Source: Myxococcota bacterium
GTDB taxonomy: Bacteria > Myxococcota_C > UBA6777
DNA length: 57,885 nt
Reading direction: 5' to 3'
NCBI GenBank assembly: GCA_023150835.1
Contig: JAKLKB010000026.1
Span: 1-57,885 of the forward strand
Position numbers and translations under genes: made by a program
Shown: in pieces, positions 1 to 57,885 of the stretch
How the letters are laid out: each line of letters opens with the position of its first letter
How positions within the stretch are numbered: position 1 is the first letter of the stretch
The notes under the pieces: generated by a model
What the model was told of the DNA's origin: nothing
What the model saw: only the letters and a program-made list of their open reading frames with translations
Database searches by the model: none

Positions 1-2
1 GC

Positions 3-116
3 TGGCAAGATACGAAAGGAGACGGAAAGATCGGATGGCAGAAGCTGTGGGAAGGTTACGAGCAATTTCTCGACATCCTCCAAGGATGGGAAATGTCAAA
101 AACATCAAGTGCATAG
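3..116 (+). CDS. C-terminal end of a gene cut by the window edge
   Basis: Frame 3 is open from the first base to a TAG at 114-116 and gives 37 residues rich in Trp, Gly, Lys and acidic residues, ending WEMSKTSSA. The composition looks like real protein, and the reading stops shortly before an R1 repeat, as expected after a gene end. No family can be named from so short a piece, and the start lies outside the window. Confidence 0.4.
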   Translation, partial: WQDTKGDGKIGWQKLWEGYEQFLDILQGWEMSKTSSA

Positions 117-142
117 AAAAGAAGTGTCCAAGAGAAAGCCAC

Positions 143-233
143 AAGGGACCGATGGCCCCTTGACCCCGTGTTGGCGGAACAAACAACAACATTCCAAACA
201 AACAACCCTGCCGCTTGAGACGGCACGAACACG
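143..233 (+). repeat. R1 dispersed repeat, copy 1
   Basis: A 19-base hairpin-like segment (143-161, AAGGGACC / GGCCCCTT arms) is followed by a 70-base block starting CCCCGT and ending CGAACACG. The 70-base block aligns without gaps to copies at 55654-55723 and 55872-55941, and in reverse to 29154-29222. In this copy the block holds a small stem, TGCCG-CTTGAGA-CGGCA. T-rich sequence follows. It lies between two genes and is probably non-coding. Confidence 0.7.
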
Positions 234-320
234 GGGAATTTTATCGATAAACCAGTCGCCCGAATCCAACAAACCAACGTGGATCGAATCAAGCAGTTCA
301 AAGAACAAAGGAGCTTCGTT

Positions 321-914
321 ATGGGACAAAAATACGTCAGTTTTTTTCTTTTTTTGAGTTTACTTTCGTTACAACACAGCGTCTACGCGAACCCATCACC
401 GTCTTCTCAAGGAGAATTTCTACAAAAAACATCGCAAAAAGCGACGATCACCAAAGCACTCCAGATCCCACCTCTGACCCAAACATGCTATATCGTCGGC
501 GGAGTGACGGGTTCGGTGCTGGGCTTTGGCATCGGACACGGCATCGTTGGGGAGTACAATTCGATGGGATGGGTCTTTACGATGAGCCAAGTGCTGAGCC
601 TCGCGATCCCGCTCCTTGCGGCGCTCACGATGGCGATCATCTATTGGGACGGCTCCGCAGCAGGAACCATCGATCACTTGATCACGACGTGGGCAAATTT
701 TTTGTGGGTAGGGGTGGCGCTTTGGGCGGCTTTTCGGGTGTGGGAGATCGTGGATCTGTGGGTGCGCCCGCATCATCGGCTGAGCGCAAACAACAACACG
801 TCCTCGACAACCCAACCCATCGTTGCTCCGATGCCCTCGAAAGCCGCCTTTGCGATCATTCCAACCATCCTTCCGCAAGGCGGCGTGGGGATTGACGTTG
901 TCGGTCAATGGTGA
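321..914 (+). CDS. Small membrane protein with signal peptide
   Basis: A 197-residue protein. The ATG at 321 is chosen over an upstream in-frame ATG at 279 because AAAGGAG sits at 307-313 and because a clean signal peptide follows (MGQKYVSFFLFLSLLSL, then a cleavage-like VYANP). The mature part has about three hydrophobic helices: a Gly-rich one (VGGVTGSVLGFGIG), one around SLAIPLLAALTMAIIYW, and one around FLWVGVALWAAFRVW. The C-terminal tail is Ser/Thr/Pro-rich and then hydrophobic. No enzyme motif is visible and the family is not recognised. The next gene is 123 bases downstream on the same strand and the two may be co-transcribed. Confidence 0.7.
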   Translation: MGQKYVSFFLFLSLLSLQHSVYANPSPSSQGEFLQKTSQKATITKALQIPPLTQTCYIVGGVTGSVLGFGIGHGIVGEYNSMGWVFTMSQVLSLAIPLLAALTMAIIYWDGSAAGTIDHLITTWANFLWVGVALWAAFRVWEIVDLWVRPHHRLSANNNTSSTTQPIVAPMPSKAAFAIIPTILPQGGVGIDVVGQW

Positions 915-1037
915 AGCGAACCAGAGCGCAACAACGAATCGAGCCACATTGCAAAAAACAGCGGCGCGGTGGATACTTCTGCGGTGTGTTCGGCCTAAAG
1001 CCATCCCACGCGACACAGACCACACAGGGGGTCCACG

Positions 1038-3578
1038 ATGACTGGTTCTATTCGCTTGTTGTATCCGATATGTTGGATGATCTTATGTGTTTATCTTGGG
1101 CTGTTCTTGGGCGGATGCCCCGAACAAGCCTGCCCAGCAGGGCATTGCACCTCACAAGAATCCTGTTTAGCCGACGCTTCTTGTTCTTCTCCGAGCGAAC
1201 AAACATCAACGCCCGATACTACGAATCCACCCGATACCACGAATCCACCCGATACTACGAATCCACCCGATACTACGAATCCACCCGATACTACGCTCCC
1301 ACCCGATACTACGAATCCACCCGATACCACGAACCCACCCGATACCACGAACCCACCTTGCGCAGCAGACGGTGGATCGTGCGGATCGTTCGGGTGTTGC
1401 GCAGGACTTGTGTGCAACGATAAAAAGCTGTGTGTGCTACCCACTTCGGGCGAAGTGATCGTCAACAAAGACGAGTTTTTCTACAAACTGCCTGCCTCGA
1501 CAGCTTCTTTTCAGGTGTGGACACAACCGACCCTTCAAAAGGCCACACCCGAAGCAACCGCTCCATCCGCTCAAAGCGACGCCATACGCATCTACAGCGC
1601 CAAACGGGAGTTCGAGCCGTTTCAAGTCTTGTTGCGCAGCACCACTCCCAAAAGCATACAGATCCAATGGCAGACCTTCCCAAACCTCGGCGCATCGCAC
1701 CGAATGGAGATGGCGTTGGTGGGCTACAGCCAAGGCAAAGCCGAGTCTTTGACACCGATCGTCCAAGGGCAAACGCTCACGATCGCAGCAAACAGCACGC
1801 TCGCTGTATGGGGAACGCTGTTTGTCCCCGCTGACGCGCCCACAGGCGCTCACGAAACCACGCTGACGCTGCAAGACGGTACAACCGCACACACGCTGAC
1901 GTTGCGACTTCACGTCTTCGCGTTCCAACTGCCCGCAGAAACGCACTTTCGCTCACAGATGAACCTCTCGATCCAGCCCTTGATGGACGGAAAAGGCACC
2001 TACCAAGAACAATTGGATCGCGCCAAGCGCTTTTTGATCGAACATCGCTTTACTCCCAAATCTGTCCCTTGGCCCTCGGGCTTTGGGGCATCCATTACAT
2101 GGGAAAACAACAAAAACCCCCAACGCTGTAAGCAGTTCTACGATGAGCCTGATGAGTCACCGCCTTACAGTATCGGCCATCTTGCGCGTCGTTATGGCCT
2201 TGGGCAAGGTTGGAATGATGGCGTCGGTTTCCCAACGATGATGCTGTTCCAGTTTGTCGATAACGCAACCCCCCGACCCAGCAGCTTTTGCGGCGTTGCA
2301 CGAGGCACAGGACACGAAGGAACCACCGAGTACAACAACGCTTACGGTGCGTACCTGAAAGCATTGCAAGATTATCTCGCTCAAGCGAGCCTTTTGGACA
2401 AAGGCTACCACTATGTGATGAACGAACCACAAAACGATGCGGATCACGCATTGGCCGCGCACTTGTGCCGCCTGATCCGCCAAGCCGCGCCCAAGCTCAA
2501 GATCGCCATCAGCGAAGAAGCCAAACCACAGATCTATGCCGATAGCAAGGGCGCTTGTGGATATGATATCTGGATCGCGCACATCCCCACCTATGCGCCC
2601 TACACGGAAAATGCTTGGCAACGCCACCTCCAACACGGCGAAAAAACATGGTGGTACAGTCTGCCCCAAGATAGCGCCCCCTTTCCCAACCCCACACGCC
2701 CCGAAAATGACGGCATCGAAGTTCGCGTAATCCCTTGGTTGGCGTGGCGCTTTCGCGCCGAAGGATGGGCGTATTATGACGTTGGATCTTTTCTTACCAA
2801 CGGCAAACAGCCGACTGTGCGATTTGCACTCTTGCGCGAAGGATTCGAGGATTACGAATACCTCTGGCTGATCAACCAACAGCGCTACCCCATCCCCAAA
2901 CAGACCGCGATCCCCGACGAAAGCGTCAACCGCCTTGTCTCTAGCCTCACAAGCTACAACCGCGACCCTGCGGCCCTCACCAAACTGCGCCTTGAGATGG
3001 GCCGATACCTCGGCAAAGAACGTACGGACCTCCCCTTGATCAAAAGCGCCGATCCACCGCGCCCTCGTCAACCCTATTACCTCAACTTCCAAGATCCCAA
3101 CGGAGAACCCAAAGCCAGTCCCCTCCAAGTCAACGGCAAAACCTACCTCAAGATCGGCTGGGACAAGTACGACGAAAAGCGCGGATACGGCTGGTTTGGC
3201 CCCTACATCAGCGATCCCAAGATCACTCGCAGTCAATGGCTTGCTGATGCGCCCGTCAATCCGCTCCAACGCAGCATCCTCTATGATGACTATGGGCGCA
3301 AAAACACCTTTGAGATCGACCTACCCAACGGCCTCTACAAAGTGACTGTCAGCGTCGGTTGGCACAACAAAACCTACCGCTACCACCAAGTTTGGATCGA
3401 AGGCAGCCCTCTCATCGACAACGAAACCACCGATGCAAACAACCAGTACTACATCGTGCGCAGCGTAGATGTGGATCTCAAAGATGGCAAATTGACCCTT
3501 GAGATGGGCGGAAAGTCCCCCAAGTCCAACGACTTTGAATACACGATGCTCAACTTCCTCGATATCGAACTGCGTTAG
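1038..3578 (+). CDS. Lipoprotein with GH123/DUF4091-like region and C-terminal binding-like domain
   Basis: An 846-residue protein, start supported by AGGGGG about 7 bases upstream. It begins with a lipoprotein signal (FLGGC, lipid Cys near residue 27), so it is probably anchored outside the cytoplasm. A Pro/Asp/Thr linker of eight 6-residue repeats follows, then a Cys-rich knot (residues about 106-132). The central 450 residues resemble the DUF4091/GH123 type of glycosidase-related domain, with the typical AWRFRAEGWAYYDVG and GFEDYEYLWLI strings near the end of that region. The last 170 residues look like a beta-sandwich carbohydrate-binding module (GLYKVTVSVGWHN, LNFLDIEL). Substrate is unknown. 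Assignment to DUF4091 is fairly firm; catalysis is inferred. Confidence 0.75.
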   Translation: MTGSIRLLYPICWMILCVYLGLFLGGCPEQACPAGHCTSQESCLADASCSSPSEQTSTPDTTNPPDTTNPPDTTNPPDTTNPPDTTLPPDTTNPPDTTNPPDTTNPPCAADGGSCGSFGCCAGLVCNDKKLCVLPTSGEVIVNKDEFFYKLPASTASFQVWTQPTLQKATPEATAPSAQSDAIRIYSAKREFEPFQVLLRSTTPKSIQIQWQTFPNLGASHRMEMALVGYSQGKAESLTPIVQGQTLTIAANSTLAVWGTLFVPADAPTGAHETTLTLQDGTTAHTLTLRLHVFAFQLPAETHFRSQMNLSIQPLMDGKGTYQEQLDRAKRFLIEHRFTPKSVPWPSGFGASITWENNKNPQRCKQFYDEPDESPPYSIGHLARRYGLGQGWNDGVGFPTMMLFQFVDNATPRPSSFCGVARGTGHEGTTEYNNAYGAYLKALQDYLAQASLLDKGYHYVMNEPQNDADHALAAHLCRLIRQAAPKLKIAISEEAKPQIYADSKGACGYDIWIAHIPTYAPYTENAWQRHLQHGEKTWWYSLPQDSAPFPNPTRPENDGIEVRVIPWLAWRFRAEGWAYYDVGSFLTNGKQPTVRFALLREGFEDYEYLWLINQQRYPIPKQTAIPDESVNRLVSSLTSYNRDPAALTKLRLEMGRYLGKERTDLPLIKSADPPRPRQPYYLNFQDPNGEPKASPLQVNGKTYLKIGWDKYDEKRGYGWFGPYISDPKITRSQWLADAPVNPLQRSILYDDYGRKNTFEIDLPNGLYKVTVSVGWHNKTYRYHQVWIEGSPLIDNETTDANNQYYIVRSVDVDLKDGKLTLEMGGKSPKSNDFEYTMLNFLDIELR
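1212..1355 (+). repeat. 18-bp tandem repeat coding a PDTTNP linker
   Basis: Eight in-frame 18-bp units encode PDTTNP repeats (one unit reads PDTTLP) between the lipid anchor and the folded part of the DUF4091-like lipoprotein. Third-base changes between units (TACTACG and TACCACG forms) show some age. The likely role is a flexible stalk. Confidence 0.9.
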
Positions 3579-3843
3579 CGCCCCGCTCTCGTCCAAGTGG
3601 ACGCCCTCCACACCGCACTCTCCGTATAACCGTGTGAGTCCTGCCTTAGAAGACTTGACGCGAACAGAAAAAAAGCCTTAGTCTTTACGAGGCTTGCCTC
3701 CAAAGGCAGCGCGTTCTCCAACCCACCCCAACAAACAACGAGGCATACCACTCGTGCGCTTTGAGGGCTTGTAGAACGCACACGAGGCTCCGCCCCCTAC
3801 GCACCACGCCGCCTCCCTGAGGGAAGGCCCGAGGATACAGCCG

Positions 3844-5646
3844 ATGAGTAGCACAGAAAGCACCGCAGAGCGACGAAAAGACCGATACATCGGCCAAAAG
3901 ATCAATCATCTTCGATTGACGGCCTGCATCGGTACAGGCGGGTTTGGAGCCGTATATCGAGCAGAACACGAAAAACTTGGGACAGCCTTCGCCGTCAAAC
4001 TGCTGCATCTCCAACACCTCGACAACGACAAACTGATCCAGCGCTTTGAACGAGAAGCCCGCACCATCGCCCAGCTTTCGCACCCCCATATCATCCGCGT
4101 CTCCGACTTCGGACAAACCGAAGACGGCAGCTATTATCTCGTGATGGACTTTCTTTCAGGAACGCCCCTCAACGCAGCCATCGAACGCGGGCAGCGCTTT
4201 ACCACCGCAACCCTACGCACCTTATTTCAGCAGATCAGTTCTGCTCTCGATTACGTTCACCGCAAGAACATCGTCCATCGCGATCTCAAACCCGAAAATA
4301 TCTTTATCGAGATCGACCCACACAAGAAAGAAAATCAAGCCAAGATCCTCGACTTTGGCATCGCAGGCATCGCACGCGAACCCACCCTCACAGGCACAGG
4401 AGCCGTTCTTGGCTCGCCTCTGTACATGTCTCCCGAACAGATCCAAGGCAACACCAAAGAAGCTGACGCTCGCTCGGACCTGTACTCCTTGGGCATCGTG
4501 CTTTTTCAAACGCTCACAGGCGAAGCGCCCTTTCTGGCGAGCGATACACTTGGTGTTCTCTATAAACACATCCACGCTCCCATCCCCTTGCTCCACGAAC
4601 GACGCCCTGCGATCCCTTGGGCGCGAGAACTCCAAGCCTTTCTCCATCGCGCACTCGCCAAACAACCCGAACAACGCTTCCAAACCGCCGAAGACTTCGC
4701 TGCATCCCTCGATCTCGCACTCGCCAAACAAGAAGCTCTCGCCCCACAAGCCACCTTCCCCCAACGCCTCACTCTCGAAGCCATCTCCCAACAAGAAACC
4801 ATCCTCCCCACCGAAACACCCGTACGCAACCTCTCTCTCCCGCGTCTTTCCTCTCTCCCAAGCCGCCCCCTTGTGGATAGTCTCCAACTTCAAACGCCCA
4901 TCAAGCCAAGCAAGATGCGTTATCTTGTGGTCGCTCTGTTTTTCCTGCTTGCCCCCGTTGGCTGGTTTGGCTACATGCACTTCGCTGCACCTCCCCCGCC
5001 CAACCGCTCCGTACGATCCCTACCGCCAAAACCTTCCCTGACGGCCTCTGTTCCGATAAAAACAGCGGCAAAACCCGCCCTCGTTCTCCTCACAAAATCT
5101 CACCACCTCCTCCGCCAAACTCCACCTCTAAGCTCATCCCTTCCCCCCCAAAAGAACCCCTTGCGCCCTCGCCCTGACGTCCTTTCTTCTCTCCCAAAAG
5201 AAGGCCGTATCGCACTCGCAAACGGTATTTTGGCTTATCCCGCAGCAACCCCCAACCTACCCGCTCCTTGCTTGACGATCACCACGCAAACCGAAGGAGC
5301 CATCCTCTGGCAAGGACAGCAGCGCATCGGCCCTGTTCCGATCACCCTGATCGGTCCCGCAGGATCGACCTATCAGCTTCAACTCCAAGCACCCCACCAC
5401 GCCCCCCAAAACCTGACAGGCACGTTGCCCCAAACTGATCCTGTCACCCAAGTCGTCGACTTAATCCGCCTCCCCACCGCTCCCCACAACTCAGAACTCC
5501 GCGCCTTTCGCCGCCAAAACCGCCCATATCGAAACGCCCGAACAAGACGACAACTGCGAAAGCAACAAAGGAAAGAACTTCGTAAGCAACGCGACCAAAC
5601 AACGCCCCCCAAAACACGGGTGTTTGAGGTCGATGTCTTTCCGTGA
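3844..5646 (+). CDS. Transmembrane Ser/Thr protein kinase
   Basis: A 600-residue Hanks-type kinase. The Gly-rich loop is GTGGFGAVYRAE (about 30-41), the ATP lysine is K52 in FAVKLL, the catalytic loop is HRDLKPEN (D147, N152), the metal motif is DFG (D170), and the activation-segment end is SPLYMSPEQ. All key residues are present, so it should be active. One membrane helix follows at about 359-379, after a Pro/Ser-rich linker. The outer part is Pro/Lys-rich and contains a PEGA-like stretch (VPITLIGPAGSTYQLQLQ), then a strongly basic segment near the C-terminus. The next gene starts 41 bases downstream and encodes a PEGA/TPR-like protein, a plausible partner or substrate. Confidence 0.92.
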   Translation: MSSTESTAERRKDRYIGQKINHLRLTACIGTGGFGAVYRAEHEKLGTAFAVKLLHLQHLDNDKLIQRFEREARTIAQLSHPHIIRVSDFGQTEDGSYYLVMDFLSGTPLNAAIERGQRFTTATLRTLFQQISSALDYVHRKNIVHRDLKPENIFIEIDPHKKENQAKILDFGIAGIAREPTLTGTGAVLGSPLYMSPEQIQGNTKEADARSDLYSLGIVLFQTLTGEAPFLASDTLGVLYKHIHAPIPLLHERRPAIPWARELQAFLHRALAKQPEQRFQTAEDFAASLDLALAKQEALAPQATFPQRLTLEAISQQETILPTETPVRNLSLPRLSSLPSRPLVDSLQLQTPIKPSKMRYLVVALFFLLAPVGWFGYMHFAAPPPPNRSVRSLPPKPSLTASVPIKTAAKPALVLLTKSHHLLRQTPPLSSSLPPQKNPLRPRPDVLSSLPKEGRIALANGILAYPAATPNLPAPCLTITTQTEGAILWQGQQRIGPVPITLIGPAGSTYQLQLQAPHHAPQNLTGTLPQTDPVTQVVDLIRLPTAPHNSELRAFRRQNRPYRNARTRRQLRKQQRKELRKQRDQTTPPKTRVFEVDVFP

Positions 5647-5687
5647 TCCGCCCCTCACAACCGCTCATTCGCCCAAAGAGAGACCGT

Positions 5688-6992
5688 ATGCGATCCCCCG
5701 ACACTTTCTTCGCGCAACAAGCGCCTCGCTGCTTTTTACTCCTGTTTTGCGCCCTGCTTTCTTGGATGCCCCAAACCGTCTTCGCCCAAGATCGCGAAGC
5801 CTACGAGCGAGAGCTTCGCACACTCTACGCCGAAGGAAAAACGTTCGCCGAAAAGCAAGAATACAAACAAGCCTTGATCAAATTCAAAGCAGCCCTCGGT
5901 CTCTTCGACCAGATGAAAGCCGTCTCAAAAGATGACGCCGAAAAAAAAGCCCTTTTTCAACGTCGAAAAATGCTTCTTTATACCATCGGTCGAACCTATC
6001 AGTACGATAAACAATGGAGCAATGCTTACAAATACTATCGTGATTGCCTTAAAGAAGATCCCGACGTCAAAGTCAAGCAACTGATCCAACAGCACCTCCA
6101 AACCATCCAGCCCGAGATCACAGGCGATATCGAGATCGAATCGACCCCCTCCCCAGCGACCGTCCAATTGCGCGATGAATGGGGGCAGATCATCACGGGC
6201 CAAACCCCGTTCAAGCGCAAAGTTCCTGCGGGCACCTACGCAATCACCCTCCAAAAAGACGGATACACCCCCGTCCTCAAATCCATCCAGATCCGCCACC
6301 GCGCAACCCTTCAAACCCAATACAACCTATCTTCCGCACGTTCCACCTTCACCCTTCAAAGCAACCCAAGTGGCGCACAGGTCAAGATCGTCGGACTCAA
6401 CGGCCAAGAATACACAGGCATCACCCCCCTCCAACAAGCCCTTCTTCCCGGGCGCTACGAGATATCCCTCAACCTCCCCCAACACCAAGAGAAACGTTTC
6501 TTTGTTACGCTCAAGACGGGTTCGGAGCTAAACCGCCAAGAAACGCTTACCCGCATCGGGACAAGCGTCACTCCACCCTTGCGCACAAACCCACCCACCC
6601 ACGAAGAAAAGCATCTCTTCGAACAACGAAAAAAACATTTACAACAAATGAAAACTTACGCAACGACGGCCAATACGCTCGGTTTTGTGTCGGGCGCTTC
6701 GTTCCTTGCGTGTACTGTGACGTGGGCTATCGGCAACGCCAAGGTTGGGGAATTCAATAACAAAGCAGGCGATTTTACCTTCAACGGAACCGCGCAAGAA
6801 AATTATGACACCGCCAATACATCACAAGGATTGCGTGCAGCCACTTATGTCTTTCTGGGCTTGTCTATCGCCGCTGCAGTGACAGCCATCAGTTTTGCGG
6901 TCATGGTCGTCGCTGCCCCTCCCCCCAAAGCCTCAGCCTCTCGAAACGCCTCGTTCGCCCTTGAAAAGCAAACGCTTTACTCCGTCCGTTAA
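5688..6992 (+). CDS. Secreted or envelope PEGA-domain protein with TPR-like N-terminus
   Basis: A 434-residue protein. A GTG at 5643 overlapping the kinase stop is possible, but the ATG at 5688 has AGAGAG upstream and begins a good signal peptide (hydrophobic CFLLLFCALLSWM, cleavage near VFAQ). Residues about 30-140 are helical and TPR-like (KQEYKQALIKFKAAL, NAYKYYRDCLKEDP). Two PEGA domains follow (about 155-225 and 228-300), with strings such as PSPATVQLRDEWG and PSGAQVKIVG. Two hydrophobic helices lie near the C-terminus (about 335-360 and 385-410). PEGA proteins are usually envelope proteins in Myxococcota. The tight spacing suggests an operon with the upstream kinase. Confidence 0.82.
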   Translation: MRSPDTFFAQQAPRCFLLLFCALLSWMPQTVFAQDREAYERELRTLYAEGKTFAEKQEYKQALIKFKAALGLFDQMKAVSKDDAEKKALFQRRKMLLYTIGRTYQYDKQWSNAYKYYRDCLKEDPDVKVKQLIQQHLQTIQPEITGDIEIESTPSPATVQLRDEWGQIITGQTPFKRKVPAGTYAITLQKDGYTPVLKSIQIRHRATLQTQYNLSSARSTFTLQSNPSGAQVKIVGLNGQEYTGITPLQQALLPGRYEISLNLPQHQEKRFFVTLKTGSELNRQETLTRIGTSVTPPLRTNPPTHEEKHLFEQRKKHLQQMKTYATTANTLGFVSGASFLACTVTWAIGNAKVGEFNNKAGDFTFNGTAQENYDTANTSQGLRAATYVFLGLSIAAAVTAISFAVMVVAAPPPKASASRNASFALEKQTLYSVR

Positions 6993-7037
6993 AAGCGAAA
7001 AAGCCTGAGATATCCTGTCAACAAGTATCGACTACGA

Positions 7038-7343
7038 CTACGAATCCTTCGGTACACACTCACCTCGGAGCGACGACCCAGAGGGGGCGCTCTCCGAACA
7101 TTTTGGGCGACCTACGTTGAAGCACTTCCCACAATCGCGATTGTTCGAGCAAGAGACGACACCAGCGCAACTATCTTGGTCGACACATCCGCCGCCAACG
7201 CACGCTTGACCTGCGATGCAATCATCGGTTGTTCGGCAAGGCTTGTAGGCGAGTTCACAAAAGCATCGCGTCAACGACAGCAACAAAAAGCAACAAAAAA
7301 ACCAACCCCACAACAAGCGGCGTGTTCGCATCGATCTCTGCAT
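7038..7343 (-). CDS. Small secreted Cys-rich protein
   Basis: A 101-residue protein with a basic N-terminus and one hydrophobic signal (LLWGWFFCCFLLLSLTRCF), possibly lipidated at one of its early cysteines. The rest is Cys-rich, with spacing like the Cys-rich repeats elsewhere in this window (CRTTDDCIAGQACVGGGC). It ends 18 bases before the stop side of the next minus-strand gene region and converges with the PEGA gene. It is small, and no exact family is assigned. Coding is supported by the signal plus ordered cysteine pattern. Confidence 0.6.
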   Translation of the reverse strand: MQRSMRTRRLLWGWFFCCFLLLSLTRCFCELAYKPCRTTDDCIAGQACVGGGCVDQDSCAGVVSCSNNRDCGKCFNVGRPKCSESAPSGSSLRGECVPKDS

Positions 7344-7361
7344 CTTTCCGAAAAGCCTCCA

Positions 7362-10175
7362 TCATCGGGGGTTTGGAGCAGCCGCTTTTTTGGCCTCTTC
7401 GACGGCTTTTGACAAACGCTGGATATCTGTCTGAAAAACACCTAAGCGCTGTTTCATTTGTTGCTCTTGCTCTGTCAGCCGCTCTCCAAGCGATTTCAAG
7501 ATCTGCATCGCAGACGGAAGCGTCGAAGAGACGTTGTCCACCGCCATACGAAAGGTCTTTGCGTCCTTTTCCATCTCTCGCAAGCGGCCTTCTGTTTGCG
7601 TAGAAAACTTCTTGAGTAGCTCAAGCGCTTCTTGGATCGGCTTGAGATCCGCTGCGATCCGCGTGAACATCCAACTTCGCGCTTCCGATTCGGCCACCAA
7701 ACGCTTCATTTGTTCTTTGTTTTTGGTATCTTCCGCCACAAGGCGCGCCAGCGCTGCGGGCAGCGGGAACAATATCTTTTGCGTCGCCGCCAATTGGCGA
7801 GAGAGCTGTTGTGCGCGCTGTTGCAACGCATCCAACGAAGCCTTGTGCGCCTCAAGCTGTCGTACTGCTTTTTCCGACGCTTGCTGTAATGCTGTGTCTT
7901 TTGCTTCAAGGGCCTGATGGCGGTTGTCTGCTTGCGCTTGTGCTTGTTGCACCGTCTTGTCAAGCCGCGCCAAAGCCTCGGCCTCGCTCTGGATGCGCGT
8001 GCTGTGTTGTGCGAGGATCTTGCCTTGCGACGCCAAAGCCCCTTGCATCGCTTTTTGCAACAATTGCAACGCGGAGATCTGTTGTTGTTGACCCGCGATC
8101 CGCGCCAAAAGCTCCTTGTGGCGGGAGGCTTGCTTTTCTTGTTCTTCTTTGGCTCGATCTTCCGAGGCTTTCAACGCACGCGATAGATCCGCCAATTGTT
8201 GCTTTAATTGCCCGATCTCGCTACCTTGGCTTTTCCTCGCTCCCTCCAAGCCTTCGACACGCCCCGCCACAGGCGTCACCATCGAACGCGCCCCCTTCAA
8301 CAACATCTCAGGATCAAGAGGCGGCCAAACCAAACGCGCCCCCAACAACCCCACCAAAAAGATCCCCACCAACACCCCCACCACTTTTCCCAACGGCATC
8401 CCTCCCATCACAGCAGGAGGCATCAAAGAATTCGCTGCCACCGCAGCTTGAGAAAGCTCACTCCCCGTCGATGAACTCGTCGGTTTTGTCGCCTGCTCCG
8501 AGGTGCTCTTTTCTGTAACCTTCGCTGGTTCCGATGCTTTCGCAGCTTCTGTAACCTTCGCTGGTTCCGTTGCTTTCGCGGCCTCTGTAATCTTCGTAAT
8601 CTTCTCTGGTTCCGATGCTTTCGCAACTTCTGTAACCTTCGCTGGTTCCGTTGCTTTCGCAGCTTCTGCAACCTTCGTAAACTTCGCTGGTTCCGCTGCT
8701 TTCGCAGCTTCTGTAATCTTCGCTGGTTCCGCTGCTTTCGCAGCTTCTGCAACCTTCGCTGGTTCCGTTGCTTTCGCAGCCTCTGTAATCTTCGTAATCT
8801 TCGCAGGTTCCGCTGCTTTCGGAGCTTCTGCAACCTTCGCTGGTTCCGCTGCTTTCGGAGCTTCTGTAATCTTCGCTGGTTCCGCTGCTTTCGGAGCTTC
8901 TGTCACCTTCGCAGGTTCCGCTGCTTTCGGAGCTTCTGCAACCTTCGCGGGTTCCGCTGCTTTCGGAGCTTCTGCAACCTTCGCGGGTTCCGCTGCTTTC
9001 GGAGCTTCTGTAACCTTCGCGGGTTCCGCTGCTTTCGGAGTTTCTGCAACCTTCGCGGGTTCCGCTGCTTTCGGAGCTTCTGCAACCTTCGCGGGTTCCG
9101 CTGCTTTCGGAGCTTCTGCAACCTTCGCAGGTTCCGTTGCTTTTGGAGCTTCTGTCACCTTCGCGGGTTCCGCTGCTTTCGGAGCTTCTGCAATCTTCGC
9201 AGGTTCCGTTGCTTTTGGAGCTTCTGTAATCTTCGCAGGTTCCGTTGCTTTCGGAGCTTCTGCAACCTTCGCGGGTTCCGTTGCTTTCCGAGCTTCTGTC
9301 ACCTTCGCGGGTTCCGCTGCTTTCGGAGCTTCTGTAATCTTCGCAGGTTCCGCTGCTTTCGGAGCTTCTGTCACCTTCGCGGGTTCCGCAGCTTTCGGAG
9401 CTTCTGCAATCTTCGCGGGTTCCGCTGCTTTCGGAGCTTCTGTAATCTTCGCAGGTTCCGTTGCTTTCGCAGCCTCTGTAATCTTCGCAGGTTCCGTTGC
9501 TTTTGGAGTATCAGAAGGTTTGTTGGAAAAGCTGTCTGTTTTTGGCGCGGAGGAGCGGGACAAAGAAAGAGAGGGTTTCGGTGGTTCGGTCGGTTTCGTT
9601 GGCTCTGTGGGGACTGGCGGGGTGGCTTTTTTAGAGGAATCTGTCGAGGTTGTGGATGCGGATGATTGGGCAGGATCGATGGCTTTTAAGGAGGCCATGC
9701 TTGGGGAGGTTTTTTGTGAGGAGAGGGGATCGTCAGGAGTTGTTTTGGATGGGGGTGGTTTGAATGCCTCTGTTTTGGTGGTGGGGCTGGTGGTGGAGTA
9801 CGAAGTGCGGGCAGGCAAGGAGTCCGAGGAGATCGTCTTGATCGCACCGAGCGAGCCGCTCGAACGGCTAGGCGAGGTGTTCCCTGAAGAGATGGGGCTG
9901 GTTGTAGGTTTGGTGGGCGTTGGGATCGGAGAGCGAGTATTTGTGGGTGGGGGTATCTTCTCGGTGGTTGCAGGAGAAGAAGCTGCGGGGGTTTTGGAGG
10001 GGGAAGGCTCGCTTTGGGAGAGGTTGGAATTCAAAAACGAGTCGATGTTGGTATCGTTGCCAAGCAGCGCATCAAGATCGCCAAGCCCCTCGAAGAGATC
10101 TTCTTGTGCAGCAGGGGGCTTACTTGAGGGAGTGAGTGGATGGGCTTGCGCGTTCTCTTTTTTCGATGAAGTCAT
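7362..10175 (-). CDS. Repeat-rich membrane protein with C-terminal coiled coil
   Basis: A 937-residue protein. The ATG at 10175 is preferred over an upstream in-frame ATG at 10265 because AGGTGAG precedes it. The N-terminal about 250 residues are Ser/Pro/Thr/Lys-rich and disordered. Then come 27 copies of a 12-residue Ala/Pro/Lys/Glu repeat. One membrane helix follows (VVGVLVGIFLVGLLGARLVW), then about 300 residues of heptad-rich coiled coil (Gln, Ala, Leu, Glu, Lys), such as LQQRAQQLSRQLAATQK. The layout recalls TolA or FimV-like proteins, in which a long flexible arm carries an anchor and a coil, but no sequence family is recognised. The topology (repeat arm inside or outside) cannot be read with certainty. 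Confidence 0.8.
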   Translation of the reverse strand: MTSSKKENAQAHPLTPSSKPPAAQEDLFEGLGDLDALLGNDTNIDSFLNSNLSQSEPSPSKTPAASSPATTEKIPPPTNTRSPIPTPTKPTTSPISSGNTSPSRSSGSLGAIKTISSDSLPARTSYSTTSPTTKTEAFKPPPSKTTPDDPLSSQKTSPSMASLKAIDPAQSSASTTSTDSSKKATPPVPTEPTKPTEPPKPSLSLSRSSAPKTDSFSNKPSDTPKATEPAKITEAAKATEPAKITEAPKAAEPAKIAEAPKAAEPAKVTEAPKAAEPAKITEAPKAAEPAKVTEARKATEPAKVAEAPKATEPAKITEAPKATEPAKIAEAPKAAEPAKVTEAPKATEPAKVAEAPKAAEPAKVAEAPKAAEPAKVAETPKAAEPAKVTEAPKAAEPAKVAEAPKAAEPAKVAEAPKAAEPAKVTEAPKAAEPAKITEAPKAAEPAKVAEAPKAAEPAKITKITEAAKATEPAKVAEAAKAAEPAKITEAAKAAEPAKFTKVAEAAKATEPAKVTEVAKASEPEKITKITEAAKATEPAKVTEAAKASEPAKVTEKSTSEQATKPTSSSTGSELSQAAVAANSLMPPAVMGGMPLGKVVGVLVGIFLVGLLGARLVWPPLDPEMLLKGARSMVTPVAGRVEGLEGARKSQGSEIGQLKQQLADLSRALKASEDRAKEEQEKQASRHKELLARIAGQQQQISALQLLQKAMQGALASQGKILAQHSTRIQSEAEALARLDKTVQQAQAQADNRHQALEAKDTALQQASEKAVRQLEAHKASLDALQQRAQQLSRQLAATQKILFPLPAALARLVAEDTKNKEQMKRLVAESEARSWMFTRIAADLKPIQEALELLKKFSTQTEGRLREMEKDAKTFRMAVDNVSSTLPSAMQILKSLGERLTEQEQQMKQRLGVFQTDIQRLSKAVEEAKKAAAPNPR
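8510..9503 (-). repeat. 36-bp tandem repeat (27 units) inside the membrane-protein gene
   Basis: Twenty-seven units encode KA[AT]EPAK followed by [VI][TA]EA[PA]. Three units near the membrane side carry an extra three residues (TKI or TKV, a 9-base insertion). The middle units are the most alike at DNA level, and units toward the membrane helix are more varied. The reading frame is kept throughout. Because the array has few stop codons in any frame, the opposite strand shows a long false reading frame. Confidence 0.93.
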
Positions 10176-10535
10176 GTGCTCACCTGTGATCCTGTAGAAT
10201 GTTATCGAAGAACCCCGATAGTGGCTGTTGCAAAAAGATCCCGAGACGCTATCACAAGCGAACAAAAGACGCTAGAACCGCTCTGCCCAACTTGACGGGG
10301 CGTTGCACTGTTCCATCCAACAGCATCGCTCCTGTGAGGGGTCACGCAGCTTTTGCGAGAACAGATGCCTTGCCAGAAAACAAGTCCAACGTCGTGGCTC
10401 CTCTGTACAAAAGAAAAGAATTCAGTAAGGTTCCTTTGTTGCCGCTTGACAGGTGGCGCATGAAAGAAAAGGGCAAGACAGGCAAGACAAGTCTTTTGTT
10501 TGCTGGTTCAATCGTTGATAAAACGGGAGGTTTTC

Positions 10536-11798
10536 GTGACAAGGCAAATCTTTTTGATCGTTATCGCGCTGGTGACGGGTGTCGTGTTGGCGCGCAGTCA
10601 CAGCGCTTGTGTGTTTGGCGTATCGGTCTGCGAGTACGACGGTAAACAGTACAGCGAGGGCCAACGCTTCGATGCGAAGGACGGTTGTAACACCTGCGTA
10701 TGCAGCCAAGGGAAAGTAATGTGTACGTTGATGGCGTGTACACACTGCACCTACGATGGGAAAAAACACGACGACGGAGCCTCATTTGCTGCGACTGATG
10801 GTTGCAACACTTGCACATGCAACAAAGGGCAAGTGGGTTGCACCAAGATGAATTGCAACAAGACCTGCACCAGCAAAGACACCAGCAAGTGCGGAGGTGG
10901 CGAGTTTTGTGCGTTCGATGCAGGATCGTGTGGCCGTAGTGAGCAAAGAGGTCAATGCAAGGCCAAGCCGCTCGCGTGTGACGCCCAGTACGATCCCGTA
11001 TGCGGCTGCGATGGCAAGACTTACAGCAACGCCTGTAACGCCGAGACATCGGGATCTTCGGTGGATTACAAAGGCATCTGTGTAACAGGTTCGTGTAGTC
11101 ACCTTGGTCATGCCTATGCAGACGGATCGACCTTCCCGAAGGGGGATGGTTGCAACACTTGTACGTGTACCAACGGCAAAGTGGGATGCACAGAAAAAGC
11201 CTGTCCACCGCCGCAAGAGTGCGGAGGGATCCAAGGTGCGGTCTGCCAAAACAAAGCAGAGATGTGCATCCTGCCCAACGGAAGCTGCAAAACAGCCGAG
11301 GCCAAGGGGAATTGCCAGATCCGTCCCCAAACTTGCCCCCAATCTCTCGATCCAGTTTGCGGATGTGACGGAAAGACTTACAACAACGCCTGTGCAGCGC
11401 ACGTTGCGAACGTACAGATCGATTACACAGGGAAATGCAAAGAAGTCTACAAATGCACCTACGACAACAAACTGTACAACGATGGCGAATCTTTCCCATC
11501 GAGCGACGGTTGTAATGCCTGTACTTGCCGTGAGGGAAAAGTCATGTGTACGTTGCTTGTTTGTCCACAGCCTTGTGGGGGTAGTGGGACAGCGGCGTGT
11601 CCAGCGGGGCATTATTGCAACTACAACGACGGAAAATGCGGCGAGATGAACACCAAAGGCATCTGCGCTCCACAGCCCAATATGTGCGACGAAACCAACG
11701 CCCAAGTATGCGGCTGCAACAACACCACTTATCAAAACGCCTGTAAAGCCGCAGCAGCGGGAATTTCCGTCAAGTCGAACGGCGCTTGCACGAAGTAA
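10536..11798 (+). CDS. Secreted Kazal/VWC-like multidomain Cys-rich protein
   Basis: A 420-residue protein. The start is taken as GTG at 10536 because GGGAGG lies five bases before it and a signal peptide follows directly (QIFLIVIALVTGVVLA). A TTG at 10500 would add 12 residues. Four VWC/pacifastin-like modules share the pattern YDGKxYxDGxxFxxxDGCNTCxC. They alternate with three Kazal-type protease-inhibitor modules (DPVCGCDGKTYSNAC and two variants, the last weaker: QVCGCNNTTYQNAC), each preceded by a short Cys module with FCxFxxGxC-like spacing. Kazal domains usually inhibit serine proteases, and a secreted trypsin-like protease is encoded 2.6 kb downstream, so self-protection or protease control is one inference. 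Confidence 0.85.
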   Translation: MTRQIFLIVIALVTGVVLARSHSACVFGVSVCEYDGKQYSEGQRFDAKDGCNTCVCSQGKVMCTLMACTHCTYDGKKHDDGASFAATDGCNTCTCNKGQVGCTKMNCNKTCTSKDTSKCGGGEFCAFDAGSCGRSEQRGQCKAKPLACDAQYDPVCGCDGKTYSNACNAETSGSSVDYKGICVTGSCSHLGHAYADGSTFPKGDGCNTCTCTNGKVGCTEKACPPPQECGGIQGAVCQNKAEMCILPNGSCKTAEAKGNCQIRPQTCPQSLDPVCGCDGKTYNNACAAHVANVQIDYTGKCKEVYKCTYDNKLYNDGESFPSSDGCNACTCREGKVMCTLLVCPQPCGGSGTAACPAGHYCNYNDGKCGEMNTKGICAPQPNMCDETNAQVCGCNNTTYQNACKAAAAGISVKSNGACTK

Positions 11799-11848
11799 TA
11801 CGATATCCGCAAGATGTGTGAAGGATCGTGCGTAGATGCCCAATCCTT

Positions 11849-11907
11849 GTGCAGCCACAGGGGGCTGCACCTACGTTTAACGATCACGCTCCCTGCGGAT
11901 TTCGTCT
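11849..11907 (+). repeat. R2 dispersed repeat, copy A, with perfect hairpin
   Basis: GTGCAGCC-ACAGGG-GGCTGCAC is a perfect 8-base-arm hairpin at 11849-11870. The following bases (CCTACGTTTAACGATCAC, then GCGGATTTCGTC) match the R2 copies at 25741 and 35614. It lies just after the Kazal protein gene. No T-tract follows the hairpin, so it is not a classical terminator. Confidence 0.65.
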
Positions 11908-11922
11908 AAGGCATCGGCATCG

Positions 11923-11989
11923 CCCAAGGTCCCGCCACATCAGGCTCCGCAACAGCCCAAGGTTCCGCTGCATCAGGCCCCCGCAACAG
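11923..11989 (+). repeat. Two-copy 33/34-bp tandem repeat
   Basis: Two neighbouring copies (11923-11955 and 11956-11989) share CCCAAGGT, CATCAGGC and GCAACAG. The repeat lies in the space between the Kazal protein gene and the convergent dehydrogenase gene. No role is apparent. Confidence 0.7.
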
Positions 11990-12004
11990 ATCGGCAAGAC
12001 TTGG

Positions 12005-12982
12005 TTAATCAAACACAACGGAGGATTCGGCGGGATAGTGTGGTTCTTCGCCCGCTAAGACACGAACAACATCGTACACAACCCAACTCATTGCGGCGAG
12101 AGCTTGGGCGGTACGAGAAGCAAGGTGGGGTAGAAGTCGGATATTGGGGTGTTTCCACATCGGGGCATCTTGGGGAGGGGGTTCGGGATCATGAACATCC
12201 AAGATCGCCTGTCCACCGTGTGTTTGAGCGCGCTCGGCCCACGCACAAAGAGCCTCATGATCGATCAACATTCCACGGGCTGCGTTAAGCAGCGTGCAAT
12301 GCAAGGGGAGCTGCGAAAAAGCCGATGCGTCGAGAAGATGATGGTTCGAGGATCGTCCGTCGGTGTGGAGAGTCAAGATGTCGGAGTGTTGGTACAGCGT
12401 TGCTTTGTCGGCGGCTTCGTGACGGGTGGCTTCCGAAAGACCGAGTGCGTCGTGCGAAAGCAGATCGTTGTACAAGACGCGCAGCCCAAAAGCGCGTGCG
12501 ACCTCTGCAACACGCCGCCCGATCCGCCCCATGCCCAAGATCCCCAGCGTCATCGTGTCCAATTGTCGCCCAAACAACTGCTTGCGATAAGCGTGAAAGG
12601 CTGCGGCCCCGTCTTGTGGGGAGAGCGAACGGCGCGGGCGCAAGGCATCGAACAACAGCGCCCACACATACTCGACAACGGCTTGTGTGTTGGCATCGGG
12701 TGTAAAGACCACACGGACGCCACGCGCAGCACACGCAGCGAGATCCACGTTATCCAAACCGACGCCCGCACGCCCGATCACCCGTAGATGCGGGGCAGCG
12801 GCCAGCAGCACCTCATTGACTTGTGTGTAAGTGCGGATCACCAAGCCATCGGCCTCAGCGAGAGCTTGCCAAAGGGTGGCGGTGTCGTTATGTGGGATGC
12901 GCGTCAGGTGGACACGTTCGGAAAGCCATTGGATGGCTTCGTCGTCGAGATGCTCTGTCAAGATCACACGGGCCTTGGACAT
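12005..12982 (-). CDS. D-isomer-specific 2-hydroxyacid dehydrogenase (phosphoglycerate dehydrogenase-like)
   Basis: A 325-residue cytosolic oxidoreductase of the D-2-hydroxyacid dehydrogenase family, which interconverts 2-oxo acids and D-2-hydroxy acids with NAD(H). The start has AAAGGAG at good spacing. The substrate-side motif GRAGVGLDNVD (71-80) is typical of the SerA branch. The Rossmann fingerprint is GxGxxG at 150-155 (LGMGRIG). The catalytic Arg is R236 (LLNAARGML), the acid E267 (HDPEP) and the His H286 (LLPHLAS). It lacks the C-terminal ACT domain of long SerA proteins, so the exact substrate is open. It is transcribed away from the methyltransferase gene, with 40 bases between the starts. 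Confidence 0.9.
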   Translation of the reverse strand: MSKARVILTEHLDDEAIQWLSERVHLTRIPHNDTATLWQALAEADGLVIRTYTQVNEVLLAAAPHLRVIGRAGVGLDNVDLAACAARGVRVVFTPDANTQAVVEYVWALLFDALRPRRSLSPQDGAAAFHAYRKQLFGRQLDTMTLGILGMGRIGRRVAEVARAFGLRVLYNDLLSHDALGLSEATRHEAADKATLYQHSDILTLHTDGRSSNHHLLDASAFSQLPLHCTLLNAARGMLIDHEALCAWAERAQTHGGQAILDVHDPEPPPQDAPMWKHPNIRLLPHLASRTAQALAAMSWVVYDVVRVLAGEEPHYPAESSVVFD

Positions 12983-13022
12983 TGAGTTCTCCTTTGGCGG
13001 CTGTGGAGGGCCGATTCAACGG

Positions 13023-14225
13023 ATGTTACGCGGGATCGAGTTAGAAGATGCTTTTTTGCGGGTCAACGCGGTGCTTTCGCGGTACGCGGAGTTATGGACC
13101 CCTCAACCTTTTATGCACAAGACCTTGCCTTGGGAAGAGGACTTTCCTGCGATGTCTTGTTTTTTGCGCGCACTGTCCGAGGAGCAGGGGCGAGCGATGG
13201 AGGGCGACGTGTACGCCATCGCATCGGCGGTTGCGCCGTTTTTTCCTGAGGCCCAAGAGATCGTCGATCTGGCCCTTCTTGTCGGCCCGATGGCGCAAGG
13301 GACCGAGCCTGATTTGGGCCCTTTTTTCGGAGTGGATATCCCGGGACGAAAACTTGCGCAGATCCAAGCTTTTTCACGGACGCTGCCTGATCAAGGGTTA
13401 GACTTTCTGGATTGGTGTGGCGGCAAAGGCCATCTGGGGCGGATGTTGGGGGCTTGGCATCGCCGCCATGTGACCTGTCTTGAGAGGCAAGAGACCTTGT
13501 GTGCGGATGGTCGGGCTTTGGGGCTGCGCGATCAAGTCGAGATGGCGTTTCATTGTGTCGATGTGCTTGCAGACCAAAGCGCGGAACTCTTACAACCCTC
13601 GCATCATGTGGTCGCGTTGCATGCGTGTGGGCCGCTGCATCGGCGCCTTCTCGAACAGGCAAGACCTCGACAGATCCGAGCGATCCATCTTTCGCCTTGT
13701 TGTTATGTCCTTGATGTCGCCGATCACTACAAGCCGCTATCCACGCTCGTACAAGATCGTGGGATGTTGCTGACACGAAACCAAGTGCGCCTTGCACTCC
13801 AAGAGACCGTGTTTCAAGCCCAGCGACTTGTGCATCGCCGACAGCGGTTCAATCGGTGGCGTCTGGGTTTTGATTGTCTCCAACGCGATCTGCGCGGCAT
13901 CGACGCCTATCGACCGATGCCTACAGTCTCGCAAGCTCTCCTCGATCAAGGGTTCACGGCTTTTTGTCACCACATGGCCGGGCTGATCAGCCTCGCGCTG
14001 CCTCCCGATCTGGATCTCTCCCGCTACGAAGCGATGGGGGCTTTGCGTCAAAAAGAAGTGTTGGTCCTCGAACTGCCGCGCCTGTTGTTTCGCCGTGTGC
14101 TTGAGATCTGGCTCGTCCTTGATCGCGGCCTTTTTTTGCACGAACAGGGCTATGAAGTGACGGTGGGTTTGTTTTGTTCGCATACGCTTACGCCGCGCAA
14201 TCTGTTGATCCAAGCCTTGCGCTGA
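13023..14225 (+). CDS. SAM-dependent methyltransferase (Methyltransf_32-like)
   Basis: A 400-residue protein. The frame is open further upstream (from 12831), but that would overlap the divergent dehydrogenase gene. ATG 13023 is the first start clear of it, with GGAGGG upstream at loose spacing. The SAM-binding motif is FLDWCGGKGHLGRML (about 128-142). A Cys/His motif follows at HLSPCCY, and LHACGPLHRRLLEQA is the typical later motif. This set matches the Methyltransf_32 group, whose substrates are mostly unknown (some act on RNA). The C-terminal 180 residues are helical with no further motif. No signal peptide, so cytosolic. Confidence 0.78.
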   Translation: MLRGIELEDAFLRVNAVLSRYAELWTPQPFMHKTLPWEEDFPAMSCFLRALSEEQGRAMEGDVYAIASAVAPFFPEAQEIVDLALLVGPMAQGTEPDLGPFFGVDIPGRKLAQIQAFSRTLPDQGLDFLDWCGGKGHLGRMLGAWHRRHVTCLERQETLCADGRALGLRDQVEMAFHCVDVLADQSAELLQPSHHVVALHACGPLHRRLLEQARPRQIRAIHLSPCCYVLDVADHYKPLSTLVQDRGMLLTRNQVRLALQETVFQAQRLVHRRQRFNRWRLGFDCLQRDLRGIDAYRPMPTVSQALLDQGFTAFCHHMAGLISLALPPDLDLSRYEAMGALRQKEVLVLELPRLLFRRVLEIWLVLDRGLFLHEQGYEVTVGLFCSHTLTPRNLLIQALR

Positions 14226-14358
14226 TCCACTCGCCCCGTCCTTGCGGCCTTGGGTTCAGATTTTGAACACCTGTCTTGTTTGCATCGTGGCATGGTACGC
14301 CCCAAGTCAGCAGGGGCCGTACAGACGGCCTGATCAAACAAGGACAGGATAGAAGCGT

Positions 14359-17160
14359 ATGCAAAAAGCAAAGAATCGCGTGTTGTGGCTGATCGGATTG
14401 TTGTTCACGATCAGCGCGTGCCAGATGAATACAGAGACGACGGAACTCGCCCGCACTTTTCAACCGATCATCGGCGGAAAAAAAGACCTAAGCAATCCTG
14501 CGGTGGGTGCGCTTTCTGTGCAACGCCAGCAAACCTTTTGTACGGGAACCTTGATTACACCGCGCCTTGTGTTGACAGCGGCGCACTGTGTGGATGCGGT
14601 CAACCAATACCGCAACCAAGGAGCGACCGTCGAATTCCGTATCGATATCCCCTCAGGAACAAGCTTTCGCAGCGAATACCAAGTTGTCCAATCGACACAA
14701 AACCATCCCAATTGGTCAGGAACCAGCGGCTCCGTAAGCAACGACATCGGCGTGCTGATCTTGACCAAAAACGTGACGGCCACCCCACCGATGGCGATCA
14801 ACACCGATCCGATGAACAACACATGGGTAGGCCGCGATCTGTTCTTCCTTGGCTACGGCCTGATCCAAACTCGCCCAAGTATCGTCTCTGCCGATCAAAA
14901 ATACAGCACAAATATCCCGATCTCACGGGTTTCTACAACTACTTTTGAAAACTACAAAGCCGGAACCAGCGTATGCAGCGGAGATTCAGGTGGCCCCGCT
15001 TTCTACAGCGTCAACGGTACGCTCAAAGTCATGGGGGTCAACTCCTACGTCCAAGGCAGCGTGATCGGCGGACGCCAGCCCGCCTGCGACGGTTCCTCCA
15101 CCTCGATGCGTGTGGACGCCTATCTGTCTTGGCTCCAGCCGCTGATCAACCAATACGGCGGCAACTGTCAGATCGATAGTGATTGTGGGCCTTGCTACAC
15201 TTGCACGAGCGGCAAGTGCAATCGCCGCTACCCTGCGATCGTTCAAAACCTCTGCAAGCCTTGCAGCAAGCCTGATGATTGTGGCGGGCCACAAGATATC
15301 TGCGTCCGAACTCCCGATGGAAACCGCTGCGCCCAAGCCTGCGACATCCAAGGTTGTTGCCCCGAAGGTTATGCCTGCGGAGACTTTGGCGGACAGAAAC
15401 AATGTATTCCTTCGTCTGGTCAATGCGCACCTGCCGCTTGCACAGCCAAGACAGAGTGCGGCCCGGGCGAAGACTGTGTCGGTGGTTTTTGTAAGCCTGA
15501 ACCTGTGAACGTCGAAGCGGGAGCTTGCAAACCTTGCAACAACGGCACTTGTAACGCAGGACAGCGTTGTGCGGATCTCGGCGTCGGCGGGAAACGCTGC
15601 CTCCAAGCCTGCAAGGACGGGAACTTTTGCCCCGGCAACTACGACTGCAAAGATATCACAGGTGGCCGCTATTGTGTCCCACGCAACGATCTTTGCCCTT
15701 GCACCGCCAACACGGACTGCGACGCAGGCGAGATCTGCCAAAGCGCAAGCTGCCAAAAACCCGGCGGGGGAAAATTTGGTGACGCATGCAGCGCACAAAA
15801 GCCCTGTGCATCGGGCTATCAATGCACTCCCACCCAAGGAGGCGGCGATGTCTGCATCCAACCATGCGGTCCTTCGGCCCCGGGCGGCAACGGTTCTGCC
15901 CCCGGCAACCCGGGATCGTACTGCAACAACAACCAATGTATCCTCGGCGCACAATGCGCCAACGTCGGTGCCCCTCAGCCTGTTTGTTTCCCCCAACAAT
16001 GCACCTCTCAAGCAGACTGCACCAACGGCGGACAATGCACGCCCATCCAACAAGCCGGCATCAGCGTATGTTTGTGCAACGGCAACACGCAATGCAAAAC
16101 AGGCTACTGCAATACCGCTTTGTTTACGCAATTTTTCGGGCAACGTGTCGGTGCTTGCGCGAATCCTCCGACCGGCAATCCTAATGGTGGTTGTGATGCA
16201 GGAACGACCTGTAAAGACAGTCAAAATCCTACGCAAAACTGCGCAAGCAACAGCCAAGCCTGCATCTGTTTCCCTCAAGGCACCAAAGACGTCGGTGAAA
16301 ACTGCTCCCAAAGCGAGTTGTGCAAAGAGGGCCTTGTCTGCGTCAACACAGGCGCAAACAACGTCTGCCTAGAAACATGCACCCCCAACTCTCCCGGGCA
16401 ATGCAAATCAGGTGGCGCATGCAATATCCCCGCACAAGGCGGCACTTACTTTTGCGGCTGCAATGCACAAGCCCCCTGCGCAAGCGGCAAAACCTGCCGT
16501 CCTTTTGTGCCGGGTGCAGGGATCTGCACACCCAACGGCGCAACGCAAAACTGCGGAAACGGCACTTGCGAAGGCGCACTTGGTGAAAATTGCTCGACTT
16601 GCGCGCAAGATTGCGCTTGCACAAACGGGCGTCAGTGCATCAACAACCTCTGCCAAGATCCCGCTCCCGGGTGCGGTGACAAGGTCTGCGGAAACGGTGA
16701 GAATTGCACCAACTGCCCGAGCGATTGCGCATGTCCAAGCGGGAAAGAATGTCAAGCAGGCGTCTGCAAAGAACCCACCCCACAAAGCTGCGGAAACGGA
16801 AAGTGCGATACTGCGCAAGGCGAAAACTGCGGAAACTGCGCACAAGATTGTGGATGCCCACCCGATGGCGTCTGTCAAGAAGGAACCTGCAAAGCCCGTC
16901 CCTCCGAATCCACAACACCTGTCGATGGCGGAGATGTCGAAAAAGGCGGTGCATCCGATGAATCCACCGCACTCCCTTGTGCTGCTGCGGATCAGATCGT
17001 CCAATGCGATCCCAACGGCCAAAACTGCGCCAACATCTGCCCGCCCACAAAGACGGGATGTTCGGGCTGTAACGCACACTCAGAACCTGCTACACCTTCC
17101 GCATTTTTTGTGATGCTGTTGGTCTTGCTCCTGTTGCGGCGCCGAACCTTTTCGGCCTAA
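14359..17160 (+). CDS. Trypsin-like serine protease lipoprotein with Cys-rich repeats and MYXO-CTERM-like tail
   Basis: A 933-residue extracytoplasmic protein. The signal ends in a lipobox (ISAC, Cys21). The chymotrypsin-fold domain occupies about 36-265. It starts with an activation-like IIGG, and the triad is His76 (TAAHC), Asp129 (NDIGVL) and Ser210 (CSGDSGGP). About 600 residues of Cys-rich modules follow, with spacing as in the Myxococcus Cys-rich repeats, including near-identical units CGNGxCxxxxGENCxxCxxDC. The protein ends with Cys residues, a hydrophobic helix (FFVMLLVLLLL) and RRR, the layout of the MYXO-CTERM sorting signal. Both an N-terminal lipobox and this tail are present. The Cys-rich part is a clear relative of that in the next gene. 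Confidence 0.92.
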   Translation: MQKAKNRVLWLIGLLFTISACQMNTETTELARTFQPIIGGKKDLSNPAVGALSVQRQQTFCTGTLITPRLVLTAAHCVDAVNQYRNQGATVEFRIDIPSGTSFRSEYQVVQSTQNHPNWSGTSGSVSNDIGVLILTKNVTATPPMAINTDPMNNTWVGRDLFFLGYGLIQTRPSIVSADQKYSTNIPISRVSTTTFENYKAGTSVCSGDSGGPAFYSVNGTLKVMGVNSYVQGSVIGGRQPACDGSSTSMRVDAYLSWLQPLINQYGGNCQIDSDCGPCYTCTSGKCNRRYPAIVQNLCKPCSKPDDCGGPQDICVRTPDGNRCAQACDIQGCCPEGYACGDFGGQKQCIPSSGQCAPAACTAKTECGPGEDCVGGFCKPEPVNVEAGACKPCNNGTCNAGQRCADLGVGGKRCLQACKDGNFCPGNYDCKDITGGRYCVPRNDLCPCTANTDCDAGEICQSASCQKPGGGKFGDACSAQKPCASGYQCTPTQGGGDVCIQPCGPSAPGGNGSAPGNPGSYCNNNQCILGAQCANVGAPQPVCFPQQCTSQADCTNGGQCTPIQQAGISVCLCNGNTQCKTGYCNTALFTQFFGQRVGACANPPTGNPNGGCDAGTTCKDSQNPTQNCASNSQACICFPQGTKDVGENCSQSELCKEGLVCVNTGANNVCLETCTPNSPGQCKSGGACNIPAQGGTYFCGCNAQAPCASGKTCRPFVPGAGICTPNGATQNCGNGTCEGALGENCSTCAQDCACTNGRQCINNLCQDPAPGCGDKVCGNGENCTNCPSDCACPSGKECQAGVCKEPTPQSCGNGKCDTAQGENCGNCAQDCGCPPDGVCQEGTCKARPSESTTPVDGGDVEKGGASDESTALPCAAADQIVQCDPNGQNCANICPPTKTGCSGCNAHSEPATPSAFFVMLLVLLLLRRRTFSA

Positions 17161-17213
17161 ACACGGCACCGACACACGCCCACCAAACCACCCTCGAAAT
17201 TCTTTGACACTCG

Positions 17214-17263
17214 ATTTGCGGCCTCCCCTCTTGATCACCGCAGGCATAATTTGCGGCCTCCCC
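17214..17263 (+). repeat. 15-bp direct repeat pair upstream of the metalloprotease gene
   Basis: ATTTGCGGCCTCCCC occurs at 17214-17228 and again at 17249-17263, 35 bases apart. The pair lies about 120 bases before the metalloprotease start. TTGACA at 17204-17209 precedes it but no convincing -10 box follows. The repeat could be an operator pair or a chance duplication. Confidence 0.45.
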
Positions 17264-17381
17264 CCTTTTCGTCACAGACACAAACAGCTATCTTCGGTCG
17301 GATAACCCAAGCGCTCGTGCGCGATCACGACCCTCAAGCGCAAGGCCGTCTGAAAAGACCCGATCCAAGGAAGAGATCATC

Positions 17382-20132
17382 ATGCAAGTGTGTTGGCAAC
17401 AAGCTCTGCGCTTTGGCGTAGGTGCGATGATTGGTGTGTTGTGTGTATGGATGCTCACAGGCCCAACGGCGGTCTATGCGTGGAATCCGCTTGTTTTGAA
17501 TGGCGCTTGTGCCGAAAAGGGGACGCCTTGCAGTTCGACCGTCGGCAACGCAGGCGGCGAAAATGCCTGTTGCGATCCCGCAAACCCCCGAGCAGGCGGC
17601 TACAGCAGCGTTGAACAATGCGCAACGCGAAACGCTTGCGCAGGCGGGCGACCCTATAGATGGCTGAATCTTCCTGTGGTGTGGTTTTGGAACCCCAACG
17701 GACTCTCAGCGGGCTTTCGTAGTCGCAACGAGGCGCAGTATGAAAGCGCACTCAAGGCCGCTTGGGATGCTTGGAACAAGCCGACGTGTACCTCTTTTCA
17801 ACACCGCTACGGCGGACGCACCACCAAAGGCGGCGATCGCAACGACAAAACCGTCGTGATCTACTTCCCCACACAAACCGAATGGGCGCAGTTTGGGGCG
17901 GGAAACTCGACCCTCGCCTTTGCACGACCCAACCCCACAAGCAGCGATGGCCGCCTTGAAGATGGAGATGTGATCTTCAATCCCAACGTGGGCTGGGGTA
18001 CTTCACCCGTTCAACGTTCGGAGTACGACTTTCTCGCCGTAGCAGCGCACGAGATCGGCCATGCCATCGGCCTCGGACATAGCCAGTTTACGGGCGCTTT
18101 GATGTACTACGCAACACGCGGTAGCGGCGAAGAATGGAGCCGCTTGGGTGGAAAACTTCCCGCCGATGATGAAACAGCCATCTGTACGACCTATCCAAGC
18201 CTCAACTGCGCCCAACCCTCGGACTGTGGGGGATGTTTTACTTGTGGCACAGGCGGAAAGTGCGTCATCAAATCGATCCCACTGGCTCGCAATCTGTGTA
18301 AACCATGCACAAAGCCCGATGATTGCGGTGGATTGCAAGATATCTGTGTCCGAACCCCCGATGGCAACCGTTGCGCCCAATCCTGCGACAACAACGGCTG
18401 TTGCCCAGACGGATATCGCTGTTCTGATGTCGGAAACGGCCTGCGGATGTGCATCCCCGACTCAGGCCGCTGCCCCCCCATCTCGTGTACAACCTCCGCC
18501 GAATGCGGCCCGGGAGAGCAATGCGCCAACGGCACATGTTCCCCCCCTGTTGTCTCCCTAAAGTCGGGCGTTTGCACGCTCTGCCCCAAAGGCACCTGCC
18601 CCAACCAAACAGGGTGCTTTGATATCGATGGCGAAAAACGATGCCTCCAACCTTGCGTCGCTGACAACTTCTGCCCACAAGGCTATGTCTGCGGATTGTC
18701 TAGCACCTTGGGCCGCCAATGCGTACCTGAAAAAGGATTCTGCGCTTGCACCAAAGACGAGGACTGTCCCCCCACCCAACGCTGCGAAAGCGGAAACTGC
18801 CGTATCCCGGGTGGCGGAAAATACTTTGATATCTGCACTGACAAAAAGCCCTGTGGCCCCGGCTACAACTGCCTCGAACTCCAAAATGGCAACAAAGCCT
18901 GCCTTCAACTTTGCGGGGCCAACGCCCCTCCCCACTCAGGACTCCCCGGCACCCCGGGCGCTCCCTGCAACAACGGCCAATGCTCCCAAGGCGCTCAGTG
19001 TTTTTCTCTAGGTGCGGGGAGCAATGTCTGCTTTCCTGAGTCCTGCAACAACGGTGTCTGCACCAGCGGCGGTCAATGCTTCCAGATCCCCCGCGTAGGC
19101 AACAACTGCCTTTGTCAAAAAGATGGCGACTGCACCACAGGCTTTTGCAACACCGCGATCCTCAGCCAGATCTTTGGCGGTTCCTACGGTGCTTGCGCTC
19201 CCAAACCTGACAACTACCCGTGCGAAAAAGACTTTTTGTGCCTTGACTTTTCCACCAGCAAAGGCTGCACAGGACAAAGCCAAGCCTGCGTTTGTCGCCC
19301 GGGACCCAACGTCAAAACCCGCGCAGTAGGCGACACTTGCAACGCCTATATCGAAGACTGCAAACCCGAAGCCGACTGCGTCGCAAGCAGCAACTCCCCA
19401 CGAGACGGCCTCTGCAACGAACGCTGTAACCCCCGAATCACCGGCCAATGCAAATCAGGCGGAGGTTGTATCATCCAAGGTGCAAACAGCTTTTATTGCG
19501 GTTGCAGCACACAAGTCTCCTGTCCACAAGGCAGCGAATGCCGCAACATCAACCCCTTTACAGGACAAGGTATGTGTGCCAGCGCTGCCCTCGACTGCGG
19601 CAACAAGACCTGCCAAGCCGACAAAGGCGAAGATTGCACCACCTGCCCCGCCGATTGCGCTTGTCAAAATGGCCTCACTTGCCAAACAGGTGCTTGTGTC
19701 GCTGCGGGTTCTTGTGGCAACGGAACCTGCGAAGCTGACAAAGGCGAACACTGCGGCTCTTGCTCCGCCGACTGCGCCTGTCCAAACGGGCAATCTTGTC
19801 AAAACAACACTTGCCAAACCATCCCCACCCAAACCTGCGGAGATGGAAAATGCGAGGCCGACAAAGGCGAACACTGCGGCTCTTGCACCGCTGACTGCGC
19901 CTGTCCAAACGGGCAATCTTGTCAAAACAACATCTGCAAAACGCCCGCTCCTAGCCTGCCCTGCCCCGCCGAGGAACAACGCGAAGAATGCGACGTCGAA
20001 GGCAACAACTGTGCAATGGTTTGCGTCACCCCCAACACAGGCTGCGGATGCCAAAGCACTCCCTTCAACCAACCCGTCCTGTGGTTCGGCCTTTTGTTCT
20101 TTCTGCTGCCCCATCTCCGCCGCAAGCCCTAA
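17382..20132 (+). CDS. Matrixin-like zinc metalloprotease with Cys-rich repeats and MYXO-CTERM-like tail
   Basis: A 916-residue secreted protein, with AAGGAAGAG before the start and a signal peptide ending near VYAW. The catalytic domain (about 90-260) has the metzincin zinc motif HEIGHAIGLGH (His223, Glu224, His227, His233) and a downstream Met (ALMYY, Met241) suited to a Met-turn. The remaining 650 residues are Cys-rich modules that match those of the preceding trypsin-like protein almost block for block (for example CKPCTKPDDCGG, DICVRTPDGNRCAQ). The end carries GCGCQ, a hydrophobic helix and RRK, like MYXO-CTERM. The two genes appear to come from duplication followed by replacement of the catalytic domain. 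Confidence 0.92.
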   Translation: MQVCWQQALRFGVGAMIGVLCVWMLTGPTAVYAWNPLVLNGACAEKGTPCSSTVGNAGGENACCDPANPRAGGYSSVEQCATRNACAGGRPYRWLNLPVVWFWNPNGLSAGFRSRNEAQYESALKAAWDAWNKPTCTSFQHRYGGRTTKGGDRNDKTVVIYFPTQTEWAQFGAGNSTLAFARPNPTSSDGRLEDGDVIFNPNVGWGTSPVQRSEYDFLAVAAHEIGHAIGLGHSQFTGALMYYATRGSGEEWSRLGGKLPADDETAICTTYPSLNCAQPSDCGGCFTCGTGGKCVIKSIPLARNLCKPCTKPDDCGGLQDICVRTPDGNRCAQSCDNNGCCPDGYRCSDVGNGLRMCIPDSGRCPPISCTTSAECGPGEQCANGTCSPPVVSLKSGVCTLCPKGTCPNQTGCFDIDGEKRCLQPCVADNFCPQGYVCGLSSTLGRQCVPEKGFCACTKDEDCPPTQRCESGNCRIPGGGKYFDICTDKKPCGPGYNCLELQNGNKACLQLCGANAPPHSGLPGTPGAPCNNGQCSQGAQCFSLGAGSNVCFPESCNNGVCTSGGQCFQIPRVGNNCLCQKDGDCTTGFCNTAILSQIFGGSYGACAPKPDNYPCEKDFLCLDFSTSKGCTGQSQACVCRPGPNVKTRAVGDTCNAYIEDCKPEADCVASSNSPRDGLCNERCNPRITGQCKSGGGCIIQGANSFYCGCSTQVSCPQGSECRNINPFTGQGMCASAALDCGNKTCQADKGEDCTTCPADCACQNGLTCQTGACVAAGSCGNGTCEADKGEHCGSCSADCACPNGQSCQNNTCQTIPTQTCGDGKCEADKGEHCGSCTADCACPNGQSCQNNICKTPAPSLPCPAEEQREECDVEGNNCAMVCVTPNTGCGCQSTPFNQPVLWFGLLFFLLPHLRRKP

Positions 20133-20396
20133 CCACCGCCTTGTTCACAACGCCCACGCCACAGAAAAAAGAAAGAACAGAATAAGTGGGTGGCCCGATA
20201 CGTCTTTTAGCGTGCTGAAAAGCAGGTGGCTTGTTCGTGATCGCATCACCTCCAACAAACACAACGCTTTTCCCCGCAAGGCGCCAGACAGAAAAGGACG
20301 AGAGACCGCCATGGAGGCACAACGCACCCAACAAGACGTTCGCCCTTTCCCCGCACAAGCCCGTGCATTCTTCACCACTTGCGTCGAGATAAAGCC

Positions 20397-23300
20397 ATGA
20401 GAAATTACCGTTCCAGCGATTCCATCGAGGCTTTCGTTTTTAACGAAGAAACTCTCCACGCAGGAACCCGAGAAACACCCGCTGCTCTTCCTACGCACAC
20501 TCTTGCTGCCCTCACGCAACCCACCCTCTTGCACGAAGTCTTTGAGCGCCAAGTACGCCTCACCCCCGACAACGTGGCTGTCGAGTTTTTTGAAAAACGA
20601 CAACAACTCACCTACCGACAACTCAATGAAAAAGCCGATGCCATCGCAGTCCTATTGAAAGAACGTGGAATCAAAGCCAACGAGATCGTCGGACTTTATC
20701 TGCCCCGCAGCATCGAGCTTTACATCGCGATGCTCGGCATACTCAAAGCCGGAGGAGCTTATCTCCCGATCGATGTCGAATTTCCCGAAGAACGTATCCT
20801 CTTTACACTCGAAGATGCCGAAGCCCGCTTGGTGATCACGCACCAGCCGCTACTTCAACGCCTACAAAACAGCCCGAGCGAACCTCTTGAAATCCAAGAG
20901 TTGTTGCTGCAAGCCACCCAAATCACCCAAGACGATATCTGGCAGATCCGACAACAACGTGGAAATCCCCAAGATCTTTGTTATATCATCTACACTTCTG
21001 GCACAACAGGCCGTCCCAAGGGCGTTTGCATCTCTCACCTCAACGTCATGACGTTCGTTCAAGCGATCATCGATTTGTACGAGATGAACGAACAAGATCG
21101 CGTACTGCAAGGCTTTTCGACCGCGTTTGATGCCTCCCTCGAAGAGATCTGGATGGCCTTTTCCGCAGGCGGAACCTTGGTGATCGGCACACAAGACACC
21201 ATGCGCGCCGTCGACGAACTCCCCCACAAGCTCCGAGAAATGGAGATCTCCGCTTTCTCCACCGTCCCGACATTGCTCGGCGTCATGGCCAAAGAAGAAC
21301 TCCCCGCCTTGCGCCTGTTGATCTTTGGTGGAGAAGCCGCCCGCGCAGACATCATCGAAAAATGGGCGGCTCCACACCGGCGATTGATGAACGGCTACGG
21401 GCCGACCGAGTGTTCCGTAGTCTGCACCTTTACATGGTGTCAGCCCCACGAACCCGTCACCATCGGCGGCCCCCTCCCTCGCTACGAGATCGCCGTCATG
21501 GACGCCCAACTTCAAAAAGTCCCGCACGGCCAAGAAGGCGAACTGTGCGTCGGAGGCCCCGGCGTCTCTTTGTTGGGCTATCTGAAACGTCCCGATCTGA
21601 ATAAAGAAAAATTCTTTACTCAAAACGGCATCCGCTACTATCGGACAGGCGACCTTGTCCGGCTCAACGATCAAGGCAAGCTGCTCTACTTGGGGCGCAT
21701 CGACTCACAAGTCAAGATTCGCGGATACCGCGTAGAACTCGAAGAGATCGAAACACATCTCATCCAAGCGCTTACCCGCACAAACGATCTCAACCATCGC
21801 TGCGAGGGCGCGATCGTCGCCGTTCAACAAGACGAAACGGGCGCCCCCCATCTCGTGGCCTTTTTGCTCCAAGAGCAGCCTTCTCCCTTTTCGATCCAAA
21901 CGCTCTTGGCTCCTTTGCGCGAAAAGATGCCCTCCTACATGATCCCAACGCAGGTCGTCTCGCTCGCCCCCACCGCCATCCCGCGCATGAACAGCGGAAA
22001 AGTCGATCGCCGCGCACTACCCGCCTTTTCTGCCTGCACAGCCTTGAGCCACGAAGCCGCCGATACCTCGTGGGATTCTCCCCTCGCAGAGGGCGCTTCG
22101 ACAGAACAACGCCTTCACCATATCTGGCGCAGCGTCCTACAACAGCCGATCGGCCTCGAAGACTCCTTCTTTGATTGGGGCGGAAACTCCGTTCTTGCCG
22201 CCCAAGTCATCTCGCGCTGCCGCCAAGACGCCGAACTCTCGATCCTCAGCATCCGCGATCTCTATCAACATGAAAATGTTCGTAAATTACTTCTGCGCTT
22301 GCGCGAGCGCCAACAAGCCTTGCGCCCCCAAAACGCTCCAAACCAAGCGTCTTTCACTGACGCCTCCACCCACACAGGCTCCCAAGCTCTCCCCAAACCC
22401 TACCGCGTGGCTTACACCAAGTTTTTGGCGGTTGCCACTTCGCAGCTTGCCTTGATGCTGGTGGGTCTGCTCGCTGGCTCGATCTTCTTCTTTGGCAGCA
22501 TCTACACCGCCTTCCATCTGACCAAACAGACCTACAACGCCTCGCCTGCTCAGCTCCCCTCCTTCGGCCCGCTGCTGTGGGTCGGGGCCGCGATCGCATT
22601 CTTCTTGCTTTTGCCTGCGCTATTTTTTGTCGGTGGCGTGTTCTGGGCGCTCTTTGTCAAGTGGGTATTGGTGGGACGATTTGAAGAAGGAGATTATCCT
22701 GTTTGGAGTTGGGGATATTTCCGATGGTGGATCCATAAAACCCTGATGGGTCCTGCCCGAGCCTTGGCCGAATCTTTTGTGGGGACGCCCTTTGCGCCGT
22801 TCTTTTATCGCATCTTGGGCGCAAAGATCGGAAAAGACGTATACATCGGCATTCCGCTTCACGAACCCGACCTGCTCACGATCGGAGACGGAGCCACTCT
22901 TTCGGATGGCGCGAACCTTCGCACGCATGCGTTTGAGCGTGGCATCCTCAAACTGCGGCGCATCCATATCGGTGCGCATACATTTGTCGGTTCACAAGCC
23001 ATCGTACGAGGTGGGGCGCGGATGGAAGAAGGCTCTCGCCTGCATCCGCTTTCTTGCCTGATCGAAAACACCGTCTGTCCGCCTTCTTCCGAATGGCGTG
23101 GCTCTCCTGCCGCGCCGATCCAAGAACCCACCAACCTAACCACGCTGCTCGACCAACACGACCAACAAACTCGTCCCGAGGCTGGCTGGGGACGTTTCCG
23201 AGATCGTCTGAGTGTCTTCTTTTGGCAATCCGCCTACTCTTACGTCTTTCAGCTCATCCGCAGCGTCCCTTACCTGATTGAATTTGCTGCATTACTGGCC

Positions 23301-24605
23301 CTACAGTACACAACAGGCGCAGTCCTCGCGCTCAACCTCTGGATCTTGCTCCCTGCCACCTTGTTGTTCTCAACGCTGCGTTTCTATCTGTTGCTCGCAT
23401 CGATCATCGCTGCAAAGTGGCTGCTCACAGGCCGCGCCGTCGCTGGAACGTACGCGATCAACAGCCGAGAGTTTGTGAAACGCTGGTTTACAGCGCGCCT
23501 GATGCACTTGTTTGTCGATCCGGGCGGAACTCGCGGTGTCACCGAAACGATGCTGATGCCCTACGCTTGCCGTTGGTTGGGCATGAAAGTTGGGAAGAAC
23601 TCGGAGATATCGGATGCTCGCGGATGGCAGCCTGATCTGATCTCGATCGGTGACGGCGTGATGATCGCGGACGCTTGTTATATCGGCGCTCCTGTGATCC
23701 ATCGCGGTCTGATCACCTTGGCAGAAGTGCAGATCGGAGATCGCTGCTTTGTCGCCAACGCCGCACACATCCCGATCACCACCCCCCGCGTGGAAAACGG
23801 TTGCCTTGTCGGTGTTCTCTCCATCGCGCCCGATAAAATGGAAGTCGGAAGCGACTGGTTGGGTTCTCCTCCCATGCGACTTCCTCGCCGTATTCGTCAT
23901 ACTCCTCCCGATGCGCTCACATGGCATCCTCCCAAACATCTGATCATCGCACGCGGCATCTTCAACTATTTCAAGATGGTCACACCCGGAATGCTCCCCG
24001 AGATGCTCTTTTGGATCACGCTCAAGATCAGCGTCCTCGCTTACTTGAGCGCCTCGCTGGCGGCCTTCTTCCTGCTGTTTCCCCTGATCATGTTTGCCTC
24101 GACCTTCGCCACATTGATGTTGCCTGTCGCCGCCAAGTGGCTTTTAATCGGCCGCTACAAAAGCGGCGAACGCTTCTTTTGGACGTATTGGATGTGGCGC
24201 TCCGAAGTGGCCTACGAGATCGAACTCTTCATCATGTCCAGCTTTGGCGAAGCCCTTGGAGGAACCCCGCTCATGGCTTGGTGGTACCGCATCAAAGGAA
24301 CCCAGATCGGCAAAGCCGTTTGTATCTTTGGAGGTGTCGTCATGGAGGCCGATCTCACAACGATTGGAGATTACACCTGCATCGAAGGATTCTTACAAAC
24401 TCACCTGTTCGAAGATCGCGTCATGAAGCTCGATGAAGTCCGTATCGGCTCCGATTGCACCGTTGGAAACGAAGCTTGCGTTCTCTATTCCTCGAAGATG
24501 GGCGACTGCTCCAGCCTCGCTGATCTTTCGCTGATTATGAAAAGCGAAACCTTCTTACCGAACCACCACTACCGTGGTATCCCCGCAGAAAACGTCCCCG
24601 CTTAA
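20397..24605 (+). CDS. Pls-type (epsilon-poly-lysine synthetase-like) NRPS membrane enzyme
   Basis: A 1402-residue single-module synthetase. The adenylation domain (about 45-540) has YTSGTTGRPKGV (A3), NGYGPTE (A5), YRTGDL (A7), the core GYRVELEEIE (A8) and NSGKVDRRAL (A10). The carrier domain has WGGNSVL with Ser598 for the phosphopantetheine arm. There is no condensation or thioesterase domain. The rest alternates three pairs of membrane helices with three left-handed-beta-helix-like segments (for example AKIGKDVYIGI, MKVGKNSEISD, TQIGKAVCIFG). This is the layout of Pls, which joins lysines by isopeptide bonds at the inner membrane. Reading the pocket residues by hand gives D245, A246, E249, S288, I309, G311, G333, V341, V342, K535. 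ATG 20397 is chosen; an alternative TTG lies at 20379. Confidence 0.88.
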   Translation: MRNYRSSDSIEAFVFNEETLHAGTRETPAALPTHTLAALTQPTLLHEVFERQVRLTPDNVAVEFFEKRQQLTYRQLNEKADAIAVLLKERGIKANEIVGLYLPRSIELYIAMLGILKAGGAYLPIDVEFPEERILFTLEDAEARLVITHQPLLQRLQNSPSEPLEIQELLLQATQITQDDIWQIRQQRGNPQDLCYIIYTSGTTGRPKGVCISHLNVMTFVQAIIDLYEMNEQDRVLQGFSTAFDASLEEIWMAFSAGGTLVIGTQDTMRAVDELPHKLREMEISAFSTVPTLLGVMAKEELPALRLLIFGGEAARADIIEKWAAPHRRLMNGYGPTECSVVCTFTWCQPHEPVTIGGPLPRYEIAVMDAQLQKVPHGQEGELCVGGPGVSLLGYLKRPDLNKEKFFTQNGIRYYRTGDLVRLNDQGKLLYLGRIDSQVKIRGYRVELEEIETHLIQALTRTNDLNHRCEGAIVAVQQDETGAPHLVAFLLQEQPSPFSIQTLLAPLREKMPSYMIPTQVVSLAPTAIPRMNSGKVDRRALPAFSACTALSHEAADTSWDSPLAEGASTEQRLHHIWRSVLQQPIGLEDSFFDWGGNSVLAAQVISRCRQDAELSILSIRDLYQHENVRKLLLRLRERQQALRPQNAPNQASFTDASTHTGSQALPKPYRVAYTKFLAVATSQLALMLVGLLAGSIFFFGSIYTAFHLTKQTYNASPAQLPSFGPLLWVGAAIAFFLLLPALFFVGGVFWALFVKWVLVGRFEEGDYPVWSWGYFRWWIHKTLMGPARALAESFVGTPFAPFFYRILGAKIGKDVYIGIPLHEPDLLTIGDGATLSDGANLRTHAFERGILKLRRIHIGAHTFVGSQAIVRGGARMEEGSRLHPLSCLIENTVCPPSSEWRGSPAAPIQEPTNLTTLLDQHDQQTRPEAGWGRFRDRLSVFFWQSAYSYVFQLIRSVPYLIEFAALLALQYTTGAVLALNLWILLPATLLFSTLRFYLLLASIIAAKWLLTGRAVAGTYAINSREFVKRWFTARLMHLFVDPGGTRGVTETMLMPYACRWLGMKVGKNSEISDARGWQPDLISIGDGVMIADACYIGAPVIHRGLITLAEVQIGDRCFVANAAHIPITTPRVENGCLVGVLSIAPDKMEVGSDWLGSPPMRLPRRIRHTPPDALTWHPPKHLIIARGIFNYFKMVTPGMLPEMLFWITLKISVLAYLSASLAAFFLLFPLIMFASTFATLMLPVAAKWLLIGRYKSGERFFWTYWMWRSEVAYEIELFIMSSFGEALGGTPLMAWWYRIKGTQIGKAVCIFGGVVMEADLTTIGDYTCIEGFLQTHLFEDRVMKLDEVRIGSDCTVGNEACVLYSSKMGDCSSLADLSLIMKSETFLPNHHYRGIPAENVPA

Positions 24606-24644
24606 ATCACCACCACTGGGTATCCCCGCAGAAAACGCCCCCGA
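24563..24644 (+). repeat. Tandem duplication of the 3' end of the synthetase gene
   Basis: The last coding bases of the Pls-like gene (24563-24601) are repeated immediately after its stop (24610-24644) with a four-base deletion and few substitutions. Both share GTATCCCCGCAGAAAACG. The second copy is non-coding and abuts the stop of the convergent gene, so it may be a slippage or deletion scar. Confidence 0.8.
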
Positions 24645-25457
24645 TCAAAAAAGAGTGGGGATTTGTACAGAAAAAGCAGGCAAGAGCGCAGGACACCGCG
24701 ATAGACAAACCAACGACTCGTGCAGGTGCTTGGCCGCCCAATACAGTTGCGCCACCACCTTCGCGGGTTCTTGCGTTTCTTGAAGGGCTAATGTGGGTAT
24801 TTTTTCTGACGTATGAAAAAGGCCCGCATCCTCAGTACTTGTTCTCGCTTCTTTTCGATTTTCCTCCGTAAGCAACGAACAAATGTTCGGCCTCACAACA
24901 TCCGACGGCGAAAACCCAAGAGAGGCCAACTGCTTTTGATAACGCCAAAAAAGACTTTCCAAACCACGTGCAGACCAGCCGGGCAAATAATCGTATGGCG
25001 GCGGTGGGAGTTCAAAGTCCGGCAAGCGCACACGGCGCAGCCCCTCATCCAAAAACCCGCGTAAAGCAGATGCTGTCGTCGGCAATGGCCCGTTCATCCC
25101 CAACCAAGACAAGACTTCTTCACCGTACGAAGCCACAAGATGCTGACGCAAGTGTTCGATCTCTCGCAAAAGCTCCCCCAAACGCCGCTGCCGCTCATTT
25201 TCGCCAACGTCCTCTTGCGACGCTTCGCGCAACAACGCCCCTTCCCAACCCAACAGCGCGATCTCTAACCGCGCACGCAACGCTGCAACAAAACCTTCGA
25301 TGTGCTCTTGCACCTGAAAGGGATCGAGATCGGATGTCATCGTGCTTTGAACGCGTTCCACCGCGACATACAGCAGATGCGGTACATGAACCTGCAAGTC
25401 TCGCAACAACGCACGTACTTGCTCGACAGAAGGGGGGCGGAAAGGATGCTCGATCAT
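24645..25457 (-). CDS. Hypothetical helical protein
   Basis: A 270-residue cytosolic protein. The ATG at 25457 is preferred over an upstream in-frame start at 25538 because CAGGAGTT lies just before it. The sequence is rich in Leu, Glu, Arg and Gln and predicted helical (EQVRALLRDLQVH, QRRLGELLREIEHLRQHL). A Pro-rich string lies in the middle (ELPPPPYDYLPGW). No signal peptide, membrane helix, catalytic motif or known family is seen. It converges on the synthetase gene. Confidence 0.6.
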   Translation of the reverse strand: MIEHPFRPPSVEQVRALLRDLQVHVPHLLYVAVERVQSTMTSDLDPFQVQEHIEGFVAALRARLEIALLGWEGALLREASQEDVGENERQRRLGELLREIEHLRQHLVASYGEEVLSWLGMNGPLPTTASALRGFLDEGLRRVRLPDFELPPPPYDYLPGWSARGLESLFWRYQKQLASLGFSPSDVVRPNICSLLTEENRKEARTSTEDAGLFHTSEKIPTLALQETQEPAKVVAQLYWAAKHLHESLVCLSRCPALLPAFSVQIPTLF

Positions 25458-25575
25458 CGTTGAAAACTCCTGCACTTTGCCATCGCAAAACGTCCGCGCC
25501 CCACGCAAACGACACACCACACCAACCCACCCAAACAAACCTACACGAACATACGAAGATCTCTACGCTTTTTCA

Positions 25576-25690
25576 CAACTCCTGTTTTTTATTTGGACGC
25601 TCCGAACGCAGATCTGTCCAAGTTTTGGACAGGCCGACGTTTGAGATCTGGACAGACGAGTGTCTCGAATCTGAACAGTCATACGATACC
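25576..25690 (+). promoter_or_regulatory. Cluster of GGACAG-type repeats with a perfect palindrome
   Basis: CTGTCCAA-GTT-TTGGACAG (25614-25632) is a perfect palindrome. Around it, TTTGGAC...CCGA..CG...GATCTG is repeated twice, and GATCTG or AATCTG followed by [GA]ACAG appears twice more to about 25680. The cluster lies in the 494-base space between the divergent hypothetical gene and the transglutaminase-like gene, where operators would sit. The same TCTGTCCAAG string recurs in R2 copy B at 25796. Either an operator array or a decayed repeat is possible. Confidence 0.4.
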
Positions 25691-25740
25691 CGAGTGATGT
25701 ACACAGAGGAGAATACGTAGACGCCTTGTGCTTGGGCAGA

Positions 25741-25828
25741 ACAGGGGGCTGCCTCACCCTTTTTACGATCACACAACGGGCGGATCTCGTACCACTTCTG
25801 TCCAAGATCCGAACAAGGGTTGCTTGGA
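25741..25828 (+). repeat. R2 dispersed repeat, copy B
   Basis: From GGCTGCC at 25747 the sequence aligns without gaps for 45 bases to 35624-35668, sharing TTACG[AG]TCACAC and GGGCGGAT[CT]TCGTA, then continues with looser similarity (GTCCAA, GAACA, CTTGGA) to 25828. It is intergenic, upstream of the transglutaminase-like gene. Copy A is at 11849 and a shorter relative at 57747. Confidence 0.7.
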
Positions 25829-25951
25829 AGAAGTTGGGCGCGGATGCAAAAGGGACAACTCTTTGCGCGATCCTTCGATAATTTCGCGTTGCTTTTGTAC
25901 AACCCGATCACGGCGCATGATGCGCCCCCCCAACCGAACGGAGATCAACCG

Positions 25952-28900
25952 ATGCCCATCAAAAACGATCCAAGCGTCGTCCGCCAACAGCTTCAACAAG
26001 CCTTGAAGAACGGCGTACTCAGCCAAGGTGAATCCAGCAAGATCTTGAAATCCATCGAAAAAGACGGTGTCACACAAAGCGAAGTGGATACTGTCGTGGA
26101 AACCCTCAAGCAAGCCTTGGGCGACGGCATCAGCGGCACAAAGCTCGATACCAGCACCGCTTCGCGCCGCGCCACCGTCAACCAACTCTTGGGTCAACTC
26201 GACAACAAACAGCCGCTGTCCGTCGAAGGGCGAGAAAGAGCACGCACAGGCTCCGTCAGTTGGCTGGATCTGATGGTTCAGCAAAACAGCTTCACAGGGG
26301 CGATCGAGCCGCTCGCCGAAAAGTCCTTCGCAAGAGGCGTTGTGGGCGTCGAAGATGACGGATCCTTGGCCCTTGACAACACGCTGCTCAAGATGGACTC
26401 GCAACCCGCCTCAGCCCAACTCAACGAAGCCCTCTGGAGCCTCACCAAGTCCGGCCAGATGCAAAGCGTCCCCACAGACCGCTTGGGCGCGCTCCAAGAA
26501 AAACTCGTCCAAGTGATGCAAACCCAACTCTCCGTCGAACAAGAAGCACCCGGAAAATACCGTCGATTTACCGCTGCCACCGCCGCTGCGGGGGCGCTCG
26601 CAGACACCGCCGAAAAATGGGACGCCAAGACCATCGACGCTGCTTTGGCCCAAGCCAAAACCGCCCCCACGCCCCTCATGCAAGCCCTCTTGCTGCGTGG
26701 TCTGGAAAAAGCCACCCTCAGCGATACCCAAAAAGCCACCCTCGCCGAGATCAAAAAACCCGATCAATCCGAAAAGATCCTCGAAACCTTCGACAAACTT
26801 CGTACAGAAAACCTGCAAATCGATTGGAAAAAAGTCGACGGTGAGACTGCGCAATTTGGCTTGAACGCTTTGACTTTCGCCAAAAATGAGGCCGCCGTTG
26901 AGAACATCACCAACGGAATGAAAACATGGAAAGATCTGAACAACGACTACAGCAAGCCTTGGGATGGTGAAGAAGTCGGACACATGAGCCGCGTCCTCGA
27001 AAGCTATGTCGAAAAATACCCCCAAGCCTCCTTTGTGTACGGCACATTCGCCACAGGCGCCCCAAAAGAGATCGCCAACATCACCAACGCACGCGCCATC
27101 GAGTCGCTGACACCTGCTCTTGACGCCAATCCGCCCAAGTTCGGGACTTTCCCGTTGACCAAAGACCAAGCCGCTTTCGTCAAAACGCTGCTGCCCAACC
27201 TCCAAGACAAAGCAGCCGCTGAACGCCTAGAGCGTTCGCTCCAACAAGCAGGCGCCCTCTTCTCCAACCAACTCCCTTCCTCTTGGGGAACACCCACCTC
27301 GCCCTCTCAACCCATGCCTCCCGCCGCCTTTGAGATGTTCAAAGAGGCCGTGACCCCGTACCAAGAACAAGCAGGCGGCACAGCCACAGGGAAACTGGAC
27401 TACACAGAATTTCAAAAGAATTTTACGACACAAGTCAAAGATCTCCACACGCAACTCAAACCCCGCCTCAGCGAACTCAGCGCAACCCCACCTCGTTGGG
27501 GAACCACCCAACTCTCCACAGAAGCCGCGCAGTACGTCAAAGGGCTGCTCCAAGACAACCTGCGTTCCAGCATGAGCCTCGACAACATCGGTCGCGCCCT
27601 TGAAGTCGTGAGCAAGCACCACGGCGGCCCCATCCAAGGCGACAGCCTCACACAACTCCGCAACATCATCTCCGACTACAAAGCCGAATGGCCCGATCGC
27701 ACCACCTTTGACTTCAACAAACTTGAACGCATCGCCTCCTACAAAGTCCAAGGCAAAGAAGTTCCGCTGTGTACCATCAACGGAAAGCCCGTTGGCTTGG
27801 CCGATTTCTACAACAAAGTCGGTCTTGATGTCCGAACTGCCGTCAAAGCCGATACATTGCGCCATCCTTGGCAAGCGGATCGCATCGGACTACGTGGGCG
27901 CGAAGCTGTCGAGATCTTGGATGTCGTCGCAGAACAAACCCTACGCGGAGAAGGCCCCGTCGCTGCGTTGCGTAAGCAATTCCCCAACGCGACCGTCGAA
28001 GTCCTTGCTACCGGCCAAGACGGCGGACACCAGCAATTCATCTATCAAGTCCAAAACAACGGGCGCCAGCAACTGTTCGCCCAAGGCTCCGACGGTGCCA
28101 TCCAGCCCTACAATGGCCGCACCGAACCCGCGCTATTTCGCGCAACCATCGGAAAAGAAGGCGAGATCAACGTCCAAGTCCCCCAAAGCATCGACGGACG
28201 CCGCTATGTCTTGCAAACCAACTACGGTGTCGGCGACAAGATCGATATGGAATGGTACGATCCTCGCGGAAGCACCGTCGCTGAAGAAGGCAAGCCCTTT
28301 GAAAGCAATCACCGTGTACTCCAAGCCGAGATCCTTTCCTTCGATGCCAACGGCAACTACACCGTCCGCTACACCCCACCCAACGCCACCGAACCCACCA
28401 CCAAAACTCTCCCTCTCGCAGATATCCGCCGCGCAAACAACCCTCACTACTTTAAGCCGCTCTCGTCTTCTTATTCGGATGTGACCATCAACGTCAACAC
28501 CGATCCCGCGCTCAAAGAGTTTCTCCAAAACGCACAGCCCGTCATCGATCGCTACCTCCCCCAAGACGGCTCGCTCGTTGGACTCAGCGCTGATCAACTC
28601 GCCAAACGCCAAAAAGAGTGCATCTCCGCCCTAATGGACTACACCTCCCATATCGTCAAATACCCTAGTGACAAGGGCAGTTCGGACGCTAACTCCCAAG
28701 GCTACCACAAACTCCTCGAAGACAACTACCGCGTTCCGCTCGGCGAGTTGGTCAAGCTTGGTCGCGGTGTCTGCCGTCACCAGTGCATCTTGGAACATCT
28801 GTTGTTGCAACAAGCAGGCATCGATTCCCGCCTTGCATCGGGAGCCGCCAACACCTCGTCGGGTGGCTTCCGTGGCTACCACATCTGGGCCGAAGTCTCG

Positions 28901-29047
28901 CTCGCCGATGGAAGCCGTTTCCTCTCCGACCAGACGTGGAGCGATCCCACCGTCCCGCTCTGGGATGGCGCGTACAGCACCGACAAACGCCGTATCGAAA
29001 TGTACGATCGAACCGCCCGCTACGACTCCAATATGGTCCTCGAATAG
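25952..29047 (+). CDS. Large protein with C-terminal transglutaminase-like domain
   Basis: A 1031-residue protein. ATG 25952 has GGAGAT upstream; an upstream in-frame ATG at 25820 would add 44 residues with no protein-like character. No signal peptide is visible. Residues 1-600 are helical with repeated Lys/Gln/Ala-rich segments. From about residue 600 the sequence becomes more globular. The last 130 residues have the papain-like/transglutaminase triad in order: Cys941 (GRGVCRHQC), His977 (GYHIWAEV) and Asp993 (LSDQTW). Such domains cleave or cross-link proteins through a thioester. The long N-terminal part is unrecognised. It stands alone as a transcription unit, with repeat-rich DNA on both sides. 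Confidence 0.8.
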   Translation: MPIKNDPSVVRQQLQQALKNGVLSQGESSKILKSIEKDGVTQSEVDTVVETLKQALGDGISGTKLDTSTASRRATVNQLLGQLDNKQPLSVEGRERARTGSVSWLDLMVQQNSFTGAIEPLAEKSFARGVVGVEDDGSLALDNTLLKMDSQPASAQLNEALWSLTKSGQMQSVPTDRLGALQEKLVQVMQTQLSVEQEAPGKYRRFTAATAAAGALADTAEKWDAKTIDAALAQAKTAPTPLMQALLLRGLEKATLSDTQKATLAEIKKPDQSEKILETFDKLRTENLQIDWKKVDGETAQFGLNALTFAKNEAAVENITNGMKTWKDLNNDYSKPWDGEEVGHMSRVLESYVEKYPQASFVYGTFATGAPKEIANITNARAIESLTPALDANPPKFGTFPLTKDQAAFVKTLLPNLQDKAAAERLERSLQQAGALFSNQLPSSWGTPTSPSQPMPPAAFEMFKEAVTPYQEQAGGTATGKLDYTEFQKNFTTQVKDLHTQLKPRLSELSATPPRWGTTQLSTEAAQYVKGLLQDNLRSSMSLDNIGRALEVVSKHHGGPIQGDSLTQLRNIISDYKAEWPDRTTFDFNKLERIASYKVQGKEVPLCTINGKPVGLADFYNKVGLDVRTAVKADTLRHPWQADRIGLRGREAVEILDVVAEQTLRGEGPVAALRKQFPNATVEVLATGQDGGHQQFIYQVQNNGRQQLFAQGSDGAIQPYNGRTEPALFRATIGKEGEINVQVPQSIDGRRYVLQTNYGVGDKIDMEWYDPRGSTVAEEGKPFESNHRVLQAEILSFDANGNYTVRYTPPNATEPTTKTLPLADIRRANNPHYFKPLSSSYSDVTINVNTDPALKEFLQNAQPVIDRYLPQDGSLVGLSADQLAKRQKECISALMDYTSHIVKYPSDKGSSDANSQGYHKLLEDNYRVPLGELVKLGRGVCRHQCILEHLLLQQAGIDSRLASGAANTSSGGFRGYHIWAEVSLADGSRFLSDQTWSDPTVPLWDGAYSTDKRRIEMYDRTARYDSNMVLE

Positions 29048-29153
29048 TCCCCCTCCATAGCCTCCCTCGAATAGTCTCCCTCACCACCACGCCCCACCAA
29101 GCCAACAAGCCGCTCCTCTCTCTCATAAGACTTACGCAGTTGCCAGAAAAATC

Positions 29154-29244
29154 CGTGTTCGTGACACTTCAAGCGAGAGAGTCGCTGATTTGAAAGACAG
29201 TGATCTCTTCGCCCGTACGGGGTCAAGGGGCCTTCGGTCGCCTG
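29154..29244 (-). repeat. R1 dispersed repeat, copy 4 (reverse orientation)
   Basis: Read on the minus strand, a block starting CCCCGTACGG and ending CGAACACGG (29222 to 29154) lines up with the 70-base core of the plus-strand R1 copies, one base shorter. It keeps CGCTTGA and CACGAACACG and is followed by ATTTTTCTGG. The hairpin side is at 29225-29244, and a further perfect hairpin ATGGGGC-AGC-GCCCCAT lies at 29251-29267. The motif ACTTACGCAGTT just beyond (29130) recurs at 43396. Confidence 0.65.
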
Positions 29245-29330
29245 CGGGGCATGGGGCAGCGCCCCATAGGCGTTAGGTGAAGCCACATCTCGCGGGCATC
29301 ACGCAGAGGATATCGAAAAGAAGAGTTCAC

Positions 29331-29582
29331 GGAAATCACGGAAATCACGGAAAATACGGAAAGCACGGAAATCACGGAAATCACGGAAATCACGGAAATC
29401 ACGGAAAGTTCGGAAAGCACGGAAAGCACGGAAAGTTCGGAAAGCACGGAAAGTTCGGAAAGCACGGAAAGTTCGGAAAGTTCGGAAAGCACGGAAAGTT
29501 CGGAAAGTTCGGAAAGCACGGAAAGCACGGAAAGTTCGGAAAGCACGGAAAGTTCGGAAAGCACGGAAAGTACGGAAAGTGC
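29331..29582 (+). repeat. 9-bp minisatellite, 28 units
   Basis: Twenty-eight exact-length units of GGAAA followed by four variable bases. Early units are mainly GGAAATCAC; later ones switch irregularly between GGAAAGCAC and GGAAAGTTC. The array has no stop codons in several frames on both strands, giving false repetitive reading frames (KHGKFGKHG-like or FRTFRAF-like). No ribosome site or flanking coding character supports translation. It lies in the 916-base space between the transglutaminase-like and outer-membrane-type genes. Confidence 0.95.
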
Positions 29583-29963
29583 GGCGACGGGGTTTCTCTG
29601 TGCGCTCAGACTTTCTGCCTTCCTCCCCCTCGCGGCAGCAGCGAGGCTTTGCGAGCGTCGCAGGGAGAGGAGACGCCCGAAGGGCAGGGGTGAGCGTCAC
29701 GCGATTTGTCCCCCAGTAAGAGCCAAAGACCGTGAACAGGGGAGGGAGAGAAAGTCGGAGGCAGCGAGGTTTTGGTGTTCCATGCCACACGCTGTTTGCA
29801 CGAGAGAGCGTCTTTGCCTGCTCCAACTTCCCCCCGTGAACAGGGGGGATTGAGGGGGGGGCGAGCAAAAGAAAAGGCGATCAAGACCGACTCGACGAGG
29901 TTTCCACCTTCACCTAACGCTTATGAGGCAGCGCTCCACAAAAACCTTCCAACCGCGCAAGTT
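29583..29963. other. Intergenic stretch with G/C-run hairpins, no gene
   Basis: No gene is supported here. The stretch has a perfect hairpin CCCCCC-GTGAACA-GGGGGG at 29830-29848, and a related CCGTGAACAGGGGAGGG at 29730-29746, so it contains two copies of a GTGAACAGGGG motif. CTCGC...GCGAG and CGCCCGAAGGGC-like short inverted repeats lie at 29627-29685. The string CTTCACCTAACGC at 29908-29920 is the reverse complement of GCGTTAGGTGAAG at 29270-29282, so the 9-bp array is bracketed by a short inverted repeat. Confidence 0.6.
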
Positions 29964-32252
29964 CTATTGAAACTTAAAATTCAATCCCACCAAAAGAGTC
30001 AAATAAAAACTCGGCGGGCGGGCTTCGGCGAAAAAGTTCCCCGGAAAGAAAAAGTCCAATTCAAAGGCAGCACTCATCCAAGGCGTGATGCGGTATGTGG
30101 CTTCAAGATCGATCTCAAAACCATAGAAGTTTCCCGGGCGTATCCCTTGTTGGAAAGAAGCCAACGGAAGGGCTTGTGACCATAACGGCGCTCCCTTCAA
30201 GATCACCTCGACAACGCTCACGGTTTCAGTTTCTTCCTCTTCGGCCTCTTCTTCCTCTTCGTCTTCCTCTTCTTCCTCGTCCGCTTTTTTCTTTGCGGGT
30301 GCTGTCGGCTTGGGCGTCGGGGATGCTTTTGCTTCGGTGGCTTTGGGTTCAGCAGAAGACAGCGGTTTGGTTCTCTCGGCAGGCTTGGGCGCGGGCGCTT
30401 TGCCCTCTTCGTTGAGAGGCGACGCCTTGGACTGTGCTTTTCCGTCAGGCGCTTTTTCTTCTTCCTCCTCCTCCTCTTCCTCTTCCTCCTTTTCTTCCTT
30501 TCCTGCTTTGCCTTGTTTTTTCTTTTCATCCGCGAATTTCTTTTTTAACAATTTCTTTGCTTTTTTCTGGCTGGCTTTTTTCTTCTTTTTCGATGCCGCG
30601 ATCTTTTGATCGATATGGAAGCGCAAAACAAAACCGGGCGCGATCACGCCTCGCCCCGTCATTCCGGCGATGCTGATGTTTCGCTGCGAAGATTCCGAGT
30701 TAATCCCACCATTGAAGAAGATGTTGGTGTAGCGCAATTGAGGGGCGATCCCCATAAAAGCATGGATGGTCTCGCCTTCTCGCACCCTTACGCTATCGCC
30801 GCTTAAAAAAACAAAAAACAAAGCACTCGAAAACATCGGATGCCAGTCGTAGGTCACTTTCAATTGACCCGCAAACCCCAAGCCCGTCAAAGGCATATCG
30901 TCCACGATGGTTTCAGGAGCCTCTCGGTTCACTTGCTGTGTGACGAGTGGCTGGCTTTGTTGCCCGATCTGGCTCTGTCGTTCACGCAATGCCGGCGGCA
31001 ACGTGCGATCCAGAAAGCCCGGAGGACGGACTTGGGGATCACGCGAAAGCACCAACAACATCTTCGAGTAATAAAGATGCGCGCTCCCTTCGATCTTCAG
31101 ATTCTTCCACTTAAAAGCGCCCTCCACACCCACCCAAAAGTGATGCCCTTGGGATTCCATTCGACCCGAACAAGCGTTTAAAAAGTGTGTACGCGGCAAC
31201 GGCGCTCCTGCCGGGATAATGCCTCGTTCTTGTTGCGTCTTGGCCACCGCCGTCATACCGTCGATCTCCGCCGGAACCGCCAAAAGGGAGCGCAGGCTGG
31301 CGAGTTTTCTTTCATCGCACTGCACAGCCCCCGATTCGCATTGTTGCAGCTCATCATAAGCCTTTTGATGACTTGTTTTCGCGACTTTGTATGGTTCGTC
31401 AAGGTTTCGGGGGGCTTGGGGTTCCGCCAAACAATTGAATTCAAGATCAGGATTATAGCGTTGGTTGTATTGACGAGACAGCCCTGCAAGGATGCTATCG
31501 CGCAAGATCGGATACAAAAGTAACCCACCCAAAGAATCTCCGTCGTACATATACGCAAAAGAAATTCCTGCGCTATGTTCATCATCAAAGACATACTCAA
31601 ACGAAGTATGCAGGACAGGACTTTTCTTTCCCGACGCAGTAAATGTGCTATCCGGCAAAAAAGCATCGATCTTTAAGCGAAAAGGAGCCACCGCCGCTTC
31701 GCGTTCGGACAAGTCCATCAAAAAACGAATGCCTAGCGCATAGTTATCGTAGATCGCAGCCCGCCCAAGACTGAGGTTCATGATCCCCGCACGAACCCCG
31801 ATCCATTGATCTTTTGCAAAGTACACATGGGTATACAACTCGCGGATCATAAAAGATTCACGCAACAAGATATCCATCGGATTCACGGAGGTTCCCGTTT
31901 GAGCAGGGTAAAGAACCGTGTTGTTCCACTCGATACGAAACGCATCGCGGGTGCTATTTTTTCGCTGCCCAACCAACAACTCCCCCAGATCCAGCCGCAG
32001 CTTGGAGTGAACAAATTCGCTCCATTCCACTTCGGTTTCAAATCCCGCAAGCAGCGAACCCGCAACAAGATTCTCATCAAAAGACAGCGAATCTCCACTG
32101 CTGTTAAGCGTCCGATAATCCCAATTAAAACGAGGACCAAAGCTCAACTCCCATGTGGCTTTGATCGCGACGGCCTGCGGAGGGATCAAAAAAAACAAAA
32201 AGACAAGAGCAAGACAACGCACGAACAACGGGCGCATTGTGGGGAGGCGCAT
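29964..32252 (-). CDS. Outer-membrane-type protein with acidic low-complexity linker
   Basis: A 762-residue protein, with AAGGAG before the ATG at 32252 and a signal peptide (LALVFLFFLIPPQAVA). The first 550 mature residues alternate in short amphipathic strands with many Tyr, Trp and Phe (WELSFGPRFNWDY, GISFAYMYDGDSLGG), as in porin-like beta-barrels. A region of about 120 residues follows that is highly charged: a Lys-rich stretch, a run of about eleven Glu, an Ala/Pro/Lys stretch and a second Glu-rich run. The last 70 residues return to barrel-like strands, ending with NFKFQ. A disordered insertion before the final strands is unusual. The substrate or role is unknown. Confidence 0.75.
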   Translation of the reverse strand: MRLPTMRPLFVRCLALVFLFFLIPPQAVAIKATWELSFGPRFNWDYRTLNSSGDSLSFDENLVAGSLLAGFETEVEWSEFVHSKLRLDLGELLVGQRKNSTRDAFRIEWNNTVLYPAQTGTSVNPMDILLRESFMIRELYTHVYFAKDQWIGVRAGIMNLSLGRAAIYDNYALGIRFLMDLSEREAAVAPFRLKIDAFLPDSTFTASGKKSPVLHTSFEYVFDDEHSAGISFAYMYDGDSLGGLLLYPILRDSILAGLSRQYNQRYNPDLEFNCLAEPQAPRNLDEPYKVAKTSHQKAYDELQQCESGAVQCDERKLASLRSLLAVPAEIDGMTAVAKTQQERGIIPAGAPLPRTHFLNACSGRMESQGHHFWVGVEGAFKWKNLKIEGSAHLYYSKMLLVLSRDPQVRPPGFLDRTLPPALRERQSQIGQQSQPLVTQQVNREAPETIVDDMPLTGLGFAGQLKVTYDWHPMFSSALFFVFLSGDSVRVREGETIHAFMGIAPQLRYTNIFFNGGINSESSQRNISIAGMTGRGVIAPGFVLRFHIDQKIAASKKKKKASQKKAKKLLKKKFADEKKKQGKAGKEEKEEEEEEEEEEEKAPDGKAQSKASPLNEEGKAPAPKPAERTKPLSSAEPKATEAKASPTPKPTAPAKKKADEEEEEDEEEEEAEEEETETVSVVEVILKGAPLWSQALPLASFQQGIRPGNFYGFEIDLEATYRITPWMSAAFELDFFFPGNFFAEARPPSFYLTLLVGLNFKFQ

Positions 32253-32461
32253 GATGTGGACTCCTTACCCTCAAAAGCGTGGTGACTTCGCAAACAACAC
32301 AGCAGCAAACATACGACAGGTTTGAACGTTTGCGTACACAACACCCGCAAGCCTAGCCGATGCGATGATTCGATCGCAAGATGTTCGCTCTTGCGCTGCT
32401 GTCTTGTGCTATGTATTGTCGGTGTTTTGCGTTGACGTTTGATCGAAAAAGGAGACTCTTG

Positions 32462-35400
32462 TTGCGAAAGATCGGACCCAATGAGACTTGCCCGTGTGGA
32501 AGCGGAAAAAAGTACAAGCGTTGCTGTATGCGCAATGAACGCGAAGAGAACGCTCAGACCGAGGGAAGAGAAGCCGACTTCATCCCCACCACCGAATATG
32601 CCGAGGCGATGCGGATGTTGCTCCAAGAATCCTCCAGCCCTTCCGAGATATCCCCAAAACTCGCCGCCCTCTTTTCTTCCACCTCCGATCTTCCCGATTA
32701 TTCGGCCCTCAAACCCTTCCAACCCACCGCCTTGCTCCCTTCGATCGAACCTAAGTGGCGGCCCTTGCCAGAGCGTCTGCTCAAAAATCAAGCCTACTCC
32801 AAGGAACTTCTACGCCTTCTCCACCCCGAACAGCAGCGATACCTTTGGATCATCAGCGAACAGATGAATCAACAAACCCCCAAAGCATGGGAACAAGCCC
32901 TCGCGCTTTTGCAAAAAATTCCTCTTGCCGAGCGTTGTAAGCTGCGTGGCCTATTCTTATCGGAGTTGAATGCGTTGTCTTCGCTCGGGCGGCGCGATGC
33001 TTATCTACAAACCCTGCTGTCTGCTCTACTCACCGAAGGGGATCCGTTCTTTTGGTTTGATATGGGAGGGCATCTGCTTCGTTTGTCCAATGAATTTCAG
33101 CAAACCATACCTCTTCCGACGCAAGAAATCATACTCCTTTGCAAAGCACTTCAAGAAAAAATACCAGAACAATCTTCCCCAGTCTTGCGTATGTTTCTAT
33201 TGCACTGTGCCTCTTTTTTTCCAGAATTCTATCAAGAATTGTCTGAAAAACATCGCATTCCGCGATTGTTGGCAGAAGCTTGGAGAGTCGAGCATTTTTT
33301 CCCACAAAGCCCACTCTACGGGTATTTATTGAGTGCTCTAGTGTACACCACTCAACGCCTTGTTTCGGTGTGCGATTTGTTGGCTTCATGGACGGAGTCG
33401 CTCAAAGTAGGCCGCTTCTTATGGAAGCGGCTGATCGAAGAAACTGTGGGTTCCTTGCATGGGCTGTTTTTGCTGCTCGACAAACAAGGTGAACCCGAAA
33501 CGATCCTTGCGATCTGCCGAGAACTTTTGTCGATCTATCCAAACGACCCACACCTCCACTACTGGCGCGGTCGTCTGAAAACAGAAGAAAAGCATTCGAA
33601 GGAAAAAGCAGAGAGTTTTGGGATCGTGATGCGCCAAGCTTCGAAACTTCCAAGTATCTGTTTGTATGAAGTCGCGCTGTGGTGGTTATCCAACAAAGAG
33701 ATCCCTCCCGATGTATGGGCTTCTTTGCAGTCTTTTGAAGCGGCGATTGCAGAAGAGATTAGCTTACAAACGTTCTTTTTGCGCATGGGCGTCTTGTTTT
33801 TTCGCTATGTGCGGCATGGTGAAGACGAAGATCTTTTGCAAAAGATCGAGCCGTTGCTTGTAACCTACGGGGAACTCCCGGGCGTCACGCGCTATGCTTA
33901 TGAACATCTCGTGATGATGGGGCGTTTTGCGGAGATCGAGCCGATCCTTGTCCACGCATGGGAAGAGAACAAAGCCGAAAACGCTTTTGCAGGGGCGCTG
34001 TTGGCTGTGGGATGGGCAAGCCGAGGCGAAACAGAGCGCGTTCGTGCTTTGTTTGCATCCGAGGCCGAAGCGACCACCTATCTTGAAAGCCTGCCTTTGG
34101 TGGGAAGTCAATTACCGCAGCGTTTTGAGTTGGCTTGGGGTGCCTCTCAACTGCGCAGCGGTGACGAAGCACAGGGTATGAGATGGCTAGAAAAGGTCTA
34201 TGCACAACAAAAGGATCACGAAACTGCGCTGGCCTTCTTAGAAGCGCTATTTCAACGCCTTGGCCTGTTAAAGCAAAGCGCAAAGGACGAAGACAACGAA
34301 GCCTTTGCGCGTTTGTCTTTGCGTTTTGAAGCGATCAGCGCGCATCTGCAATCCACCCGAAAAGAACCACCACAGCTCGTTTTTTTATTGTGCCTTTATC
34401 ATATTTTACGAGAAGAATGGGAAACAGCGCGTACGTTCTTAAACAAGATCGACACCGCTGTTTTTGATGCAGATCCGTCCATGCACCCCCTCGGCTTTTT
34501 GCTTTACACGCTGACCCACGCAGGTTGCGGAGAATGGGAGGAGGCCGCCCGAGCCGCGCTTCGATTTTTTCCAACCGTTATGGAAAGGAAAGAGCTACAA
34601 GATATCTTTCACCAGTTTTTTATAGGACTTGTGGATGCTTATGCCGAGCAACAAAAACACGCGACAAAGTTGGAAAGAAAGATACAAAAACAAGAAGCAC
34701 AAGGAAATGTACTCTCTAGTTTACAAGAAGAAAAAGCAAAATTAAAACAAATACTTCGCAAGATTTCTTCAGAAAAAGGAACTTTACAAAAAGCACTTTT
34801 TGATATTCATCAAACCATACAATATCCAGAAAAAAAACAGAATGAGCATGAAAACTTATTGGAAAAAAAAGTAGAAGAGTTCAAAAAAAGACATCAGATT
34901 CTTTTGCGTGAATTCCCATACAACCATCGAGAAATGTTGCTACAAGCAGAGCGGTTGTGGTGGCAGTCAGCCCTTTCGCCAAGGGATGATCATGCCCCAG
35001 TAGCCTTGCAATTTTCGCGGGTTGTGGAGTGGGCCATCAATCATTATTGGGTGGATCCCTTGATGGCCTTTGCTTTGGAGCGGGGGCAGATGCTGGCCGA
35101 TCTTCCTGCTTGTCGAAGCCGTCTGCTGCCCGCCCAAAATCGCCTCACCTTGGGGGATGCCTTGCGGCTGTTTTATATGGAGGTTGTGCGCGAAAAAGAC
35201 GGAAAAGAAGAGAGACAAAAGAACGCCCACGCCAACGAGGCACTGCGGATCTTGCTTGCGGCTTATTGGTCCGAGCGAGCAACACCTGCCTCTGCCCAAA
35301 ACGAACAAGCCGCCCGCTATCTTCAAGAGGAGGCTGTCTTCGTTTTGACAGACCTGTTGCGCTTGCGCAACCGTGCGAGCCACGCGGGGGCGATCTTGAG

Positions 35401-35506
35401 CCGAACAGAAGTCGGCCAACTGCGGGGGTGGGTGCTTGGAGACGAACAAAGTATCGGGTTATTGGAAGCGTTTGTGCGGTTTATACGATATCCAAGTGAT
35501 GTGTGA
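32462..35506 (+). CDS. SEC-C motif protein, long and helical, with coiled coil
   Basis: A 1014-residue protein if it starts at TTG 32462, seven bases after AAAAAGGAG (a TTG at 32459 is the other choice). That start puts the zinc-binding SEC-C motif directly at the N-terminus (RKIGPNETCPCGSGKKYKRCC), as in other proteins of this kind; an ATG at 32381 would add 27 Cys/Leu residues before it. The middle is helical with TPR-like traits. Residues about 735-820 form a Lys/Gln/Glu-rich coiled coil whose DNA is AT-rich compared with the surroundings. The C-terminus includes LRLRNRASHAGA, which resembles strings in HEPN-like helical domains. SEC-C usually recruits proteins to other complexes; the function here is unknown. 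Confidence 0.78.
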   Translation: MRKIGPNETCPCGSGKKYKRCCMRNEREENAQTEGREADFIPTTEYAEAMRMLLQESSSPSEISPKLAALFSSTSDLPDYSALKPFQPTALLPSIEPKWRPLPERLLKNQAYSKELLRLLHPEQQRYLWIISEQMNQQTPKAWEQALALLQKIPLAERCKLRGLFLSELNALSSLGRRDAYLQTLLSALLTEGDPFFWFDMGGHLLRLSNEFQQTIPLPTQEIILLCKALQEKIPEQSSPVLRMFLLHCASFFPEFYQELSEKHRIPRLLAEAWRVEHFFPQSPLYGYLLSALVYTTQRLVSVCDLLASWTESLKVGRFLWKRLIEETVGSLHGLFLLLDKQGEPETILAICRELLSIYPNDPHLHYWRGRLKTEEKHSKEKAESFGIVMRQASKLPSICLYEVALWWLSNKEIPPDVWASLQSFEAAIAEEISLQTFFLRMGVLFFRYVRHGEDEDLLQKIEPLLVTYGELPGVTRYAYEHLVMMGRFAEIEPILVHAWEENKAENAFAGALLAVGWASRGETERVRALFASEAEATTYLESLPLVGSQLPQRFELAWGASQLRSGDEAQGMRWLEKVYAQQKDHETALAFLEALFQRLGLLKQSAKDEDNEAFARLSLRFEAISAHLQSTRKEPPQLVFLLCLYHILREEWETARTFLNKIDTAVFDADPSMHPLGFLLYTLTHAGCGEWEEAARAALRFFPTVMERKELQDIFHQFFIGLVDAYAEQQKHATKLERKIQKQEAQGNVLSSLQEEKAKLKQILRKISSEKGTLQKALFDIHQTIQYPEKKQNEHENLLEKKVEEFKKRHQILLREFPYNHREMLLQAERLWWQSALSPRDDHAPVALQFSRVVEWAINHYWVDPLMAFALERGQMLADLPACRSRLLPAQNRLTLGDALRLFYMEVVREKDGKEERQKNAHANEALRILLAAYWSERATPASAQNEQAARYLQEEAVFVLTDLLRLRNRASHAGAILSRTEVGQLRGWVLGDEQSIGLLEAFVRFIRYPSDV

Positions 35507-35613
35507 TCGCAATGTCGATGCGATCCGCTGTAATGGTGATGCGGGTGGCGTCTCCCTGATTTGATGAAAAACATTCGGTAGCTCTAGGAGAATAGGCGAA
35601 GTGTCCGAGTGTT

Positions 35614-35700
35614 AGCCCCCTGTGGCTGCCCCTACACCGTTACGGTCACACGAAGGGCGGATTTCGTATGAGTCGGTCCAAAGAACAGCAAGGACTTGGA
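35614..35700 (+). repeat. R2 dispersed repeat, copy C
   Basis: AGCCCCCTGTGGCT starts the copy. From GGCTGCC at 35624 it matches copy B for 45 ungapped bases and then loosely to CTTGGA at 35695-35700. It lies between the convergent SEC-C gene and the sulfur-carrier cluster, ending 14 bases before the stop of the last cluster gene. Confidence 0.7.
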
Positions 35701-35714
35701 ATGGAGCTGATCAC

Positions 35715-36107
35715 TCAAAGAGCCGTGAGCTGGCCCAAGACGCTGCTGGTGATATGGAGAACCCACGTCTGGAAATCTTCTTCCGAGATATCTTGCAATT
35801 CTTTACACGAAGGCTCGATAAAATGCTCCAAGAGGATCTCTTGATCGAGAGAACGTTTAAGGAATTGTTGGCAAGCGCTGCGTTCGCAGCGATGGTGACA
35901 TCCAGCAAGACCGATGAGGGACTTGGCTTGGCGGGCGAGTTGAAGAGCGTGAGGTAATTCGGCCATCAGAGGGACGAGATCGATGATATCGATATCGTCG
36001 ATCTGTTCGCGCAAAAGTTGTGCGACGCGTTGAGTGAGTTGGCCGCGTAGCGTATGCCCATTGCAAGGGACAAGGATCACAGAAGCAGCAGAAACAGACG
36101 GAGGCAT
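35715..36107 (-). CDS. Small DGC-type (putative zinc-binding) protein
   Basis: A 130-residue cytosolic protein of the DGC/putative zinc-binding type. The N-terminal strand carries VPCNGHTLRGQLTQRVAQLL. The middle has a cluster, LAGCHHRCERSACQQFL, in the place where the family has GC...C. These Cys/His residues are the expected metal or persulfide site. It is the last gene of the minus-strand sulfur-carrier cluster, 38 bases after the preceding gene. DGC proteins have no settled biochemical role, but here all neighbours are sulfur carriers. Confidence 0.7.
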   Translation of the reverse strand: MPPSVSAASVILVPCNGHTLRGQLTQRVAQLLREQIDDIDIIDLVPLMAELPHALQLARQAKSLIGLAGCHHRCERSACQQFLKRSLDQEILLEHFIEPSCKELQDISEEDFQTWVLHITSSVLGQLTAL

Positions 36108-36145
36108 CGGGGACTCCTAAGGAAGAAAGAAAGCAACCATGCACC

Positions 36146-36538
36146 TTAAAGAGAGACAGCTTTGTGCGTGATCAACAAAGAGGCGAGTTTGGTCAGCCCT
36201 GCTTGTGTGACACAAGAGCGCAAGCCGCCGACTTGATGGGCTTGAGGCGGGAGCGCGGCTTGGGTTTCTTCGGCACAACTCGCACAGACATAGATCTGCC
36301 CGCCCGCTTCTTCGAAAAGTTTGGTGTAGATATCGAGTCGATCAAAACCGGGGATATGGATGCTTTGAAGAACCGATTCAAACGCCCAGATCGCAGCTTG
36401 TGCGTGCAAAAAGACGACAACTTCTTCGCCCATCGCTTGGAGAGAAACCGCCAAAGCAAAGGCCAATGTCGCACGAGAACCACCGTCTTCTTGGCCGTGT
36501 GTCAGGACGATGAGATGCCCTTTGGGTGTTTTTGTCAT
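36146..36538 (-). CDS. DsrE-family sulfur-carrier-like protein (first copy)
   Basis: A 130-residue protein with the DsrE fold pattern: a beta strand and glycine turn (HLIVLTHGQEDGGSRAT), the strand GEEVVVFLHAQAAIW, and a Cys-containing strand IYVCASCAEET at about 79-89 where DsrE proteins hold the persulfide cysteine. A further Cys lies at GGLRSCVTQAG. DsrE and TusD proteins pass sulfane sulfur between partners. It is nine bases from the stop of the preceding DsrE-type gene, so the two are surely co-transcribed and may form a hetero-oligomer. Confidence 0.82.
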   Translation of the reverse strand: MTKTPKGHLIVLTHGQEDGGSRATLAFALAVSLQAMGEEVVVFLHAQAAIWAFESVLQSIHIPGFDRLDIYTKLFEEAGGQIYVCASCAEETQAALPPQAHQVGGLRSCVTQAGLTKLASLLITHKAVSL

Positions 36539-36547
36539 AGATAATCC

Positions 36548-36931
36548 TTAAAAAACAGTAACTTGTCCTTTAATCATAATCTCTGCGACACTGGAGAGGC
36601 CGGCATAATGGGCACCTTTGCGCAGCGATTGGCGAAAAGCGTTGCTGTCCATGGTGGGAAGAAAACAATAAGCATCCAAGCAAGGCGAACACACAAGCAC
36701 GGGTCCGCCTTGTTCGAGATAAGTGCTGAGATACGTTGCGAGCGTGGGTTCGTCAGCGAGTTGGACATCTTCGCCCGTCCCTTCAAAAGCCCACCGGGTA
36801 CCCGAGAGAGTCAGAAAAATACTTACATGGCAGTCCATGGCTTGTAAAGCAAGAGCGAGTTTGGTTCCAAGCAAAGCGGCTTGACCGCCGTCTTCGCGAC
36901 CGCGTGTGATGATGATCAGATGAGGTTGCAC
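36548..36931 (-). CDS. DsrE-family sulfur-carrier-like protein (second copy)
   Basis: A 127-residue paralogue of the next gene. It has LIIITRGREDGGQAALLG at the N-terminus, the strand CHVSIFLTLSGTRWAFEG, and a Cys strand VLVCSPCLDAYC that carries three cysteines, one at the usual DsrE position. It also shares the HYAGLSSVAE-type helix with its neighbour. It lies 30 bases after the DsrE2-type gene. Which of the two is the donor and which the acceptor cannot be told from sequence. Confidence 0.82.
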   Translation of the reverse strand: MQPHLIIITRGREDGGQAALLGTKLALALQAMDCHVSIFLTLSGTRWAFEGTGEDVQLADEPTLATYLSTYLEQGGPVLVCSPCLDAYCFLPTMDSNAFRQSLRKGAHYAGLSSVAEIMIKGQVTVF

Positions 36932-36961
36932 AGGAGACTCCGTAGGAACGGGAAAAAGCGC

Positions 36962-37552
36962 TCAAACCACAAAGAACAGCTTGGATTGGACGGCATCTCC
37001 GAGACAAGAAGTCACACCCGCACACTGGAGATTGGGAAGACCCATGATATCTTCTTCGGTGAAGCCCATGATCTCCATGGTCAGCGTGCAGATGGTGAAC
37101 TTGACACCTGCTTCGACAGCCATATCCATCAGTTGCGGCAAAGAAGAAGAACCCGCTTTTTGCATAAAGTGGCGCATCATCATGGCTCCCATGCCGCCGA
37201 AATTCATTTTGGAGAGGCCGACGCGTGCGGGGCCTTTGGGCATCATCCATCCCATCATACGAGAAAGAAAAGATTTTTTTCTTTCAGGCAAAAGGCTTCC
37301 TTTTTTTCCAAGCGCAGGTTGATGTTTGTCTCGGCGCAAAAGATTCAGTCCCCACAAAGCAAAGAAGATATTGACTTCGAGGCCCATCGAACGGGCGGAC
37401 ATGGCGAGCATAAAAGCGAGAAAGACGCGATCAAAGTCGTCGCTCGATAGCAAGATCGTCATCTGTTGGTTATCCGCAGCAGCGGCATTCATGGCCTTGC
37501 TTTGCATGGCTTGGGCGAGTTGTCGTGCCAAAGAGTCCGAAGAGACAGACAT
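36962..37552 (-). CDS. DsrE2-type (DsrE/DsrF/DrsH-like) peripheral sulfur carrier
   Basis: A 196-residue protein of the DsrE2 group. It has the early strand MTILLSSDDFDRVFLAFMLA, the following helix and strand GLEVNIFFALWGLNLL, a basic Met-rich loop typical of the group (SRMMGWMMPKGPARVG, MNFGGMGAMMMRHFM), and the Cys strand VKFTICTLTMEIMGF where the sulfur-binding cysteine sits. A further Cys pair lies near the end (LQCAGVTSCL). DsrE2 proteins occur with TusA and rhodanese in sulfur trafficking. It comes 42 bases after the TusA multidomain gene. Confidence 0.87.
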   Translation of the reverse strand: MSVSSDSLARQLAQAMQSKAMNAAAADNQQMTILLSSDDFDRVFLAFMLAMSARSMGLEVNIFFALWGLNLLRRDKHQPALGKKGSLLPERKKSFLSRMMGWMMPKGPARVGLSKMNFGGMGAMMMRHFMQKAGSSSLPQLMDMAVEAGVKFTICTLTMEIMGFTEEDIMGLPNLQCAGVTSCLGDAVQSKLFFVV

Positions 37553-37594
37553 AGGAGGCTCCTTTGAAGGAAATCGGCTTGATTCACCGATGGA

Positions 37595-39139
37595 TCAGGG
37601 CTTGTGCAACCAAGCGTGGTACACATGGCCTTGTTGTTTTTCTTTTTGGACGATGTATCCGTGGATATCGCACCAGGCTTTGAGATCGACAGGAAAAGCA
37701 GGGTCGTCGGCGCTGACTTTCAACGGGTGTTTGGGATGTTCGCGGACCTGTTTGCTAAGCTGAACGATGGGCATAGGACATTTGAGTCCGCAAAAATTGA
37801 GGGGGATCGGTTCGGGGGCAAGATCTTCAAAAGAGTCGCTGGAAGCGGAAAGATGCGAAAGGCCGTCAGGAGGAAGCGAAAACGATCCAGAGCTGGTAGG
37901 TTGCGTTGCGTTTGAGGCGAGAGGAACGGGAAGATCGATCAAAGAATCAATGGGGATAGGAGGTTGTAAGGTCGGCGTGCGGGTATCGGTATCGCGAGAA
38001 AACACAACGTTCCCCGAAGCTGGCGACAAGGGGCTACGAGGAGAGGGCGTAGGAGAGGAAGCGGGAAGAGAGTTGTTTCCGACATATTCTGTTGGTGGTT
38101 TCGAAGAGATCGAGGACAACGAGGAGGAGGAGGTCGAAGGGGCGGGAAGAGCGAGCCAAACCACCACAGATTGGTCGGATTGTTGGGCATGAAGAAAGCG
38201 GACGTCTTTTTGTTCGCACCAATGTTGGACGTCTTGGATGAATTGGGGATCGCGGGTTTCGATGCGCAAAAGGCCGGATTTGGTGTGTTGTTTTCGTTCT
38301 TTTTGCAAAGCGACGAGGTGAAGCGGCGAGCGTTTGTCGTTGTAATCGAGGCTCGCGAGCAACGGAAGTCCAAGTTCGCGGACAGGCGGAGGAAGAAGCG
38401 AGGTGCTTTCAGAAGCAGAAGCCAAAGCAACAGGAGAGACGGGAAATGTCGAAGCGGCGAGAAGTTCGGGAGGGACTTTGATGACAAAGGAGCTCGAAGC
38501 AGGCGCAGGGATCACAGGAGGCTTTTTCGCGAAGTGTAGTCGCACACGAAAAGGCAAAGCGTCGGGTGAGGAGAGCCATTCGACACGCGCTTCGCTGCGT
38601 TCTGCCCATGCTTTCAGATCTGCTGGAAAAGCCCGATCATCGGCCATGATATCCAGTGCGGTGGGATTGCTTTTTCGGACATACGCCGAAAGCCGAACGA
38701 TCGGCATCGGACACTTGAGTCCGAGATAATCCATGGATTCGATCGCTGCGTTTTCTGCGCGGGCAGAAGAAAACACCAAGCGACAAAGGGCAGAAACGGT
38801 CTTCTCGATCTCTTTTTGCAAAAGCCCCACAGAAGAAAAGTCGGGCGTGAACAACACCGCGTCAGGTGGGCGAAAAGAGTCCATTTGTGCCTTGGTATCT
38901 TCGATCGAGCGGCTGGTTAAGACCACGAACGCATGGGCCAAAACGAGTCGACGATGTGCGTACAGATTGTTTTTTTGAAGAGCTGCGAGGTCGATCAAGA
39001 CGACCGAAGCGGGCAAGATCTGGTGCAGTTCCTTCGCAGACAGAGCATTTCCGTATTGTAAAACGGCGACTTCTTCTTGCGTGACAGGCGGGAGTCCAAG
39101 CCACTGCGAGAGCGTGTGATAAGCTTGTTGAGATCTCAT
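37595..39139 (-). CDS. Multidomain TusA protein with degenerate modules
   Basis: A 514-residue protein; GGGGGG lies just before ATG 39139. Residues about 137-205 and 447-514 are TusA domains with intact active motifs (GLKCPMPIV; Cys143 and Cys454). Residues about 264-331 read as a third TusA-like domain in which CPMP has become RSPL, so its sulfur site is lost. The first 130 residues resemble the N-terminus of the DGC membrane protein encoded two genes upstream (PPVTQEEVAVLQ versus PPTTTEEVAIVP), but the cluster cysteines are gone. Ser/Pro-rich linkers join the parts. TusA passes sulfur for tRNA thiolation, molybdenum cofactor or oxidative pathways; a double-carrier fusion would fit a relay hub. 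Confidence 0.83.
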   Translation of the reverse strand: MRSQQAYHTLSQWLGLPPVTQEEVAVLQYGNALSAKELHQILPASVVLIDLAALQKNNLYAHRRLVLAHAFVVLTSRSIEDTKAQMDSFRPPDAVLFTPDFSSVGLLQKEIEKTVSALCRLVFSSARAENAAIESMDYLGLKCPMPIVRLSAYVRKSNPTALDIMADDRAFPADLKAWAERSEARVEWLSSPDALPFRVRLHFAKKPPVIPAPASSSFVIKVPPELLAASTFPVSPVALASASESTSLLPPPVRELGLPLLASLDYNDKRSPLHLVALQKERKQHTKSGLLRIETRDPQFIQDVQHWCEQKDVRFLHAQQSDQSVVVWLALPAPSTSSSSLSSISSKPPTEYVGNNSLPASSPTPSPRSPLSPASGNVVFSRDTDTRTPTLQPPIPIDSLIDLPVPLASNATQPTSSGSFSLPPDGLSHLSASSDSFEDLAPEPIPLNFCGLKCPMPIVQLSKQVREHPKHPLKVSADDPAFPVDLKAWCDIHGYIVQKEKQQGHVYHAWLHKP

Positions 39140-39330
39140 CACACCCCCCATTCAGACGAGACGGACAGACGCAAAAGAGAAGAATCCCACAAGATGCGCG
39201 AAATGCGGCGGCTGCAATCGATCCTGCAAGGCGAAACCTCGATGAAGGGAAGTCTCCGTGAGTGTTGCGAGATGTGGCCGCAGCAACGGTGGGCCGTAGG
39301 ATGCAGTGAAGACATAACGGTATCCTCGGA

Positions 39331-39813
39331 TTATCGGGTTTCAAGGTGCAAAATATATTCATCGCCATGAAGGGCATCTCGATCGTCACAAGAGACACGA
39401 AACGGCAATTGTACCGAATCAAGCGCACCTTCGATCAGTAAAGCCAAGACGTTTTCGGTCGGGAGTCCCATCTGGCGACGTGCAGGAAACAACACCCGAC
39501 TGATCATGCAACGCATCACAAGGATCGAAGGACGCGCATGGATATCGGTCTGCGCCAGTTCAAAAACACGGACGAGACCGAGAACACTGAAGACCTCGGC
39601 CAGTTGTTCTAGCGCAGCCATCAGATCGCGTTCGAGCGGGAGTTGGCGGGCGAGAGAGGCCCCCCACTGGCGCAAGATGGCGCGATATTGATCGATCGTC
39701 AGGACTCCTTGATCGATGCTTTCCATCAGGCTGCGAAGAAAAGAGAAGAAAACCTCGTTGCCGCCGGCATAAGCAAGTCGTTGTGATTGGGAGGGTTGTT
39801 GCGAAACGCTCAT
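39331..39813 (-). CDS. Unknown 160-residue protein of the sulfur-carrier cluster
   Basis: ATG 39813 has GAAGGAT upstream, and its ATGA overlaps the stop of the preceding DGC membrane-protein gene by four bases, so translation is probably coupled. The N-terminal part is helical (FFSFLRSLMESIDQGVL). The last 80 residues (LALLIEGALDSVQLPFRV, then DEYILHLE) recall the end of V4R or similar small-ligand regulatory domains, which is a weak match by eye. Two cysteines (RCMIS, SCDD) are present. It is followed by a 191-base gap before the TusA gene. Confidence 0.65.
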   Translation of the reverse strand: MSVSQQPSQSQRLAYAGGNEVFFSFLRSLMESIDQGVLTIDQYRAILRQWGASLARQLPLERDLMAALEQLAEVFSVLGLVRVFELAQTDIHARPSILVMRCMISRVLFPARRQMGLPTENVLALLIEGALDSVQLPFRVSCDDRDALHGDEYILHLETR

Positions 39814-41342
39814 GGCGAATCCTTCGGTGGAGAGTGTGGAGTGGGGACACAAACGCGTTGAGGTTGTTTGTTTTTTCGATGGAGTGGGACTTCGATGCAC
39901 GTTGTTCCGACACGACAGCCCTGTTTGGGGAAAAGCCGAAAGTCGCACTGCGTCATACACAACCCCCCTTTGGTGATCGGCAAGGGATCAACGTAAGGAG
40001 CCAAAGCCTCGGCACGGATACAAGAAGACGGCGCGTGCCAAGGATTCGTCGAGCGCGGACACCACGCCAAGCAATAACGAGTGCAGTATCCGCCTTTTGG
40101 AACAGGCAAGCACATCGGTTTGGTGTAGCCACAAGACTGTTGCGAAGTGCAAAGTCCTCCGATCCAACCTTGGTTGACCATCTGACTGCGCAAAAGATGG
40201 GCAGCGTCGACAGGTGAAGGCTTCGGAGAGGCTGGAGGCTTCGGAGGCGTCGGAGGATTCGAGGTGGGACGATCCGAAGTAGGCGGTTGCACAACAGAAG
40301 AGGCGACATCGGTCAGCGGCTTTTTTTCGGGCGGCGTCGTGTTGGGCTTTTGTGCGACGGTGGCAGACGCATGAAGTGGTCGTGCTGACGTTGCTTCGGG
40401 CCCTATCGTGGATGGCTTTTGGGTCGAAGAAGCATCGGAGGGGCGAAGCGCGCTGGGTCGCGGTGGTTCGGGCGGTTTCGTTCCAAGAGAAAGACGAGAA
40501 AGAGGCGGATGTTTCGATGTTGTCGAAGAAAAAGGAATCGGAAAAGGAGAGGCGAAACGCCACCAGATCGCCGCAGTAAGCAAGAAGACGATGAAAAGGC
40601 CCATATAGCGGGTCTTTTTACGAGCTTTGACGGCTTGATCTTGGAACAGTCCAGTTTGCGGCCCCGAAAAACGCGCCACCGAAACAGAAGGCGCGGGATT
40701 TGGCGGGAAAACATCGTTGCGTGGAGTTGTGGCAGATCTCGGATCTGCCGAAGGAGTTGTCGTCACGGCGACGGATACAGGTGCGGTGGTCGACGCGGGC
40801 GCAGAAGCGACAGAAGCCGCACGAGCGGAAGATGGGGCGGGAAGGAGAAGGTGGCGCTGTTCAGGCAAAGAGGGCAGGTCGACAAAGCGCCGTCGTTTGG
40901 GCGAAAAAGCGGCAGGAGGTAAAAAAGCGGGAGTGTGCGGGACTTGCGGGATCAAGGCCGAATACGAAACGACCGCATCTTCGAGGGAACGGAGTTGGCT
41001 TTCAAAGGGGGCATCTGGGGCAAGGATCACTTCGCGTTCGACGGGAGCAACGTGCGCAAGCAGCTTTTTGGGGCAATTGTCCTTGCATCCAGCCACGCTG
41101 ACGCGGGCTTGTGCGCACTCGTAGCGATGTTGGGTCCCGGGGCCTTTGTGAAAGATCAAGGGCGGGATGGAATAAATGCACGCAAGATGTGGTGATTGTC
41201 GTTGCGCGAGGGCTTGCACGATCCGCCCGATTTGTGGGTTTTTGTCGCAACCATCGCAAGGAACGATCGCGACTTCTTCGGTGGTGGTAGGGGGAATCGC
41301 CAGAAGCGACCAGCGGCTGCGCGAAGACTCTGGTGTGGACAT
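39810..41342 (-). CDS. Membrane-anchored DGC-domain protein with Cys-rich outer domain
   Basis: A 510-residue protein; AAGAAAGG lies before ATG 41342. The N-terminal 135 residues form a DGC-like domain with the cysteines present: VPCDGCDKN (Cys29, Cys32) and VAGCKDNCPKKLL (Cys86, Cys90). A Pro/Ala/Ser-rich linker follows, then one membrane helix (about 247-262, YMGLFIVFLLTAAIWW) preceded by RKK, which places the DGC part in the cytosol. After a Pro/Ser/Thr stalk, the last 108 residues hold a Cys-rich domain (LCTSQQSCGYTKPMC, GGLCMTQCDF). Putting a cytosolic metal/sulfur site and an outer Cys-rich domain on one chain is unusual. It is 27 bases after the kinase gene. Confidence 0.78.
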   Translation of the reverse strand: MSTPESSRSRWSLLAIPPTTTEEVAIVPCDGCDKNPQIGRIVQALAQRQSPHLACIYSIPPLIFHKGPGTQHRYECAQARVSVAGCKDNCPKKLLAHVAPVEREVILAPDAPFESQLRSLEDAVVSYSALIPQVPHTPAFLPPAAFSPKRRRFVDLPSLPEQRHLLLPAPSSARAASVASAPASTTAPVSVAVTTTPSADPRSATTPRNDVFPPNPAPSVSVARFSGPQTGLFQDQAVKARKKTRYMGLFIVFLLTAAIWWRFASPFPIPFSSTTSKHPPLSRLSLGTKPPEPPRPSALRPSDASSTQKPSTIGPEATSARPLHASATVAQKPNTTPPEKKPLTDVASSVVQPPTSDRPTSNPPTPPKPPASPKPSPVDAAHLLRSQMVNQGWIGGLCTSQQSCGYTKPMCLPVPKGGYCTRYCLAWCPRSTNPWHAPSSCIRAEALAPYVDPLPITKGGLCMTQCDFRLFPKQGCRVGTTCIEVPLHRKNKQPQRVCVPTPHSPPKDSP

Positions 41343-41369
41343 GGAATGCCTTTCTTGGGCCAACCCGCC

Positions 41370-43316
41370 TTACCCTTTTTCAGGGGGAGGATAAAAGGAT
41401 TGTAGTTGCGCGAGAAGCTTGAGATCGAGTTGCCGTTGCATACTTCGCTGTAGCGGGCCTTTGTGCGCACGTACAAAAAAATGAGCATTGTGCCAACCAA
41501 GGAGAGTTTCGAGAGCTTCTTCTCCACACGTCGAGCCGAGGCGAACATCCAAGATATCCTCGCCTTGGCTATAAAGCATGGCTTGGAGCGAGTCGTCTGT
41601 TTTCAAAAAATGCGTACAAAAGATGCCGTCATGTTCGCTTAAAGTGCGCAATAATTGAGAAAGATGGATATGGCGAAGCTCTCCCTGTAACAGCGTTTCT
41701 TCTGGAGAGATTCCAAGATAATTCGCGGAAGAAGACATACTTCGTTCTAGTCGAATATTTTCCCCTTCGAGCTGCGAATTCTTCAGTTGCAATTCTTCGA
41801 TGATCTGTGTGGCATGGAGATTTGCGTCCGCAAGCGCGCTCAATCGGTCGCGTAATTCGGCTTCTTTGACGCTGCTATGTTCTACGTTGCGTTGCAAAAG
41901 TTGCAGGCGTTGGATGGTCGCAGAGCTTTGTTCGAGCACTCGCAAGCGCTCGTGGATATCGGAGAGGGAAGGACGCCCGAGATGGACAGTGCTGATCCCA
42001 CACAGTTCGATCGCCATGCGCAAGAGTTCAGGCTGGGCCTCTGCGAGAACAAGCACTTTGTGGACATCGTGAAAATCTTTGAGGGCTTGGAGAAAGGGAT
42101 GTTCGAGGGCGACATGAAGGCCACCAAAGATCACACCGGCGGGGACGCGTTGTTGGGAGAGGAGTGCGCGGAGCGCTTGATGGATCTGGTCGTTGTTTTC
42201 GAGCAGTTGGATCTGATAGCTTTTTTGGTTTGACCAAGGATCGACAAGGCGGCGGATCAAGGATTCGTCGAAAAGAGCATCATTGGCGAGGAGATAAACG
42301 ATGGGGCGGCGTTGGGCTTGGAGCAAAGGTGAGCTTTGTGTGAAGGAACGAGCGAAGATGCCCGAAGATTGGGCAGATGAAGCGTTGGAGGCGGGTTGGT
42401 TGGGCTGGGCGACAAATTGGCGAACACAATCTGCGGTGATGCGTCGAAGTTTCTCTTGGGTTTGAGGAAGGATGCAAGCTTCTAAGGCATCGAAAAAAGC
42501 GCGTGCGTGGGGGTAACGTTTCGTGGGTTCGGGAGAAAGAGCACGTTGAACGATCGCGGCGAGAACAGGGTCGATCTGTGGAATGACTTCTTGGATGGGT
42601 GCAAAGTTCGGATCCATCGCAGACTGTAAAGCACGCCATGAATGCTCGCGAGCAAAAAGAGTTTGTCCCGTTAAACCTTCATAAAGTAATATGCCTAAAG
42701 TATAAAGATCAGAGCGATGATCGACGACTTCCCCACGCGCTTGTTCGGGGGAAAGATAGCCAAACTTACCTTTGATCGTGCCGGGTTGAGTCTGATGAAG
42801 CTGATCGCGGAATCGTGCAAGCCCAAAATCCGCCAACTTCACATGGCCTTCTCGGGAGAGCAGGAGATTGTCTGGGCTGATATCGCGATGCACAAGGTTC
42901 ATGGGTTCGCCATGTTCGTCTTTCAGGTGGTGCGCGTAATCAAGAGCCAACAAAGTCTGCATCACGATATAGATCACCACTTCGGGCGGGATCCCGTAAC
43001 GCGCTCGAATCAACGAAGACACCGTACACCCATCCACATACTCCATAACGATGGCGTACTCTTGCTCAAGGCGCTCAAATGACCAAAAAGACACGATGTT
43101 CGGGTGATTGAGATAAATCGAGAGGCGAGCTTCGTTCATCAAACTGTTCATGAGTTCCGAAGATTGCGACCATTGCGCGGGAAGCTTTTTCAACACCACT
43201 TGCTTTTGAAAGCCTTCGACACCTTCGTAAGCCGCAAGGTACGTCACCCCCATCCCCCCTGCACCAAGCAACGCCTTGAGAGAATAAGAGGAAGACGTTT
43301 TTTCGGTGTTTTTCAT
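41370..43316 (-). CDS. Ser/Thr kinase with pseudo-receiver and DUF4388-like domain (kinase A)
   Basis: A 648-residue protein. Kinase residues 12-290: Gly loop [12 protein letters not shown], lysine VLKKL (K43 or K44), catalytic HRDISPDN (D145), metal DFG (D163) and YLSPEQA. Residues about 325-450 look like a receiver domain (PIVYLLANDALF, VIFGGLHVALEH, KVLVLAEAQPELL), but the place of the phospho-accepting Asp reads IFGGLH, so it is probably a pseudo-receiver. A heptad stretch follows (ADANLHATQIIEELQLKN). The last 107 residues match DUF4388 (LLQGELRHIHLSQLLRTL). There is no membrane helix. It is the first gene of the sulfur-carrier cluster and likely its regulator. Confidence 0.9.
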   Translation of the reverse strand: MKNTEKTSSSYSLKALLGAGGMGVTYLAAYEGVEGFQKQVVLKKLPAQWSQSSELMNSLMNEARLSIYLNHPNIVSFWSFERLEQEYAIVMEYVDGCTVSSLIRARYGIPPEVVIYIVMQTLLALDYAHHLKDEHGEPMNLVHRDISPDNLLLSREGHVKLADFGLARFRDQLHQTQPGTIKGKFGYLSPEQARGEVVDHRSDLYTLGILLYEGLTGQTLFAREHSWRALQSAMDPNFAPIQEVIPQIDPVLAAIVQRALSPEPTKRYPHARAFFDALEACILPQTQEKLRRITADCVRQFVAQPNQPASNASSAQSSGIFARSFTQSSPLLQAQRRPIVYLLANDALFDESLIRRLVDPWSNQKSYQIQLLENNDQIHQALRALLSQQRVPAGVIFGGLHVALEHPFLQALKDFHDVHKVLVLAEAQPELLRMAIELCGISTVHLGRPSLSDIHERLRVLEQSSATIQRLQLLQRNVEHSSVKEAELRDRLSALADANLHATQIIEELQLKNSQLEGENIRLERSMSSSANYLGISPEETLLQGELRHIHLSQLLRTLSEHDGIFCTHFLKTDDSLQAMLYSQGEDILDVRLGSTCGEEALETLLGWHNAHFFVRAHKGPLQRSMQRQLDLKLLAQLQSFYPPPEKG

Positions 43317-43581
43317 CGCAAAACTCCATCAACAGGTTGTGAGTCAAGGAAAAAGGCTTGTCTCCAAACGCCTGTTTGACCGTAATCATCATAGAACTTA
43401 CGCAGTTGGAGGGTTGATGTAGAGTTCCACCCCGCACCTGTCTGCTTTACAGGTGTTGTCGAAACGACACAAGAACCCCTCAAAGAAAAACACGCTCGTT
43501 CAAGAACACAGACCCGCAAGACAGAGGCAAAGCAACGTCCTCGCCTCGAAAAAGCCATCGAGAAAAGCGTAACTCCTGCAT
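43317..43581. other. Intergenic stretch with two adjacent hairpins upstream of kinase A
   Basis: The 287 bases between the cytochrome gene and kinase A hold the likely promoter of the sulfur-carrier cluster. CACCTGT-CTGCTTT-ACAGGTG (43435-43455) and TGTCG-AAA-CGACA (43457-43469) are perfect and adjacent. The string ACTTACGCAGTT at 43396 also occurs at 29130 and looks like the end of a decayed mobile element. No ribosome site or convincing small gene is present, and no -35/-10 pair stands out. Confidence 0.45.
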
Positions 43582-43608
43582 AAAAACGGGGATGACGAAA
43601 CCGTCATC
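43582..43608 (-). terminator. Intrinsic-terminator-like hairpin after the cytochrome c-NnrU gene
   Basis: On the minus strand GATGACG-GTTT-CGTCATC forms a perfect seven-base-pair stem overlapping the stop codon of the cytochrome gene (43604-43606), followed by CCCG and five T. It would end the upstream transcript, making kinase A the first gene of its own unit. Confidence 0.55.
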
Positions 43609-44791
43609 GATAAGGGAACGGCGAAACGCCGACAAAAAGCGTGTGAGTATAAAGCAATGCGACGTACACCACGAGGGCGGCAGAAAGGCGGAGAAGAGAA
43701 ACATCCTTTCGTGTGAGGCGCGTTCGCCCTTGAATGACCGCCAAGAAAGGAAGGGCGGAAGTTTGTTGCGCAAAGGCTTGCCATGCCTCGCCCTGCGTTG
43801 CGCGGCGGCGAGCATCGATGTGCGCCATGCCGACGAGGGCAAGAAACGTCACACTTCCAAAAAGGATGACACTCGCGAGATCGCCGTTGGTGGGGATATG
43901 CAACATCCCCCAAAGCGCAAACGACCAAAGAGACGGATGGCGCGTGATCTTGAGGATACCTTGGACGGCGTCTTGTGCAGAGAGTCGATTTTCTTGTCCG
44001 GCAGTCGTGGGACTTGGGGTACTGACGCCCAACACAAACAACACACACACCACAGGCATCCCCAAAAGCGGCAGATAACGCGTCCATGCAGGTGCCACCC
44101 AAAGCTCGACATACGGCGCAGAAGACCAGCCCCACGACATCCACAGCATCGCAGTCAAGGCGATGATCGAATACAAGCCTTGAAAAGCGCCGTTTCCAAG
44201 GCGGTCGCTCAAGCGGCGGCGAACAGCCAAGCTAGAAAGCCCGAGATGACCGAAGACAAAGAGCAGCGCACCGAGGATCACATGCCAAAGGCTTACTGTC
44301 CCCTTAGTTCGGGCTTCTTGGAGCTTTTGAGGTTCGGAAAGATCGCGTAAGACAGCGAGGATCGCTTCTTCTTCTTGTGCGGCCAGCCGATACGCGGGCA
44401 TCACAGGAGCATACCCTTCGCGGATCTCGGATTGCGGTTCACGCAGCGCACGCAACAAAGCCTCGCGATCGGCGATCGCATGGAGGCGTTTTCCGCCGCG
44501 CTGGATGGCGCGAGGCTTGTTCCATAGCCCCGCCAATCCCGGCCCGATATGGCGATCGAGATCAAGGCGATGGCAGCCAGTACAACCTTGTTGAACCAAG
44601 ACCTTGCGGCCCAGTACAAGGTGTTCTTTGCGGCGGATCGAAGAGGCGAGGTCAGATCGCGTAGGTTGTTTTTGCGCGGATTGCGCGGGCGGTTTTTGCG
44701 TGGATTGTGCAAGAGCCTCGGCCCATCCACCTCCGATGAAACCCACCCACCCACCCACCAAGACAAGATACCTCATGCCAAGATTTCGCAT
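43604..44791 (-). CDS. Cytochrome c fused to an NnrU-type membrane domain
   Basis: A 395-residue protein, GGGAG before ATG 44791. A signal or anchor helix (YLVLVGGWVGFIGG) is followed by a mono-haem cytochrome c domain: haem-binding CTGCH (Cys70, Cys73, His74), GPGLAGLW, and a likely distal ligand Met131 (YAPVMPAY). The rest has about six membrane helices. It resembles NnrU family proteins (GILKITRHPSLWSFALWG), which are linked to nitrogen-oxide metabolism though their mechanism is unsettled. A fusion of haem carrier and NnrU would place redox chemistry at the membrane. It sits between two kinases of the same architecture. Confidence 0.85.
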   Translation of the reverse strand: MRNLGMRYLVLVGGWVGFIGGGWAEALAQSTQKPPAQSAQKQPTRSDLASSIRRKEHLVLGRKVLVQQGCTGCHRLDLDRHIGPGLAGLWNKPRAIQRGGKRLHAIADREALLRALREPQSEIREGYAPVMPAYRLAAQEEEAILAVLRDLSEPQKLQEARTKGTVSLWHVILGALLFVFGHLGLSSLAVRRRLSDRLGNGAFQGLYSIIALTAMLWMSWGWSSAPYVELWVAPAWTRYLPLLGMPVVCVLFVLGVSTPSPTTAGQENRLSAQDAVQGILKITRHPSLWSFALWGMLHIPTNGDLASVILFGSVTFLALVGMAHIDARRRATQGEAWQAFAQQTSALPFLAVIQGRTRLTRKDVSLLRLSAALVVYVALLYTHTLFVGVSPFPYR

Positions 44792-44872
44792 CGTGAACTC
44801 CCAAACCTTTCGCAGGACTTCGTCTCAACAAACACCAACAAGCAAAGCTCGATATCCGTCCCAACGCAAGGG

Positions 44873-46918
44873 CTAAAAGGAATCTCCCTCGGGGAGACTC
44901 CATTCTGTCGAAGAAGAAGTGCGATGCGCCTCGTCCATGCGGCGCAAAAGATCCAACAAAAGCTGATCCGTGCGTTTGTGGATCGTCGTTTCAACCCCCG
45001 CAGGAAGGGCTTGTAGCATAAAATGCGCGTCTGACCAACGGAGCAAAAGCTCGATCACAGGCTCTCCACGCAACACCCCATAACAAGCATCCACCACTTC
45101 GCCTTTTTCAAAAAACAGGGATGCTTGATGAGGATCTTCTTTGCGGATCAAGGAGACGCACGCGCTTTTTCGGCTCAAGTTGAGCAACTGGAAGATATCA
45201 GTCAGCGACATCTCACGAAGTTCACCACGCATAAAACAGCCCGAACGATGGGCTTGCATCTCTTCGGTAAGCAAAGTGCGCGAGATGCGTTCGAGAAAAT
45301 GATCTTTGGCTTCAAGTTCTTTGTTTTTGGCATTAAGTTCTTCAAGAAGTTGAACTGCTCGGATATTGGCCGCAGCGAGCGCGTCGACCCGCGAACGCAT
45401 CTCGATCTCGATTTGGCTGCTGCTTTCCAGACGTTTTTGAAGCATATGCAAACGATCGGAGCTTTGGTGCGTGTTCAAAAAAGAGTGGAGGTGTTCCTGA
45501 ATCCCATCCAGCGTCAAGGGAGCCTGCAACGTGGCCGTCACGCCGCAAAGTTCGACGGCCAATTCGACGATCTCAGGTTGGGGTTGATCGAGAACCAACA
45601 GCTTCGCGATATGGGGATGACTTCGCAGCGCCGCAAGAAAGGGATGTTGCAAAGCCACTTGCAAACCAGCAAACAAGACACCGTCCGGCACACGATGAAG
45701 GTTTTGAAGTGCATCTATCGCACGAGAGCTATCCGCCTTGTCTCGCAAGATCTCGAACTGATAAGCCTTGCGCCCTTGCCATGGGTTGGCGATTTGATTG
45801 CAGAGGCTTTCGGGAAAAAAAGAGTCATTGTGCAAGAGATAGATCAGCGGCTTTTGATGATGTTCAGAAAGAATAGCATGATGCGTTTGTGAAGTTTGTC
45901 GCATAGAATTCACAGAAGGATCCGATTGAACCAAAACAACCTTTTTCTTGTTTTGTAGTGTACTTAACCAACCAGAAGAAGTTTTTTTATGCTCTTCAAA
46001 TCTCTTTTCTGCGAGAAAAGTATGCAGTTTTTCTTCGAGAAGCCGTCGCATTTTTTCGAGGCTCCAAGGTAAAACAAAGACTTCAAGCGCATCATAAAAA
46101 GACCAAGCATTTTGGAAGCGCTGTTCAGGATCGGATTGAAGGGATTTGTGAACGATATCGATCAAGGACGGGTGAAGTTGGGGGGCCGCTTCGTGGAGAG
46201 GTGGGATGGCACCTTTTGCAGAGAGTTGAAGCATCTGGAGCGGGTGTTCTGCTTGGTAAAGACGGCACCCCGTCAAGCCTTCGTACAACAAGATGCCCAC
46301 AGCGTAGAGATCCGCACGCTGGTCGAGTCTTTGGCCGCGTGCTTGCTCGGGGGACATATAGCCGTATTTGCCTTTGATGGTTCCGGGCTGAGTTTTATCG
46401 AGTTGATTGCGGATCTTGGCAAGACCAAAGTCGGTCAGTTTGGCAAAGCCATTGTGGGCCAAGAGCACGTTGTCTGGGCTGATATCTCGGTGGACGAGAT
46501 GCAGGGGGCGTCCGTTTGCGTCTGTTCGTTTGTGAGTGTAATCAAGGGCCAGCAAAAGCTGCATCACAACGCACAAAACAATCTCTGGTTCGAGCCGTTC
46601 GGTATTTTGCATCCAAAAAGACAGAGGGCAACCATCGATATACTCCATCACAAGGGAGTATTCATTTTCTTCGTGGAGCAAGTCGTAGATGGAAACGATG
46701 TGCGGATGATCGAGCATCACCGCCAGCCGAGCCTCCGAGATCAGGGCATCGACCATCATCGGATCATGCGTCAGGTTGGGATGCAAGCGTTTCACGACCA
46801 CTTGTTTTTCAAACCCCTCGCTCCCTTCGTACGCAGCGAGGTAAGTGACACCCATGCCACCCGCCCCCAACAATCTCTTGAGTTGATAACGCTTCGCGGA
46901 TCGCAGAGCAGACACCAT
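44873..46918 (-). CDS. Ser/Thr kinase with pseudo-receiver and DUF4388-like domain (kinase B)
   Basis: A 681-residue paralogue of kinase A. ATG 46918 has CAGGAGAAG upstream; in-frame starts at 46978 and 47035 would extend it. The kinase has [32 protein letters not shown] and YMSPEQA, so it should be active. The middle ([32 protein letters not shown]) is receiver-like without a convincing phospho-Asp. A coiled-coil stretch precedes the DUF4388 end ([17 protein letters not shown]). It ends 81 bases before the cytochrome c-NnrU gene and may be co-transcribed with it. The order suggests a duplication of a kinase unit. Confidence 0.9.
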
Positions 46919-47044
46919 ACGATTCTTCTCCTGATTCTCTTTTAAAAACAAACTCTTGTGTCGATTTTCGACATTCATCCGCACCGTCGCGCCATGCACC
47001 GCGCCAACACACGCACAAAGATACGGCACCTTCAAAAACTTTCT

Positions 47045-50000
47045 TCACAGATGTTCGATCCAAGCCAAGCGTTGGGCGTGTTGATGGCAACGCCTCCAAT
47101 TTTCCTGCTCAAAAACCTGTCGCACGTCCGCCTTCGCCCGCTGAAGAGATTGTTTTCGTTTGGAATCAGTGGACGCAGAAGTGGAGGCATGGGGTTCATT
47201 TTGTACCCAAGAAAAAGGTTTGGCATAAAAAGATAAAAAGTCTTCTAACCCTCTCTGTTGAAGCTGATCGAACATCGCTAAGGTTCGTACAGTATGTCGG
47301 AGATCTGGGGGGAGTTGCTTGTGGATGCGCCAAAAGCCCTTGGGATCGAGCGTTCGCGTGAATTTGGGGTCAAGACTTTTTGAGGTGGGGTGAGCGCAAT
47401 CGCGCAAGATCCAATGCAGATCTTGTCGGTTAAGGCCAAACAGGGCGGAACAAGCGGCGTCTAGCGCACTATGCAAGATCTGGCGTTGTATAGGCGTGTT
47501 TGGAAAGGCAAGCAGAGGGTCGATCTCAGGGAAGTGTTGCGGGATCTCTTGCTGCCATCGCAACCAAAAAGGGGCGTGCTGCACGCCTGCGAAACACAAG
47601 CGCGCACAGATCATGCCCAACCACCCCGTGACCGGAGCGCGAAGCGCAGGGAGGCGCGTTTCTGCCATCAAAAAGGCATTGAGGTTGGTTCCAACAAGAC
47701 GATGGCGCAAAAGCCAGTCGTAGATCAAAGAACCCATCAGCGCGGTATGCGCAAGCAAGGCAGGGGTGGGAAAGTCAAGCTGTGGTGCCGCAAACAATCC
47801 GATCGAATTTCCACATGGATAGGACGAAGTCAGACAAGAAACGATCAAAGCCCGTTCGTTGGTGGCGTTGCTGAGGGCGCGAAAAGCGATTCGAGGCGCG
47901 TGTTGAGCCTTGGGCCATTCGCGATAAAGTGAGGGCGGAACAAAGAATTGGGACTGCGGTGGAGCAAGCGGATCATGGCGTACCCATCGGCTTCGATAAC
48001 CTGTGCCTCCCCAATAAGCCGCTGCGTTGTGGCTATAGTCGTACAGCATCGCGCCCTGATAGAGCGGCAAAAGGATATCTTCGCAGCGCAACGAAGACAA
48101 CGACATCACCGAGCCTCCATCCGCAGAAAGGATCTGCTCAGGATCAAGGTCGGCTTGGCGTTCGTCGAGCTGCACAGGAGAAAGCGTCTTTCGCGCAGAC
48201 ATCGAATTTTTGGACATGGCTTTCCATACACCACGCAGTCGATGACCGTACAATGTGGGTTTGAAACCTTGGGCCTCGGCTTGCTCGCAAGACAGAAAAT
48301 GCCGACTGTGCGAAGTCATATTGAATTCGCCTTGTTGATACACCAGCGGGAAGTGCGCTTGTGCTTTGGGTAACGGCTCGGTATGTTCGATGATCTTGTC
48401 GAGAAGCTCGATGTCTCGGGGATGTTGGAGTTCAAAAAAGCACAAGCTATGTGGACTCAGCGCTTGGATGCGCTTTTTGGGATAGGGCTGCGCGTGTTCT
48501 TCGGCGTGTGCCCAGTCCTCAAGGGTTCGCTGCATAAAAGCCGTTTGGACTTCCTTGGTGCGACCGCCTTTTTGCAAGATCACCGCGCAAAATTTGAAAC
48601 GCGGATCGATGGCAAACAAACTCGATCGGTTTTCAAAAGAAAACAACCACTTCCATCGGCAGCGAGAAAGAAACAATCGCCGCAGTGCATCGGCTCCTTT
48701 GTCGCTGTAAAGACTCGCAGGGACAAGCATCGCAAGATGTCCATCGCTTCGCAAAAGATGATACGCCAGTTCCAAAAACAGCTTGTATGTATAGGGCTTG
48801 CCTTCTCCTTGGTAGCGGAACGGTGTGGGTAAGGCCGCATTTGTGGGGGCTTTGCGATCGTTGTGTCGGGTTGCGCGGTCTTGGTGTTGGGCTTCGTGGC
48901 CATCGCATTGTGTTTCGTGGCCTTTGCGTTGTGTATTTCGCGACATTGGATGTTTGAGCCATCGAGCGATCTGCTTGCAATCGTCTTGTTGTTGTTTCCA
49001 CAACACAGCCAGATGCGGATCGTCAGCAAGCAAGGCACTCTGACAGACAAGTGCCTGTTGTTTGCGCAAGAGCCGAAACGATGGGGCAACAGCAGAGAAA
49101 AATTCGCGAGCGTTGGGTTGCAAGGTTTCCCAAGGCGGATTGCCCACGATCATATCAAAACCCCGTTGCGACGGGGAAAAGATTTCAGGGAACGCCAAAG
49201 GCCAATGAAAAAAGTTGTATGTTTTGGCGATCCGCTGCGATATCTCTTGCGTCATCACGGGCCAAGAAGACAACGGATGCTCAAACATCGCGGAGGTTGG
49301 GGCATGTAGGCGCTGCGCTTCGGGCCAAAACCACAAAGCGCAGCGTGCGTCTGTATACTGCCATGCCATCGAGCTTTCCGAATATTCAGGCCAAGAGCTT
49401 ACGGCAAAAGATGGATCATCCGATCCTGACAAAGCGTGTTCTGAGATCTTTCCCGTGTATCGGGAGTTCGCAAAGATATGGCTTGGCTCGCTCTCGCTTT
49501 CCAAAGAGGGCAGACTGCCCAACAACGCATCGCCACACCGCAGATGCACCGTCAGTTCGGCAAACGGCATCTGCGGATCTCCCACCGCCAACCAAAGCCC
49601 AAAACGTGCGATCTCTACAGCCAAAGGATCGCGATCCACACCATACAAACAAGAACGCACGATACAGCGGCGGATCTTGACTTGCTCTCCCTCTCCCACC
49701 GACACAATCCGATGTTCTTGCTCTCCCTCTCCCACCGATGCGAAATGGTCAGAAGGTCGGGCACTTTGCGCATCGTTTTCGTTTGGACAAGCAGCGGCAC
49801 GTTCGCAAGAAGCCTGTTGGATCGCAGAGGTGATGCAATCCAACGCCGCCAACAAAAAAACTCCCGCTCCCATCGCAGGATCACAGACTTTTATCGAAAA
49901 AGCCGTCGCACGATCTTTTTGCTCTGGATCAAGTTGCGCCCAAGCCCGCTGCACCGTCAATTCTGCAAGGCGCGGCTCCGTGTAAAAAGTACCGCCGCCC

Positions 50001-51016
50001 TTGCGCATCCCCTCCCAAACCCCAAACACAAGGCTTCGTTCGTTCGTCTCGCGGAGATGGAGCTTGTCAGATTCGTGGAGATGAGGTTGCTCTTGCGATG
50101 ACACATCCGATGCTTCGGTCGATACATCCGATGCTTCGGTCGGTACATCCGATGCTTCGGTCGGTACATCCGATGCTTCGGTCGATACATCCGATGCTTC
50201 GGTCGGTACATCCGATGCTTCGGTCGGTACATCCGATGCTTCGGTCGATACATCCGATGCTTCAGTCGATGAGAATGGGGGGGACTCAGCCAAAAGAGAC
50301 GTTGATTGGGACGGAGAAACGAACGAAAGGTGCCAATCAAGCAGAGATTCGTAAGCAGTCCCAAGATGCGAGAGAGGCAACGTCGAAAAAGCTCGAGCAG
50401 AGCGTCCTCCTGTGAGTTCACGAAGGAAAGCAAAAAGCTCCGCATCGTCAAGCAAAGCAGGCGTCTCTTCCAAAAGGCGACAAGCCACGCCAAGAGGATG
50501 ATCAGGCGAAAAGGCAGGGCTTTGAATCGGAGCAAGCAACGCGCACAATGCGGCCCATCCAAAGGGTTTCGAGGGAGGATGCTGTGAAGAGAGAAGGGCC
50601 GAGGCAAGAGGCTTGGCATAGCGCAAAGAAAGAGCGCGATAAAGCGCCCACAGGCTCGATAATTTGGAGCGTTTCGGGGTCGAGAATAAACCCCGACTTT
50701 CCGCAAGAAAACGCATGCAACAACGCATCACAAAACGCAACAGCGCTTGGTGGATGATCTTGGGAGCGGGCGGTTCGCTTTGGATCGGCTCCTTCCAAAG
50801 AGACAGAGAGGCGCGGAGCAACCGTTGCAGCGCATCGCGTAAACTCGGAGAGTACGATGTGAACGATAGGTTCGACATGAGACAAAACCGTGGGCCTTGC
50901 GAAGGGCCTCTTGCGTTAGAAAAGAACAGAGGGATAGCTTCGTGGCGAAAATTCTTGATTGCAAGAGGATGACTCTTTTTTAGGGCAGGCGCAAGATCGT
51001 GCGAGGTGGTCAACAT
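47045..51016 (-). CDS. Eco57I-type adenine DNA methylase, apparently orphan
   Basis: A 1323-residue protein. The frame runs upstream to 51313, but ATG 51016 is the first start clear of the divergent lipoprotein gene. ATG 50878 is another choice, and neither has a good ribosome site. Motif I is CDPAMGAGVFLLAAL, then YGVDRDPLAVEIARFGLWLAV, RCGDALLGSL, and motif IV NPPW in FDMIVGNPPWETL. Later, NATNERALIVSCL and PCGNSIGLFA match the rear of Eco57I-like, BREX PglX-like or DISARM-type methylases. No nuclease, helicase or other defence gene is next to it, so it may be an orphan or a single-chain enzyme. A 21-bp repeat lies inside the N-terminal part. Confidence 0.85.
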   Translation of the reverse strand: MLTTSHDLAPALKKSHPLAIKNFRHEAIPLFFSNARGPSQGPRFCLMSNLSFTSYSPSLRDALQRLLRASLSLWKEPIQSEPPAPKIIHQALLRFVMRCCMRFLAESRGLFSTPKRSKLSSLWALYRALSLRYAKPLASALLSSQHPPSKPFGWAALCALLAPIQSPAFSPDHPLGVACRLLEETPALLDDAELFAFLRELTGGRSARAFSTLPLSHLGTAYESLLDWHLSFVSPSQSTSLLAESPPFSSTEASDVSTEASDVPTEASDVPTEASDVSTEASDVPTEASDVPTEASDVSTEASDVSSQEQPHLHESDKLHLRETNERSLVFGVWEGMRKGGGTFYTEPRLAELTVQRAWAQLDPEQKDRATAFSIKVCDPAMGAGVFLLAALDCITSAIQQASCERAAACPNENDAQSARPSDHFASVGEGEQEHRIVSVGEGEQVKIRRCIVRSCLYGVDRDPLAVEIARFGLWLAVGDPQMPFAELTVHLRCGDALLGSLPSLESESEPSHIFANSRYTGKISEHALSGSDDPSFAVSSWPEYSESSMAWQYTDARCALWFWPEAQRLHAPTSAMFEHPLSSWPVMTQEISQRIAKTYNFFHWPLAFPEIFSPSQRGFDMIVGNPPWETLQPNAREFFSAVAPSFRLLRKQQALVCQSALLADDPHLAVLWKQQQDDCKQIARWLKHPMSRNTQRKGHETQCDGHEAQHQDRATRHNDRKAPTNAALPTPFRYQGEGKPYTYKLFLELAYHLLRSDGHLAMLVPASLYSDKGADALRRLFLSRCRWKWLFSFENRSSLFAIDPRFKFCAVILQKGGRTKEVQTAFMQRTLEDWAHAEEHAQPYPKKRIQALSPHSLCFFELQHPRDIELLDKIIEHTEPLPKAQAHFPLVYQQGEFNMTSHSRHFLSCEQAEAQGFKPTLYGHRLRGVWKAMSKNSMSARKTLSPVQLDERQADLDPEQILSADGGSVMSLSSLRCEDILLPLYQGAMLYDYSHNAAAYWGGTGYRSRWVRHDPLAPPQSQFFVPPSLYREWPKAQHAPRIAFRALSNATNERALIVSCLTSSYPCGNSIGLFAAPQLDFPTPALLAHTALMGSLIYDWLLRHRLVGTNLNAFLMAETRLPALRAPVTGWLGMICARLCFAGVQHAPFWLRWQQEIPQHFPEIDPLLAFPNTPIQRQILHSALDAACSALFGLNRQDLHWILRDCAHPTSKSLDPKFTRTLDPKGFWRIHKQLPPDLRHTVRTLAMFDQLQQRGLEDFLSFYAKPFSWVQNEPHASTSASTDSKRKQSLQRAKADVRQVFEQENWRRCHQHAQRLAWIEHL
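50103..50270 (-). repeat. 21-bp tandem repeat (8 units) inside the methylase gene
   Basis: Eight units encode TEASDV plus Ser or Pro, placed before motif I. Units are nearly identical at DNA level (ACATCCGATGCTTCGGTCG on the plus strand), so copy number probably changes easily. Since 21 is a multiple of three, changes would lengthen or shorten the linker without shifting frame. Confidence 0.93.
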
Positions 51017-51047
51017 GGGCAAAAGAAAAGCCAAAGGAGTGACAAGG

Positions 51048-51836
51048 ATGCGAAAGCCACAGGGCCTGATGCGGATCGTGTGGGGGTGGATGTTCTTGGG
51101 GATTGTGGTTGGGATGGGCGGTGGATGTGTGCCACGCTCACGCGCACAACCCGAAAAGATCGAGCAGAACACGGTTTCCAAACGCAAAACGCCGACTCCC
51201 CGCTCTGAAAGCATCAACGCCCGCTTTTTGAGCAAAACGTTGGACGTCGAGCACTGGCAAAAGAATTTTTCGTCGCACGGTCGGGAAGTCTGGAAACATC
51301 GACACGCGATCATCGGGCGGTTGGGATTGCGGTCGGGGATGGCTGTGGCAGATCTAGGCGCAGGGACGGGGGCCTTTTTGAATGCGCTGCGCCGTCCGAT
51401 ATTGCCGAATGGAACGCTTTATCTAGTGGATATCTCGCCGCGTTTTGTCGAGCTTTTGAATGCACGCGTCAAAAAACAAGGACTCAAGGACGTGTTGGTG
51501 ATCCAAAACACAGAGCGCTCCACCCGCCTTCCGGCCTCTTCGGTGGATGTGATCTTTACAAGCGACACCTACCATCACTTCGAGTACATCAAAGAAACCT
51601 TGGCAAGTATCCACCAAGCCCTCCGTCCCAAGGGGCGCTTTGTGGTGGTTGACTTTGAGCGGATCCCCGGGGTCTCTCGGCCTTGGATCTTGGGACACGT
51701 CAAACACGACAAAGCCCACGTGATCCGAGAAGTCCAACAGCAGGGGTTTGTGTTGTTGCGCGAAGAAAAAGTCCCCGGCCTCAAAGAAAATTATATGTTG
51801 GTATTCGAGAAACAAGAACGTCTGTTACCAAAGTAA
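51048..51836 (+). CDS. Lipoprotein with class I SAM methyltransferase domain
   Basis: A 262-residue protein. ATG 51048 has AAAGGAG at 51033-51039; earlier in-frame starts (51006, 51015) would overlap the divergent methylase gene. The N-terminus is a lipoprotein signal (IVWGWMFLGIVVGMGGGC), so it should be exported and anchored. The body is a class I methyltransferase: motif I VADLGAGTGAFLNAL, the strand TLYLVDISPRFVELL, VDVIFTSDTYHHF and the late RFVVVDFERIPG. SAM is cytosolic, so an exported enzyme of this fold is puzzling; exported relatives of this kind exist but their function is not clear. A permease gene follows after 53 bases. Confidence 0.85.
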   Translation: MRKPQGLMRIVWGWMFLGIVVGMGGGCVPRSRAQPEKIEQNTVSKRKTPTPRSESINARFLSKTLDVEHWQKNFSSHGREVWKHRHAIIGRLGLRSGMAVADLGAGTGAFLNALRRPILPNGTLYLVDISPRFVELLNARVKKQGLKDVLVIQNTERSTRLPASSVDVIFTSDTYHHFEYIKETLASIHQALRPKGRFVVVDFERIPGVSRPWILGHVKHDKAHVIREVQQQGFVLLREEKVPGLKENYMLVFEKQERLLPK

Positions 51837-51889
51837 TATTGCTCGATTCGATCAGACAATTTGAAAACGGCACAAAGGGAAAGGAAACG

Positions 51890-53146
51890 ATGGAGAACAG
51901 GTCATTGGGAGGAGGTGCGTTGTTGGCGTTGATTATTGCCAACATCATTGGGACGGGCGTGTTTACGACGTCGGGTTATTCGGTCGGTGCGTTGGGTAGT
52001 CGGGAAGCGGTGCTGTTGGCGTGGTTGGTGGGGGGAGTGCATGCGTTGCTGGGCGCGCTAAGTTATGTGTGGCTGGTTCAGCGTTATCCGCATTCGGGGG
52101 GTGAATACCTGCTGCTGTCGCGGGCTTTGCATCCAGCGGCAGGCTACGTGGCGGGATGGGTGTCGTTGTTTGCGGGTTTTACGGGGCCGATCGCGGCGGC
52201 GGCGCATGGTTTGGAGGCATACGCAGGGATGACGGGGGTGCGTTGGTTGGGAGCAAGCGCGATCGTGCTATTTGCCTTGTTGCATGGGGTTTTTGCACGA
52301 GGCGGGGTGTGGGTACAAAATGCAGCGGTGGCGCTCAAGATGGTGTTGTTGCTTTTGTTTGTTGGATGGGGGATGTGGGGGATCACGATACGCCCCGATC
52401 TCGGATCGCTGGAAGTCGCGAACTGGTCGGCCTTTGGTTCGGCTTGTGTGTGGATCAGCTTTTCTTATACGGGCTGGAATGCTGCGGTGTACGTGGCGGG
52501 TGAGATCAAGGATATCGAACGAGATCTCTTTCGATCGACGTTGGGAGCGGTGTTGATCATCACGGCGCTGTATCTTTTTCTCAACGCGATCTTTTTGTAT
52601 GCAGCGCCGATCGCGGCCCTTCAAAACAAGGCCGATGTTGGGCGTCTTGCAGCCTCGGCGTTGGGAGGTACGGGTGCTGCGCAGTTTTTGTCAGCGATCG
52701 TGGTGTTGGCATTGGTGACGTCGATCTCTGCGATGAGTATGGCAGGGCCGCGTGTGACGTGGCAGATGGCGCGGGATGGCTATCTGCCTGCGATCTTTGG
52801 GCGCGGTGAACCCCCGCCGACGCTGGCGATCTTTCTTCAAGCGGTATTGGCTTTGGGGGTTTTTTGGTTCTCTTCGCTCAAAGAGCTTTTGGGAATGATC
52901 GGACTCACCTTGATCCTGTCCTCCGCAGGAACGGTGTGTAGCTTGTTCGTCGAAGAGTCTCGTCACGGATGGCGGCCCAAAAGCAAGCTGCATCCGTTGT
53001 TTCCGATCTTGTTTGTGATATCCACGCTTGCGATGGGCGTTTGGATGGCGTGGCGCTCGCCTAAAGAAGCGGCTGTATCGGTGGGAGTGATCATCTTGGG
53101 GGTGTTGGGCTACGCGGTGCAGCGCAAGAGAACAAAAGCAGATTAA
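51890..53146 (+). CDS. APC-family amino acid permease
   Basis: A 418-residue inner-membrane transporter with about 12 hydrophobic helices. GGGAAAGGAAAC precedes ATG 51890; the frame is open further upstream but lies over the methyltransferase gene. The first helix has the APC signature ALIIANIIGTGVFTTSGY (glycine-rich, substrate-site helix). Helices such as AWLVGGVHALLGALSYVW and the sequence GGEYLLLSRALHPAAGYVAGW are typical of amino acid/polyamine/cation transporters. The substrate cannot be told. Its stop overlaps that of the convergent VWA gene in a shared TTAA. Confidence 0.9.
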   Translation: MENRSLGGGALLALIIANIIGTGVFTTSGYSVGALGSREAVLLAWLVGGVHALLGALSYVWLVQRYPHSGGEYLLLSRALHPAAGYVAGWVSLFAGFTGPIAAAAHGLEAYAGMTGVRWLGASAIVLFALLHGVFARGGVWVQNAAVALKMVLLLLFVGWGMWGITIRPDLGSLEVANWSAFGSACVWISFSYTGWNAAVYVAGEIKDIERDLFRSTLGAVLIITALYLFLNAIFLYAAPIAALQNKADVGRLAASALGGTGAAQFLSAIVVLALVTSISAMSMAGPRVTWQMARDGYLPAIFGRGEPPPTLAIFLQAVLALGVFWFSSLKELLGMIGLTLILSSAGTVCSLFVEESRHGWRPKSKLHPLFPILFVISTLAMGVWMAWRSPKEAAVSVGVIILGVLGYAVQRKRTKAD

Positions 53147-54714
53147 GGGAAAAGCGGGATAGATTTGTTGATCAATTCGATCAGCTCGGAGTGTGTTGGA
53201 TCGTTGGATTGGGCGGCTTGTTTGGCGATCTCGCGGGCTTGTGTGAGCGTCCAGCCTTTGGCGTAGGGACTGCTGCGGAGGATCTCGGCAAAGCCCATCA
53301 CAGCGGTCGCAAAGCGCAGCGTCCAAGGCGTCATCTCAAAGGGACGATGCAAAAGCAGCGTCGGGACGGGGGTGACTTCTTCGGTGGCGGGGTCGTCTTT
53401 GGTGGCGTCAGGGCCTTTGTAACGCAAACGCACCGTAATCAAGGGCGTCGGCGATTGGCTTTGGATCAGGGGTTGGATCTCTTGTTGTTTGAGTTGAACT
53501 TCGTAGAGTGCGGTGACGGTGTGTCCTGCGCCCAATTCACCCGCGTCCACCTTGTCGTTGCGAAAGTCCTTGTCTGCGATATCTCGGTTTTCGTAGCCGA
53601 TCAAGCGATAACGCGCCACATAATCCTTGTTGAACTCGACTTGCACTTTTACATCCCGCGCAAGTGTCACCATGTTGCTGATGAATTTGTCCCGAAACAC
53701 CCGAACGGCCTGCTCTTCGTTGTCGACGTAGTAGCTGTTTCCGTTGCCTTTGTTTGCAAGTTGCTCCATCCGTTCGTCTTGGTAATTTCCAAGACCAAAG
53801 CCCACCGTGGTCATCGTAATTCCCTGTGCAACGTAACTTTCGATGGTCTTGAGGATCTCTTCGTAAGAAACACGACCGATATTGGCGTCCCCATCGGAGA
53901 AAACGATCACGCGGTTTTCGTGGCCTTTGACATACGCTTTGGAAGCCATCTCGTAGGCCAACTCCATACCGCTGCCCATCGCCGTGCCACCGCCTGTTCC
54001 GAGAGTATCGATGATCTGTTTGATCCGCGTTTTTTCGGTCGCGTCGGTGGGTTCGAGCAGCTTGGTGGTTCTTCCGGCATACGTCGCGATCGCAACACTA
54101 TCTCCTTTGCGAAGCTGATCAAGCAAGACAGAAAGGCTCTTTTTGACAAGACCGATGCGATCAGGGCCTGTCATCGAACAAGAAGTGTCGAGCAAAAAAG
54201 TCAAATGCAAAGGACGGCGTTCTTCTTCAGTCAGCCTTCGTCCTTGAAGACCGACACGCAAGACGTAATTCTCTTTGTTGAAAGGAGAGATCGCCCCGTC
54301 GACATGGACGAGCAAAGGTTTGTCCTTGGGCGATTCGTAGCGATAATCGAAGTAGTTGACAAATTCTTCGACACGAACGGCGTAAGCATCGGGTTTTCGG
54401 CCCGCATTCAGTTGCGCTCGCGTGTAAGTGTAAGACGAAGTATCCACATCAATGGCAAACGTGGAAAGGTTGTCGACAGCCGGATCTTCCCAAGGATTGA
54501 CCGGAGGAGGTTGCGGATTGTTGGGGTTTGGTTCGGGTGAGGAGGGCGTTCCCCCATCGCTTGTAGGAGATTCAGCCGACGCTTTTTGCGACGAATCGTG
54601 CGGATAGATCGGTGTGTTGTAAGGATTGCCGCCATAGCGAGACTCCGCAGCACACCCCACCATCATCAAAAAAACACCCATCCACAGGCTCTTGTACCAC
54701 GCGCTTGTCAACAT
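53143..54714 (-). CDS. VWA-domain lipoprotein, YfbK-like
   Basis: A 523-residue protein, with AAGGAGG before ATG 54714. It begins with a lipoprotein signal (WMGVFLMMVGC) and a Ser/Pro/Asn-rich stalk. Then comes the segment FAIDVDTSSYTYTR...VEEFVNYFDY, typical of the YfbK N-terminal region. A von Willebrand A domain follows, with the metal-site motif LLDTSCSM (DxSxS), GTGGGTAMG and VIVFSDGDANIG. The C-terminal part (DVKVQVEFNKDYVARYRLIGYENR) is of the DUF3520 kind. Such proteins bind partners through a metal at the MIDAS site, outside the cytoplasm. It is divergent from the membrane protein gene with 136 bases between starts. Confidence 0.93.
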   Translation of the reverse strand: MLTSAWYKSLWMGVFLMMVGCAAESRYGGNPYNTPIYPHDSSQKASAESPTSDGGTPSSPEPNPNNPQPPPVNPWEDPAVDNLSTFAIDVDTSSYTYTRAQLNAGRKPDAYAVRVEEFVNYFDYRYESPKDKPLLVHVDGAISPFNKENYVLRVGLQGRRLTEEERRPLHLTFLLDTSCSMTGPDRIGLVKKSLSVLLDQLRKGDSVAIATYAGRTTKLLEPTDATEKTRIKQIIDTLGTGGGTAMGSGMELAYEMASKAYVKGHENRVIVFSDGDANIGRVSYEEILKTIESYVAQGITMTTVGFGLGNYQDERMEQLANKGNGNSYYVDNEEQAVRVFRDKFISNMVTLARDVKVQVEFNKDYVARYRLIGYENRDIADKDFRNDKVDAGELGAGHTVTALYEVQLKQQEIQPLIQSQSPTPLITVRLRYKGPDATKDDPATEEVTPVPTLLLHRPFEMTPWTLRFATAVMGFAEILRSSPYAKGWTLTQAREIAKQAAQSNDPTHSELIELINKSIPLFP

Positions 54715-54850
54715 CGTGTCCTCCTTGCTATCCAAAATGCGTTCTTGCCTACAATCTGTAGGTTCGGCGATGATGCCAAGGCAAAAGGCGTACCAAGCAC
54801 CAAGAACCGTCAAACCTAACGCCGAAAGAGAGAAGGGAAACGTAGGTTTC

Positions 54851-55543
54851 ATGAAAGAAAAAGACAAGCATTTGGTCGGTATATCGGCCTCTCTTGGCCG
54901 ATGGTTGCAGGGTGTAATCGTGGGTTTTGTGATCCTCAAAGGACTTTCTACGCAGTGGTATCCGGGGGGTACGGTGTTTTCTGCGCGAGATGTCGGTTAC
55001 GATTTTTGGCGCAACTATCTTTGCGATGTGATGGCTCCTGTCGCACTCAACGGGCAGATCAACACCCACGCTTCGATCCTTTCGGGGGCTGGTGTGGGCG
55101 TGTTGTACTTGTTGGGCTTGTTGCCTGTATGGTGGTTTTTGCCGATGTTATGGGGAGGACGAAGATCGGTACGTTTGGCGCTGCGATTGTTTGGGGGATT
55201 TTCGCTGCTTGGGATGGTCTTGATGCTCGGAGAAGGAATGGGCTATCACCCCTTCTCTCACGCGGTAGTTTCGGCGATTGCGGCAGGTGCTGGCTTTACA
55301 GCGATGGCGTTGTTGGTGCTATGGCTGCCGTGGTCGGGTTATGGGACGTGGCGGCTGCGTGCGCTGGAATGGTGGATCGTGGGGTTGGGGATACTGAATC
55401 TTGTGACCTACCTGCGCACCCAATGGTTCCAAGCCCCTGTGACCGCCTTTTTGCCCGCTTCTCAAAAACTTGTGCTGATCGCGCTGCTCGTCTGGCTTTG
55501 GGTTCTCGCTGTCCACCTCCAACGCCCCCCCTCCTCTCGTTGA
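54851..55543 (+). CDS. Six-helix membrane protein of unknown function
   Basis: A 230-residue protein starting at ATG 54851; the frame extends upstream to 54692 but that overlaps the divergent VWA gene. It has about six hydrophobic helices (LQGVIVGFVILKGL, ILSGAGVGVLYLLGLLPVWW, GFSLLGMVLMLGEGMG, AAGAGFTAMALLVLWL, WWIVGLGILNLVTYL, LVLIALLVWLWVLAV). The first outer loop has the conserved-looking VGYDFWRNYLCDV. The layout recalls DUF998-like proteins, but the match is not firm. No catalytic motif is evident. A long repeat-bearing intergenic stretch follows. Confidence 0.72.
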   Translation: MKEKDKHLVGISASLGRWLQGVIVGFVILKGLSTQWYPGGTVFSARDVGYDFWRNYLCDVMAPVALNGQINTHASILSGAGVGVLYLLGLLPVWWFLPMLWGGRRSVRLALRLFGGFSLLGMVLMLGEGMGYHPFSHAVVSAIAAGAGFTAMALLVLWLPWSGYGTWRLRALEWWIVGLGILNLVTYLRTQWFQAPVTAFLPASQKLVLIALLVWLWVLAVHLQRPPSSR

Positions 55544-55632
55544 CCCAAAGCCGCCCTCTCCGTGTATGGGGAAATGTAATGTATGGGTGCGACTTGTTGG
55601 ATGGTTTTGTGGGGTTCCACCCCACGCCCCGC

Positions 55633-55723
55633 AAGGGAGCGCGGCTCCCTTGACCCCGTATGGATGGGGCGATCACAGGTTTTCCAAAACAACGGCTCTT
55701 TCGCTTGGGGGGGTCCGAACACG
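55633..55723 (+). repeat. R1 dispersed repeat, copy 2
   Basis: AAGGGAGC-GCG-GCTCCCTT (55633-55651) is a perfect 8-base-arm hairpin. It is followed by a 70-base block from CCCCGT (55654) to CCGAACACG (55723), the same length as in copy 1, then a T-run. Upstream is GGGGTTCCACCCCACGCCCC. The spacing and hairpin are the same as in copy 1, while the middle of the block varies freely. Confidence 0.7.
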
Positions 55724-55871
55724 GCTTTTTTATCCGCTGCGTTGATTCGATTGTATTTTATTACATACAGATCTGACTGTATGTTTTTCAATACATCTTC
55801 GTTTCGTTGATTTGTTGGTTGTTTTGTGTTTGTGAGGCGCGGCCCCACACCCCGCCACAGACTGCCGCCCG
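55724..55871. other. Intergenic spacer between two R1 copies, no gene
   Basis: Mostly AT-rich (TTGATTCGATTGTATTTTAT, TTTTTCAATACATC) then GC-rich sequence near the next R1 copy. CATACAGATC-TGACTGTATG at 55765-55784 is a near-palindrome (CATACAG ... CTGTATG). No start with a ribosome site and no coding character is seen. Confidence 0.5.
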
Positions 55872-55941
55872 TCCCGTGTTGGTAGGGTGAGCGTTTGCTT
55901 TTCAAACTAACAGCGTTGCCGCTTGAGAGGCTGCGAACACG
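55851..55941 (+). repeat. R1 dispersed repeat, copy 3
   Basis: The 70-base block at 55872-55941 (TCCCGTGTTGG to GCGAACACG) aligns without gaps to copy 1, sharing CCCGTGTTGG, TGCCGCTTGAGA and CGAACACG, and is followed by TCTTTTTTTG. The upstream hairpin is decayed in this copy. Confidence 0.7.
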
Positions 55942-56350
55942 TCTTTTTTTGTAGTTTTGTAACTCCGATGGAAACTGCTGTGAAGTAAGACAAAAAAAGA
56001 AAAAAGCATTGATTTGCGCAGCTTTTCTCTTTATAGTGACAGTTTGGTGTAGAGTGGCGGTTGGTTGACGGAAACCAACACAAAAGCATCGCTTTGCCCA
56101 CTCTGCTTTTAACGCACCTCCCGATCATAAACGCACCTCCCGATCATACAAGAGCAGTCAATGACCCGCTCCTTCGGTGGCGGGCTTGCCGAAGCAAGTC
56201 CGATTGACCAGACGACAACAGAGGATGTCACGCAAATGAAAAGTGTAAGAGTATTCCCACTCTAAGACCCTGAAGAATACAAAACCACCTAAGGACCGGA
56301 TTCCACAAACTTCCAACAACACAACATCTGAGATGCAAAGGAAAAAAACG
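55942..56350. other. Leader region of the last gene: 19-bp tandem repeat and hairpin
   Basis: About 400 bases without a gene. AACGCACCTCCCGATCATA is repeated exactly twice in tandem at 56111-56148. A hairpin GGGCTTGC-CGAA-GCAAGTCC (eight pairs, one G-T) lies at 56182-56201, about 150 bases before the start of the Cys-rich lipoprotein gene. The tandem pair is a reasonable operator candidate; nothing else identifiable. Confidence 0.5.
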
Positions 56351-57607
56351 ATGTCGAGGAAAACAAGAGTATCCGTTTGGTTATATGGCGCTATCGCCCT
56401 TTTTGGTTGGTTGGCGGGTGGTTGTTTGATGGGTGGAGCAGCTACGCCTTCATGTGCAAGCGACTCGGATTGCGCGAATGGCGAACGTTGCGTGTCGGGG
56501 CGATGCCAGACTACCGGTTGCCGCTCTGATCAAGACTGCGACGCAGGCCGCTGGTGCGGCAACGATGGTACGTGTTTGTTGTCAAAAGAAATTTATTGCG
56601 AAAAAAATGAAGACTGCCCTTCAGACGCGAATTGTAACGTGCAAGAAAGTTTATGCTCTTTACCCCGCGACTCTCAGCCCCCAGGCTGCAAATCAGCTCA
56701 AGACTGCAAATCGAGAGAAACATGTGAGGTGTCGACAGGTAAATGCGTTGAGATAGCGGTTGGGTGTCGTGCGGATAACGAGTGCAAAAACGGAGAGATT
56801 TGTAATCTCCAAACGAATCGCTGCGAAGCGGCACCCAGCGGTTGCAGATCAGCTCAAGACTGCCGCCAAGGAGAAACCTGCGACATCGCCTCTGGGCGTT
56901 GCCAAGCGTCGAATCCTTCAGGCTGTCAAAGCGACAAAGACTGCTCTGTAGAGCAAAGATGCAACGCTCAGGGCAGTTGCGAGAAAAAACCGCAAAGCAC
57001 GACTTGCTCCGAGCATTCCCAATGCAACGAGGGCTTCGCGTGCAGAATTGACCTCAAAGAGTGTGTTGAAATCCCAGCATCTGTAACGATACGAATCGAA
57101 GGCGCAATGATCGGCCCGGGAACAGCAAGCGGAGAAGGTTGGGAGGGGGGGGCAATCTCGCAAGAAGCCGCAAAAAAAATAACCGAGATCATGACAAAGG
57201 CAGCAACCTCCTATTTCGGACTTCCCAGCGACTTTGGACTGGGCGCGGCGTTGGGCGAGATTTCGTCACTGTTGGTTGGCCTTTCTGCCCCACCTGACGT
57301 TTTCGGAACGGCGGAGTTGCTATCGCCAGCCCAAACCCCGTTACAAATTGAGTTACCACAAAAAGACGACACTTATAACCCAACGTGGGGCGTCGGATGG
57401 TCAAATGTTCCTCTATCAAGAGAAGCAAAAATCCGTATAGTTTTAACCGACTACGATCCGCTAGACAGCAACGACGACATCGGCACAGCGATGTTGAATT
57501 TCAACCATCTGATCGCGGCATACTGGAAAGGCGAGGTCGTCCAAATCAACGTAGCAGGACAAACAAACAACTCCATTCTTTTTGTTGGCATTTCCGTTGT
57601 TCGTTAG
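56351..57607 (+). CDS. Cys-rich lipoprotein with a C2-like C-terminal part
   Basis: A 418-residue protein. ATG 56351 has AAAGGA eight bases before; an upstream ATG at 56333 adds six residues. It begins with a lipoprotein signal (YGAIALFGWLAGGC). Residues about 30-230 are Cys-rich modules of the sort CxSDxDCxxGERCxxGRC, seven or so copies with small differences, of the same general kind as in the two proteases. The last 170 residues have few cysteines and read as a beta-sandwich. AKIRIVLTDYDPLDSNDDIG resembles the calcium-loop strand of C2-like domains. A surface-anchored binding role is inferred. Confidence 0.82.
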   Translation: MSRKTRVSVWLYGAIALFGWLAGGCLMGGAATPSCASDSDCANGERCVSGRCQTTGCRSDQDCDAGRWCGNDGTCLLSKEIYCEKNEDCPSDANCNVQESLCSLPRDSQPPGCKSAQDCKSRETCEVSTGKCVEIAVGCRADNECKNGEICNLQTNRCEAAPSGCRSAQDCRQGETCDIASGRCQASNPSGCQSDKDCSVEQRCNAQGSCEKKPQSTTCSEHSQCNEGFACRIDLKECVEIPASVTIRIEGAMIGPGTASGEGWEGGAISQEAAKKITEIMTKAATSYFGLPSDFGLGAALGEISSLLVGLSAPPDVFGTAELLSPAQTPLQIELPQKDDTYNPTWGVGWSNVPLSREAKIRIVLTDYDPLDSNDDIGTAMLNFNHLIAAYWKGEVVQINVAGQTNNSILFVGISVVR

Positions 57608-57746
57608 ATGAAGATGTTGTAAGTCAGTATCGCTTGATTTTTGTAACTTTGGTGCTTGAGCAGCAAGGTTCTTCGGGGTCCGTTCAAACCAACGCCATGA
57701 GAGAGGTATCAAGATGCAACACATTTCAGCCAGGGCAACCAGGTGT

Positions 57747-57808
57747 GGTTGCCCCTACGTGTTGGAAATCACACGGTGTTTCGTAGGGGCAGGCCCCCGT
57801 GCCTGCCC
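57747..57808 (+). repeat. R2-related repeat, copy D, with perfect hairpin
   Basis: GGTTGCCCCTACG, AATCACACGG and TTTCGTA follow the R2 order in a shorter form. It is followed by GGGCAGGC-CCCCGT-GCCTGCCC (57787-57808), a perfect 8-base-arm hairpin. It lies after the last gene. The rest of the window end (57809-57885) shows no gene. Confidence 0.55.
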
Positions 57809-57885
57809 TCGATCTGTTGCGTCGGTGACCTCTTCATCGCCATCTTTTTTGAACGAACCCGTTCTTCGGGCGCGAAAGTTGAAGA

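Follow-up and report, generated by a model that had tools for sequence, protein, structure and literature searches.

What does the large synthetase gene on this contig of a Myxococcota bacterium make, and from which amino acid? The gene lies at 20397-24605 of the window, by which we mean the whole stretch of 57,885 nucleotides that was analysed. We found it to be real and intact, and its product to be a divergent member of the known Pls/PosA family of synthetases. By analogy with Pls and PosA, we consider it moderately probable that the protein is a membrane-bound synthetase of a cationic, side-chain-linked homopoly(amino acid), whose monomer would most likely be L-lysine. The features are given below in the order in which they are encoded.

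20397..24605, + strand: whole synthetase gene, 1402 aa, ATG at 20397, alternative TTG start at 20379 (open frame, TIGR02353, dN/dS)
20526..22031, + strand: adenylation (A) domain, residues 44-545 (PF00501 and TIGR01733; core motifs located)
21129..21422, + strand: nine core pocket positions, D245, A246, E249, S288, I309, G311, G333, V341 and V342 (PosA-registered alignment)
21393..21395, + strand: Gly333, at code position 7 (threonine in both Pls 7WEW and PosA, Thr304 in the latter)
21999-22001, + strand: tenth code position, K535 (PosA-registered alignment)
22074..22316, + strand: carrier (T) domain, residues 560-640 (PF00550; Ser598 at 22188-22190)
22407..22682, + strand: hydrophobic block 1, residues 671-762, two helices (hydropathy)
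22698..23141, + strand: soluble domain C1, hexapeptide/beta-helix type (Hexapep above cut-off; family profile against PDB)
23274..23444, + strand: hydrophobic block 2, residues 960-1016, presumed two helices (hydropathy)
23454..23921, + strand: soluble domain C2, same hexapeptide/beta-helix fold family as C1 (family profile against PDB; profile match to C3)
24003..24149, + strand: hydrophobic block 3, residues 1203-1251, presumed two helices (hydropathy)
24168..24602, + strand: soluble domain C3, with Q1334, H1336 and D1340 (family near-invariant residues; profile match to C1)

The frame is open from either start codon through the stop that ends at 24605. Its product matches the Pfam families AMP-binding (287 bits), PP-binding (33 bits) and Hexapep (34.9 bits). 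Up to E 1, Pfam detected neither a condensation nor a thioesterase domain in it. The NCBIfam model TIGR02353, which describes the terminal domain of Pls/PosA family non-ribosomal peptide synthetases, scores 436.2 bits against a curated cut-off of 423.1. The Pls-like plan proposed in the sequence-only reading, with an adenylation and a carrier domain and neither condensation nor thioesterase domain, is thus supported by both the Pfam domains and the family model. The carrier serine, on which that reading had said it could fail, is present as Ser598 within DSFFDWGGNSVLA, and the same column holds a serine in all 47 relatives examined. Structural models of residues 40-640 and 655-1402, built from two-sequence alignments, were of low confidence (mean pLDDT 31.7 and 32.7, respectively), and nothing was inferred from them.

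With regard to the membrane part, a simple hydropathy analysis places a long hydrophobic block ahead of each of the three soluble domains, which is consistent with six transmembrane helices. Since blocks 2 and 3 are not split into separate helices, the number six is one that we infer. The family profiles of C1, C2 and C3, each built from 23 sequences of the family, match structurally characterised proteins of the hexapeptide/beta-helix type, and alignment of these profiles with hhalign relates C3 to C1 (probability 100%) and to C2 (99.6%), which identifies three related tandem soluble domains. When the protein is taken by itself, only C1 exceeds a Pfam cut-off among them. The three beta-helix-like parts that had been read from the sequence were therefore recovered at the level of family profiles, and the six helices accompanying them agree with the hydropathy as a presumed number. 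A histidine in C1 that had been considered special was dropped, being present in only 5 of 50 sequences.

Purifying selection on the gene is strong. A copy in the metagenome-assembled genome KLAP109 (Myxococcota) is identical at 1348 of 1402 residues, with a dN of 0.019 and a dS of 0.310 (dN/dS about 0.06). This identity and the low dN relative to dS indicate a maintained gene. No closer relative was found over about 1,565 genome look-ups, repeats included, and a contig scan of genomes for close relatives recovered KLAP109 only. The flanks are largely collinear between the two genomes, KLAP109 lacking the segments at 24609-25791 and 29101-29931 of the window. Genes for a trypsin-like protein and a matrixin lie upstream on the same strand; a short opposite-strand gene with no Pfam match and a transglutaminase-like gene lie downstream. 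Among the flanking genes, Pfam revealed no neighbour that would tell the substrate. A peptidase of the pldII kind, which forms an operon with Pls in Streptomyces and Corynebacterium (PMC8117764), was not found in an obvious operon around the gene; posA likewise lacks an obvious operon in the account given in PMC10522769. Promoter-like sites occurred at chance level (1 found, 2.6 expected).

To read the substrate pocket, we took the code register from PosA, the ornithine synthetase of known crystal structure, using the numbering that PMC10522769 gives for its pocket and His260 as anchor. The A. baumannii protein that stood in for PosA (L073) matches 8G95 without exception over residues 1-412, and its code, DMEHNGTVSK, agrees with the PosA residues named in that paper. 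The resulting ten-residue code of our protein is DAESIGGVVK (residues 245, 246, 249, 288, 309, 311, 333, 341, 342 and 535), exactly the string that had earlier been read by hand. As in the Pls/PosA family, position 1 is an aspartate (D245) and position 3 a glutamate (E249), and the latter would, on the published reading (PMC10522769), be the amine ligand. The A domain of S. albulus Pls (7WEW) aligns with DAESIGTVV at the nine core positions, and all six members of the Pls-type clade in our panel of relatives carry DAESIGTVVK. The code therefore differs from that of Pls at position 7 alone, where threonine is replaced by glycine, and the eight other core positions are equal. Two sequences were left out of the code and tree tables, one from a different NRPS frame (L082) and one representing the same gene as another (L060, as L009). 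The membrane-part table omits a cut frame (L067), and L087, truncated where its contig ends, yielded no frame that could be used. Six code strings were searched for in the literature and none was found; the supplementary code table of PMC10522769, which might list DAESIGGVVK, lay outside the scope of this search.

The likeness to Pls extends beyond the code. We adapted 33 pocket positions from a published 8-angstrom set. Across 48 relatives, the Pls-coded group showed the highest similarity to our protein within these positions (69.2%) and the lowest outside the pocket (34.1%). The 12 proteins with the code DSECYGGV(T/V)K reached 51.0% within and 38.7% outside. The likeness of the pocket to Pls thus goes beyond what general relatedness would account for.

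L-lysine is consequently the best single guess for the monomer, and one that we hold with somewhat more confidence than doubt, because this pocket is the most Pls-like (8/9 core positions; 69% similarity inside against 34% outside). According to PMC10522769, code position 2 sets the chain length of the substrate, alanine denoting lysine (Pls), methionine ornithine (PosA) and phenylalanine diaminopropionate or diaminobutyrate. Our panel, of which the neighbours were viewed in part, agrees with this rule where neighbouring genes indicate the substrate: Phe-type codes adjoin diaminobutyrate aminotransferase genes in two loci (L069 and L071) and a class-III aminotransferase gene in a third (L056). 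This agreement, together with the rule, makes Ala246 point to lysine. The lysine pockets of Pls and of bacitracin synthesis are described as conserved in PMC7179176. The earlier proposal that the pocket reads like a lysine code thus holds at 8 of 9 core positions, and its guess of a cationic isopeptide polymer or oligomer gains support from the TIGR02353 score, the reproduced code and the match to 7WEW.

Nevertheless, lysine remains only the best guess, because the position 7 hydroxyl is lost, the divergence goes beyond the Pls cut-off and no neighbouring gene tells the substrate. The side chain lost with Gly333 is the hydroxyl-bearing one of both Pls and PosA; in PosA, the threonine at this position helps to bind the substrate, and the T304A exchange costs 33-fold (PMC10522769). 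The main rival, which we regard as possible though unlikely, is a synthetase of the same kind that uses a basic amino acid of greater length or bulk, such as arginine, a modified form of lysine or a further homologue, since glycine at position 7 would enlarge the pocket. Elsewhere in the panel, glycine at this position was found only in the 12 DSECYGGV(T/V)K proteins, and it is towards this group that the A-domain tree leans. The group's one tested member, Bdello_A (DSECYGGVTK), is described in PMC10522769 as activating L-arginine to a modest extent and as failing to activate any of the four known diamino acids well. Against this, the protein shares code positions 2, 4, 5 and 9 with Pls and not with the DSECYGGV(T/V)K group, its wider pocket has 69% similarity to Pls as opposed to 51% to that group, and the published arginine activity is only modest.

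Kinship does not decide the matter, because the branch is long in all trees. The A domain falls beside the DSECYGGV(T/V)K group rather than Pls (support 94/92 with 30 rows; SH-aLRT 89 with 50 rows). The membrane part takes the same place with a support of 86 on 29 rows and is unresolved on 49 rows. A constrained placement with Pls was not rejected (p-AU 0.07), and one with the DAESIGTVIK proteins was rejected weakly (p-AU 0.033), although one of these proteins, G633, has the highest identity of all relatives outside the genus (43% in the A domain). It also appears rather unlikely that the protein represents a separate lineage, within a small group of phylum rank whose five examined genomes all carry such synthetases, in which the exchange of threonine for glycine at position 7, in a pocket otherwise of the lysine type, lets an isopeptide polymer form from a basic amino acid new to the family.

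We consider it improbable that the same kind of synthetase uses ornithine, beta-lysine, diaminobutyrate or diaminopropionate as its monomer. All four are substrates of known relatives (PMC10522769), but position 2 is an alanine rather than the methionine of ornithine codes or the phenylalanine of diaminobutyrate and diaminopropionate codes. The published beta-lysine code, DGESISVVNK, differs at 4 of 10 positions. Furthermore, aminotransferase genes adjoin diaminobutyrate-type codes in three loci, and no counterpart was found beside this gene.

The mechanism that we propose for a lysine-type synthetase follows that of Pls. In the Pls cycle described in PMC9205021, the monomer is activated as its adenylate by the A domain, rests on the carrier and is then coupled by the C domains to an acceptor that diffuses freely; at no stage is the growing chain attached covalently. 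Of the 37 columns that are nearly invariant in the carrier and membrane parts, our protein retains 36, which leads us to expect a cycle of this type. By analogy with Pls and PosA, its A domain would adenylate a basic diamino acid, which would then be loaded onto the phosphopantetheine of Ser598. The membrane-embedded domains C1-C3 would repeatedly couple the carboxyl group of the monomer to a side-chain amine, either on a free monomer or on a chain, and so build a polymer or oligomer with isopeptide linkages. The genome contains two matches to the PPTase family. A repurposed enzyme that transfers a basic amino acid, singly or as a short chain, to an acceptor in the envelope instead of making a free polymer seems very improbable: the long branch and the acyltransferase-like fold family of the three C domains would suit it, but the near-invariant columns kept include Q1334, H1336 and D1340 of C3, and no partner gene was seen among the neighbours.

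The TIGR02353 family was found in all five genomes examined of the window's GTDB phylum, with 11 matches, nine of them within long synthetase frames and six above the curated cut-off. In a domain-wide sample, it occurred in 5 of 381 other genomes at E 1e-50. The codes within the phylum comprise DAESIGGVVK, in the genus of our gene, as well as DFECLSAVTK, DFECLGTITK, DSECYGGVTK and DAESYGAVTK. According to PMC10522769 (2023), Actinomycetes were the only reported source of such polymers before PosA, and we recognised no publication pairing Pls/PosA synthetases with Myxococcota in a search judged mostly by title. With this gene, the range of the family comes to include a lineage of uncultured Myxococcota. 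Enzymes of this family make antimicrobial chains of basic amino acids, and the product here may have a similar role. The gene also isolates position 7 as a clean question, namely whether glycine there keeps the choice of lysine or widens it.

Among known systems, the epsilon-poly-L-lysine synthetase Pls of Streptomyces albulus (7WEW) shares the domain plan and 8 of 9 core pocket positions, differing in its threonine at position 7, where our protein has Gly333. Our protein shares 35-37% identity with the Pls-type proteins of the panel over the A domain and 25-26% over the membrane part; judged on these proteins, it falls short of the 40% identity over 80% of the length that serves as the Pls cut-off in PMC8117764. 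The delta-poly-L-ornithine synthetase PosA of Acinetobacter baumannii (8G95) has the same plan, the same pocket aspartate and glutamate and, as described, no obvious operon partners. Its code is DMEHNGTVSK, and its identity is 38% in the A domain and 27% in the membrane part. Finally, proteins of the Bdello_A type, defined by the DSECYGGVTK code reported in PMC10522769, likewise have a glycine at position 7 and may be a sister group in the A-domain tree, but differ from our protein at code positions 2, 4, 5 and 9.

The mixed-code synthetase of L058, a relative of the window's synthetase, is followed by a flavin amine oxidase gene, whose start is overlapped by the synthetase's stop and whose product is perhaps a partner that modifies the monomer or the polymer. 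The short gene immediately upstream of the DSECYGGVTK synthetase in L057 is, judged by its length, EpmA-like in our reading. In L053 and L055, a GNAT acetyltransferase gene lies immediately downstream of a Phe-type synthetase, possibly for self-protection.

L058:3214-7275, synthetase, mixed code DAESYGAVTK
L058:7275-8466, flavin amine oxidase gene
L057:314-1336, short class-II tRNA-synthetase-like gene
L053:2565-3017, GNAT acetyltransferase gene
L055:11383-11847, GNAT acetyltransferase gene

Stand-alone proteins of 231-242 aa also match TIGR02353, the Pls/PosA terminal domain, with the match confined to its last third; they constitute a C3-like unit without adenylation or carrier domain.

L043:1384-2112 (also L061:4700-5428), stand-alone C3-like protein
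L045:1462-2157, stand-alone C3-like protein

Sequence comparison showed that KLAP109, the related Myxococcota genome, lacks window segments 24609-25791 and 29101-29931 at the collinear position. The first contains a 297-aa ORF for which the Pfam search returned no match. Towards its 3' end, the matrixin-like gene contains internal repeats (window 19596-19940), which showed up as secondary matches against KLAP109. The ORF listing gave a series of small ORFs, two of which begin alike and which perhaps represent a tandem gene family.

24645-25538, minus strand, 297-aa ORF
35715-37552, minus strand, series of small ORFs (~130-200 aa each)

A further protein in the window combines four Pacifastin stretches, a Kazal domain and three VWC stretches, all above Pfam cut-offs.

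10500-11798, plus strand, Pacifastin/Kazal/VWC protein

A bacterial genome here encodes inhibitor and adhesion domains of types more familiar in animals.

Follow-up and report, generated by a model that had tools for sequence, protein, structure and literature searches.

TusA and DsrE are intracellular couriers of reactive sulfur. In the 7.56 Mb draft genome of a Myxococcota bacterium (G000), genes of both kinds follow a Ser/Thr kinase gene, and the question is what joins sulfur carriers to a kinase. The window analyzed here is a 57,885-nt stretch of DNA, which is one entire contig of this genome. We read the cluster as an operon that may encode a module of sulfur carriers tethered to the membrane and coupled to Ser/Thr kinase signalling, with a probability of about 0.42.

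Gene organization of the cluster

Eight genes were confirmed at 35715-43316 of the window, all on the minus strand. In transcription order, they encode a Ser/Thr kinase, a membrane DGC protein, a third protein, a TusA fusion, DsrE2, DsrE a, DsrE b, and a small DGC protein. The intergenic gaps, in the same order, are 27, -4, 191, 42, 30, 9, and 38 bases. The features of the cluster and of the two genes upstream are as follows.

41370-43316, minus strand: Ser/Thr kinase (Pfam Pkinase, 4e-38; orthologues head the cluster in G001, G003, and G004)
39810-41342, minus strand: membrane DGC protein (alignment; Pfam DGC, 2e-4, under the curated cut-off)
40548-40604, minus strand: predicted transmembrane segment of the membrane DGC protein, residues 247-265 (hydropathy and positive-inside count)
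39331-39813, minus strand: third protein, predicted TRAPP/V4R fold, without a Pfam family (AlphaFold2 model, Foldseek, and VIA)
37595-39139, minus strand: DGC-like/TusA concatemer, 514 amino acids (Pfam TusA, 8.5e-31, three stretches)
38573-38734, minus strand: TusA repeat 1, CPMP (TusA profile)
38156-38350, minus strand: TusA repeat 2, RSPLH replacing CPMP (TusA profile; clade support 0.967)
37604-37801, minus strand: TusA repeat 3, CPMP (TusA profile)
36962-37552, minus strand: DsrE2, Met-rich (Pfam DsrE_2, 7e-42; PDB 3pnx and 2qs7)
36548-36931, minus strand: DsrE a, GTG start (Pfam DsrE, 8e-9)
36146-36538, minus strand: DsrE b (Pfam DsrE, 4e-9)
35715-36107, minus strand: small DGC protein (Pfam DGC, 2e-11)
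44873-47035, minus strand: KIN2, a paralogue of the cluster kinase with DUF4388 (Pfam and tree)
43604-44791, minus strand: cytochrome c (CTGCH)-NnrU fusion between both kinases (Pfam; a doubtful cluster member, found in genus g1 only)

The initial annotation of this DNA had described eight compact minus-strand genes, and its coordinates and gap sizes were borne out. The seven genes that it named are supported by Pfam. The eighth (39331-39813) had been left unnamed, although it is conserved. The TRAPP/V4R-fold protein that it encodes had been overlooked, as had a TusA repeat lacking Cys and the DGC-like character of the fusion's N-terminus.

No sigma-70 promoter above chance was found in the cluster region. 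All TusA and DsrE matches found in G000 lie inside the cluster, and a third DGC gene of this genome is on a different contig. Two further genes of the window were observed at a distance from the cluster. One (10500-11798) encodes a Cys-rich protein with domains of the Pacifastin, VWC, and Kazal protease-inhibitor type, which are unexpected in a bacterium. The other (7362-10265) has no Pfam match; its long product contains a low-complexity repeat of the form EAPKAAEPAKVT.

Conservation of the cluster in relatives

The search of the organism's own phylum covered five genomes of one family (G000 to G004), and the cluster-bearing ones are drafts. G000 and G001 belong to genus g1, G002 and G003 share a second genus, and G004 represents another. 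The cluster was present in four of the five, G000, G001, G003, and G004. In G001 and G004, a single contig carries all eight genes with the order and strand seen in the window; in G003, they are divided between two contigs, whose shared stretch lies in the TusA gene. In genus g1, 191 bases lie between the first three genes and the remainder. In G003 and G004, this junction is a 4-base overlap of the third gene with the TusA gene.

Outside the genus, the aligned proteins share 27-64% identity with those of the window. Within it, all eight genes are under purifying selection (dN/dS of 0.008-0.34 between G000 and G001); DsrE2 has the lowest value, 0.008, and the membrane DGC protein the highest, 0.34, with most others at 0.065-0.15. 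The same order in relatives despite such low identity, together with purifying selection on every gene, indicates that the cluster is a real conserved operon. The initial annotation had staked its claim that these genes belong together on a gene order shared by relatives. That order is kept over three genera with the kinase as a fixed member, and the claim survives.

In G002, which is 86% complete, the TusA fusion, DsrE b, and the third protein had no match, so the module is either dispensable or overlooked there. A pattern scan with DsrE b over about 85,000 species genomes, whose reach is close relatives only, returned just the three known relatives. So far, the cluster is confined to one small Myxococcota-like lineage.

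The kinase and its duplication

The alignment showed that the HRD, DFG, and GAGGMG motifs of the cluster kinase are intact. The kinase is thus complete in its catalytic motifs, as had been proposed, and it is the first gene of the cluster in G001, G003, and G004. Its middle domain looked receiver-like by eye, with a G at the acceptor Asp position. A coiled coil and a C-terminal region that is DUF4388 in paralogues were also recognized. Within G000, the nearest paralogue is KIN2. The two kinases group together with support of 90/96 and represent an in-place duplication that was found in genus g1 only. The cytochrome c-NnrU gene is kept in G001 and missing from the clusters of G003 and G004.

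G000 is very rich in kinases, with about 146 protein-kinase-like matches in its 7.56 Mb, so an adjoining kinase alone means little. That a kinase heads the cluster in three genera is telling. A role in anti-phage defence was considered and rejected: PADLOC models matched the kinase only, through its generic kinase domain, and the other seven proteins matched none.

Cysteine residues of DsrE2 and the DsrE proteins

The cluster DsrE2 belongs to PF13686 by its score (7e-42) and its conserved Cys. Cys155 and Cys183 are invariant in four genomes, and Cys155 aligned with a Cys of both PDB relatives, 3pnx (2e-30) and 2qs7 (3e-11). Against the NCBIfam DsrE2 equivalog NF047629, it scored 58.1 bits, which is below the curated cut-off of 210, and we therefore did not file it under that model.

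In DsrE a, Cys81, Cys84, and Cys89 are invariant in four genomes. Its structural relative 3mc3 is SSO1125, a DsrE3A. DsrE3A proteins carry a Cys-X7-Cys motif, and their gene is linked to dihydrolipoamide dehydrogenase (PMC4175335). Cys81 and Cys89 of DsrE a correspond to this motif, and both align with Cys of 3mc3 at an E value of only 0.01. A dihydrolipoamide dehydrogenase gene was found neither in the cluster nor in the scanned neighbours in G000, G001, G003, and G004, and because this linkage is absent, DsrE a was not filed as DsrE3A. Cys85 and Cys88 of DsrE b are likewise invariant in four genomes, and Cys85 aligns with the first Cys of the Cys-X7-Cys pair.

Thus, the Cys required for sulfur transfer do not vary in DsrE2, in both DsrE proteins, or in the CPMP repeats, in agreement with the DsrE-type Cys noted at the outset. 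As these core residues are all conserved, sulfur carriage by the cluster proteins is plausible.

A TusA concatemer with a Cys-less repeat

Three repeats of the window's fusion protein score over the Pfam cut-off and place it in the TusA family (PF01206). The number of repeats varies: three in the window, six in G004, and at least four in G003, counted there over two contigs. In each genome, the CPMP of one repeat is replaced by RSP[LM][QH], so that the catalytic Cys is gone there. The Cys-less repeats of the different genera form one clade with support of 0.967. The intact CPMP motifs reported initially are therefore those of repeats 1 and 3 of the window protein, while its middle repeat reads RSPLH. 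Since a repeat is retained without its catalytic Cys, it is probably kept for docking or structure and not for sulfur transfer.

The N-terminus of the fusion scores as DGC in G003 (3e-4) and G004 (1e-3), where four Cys are kept. In genus g1, the corresponding region is DGC-like without those Cys, which implies that sulfur carriage is not required of every part. No tandem TusA protein turned up in the literature search.

Two DGC proteins, one with a predicted membrane segment

DGC is a putative zinc-binding domain according to Pfam. The small DGC protein is a member of PF08859 (44.1 bits against a cut-off of 27), and its Cys15, Cys70, Cys74, and Cys79 are invariant in the alignment. Its profile had no match among PDB sequences. 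The N-terminal DGC domain of the membrane protein falls below the same cut-off (21.8 bits against 27, E 2e-4) and keeps the four Cys; Cys29, Cys32, Cys86, and Cys90 are invariant. The DGC Cys clusters that had been pointed out are therefore present in both proteins as four invariant residues each.

The membrane protein has one predicted transmembrane helix. Positive charge is more abundant on its N-terminal side, which by the positive-inside rule predicts an N-in/C-out topology. Twelve invariant Cys lie in the predicted extracytoplasmic domain. This arrangement suggests a cytoplasmic DGC domain joined to an oxidised outside domain. A structure model of the protein was poor (pLDDT 46) and was left unused. 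The initial annotation had the membrane DGC protein sense or shuttle across the membrane. With a single predicted transmembrane segment, anchoring or signalling is possible, while shuttling is unlikely.

The DGC domain was also considered as a general partner of sulfur carriers, and this was rejected. TusA, DsrE, or DsrE2 was found within at most 8 kb at none of 30 stand-alone DGC loci, 29 of them outside the lineage. The neighbourhood profile for TusA recovered 20 of 20 control loci; that for DsrE was checked on one locus (L025) only, and distant DsrE may escape it. An unrelated genome (G228, contig C25, 64771-66345) has three consecutive DGC-domain genes on one strand. A literature search under the Pfam number PF08859 and the name DGC returned diguanylate-cyclase papers only and no functional paper on the domain.

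The third protein is predicted to adopt a TRAPP/V4R fold

The third protein has 160 residues and no Pfam family above cut-off, with weak matches to TRAPP and to bacterial cellulose synthase subunit D. It has a single invariant Cys, Cys106, in 164 aligned residues. Its AlphaFold2 model (pLDDT 80.5) retrieved BcsD, TRAPPC3, and PoxR in Foldseek at E values of 5.6e-5 to 1e-3. VIA gave a Z score of 12.5 with TRAPP (rmsd 3.1 over 142 residues) and 10.5-11.2 with the MopR/PoxR sensor domains. The model has the three-helix, two-strand, two-helix, two-strand layout of the TRAPP/V4R fold superfamily. We therefore predict a TRAPP/V4R-fold protein; its predicted fold is like that of Bet3, MopR, PoxR, and BcsD, but identity to them is roughly 8-19% and a Pfam assignment is absent.

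Proteins of the TRAPP/V4R fold include ligand sensors, such as the phenol sensors MopR and PoxR, and scaffolds, with BcsD and TRAPP as non-sensory members. Since the fold spans sensors and scaffolds, it does not fix the role of the third protein on its own. Outside the lineage, no match below an E value of 0.002 was found in about 380 genomes; the three weak matches (E 0.002-0.009) lay in larger or partial frames. The sequence of the third protein was not detectable in the N-terminus of a GGDEF protein of G003.

Comparison with described sulfur-carrier systems

TusA, DsrE, and DsrE2 are sulfur carriers in described systems (PMC4175335 and PMC9918477). Their pairing is common, as DsrE2 lay within 1.5 kb at 10 of 20 unrelated TusA loci. 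The core of the cluster is thus a known kind of sulfur-carrier set. In Metallosphaera cuprina, the dsrE3A-dsrE2B-tusA genes likewise encode TusA, DsrE2, and a Cys-X7-Cys DsrE together, but they are flanked by Hdr-like and dihydrolipoamide dehydrogenase genes (PMC4175335). In the window, their place is taken by a kinase, DGC proteins, a TRAPP/V4R-fold protein, and a TusA concatemer.

Among published systems, the closest is the yrkE-yrkF-yrkI cluster of Bacillus licheniformis with the two-component system NreBC, in which DsrE- and TusA-type carriers are also clustered with a signalling kinase (PMC9918477). A difference is that sqr and pdo are controlled by a PAS-domain histidine kinase in Bacillus, whereas the kinase of the window's cluster is of the Ser/Thr type and this cluster has no sqr, pdo, or rhodanese gene. 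Staphylococcus aureus CstA resembles the fusion in being a multidomain sulfur-carrier protein with TusA. According to PMC9918477, CstA is a rhodanese-TusA-DsrE fusion; the cluster fusion has three to six TusA repeats, one of them Cys-less, and a DGC-like domain. A carrier set combined with such a kinase, a membrane anchor, a TRAPP/V4R-fold protein, and a TusA concatemer was not found in the literature searched, in line with the earlier view that no described system has the same make-up.

G003 has a second locus (L025, contig C533, 9932-11710) with TusA (CPRP), DsrE (Cys-X7-Cys), and a GGDEF diguanylate cyclase on one strand. The GGDEF gene starts 25 bases after TusA-DsrE. It is a single case in which carriers again lie beside a signalling enzyme.

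Interpretation of the cluster

The cluster could simply be a metabolic relay, as the initial annotation had it: DsrE2, DsrE, and TusA would pass sulfane sulfur to an enzyme of tRNA thiolation, cofactor synthesis, or sulfur oxidation that is encoded elsewhere, and the part of the kinase would be limited to tuning the relay. The conserved linkage, the membership of the kinase, and the invariant Cys on which that account drew all held, and its membrane shuttling became unlikely. The published roles of these carriers (PMC4175335 and PMC9918477) and their conserved Cys agree with a relay, as do the rhodanese genes found elsewhere in G000 and the fact that no TusA or DsrE match of this genome was found outside the cluster. 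Yet, as first noted, there is no adjoining sulfite reductase, Hdr, or rhodanese gene; no sulfur-oxidising or sulfur-reducing enzyme or acceptor was seen in the cluster of any cluster-bearing genome; and no Hdr-like, DsrAB, or DsrC gene is linked to the carriers there, so that the linkage typical of sHdr/Dsr systems was not found. DsrC was not found in G000, G001, and G004, three of the four cluster-bearing genomes. A relay also leaves the membrane protein with its outside domain and the sensor-like fold unexplained. We consider it rather unlikely, and favour the signalling-coupled module on three grounds: the lack of a sulfur enzyme in the cluster, the DsrC result, and the three signalling-like parts. 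On the signalling side are the kinase that is always first, the third protein with its predicted MopR/PoxR-like fold, the predicted outside domain, and the TusA-DsrE-GGDEF locus.

Could the Cys residues of DGC, DsrE, and TusA be metal ligands or disulfide partners instead of persulfide carriers, with the kinase reporting their state? The putative zinc binding of DGC, the Cys pairs in both DsrE proteins, the 12 Cys of the membrane protein's outside domain, and the cytochrome c-NnrU gene between the kinases in genus g1 fit such a metal- or redox-sensing complex. But in CPMP and at the active site of DsrE2, the carrier motif has a single Cys, and solved relatives of DsrE2 retain the same Cys, which makes this reading improbable. 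It is more improbable still that a sulfur-carrier operon merely sits beside a signalling operon without joint function. The abundance of kinases in G000 and the 191-base gap in genus g1 would allow it, but the 4-base overlap across that junction in G003 and G004, the order kept over three genera at 27-64% identity, and the DGC domains in both halves, including that of the TusA fusion, argue against it.

For the membrane-tethered module coupled to kinase signalling, we propose the following scheme. The Cys of DsrE2, of both DsrE proteins, and of the CPMP repeats would hold and exchange sulfane sulfur. The TusA concatemer may double as a scaffold in which the Cys-less repeat binds a partner but takes up no sulfur itself. 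The DGC membrane protein would anchor the assembly at the membrane and expose an oxidised, Cys-rich domain outside, and the TRAPP/V4R-fold protein may be a ligand-binding or adaptor subunit. The kinase would respond to the loading or ligand state by phosphorylating partners. Sulfur transfer, complex formation, the direction of signalling, and the kinase substrates are what we infer here from the sequences.

A bolder version, which we regard as doubtful, is a Ser/Thr kinase pathway that takes the sulfur loading of TusA and DsrE as its input through the concatemer, with its inert docking repeat, and the DGC anchor; together with the TusA-DsrE-GGDEF locus, it would point to a lineage-wide habit of connecting carriers to signalling. 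The cluster provides a genomic context for the DGC domain and a TusA repeat that is retained without its catalytic Cys. If the reading is true, it would be a direct, testable case of sulfur-carrier status entering bacterial Ser/Thr kinase signalling.
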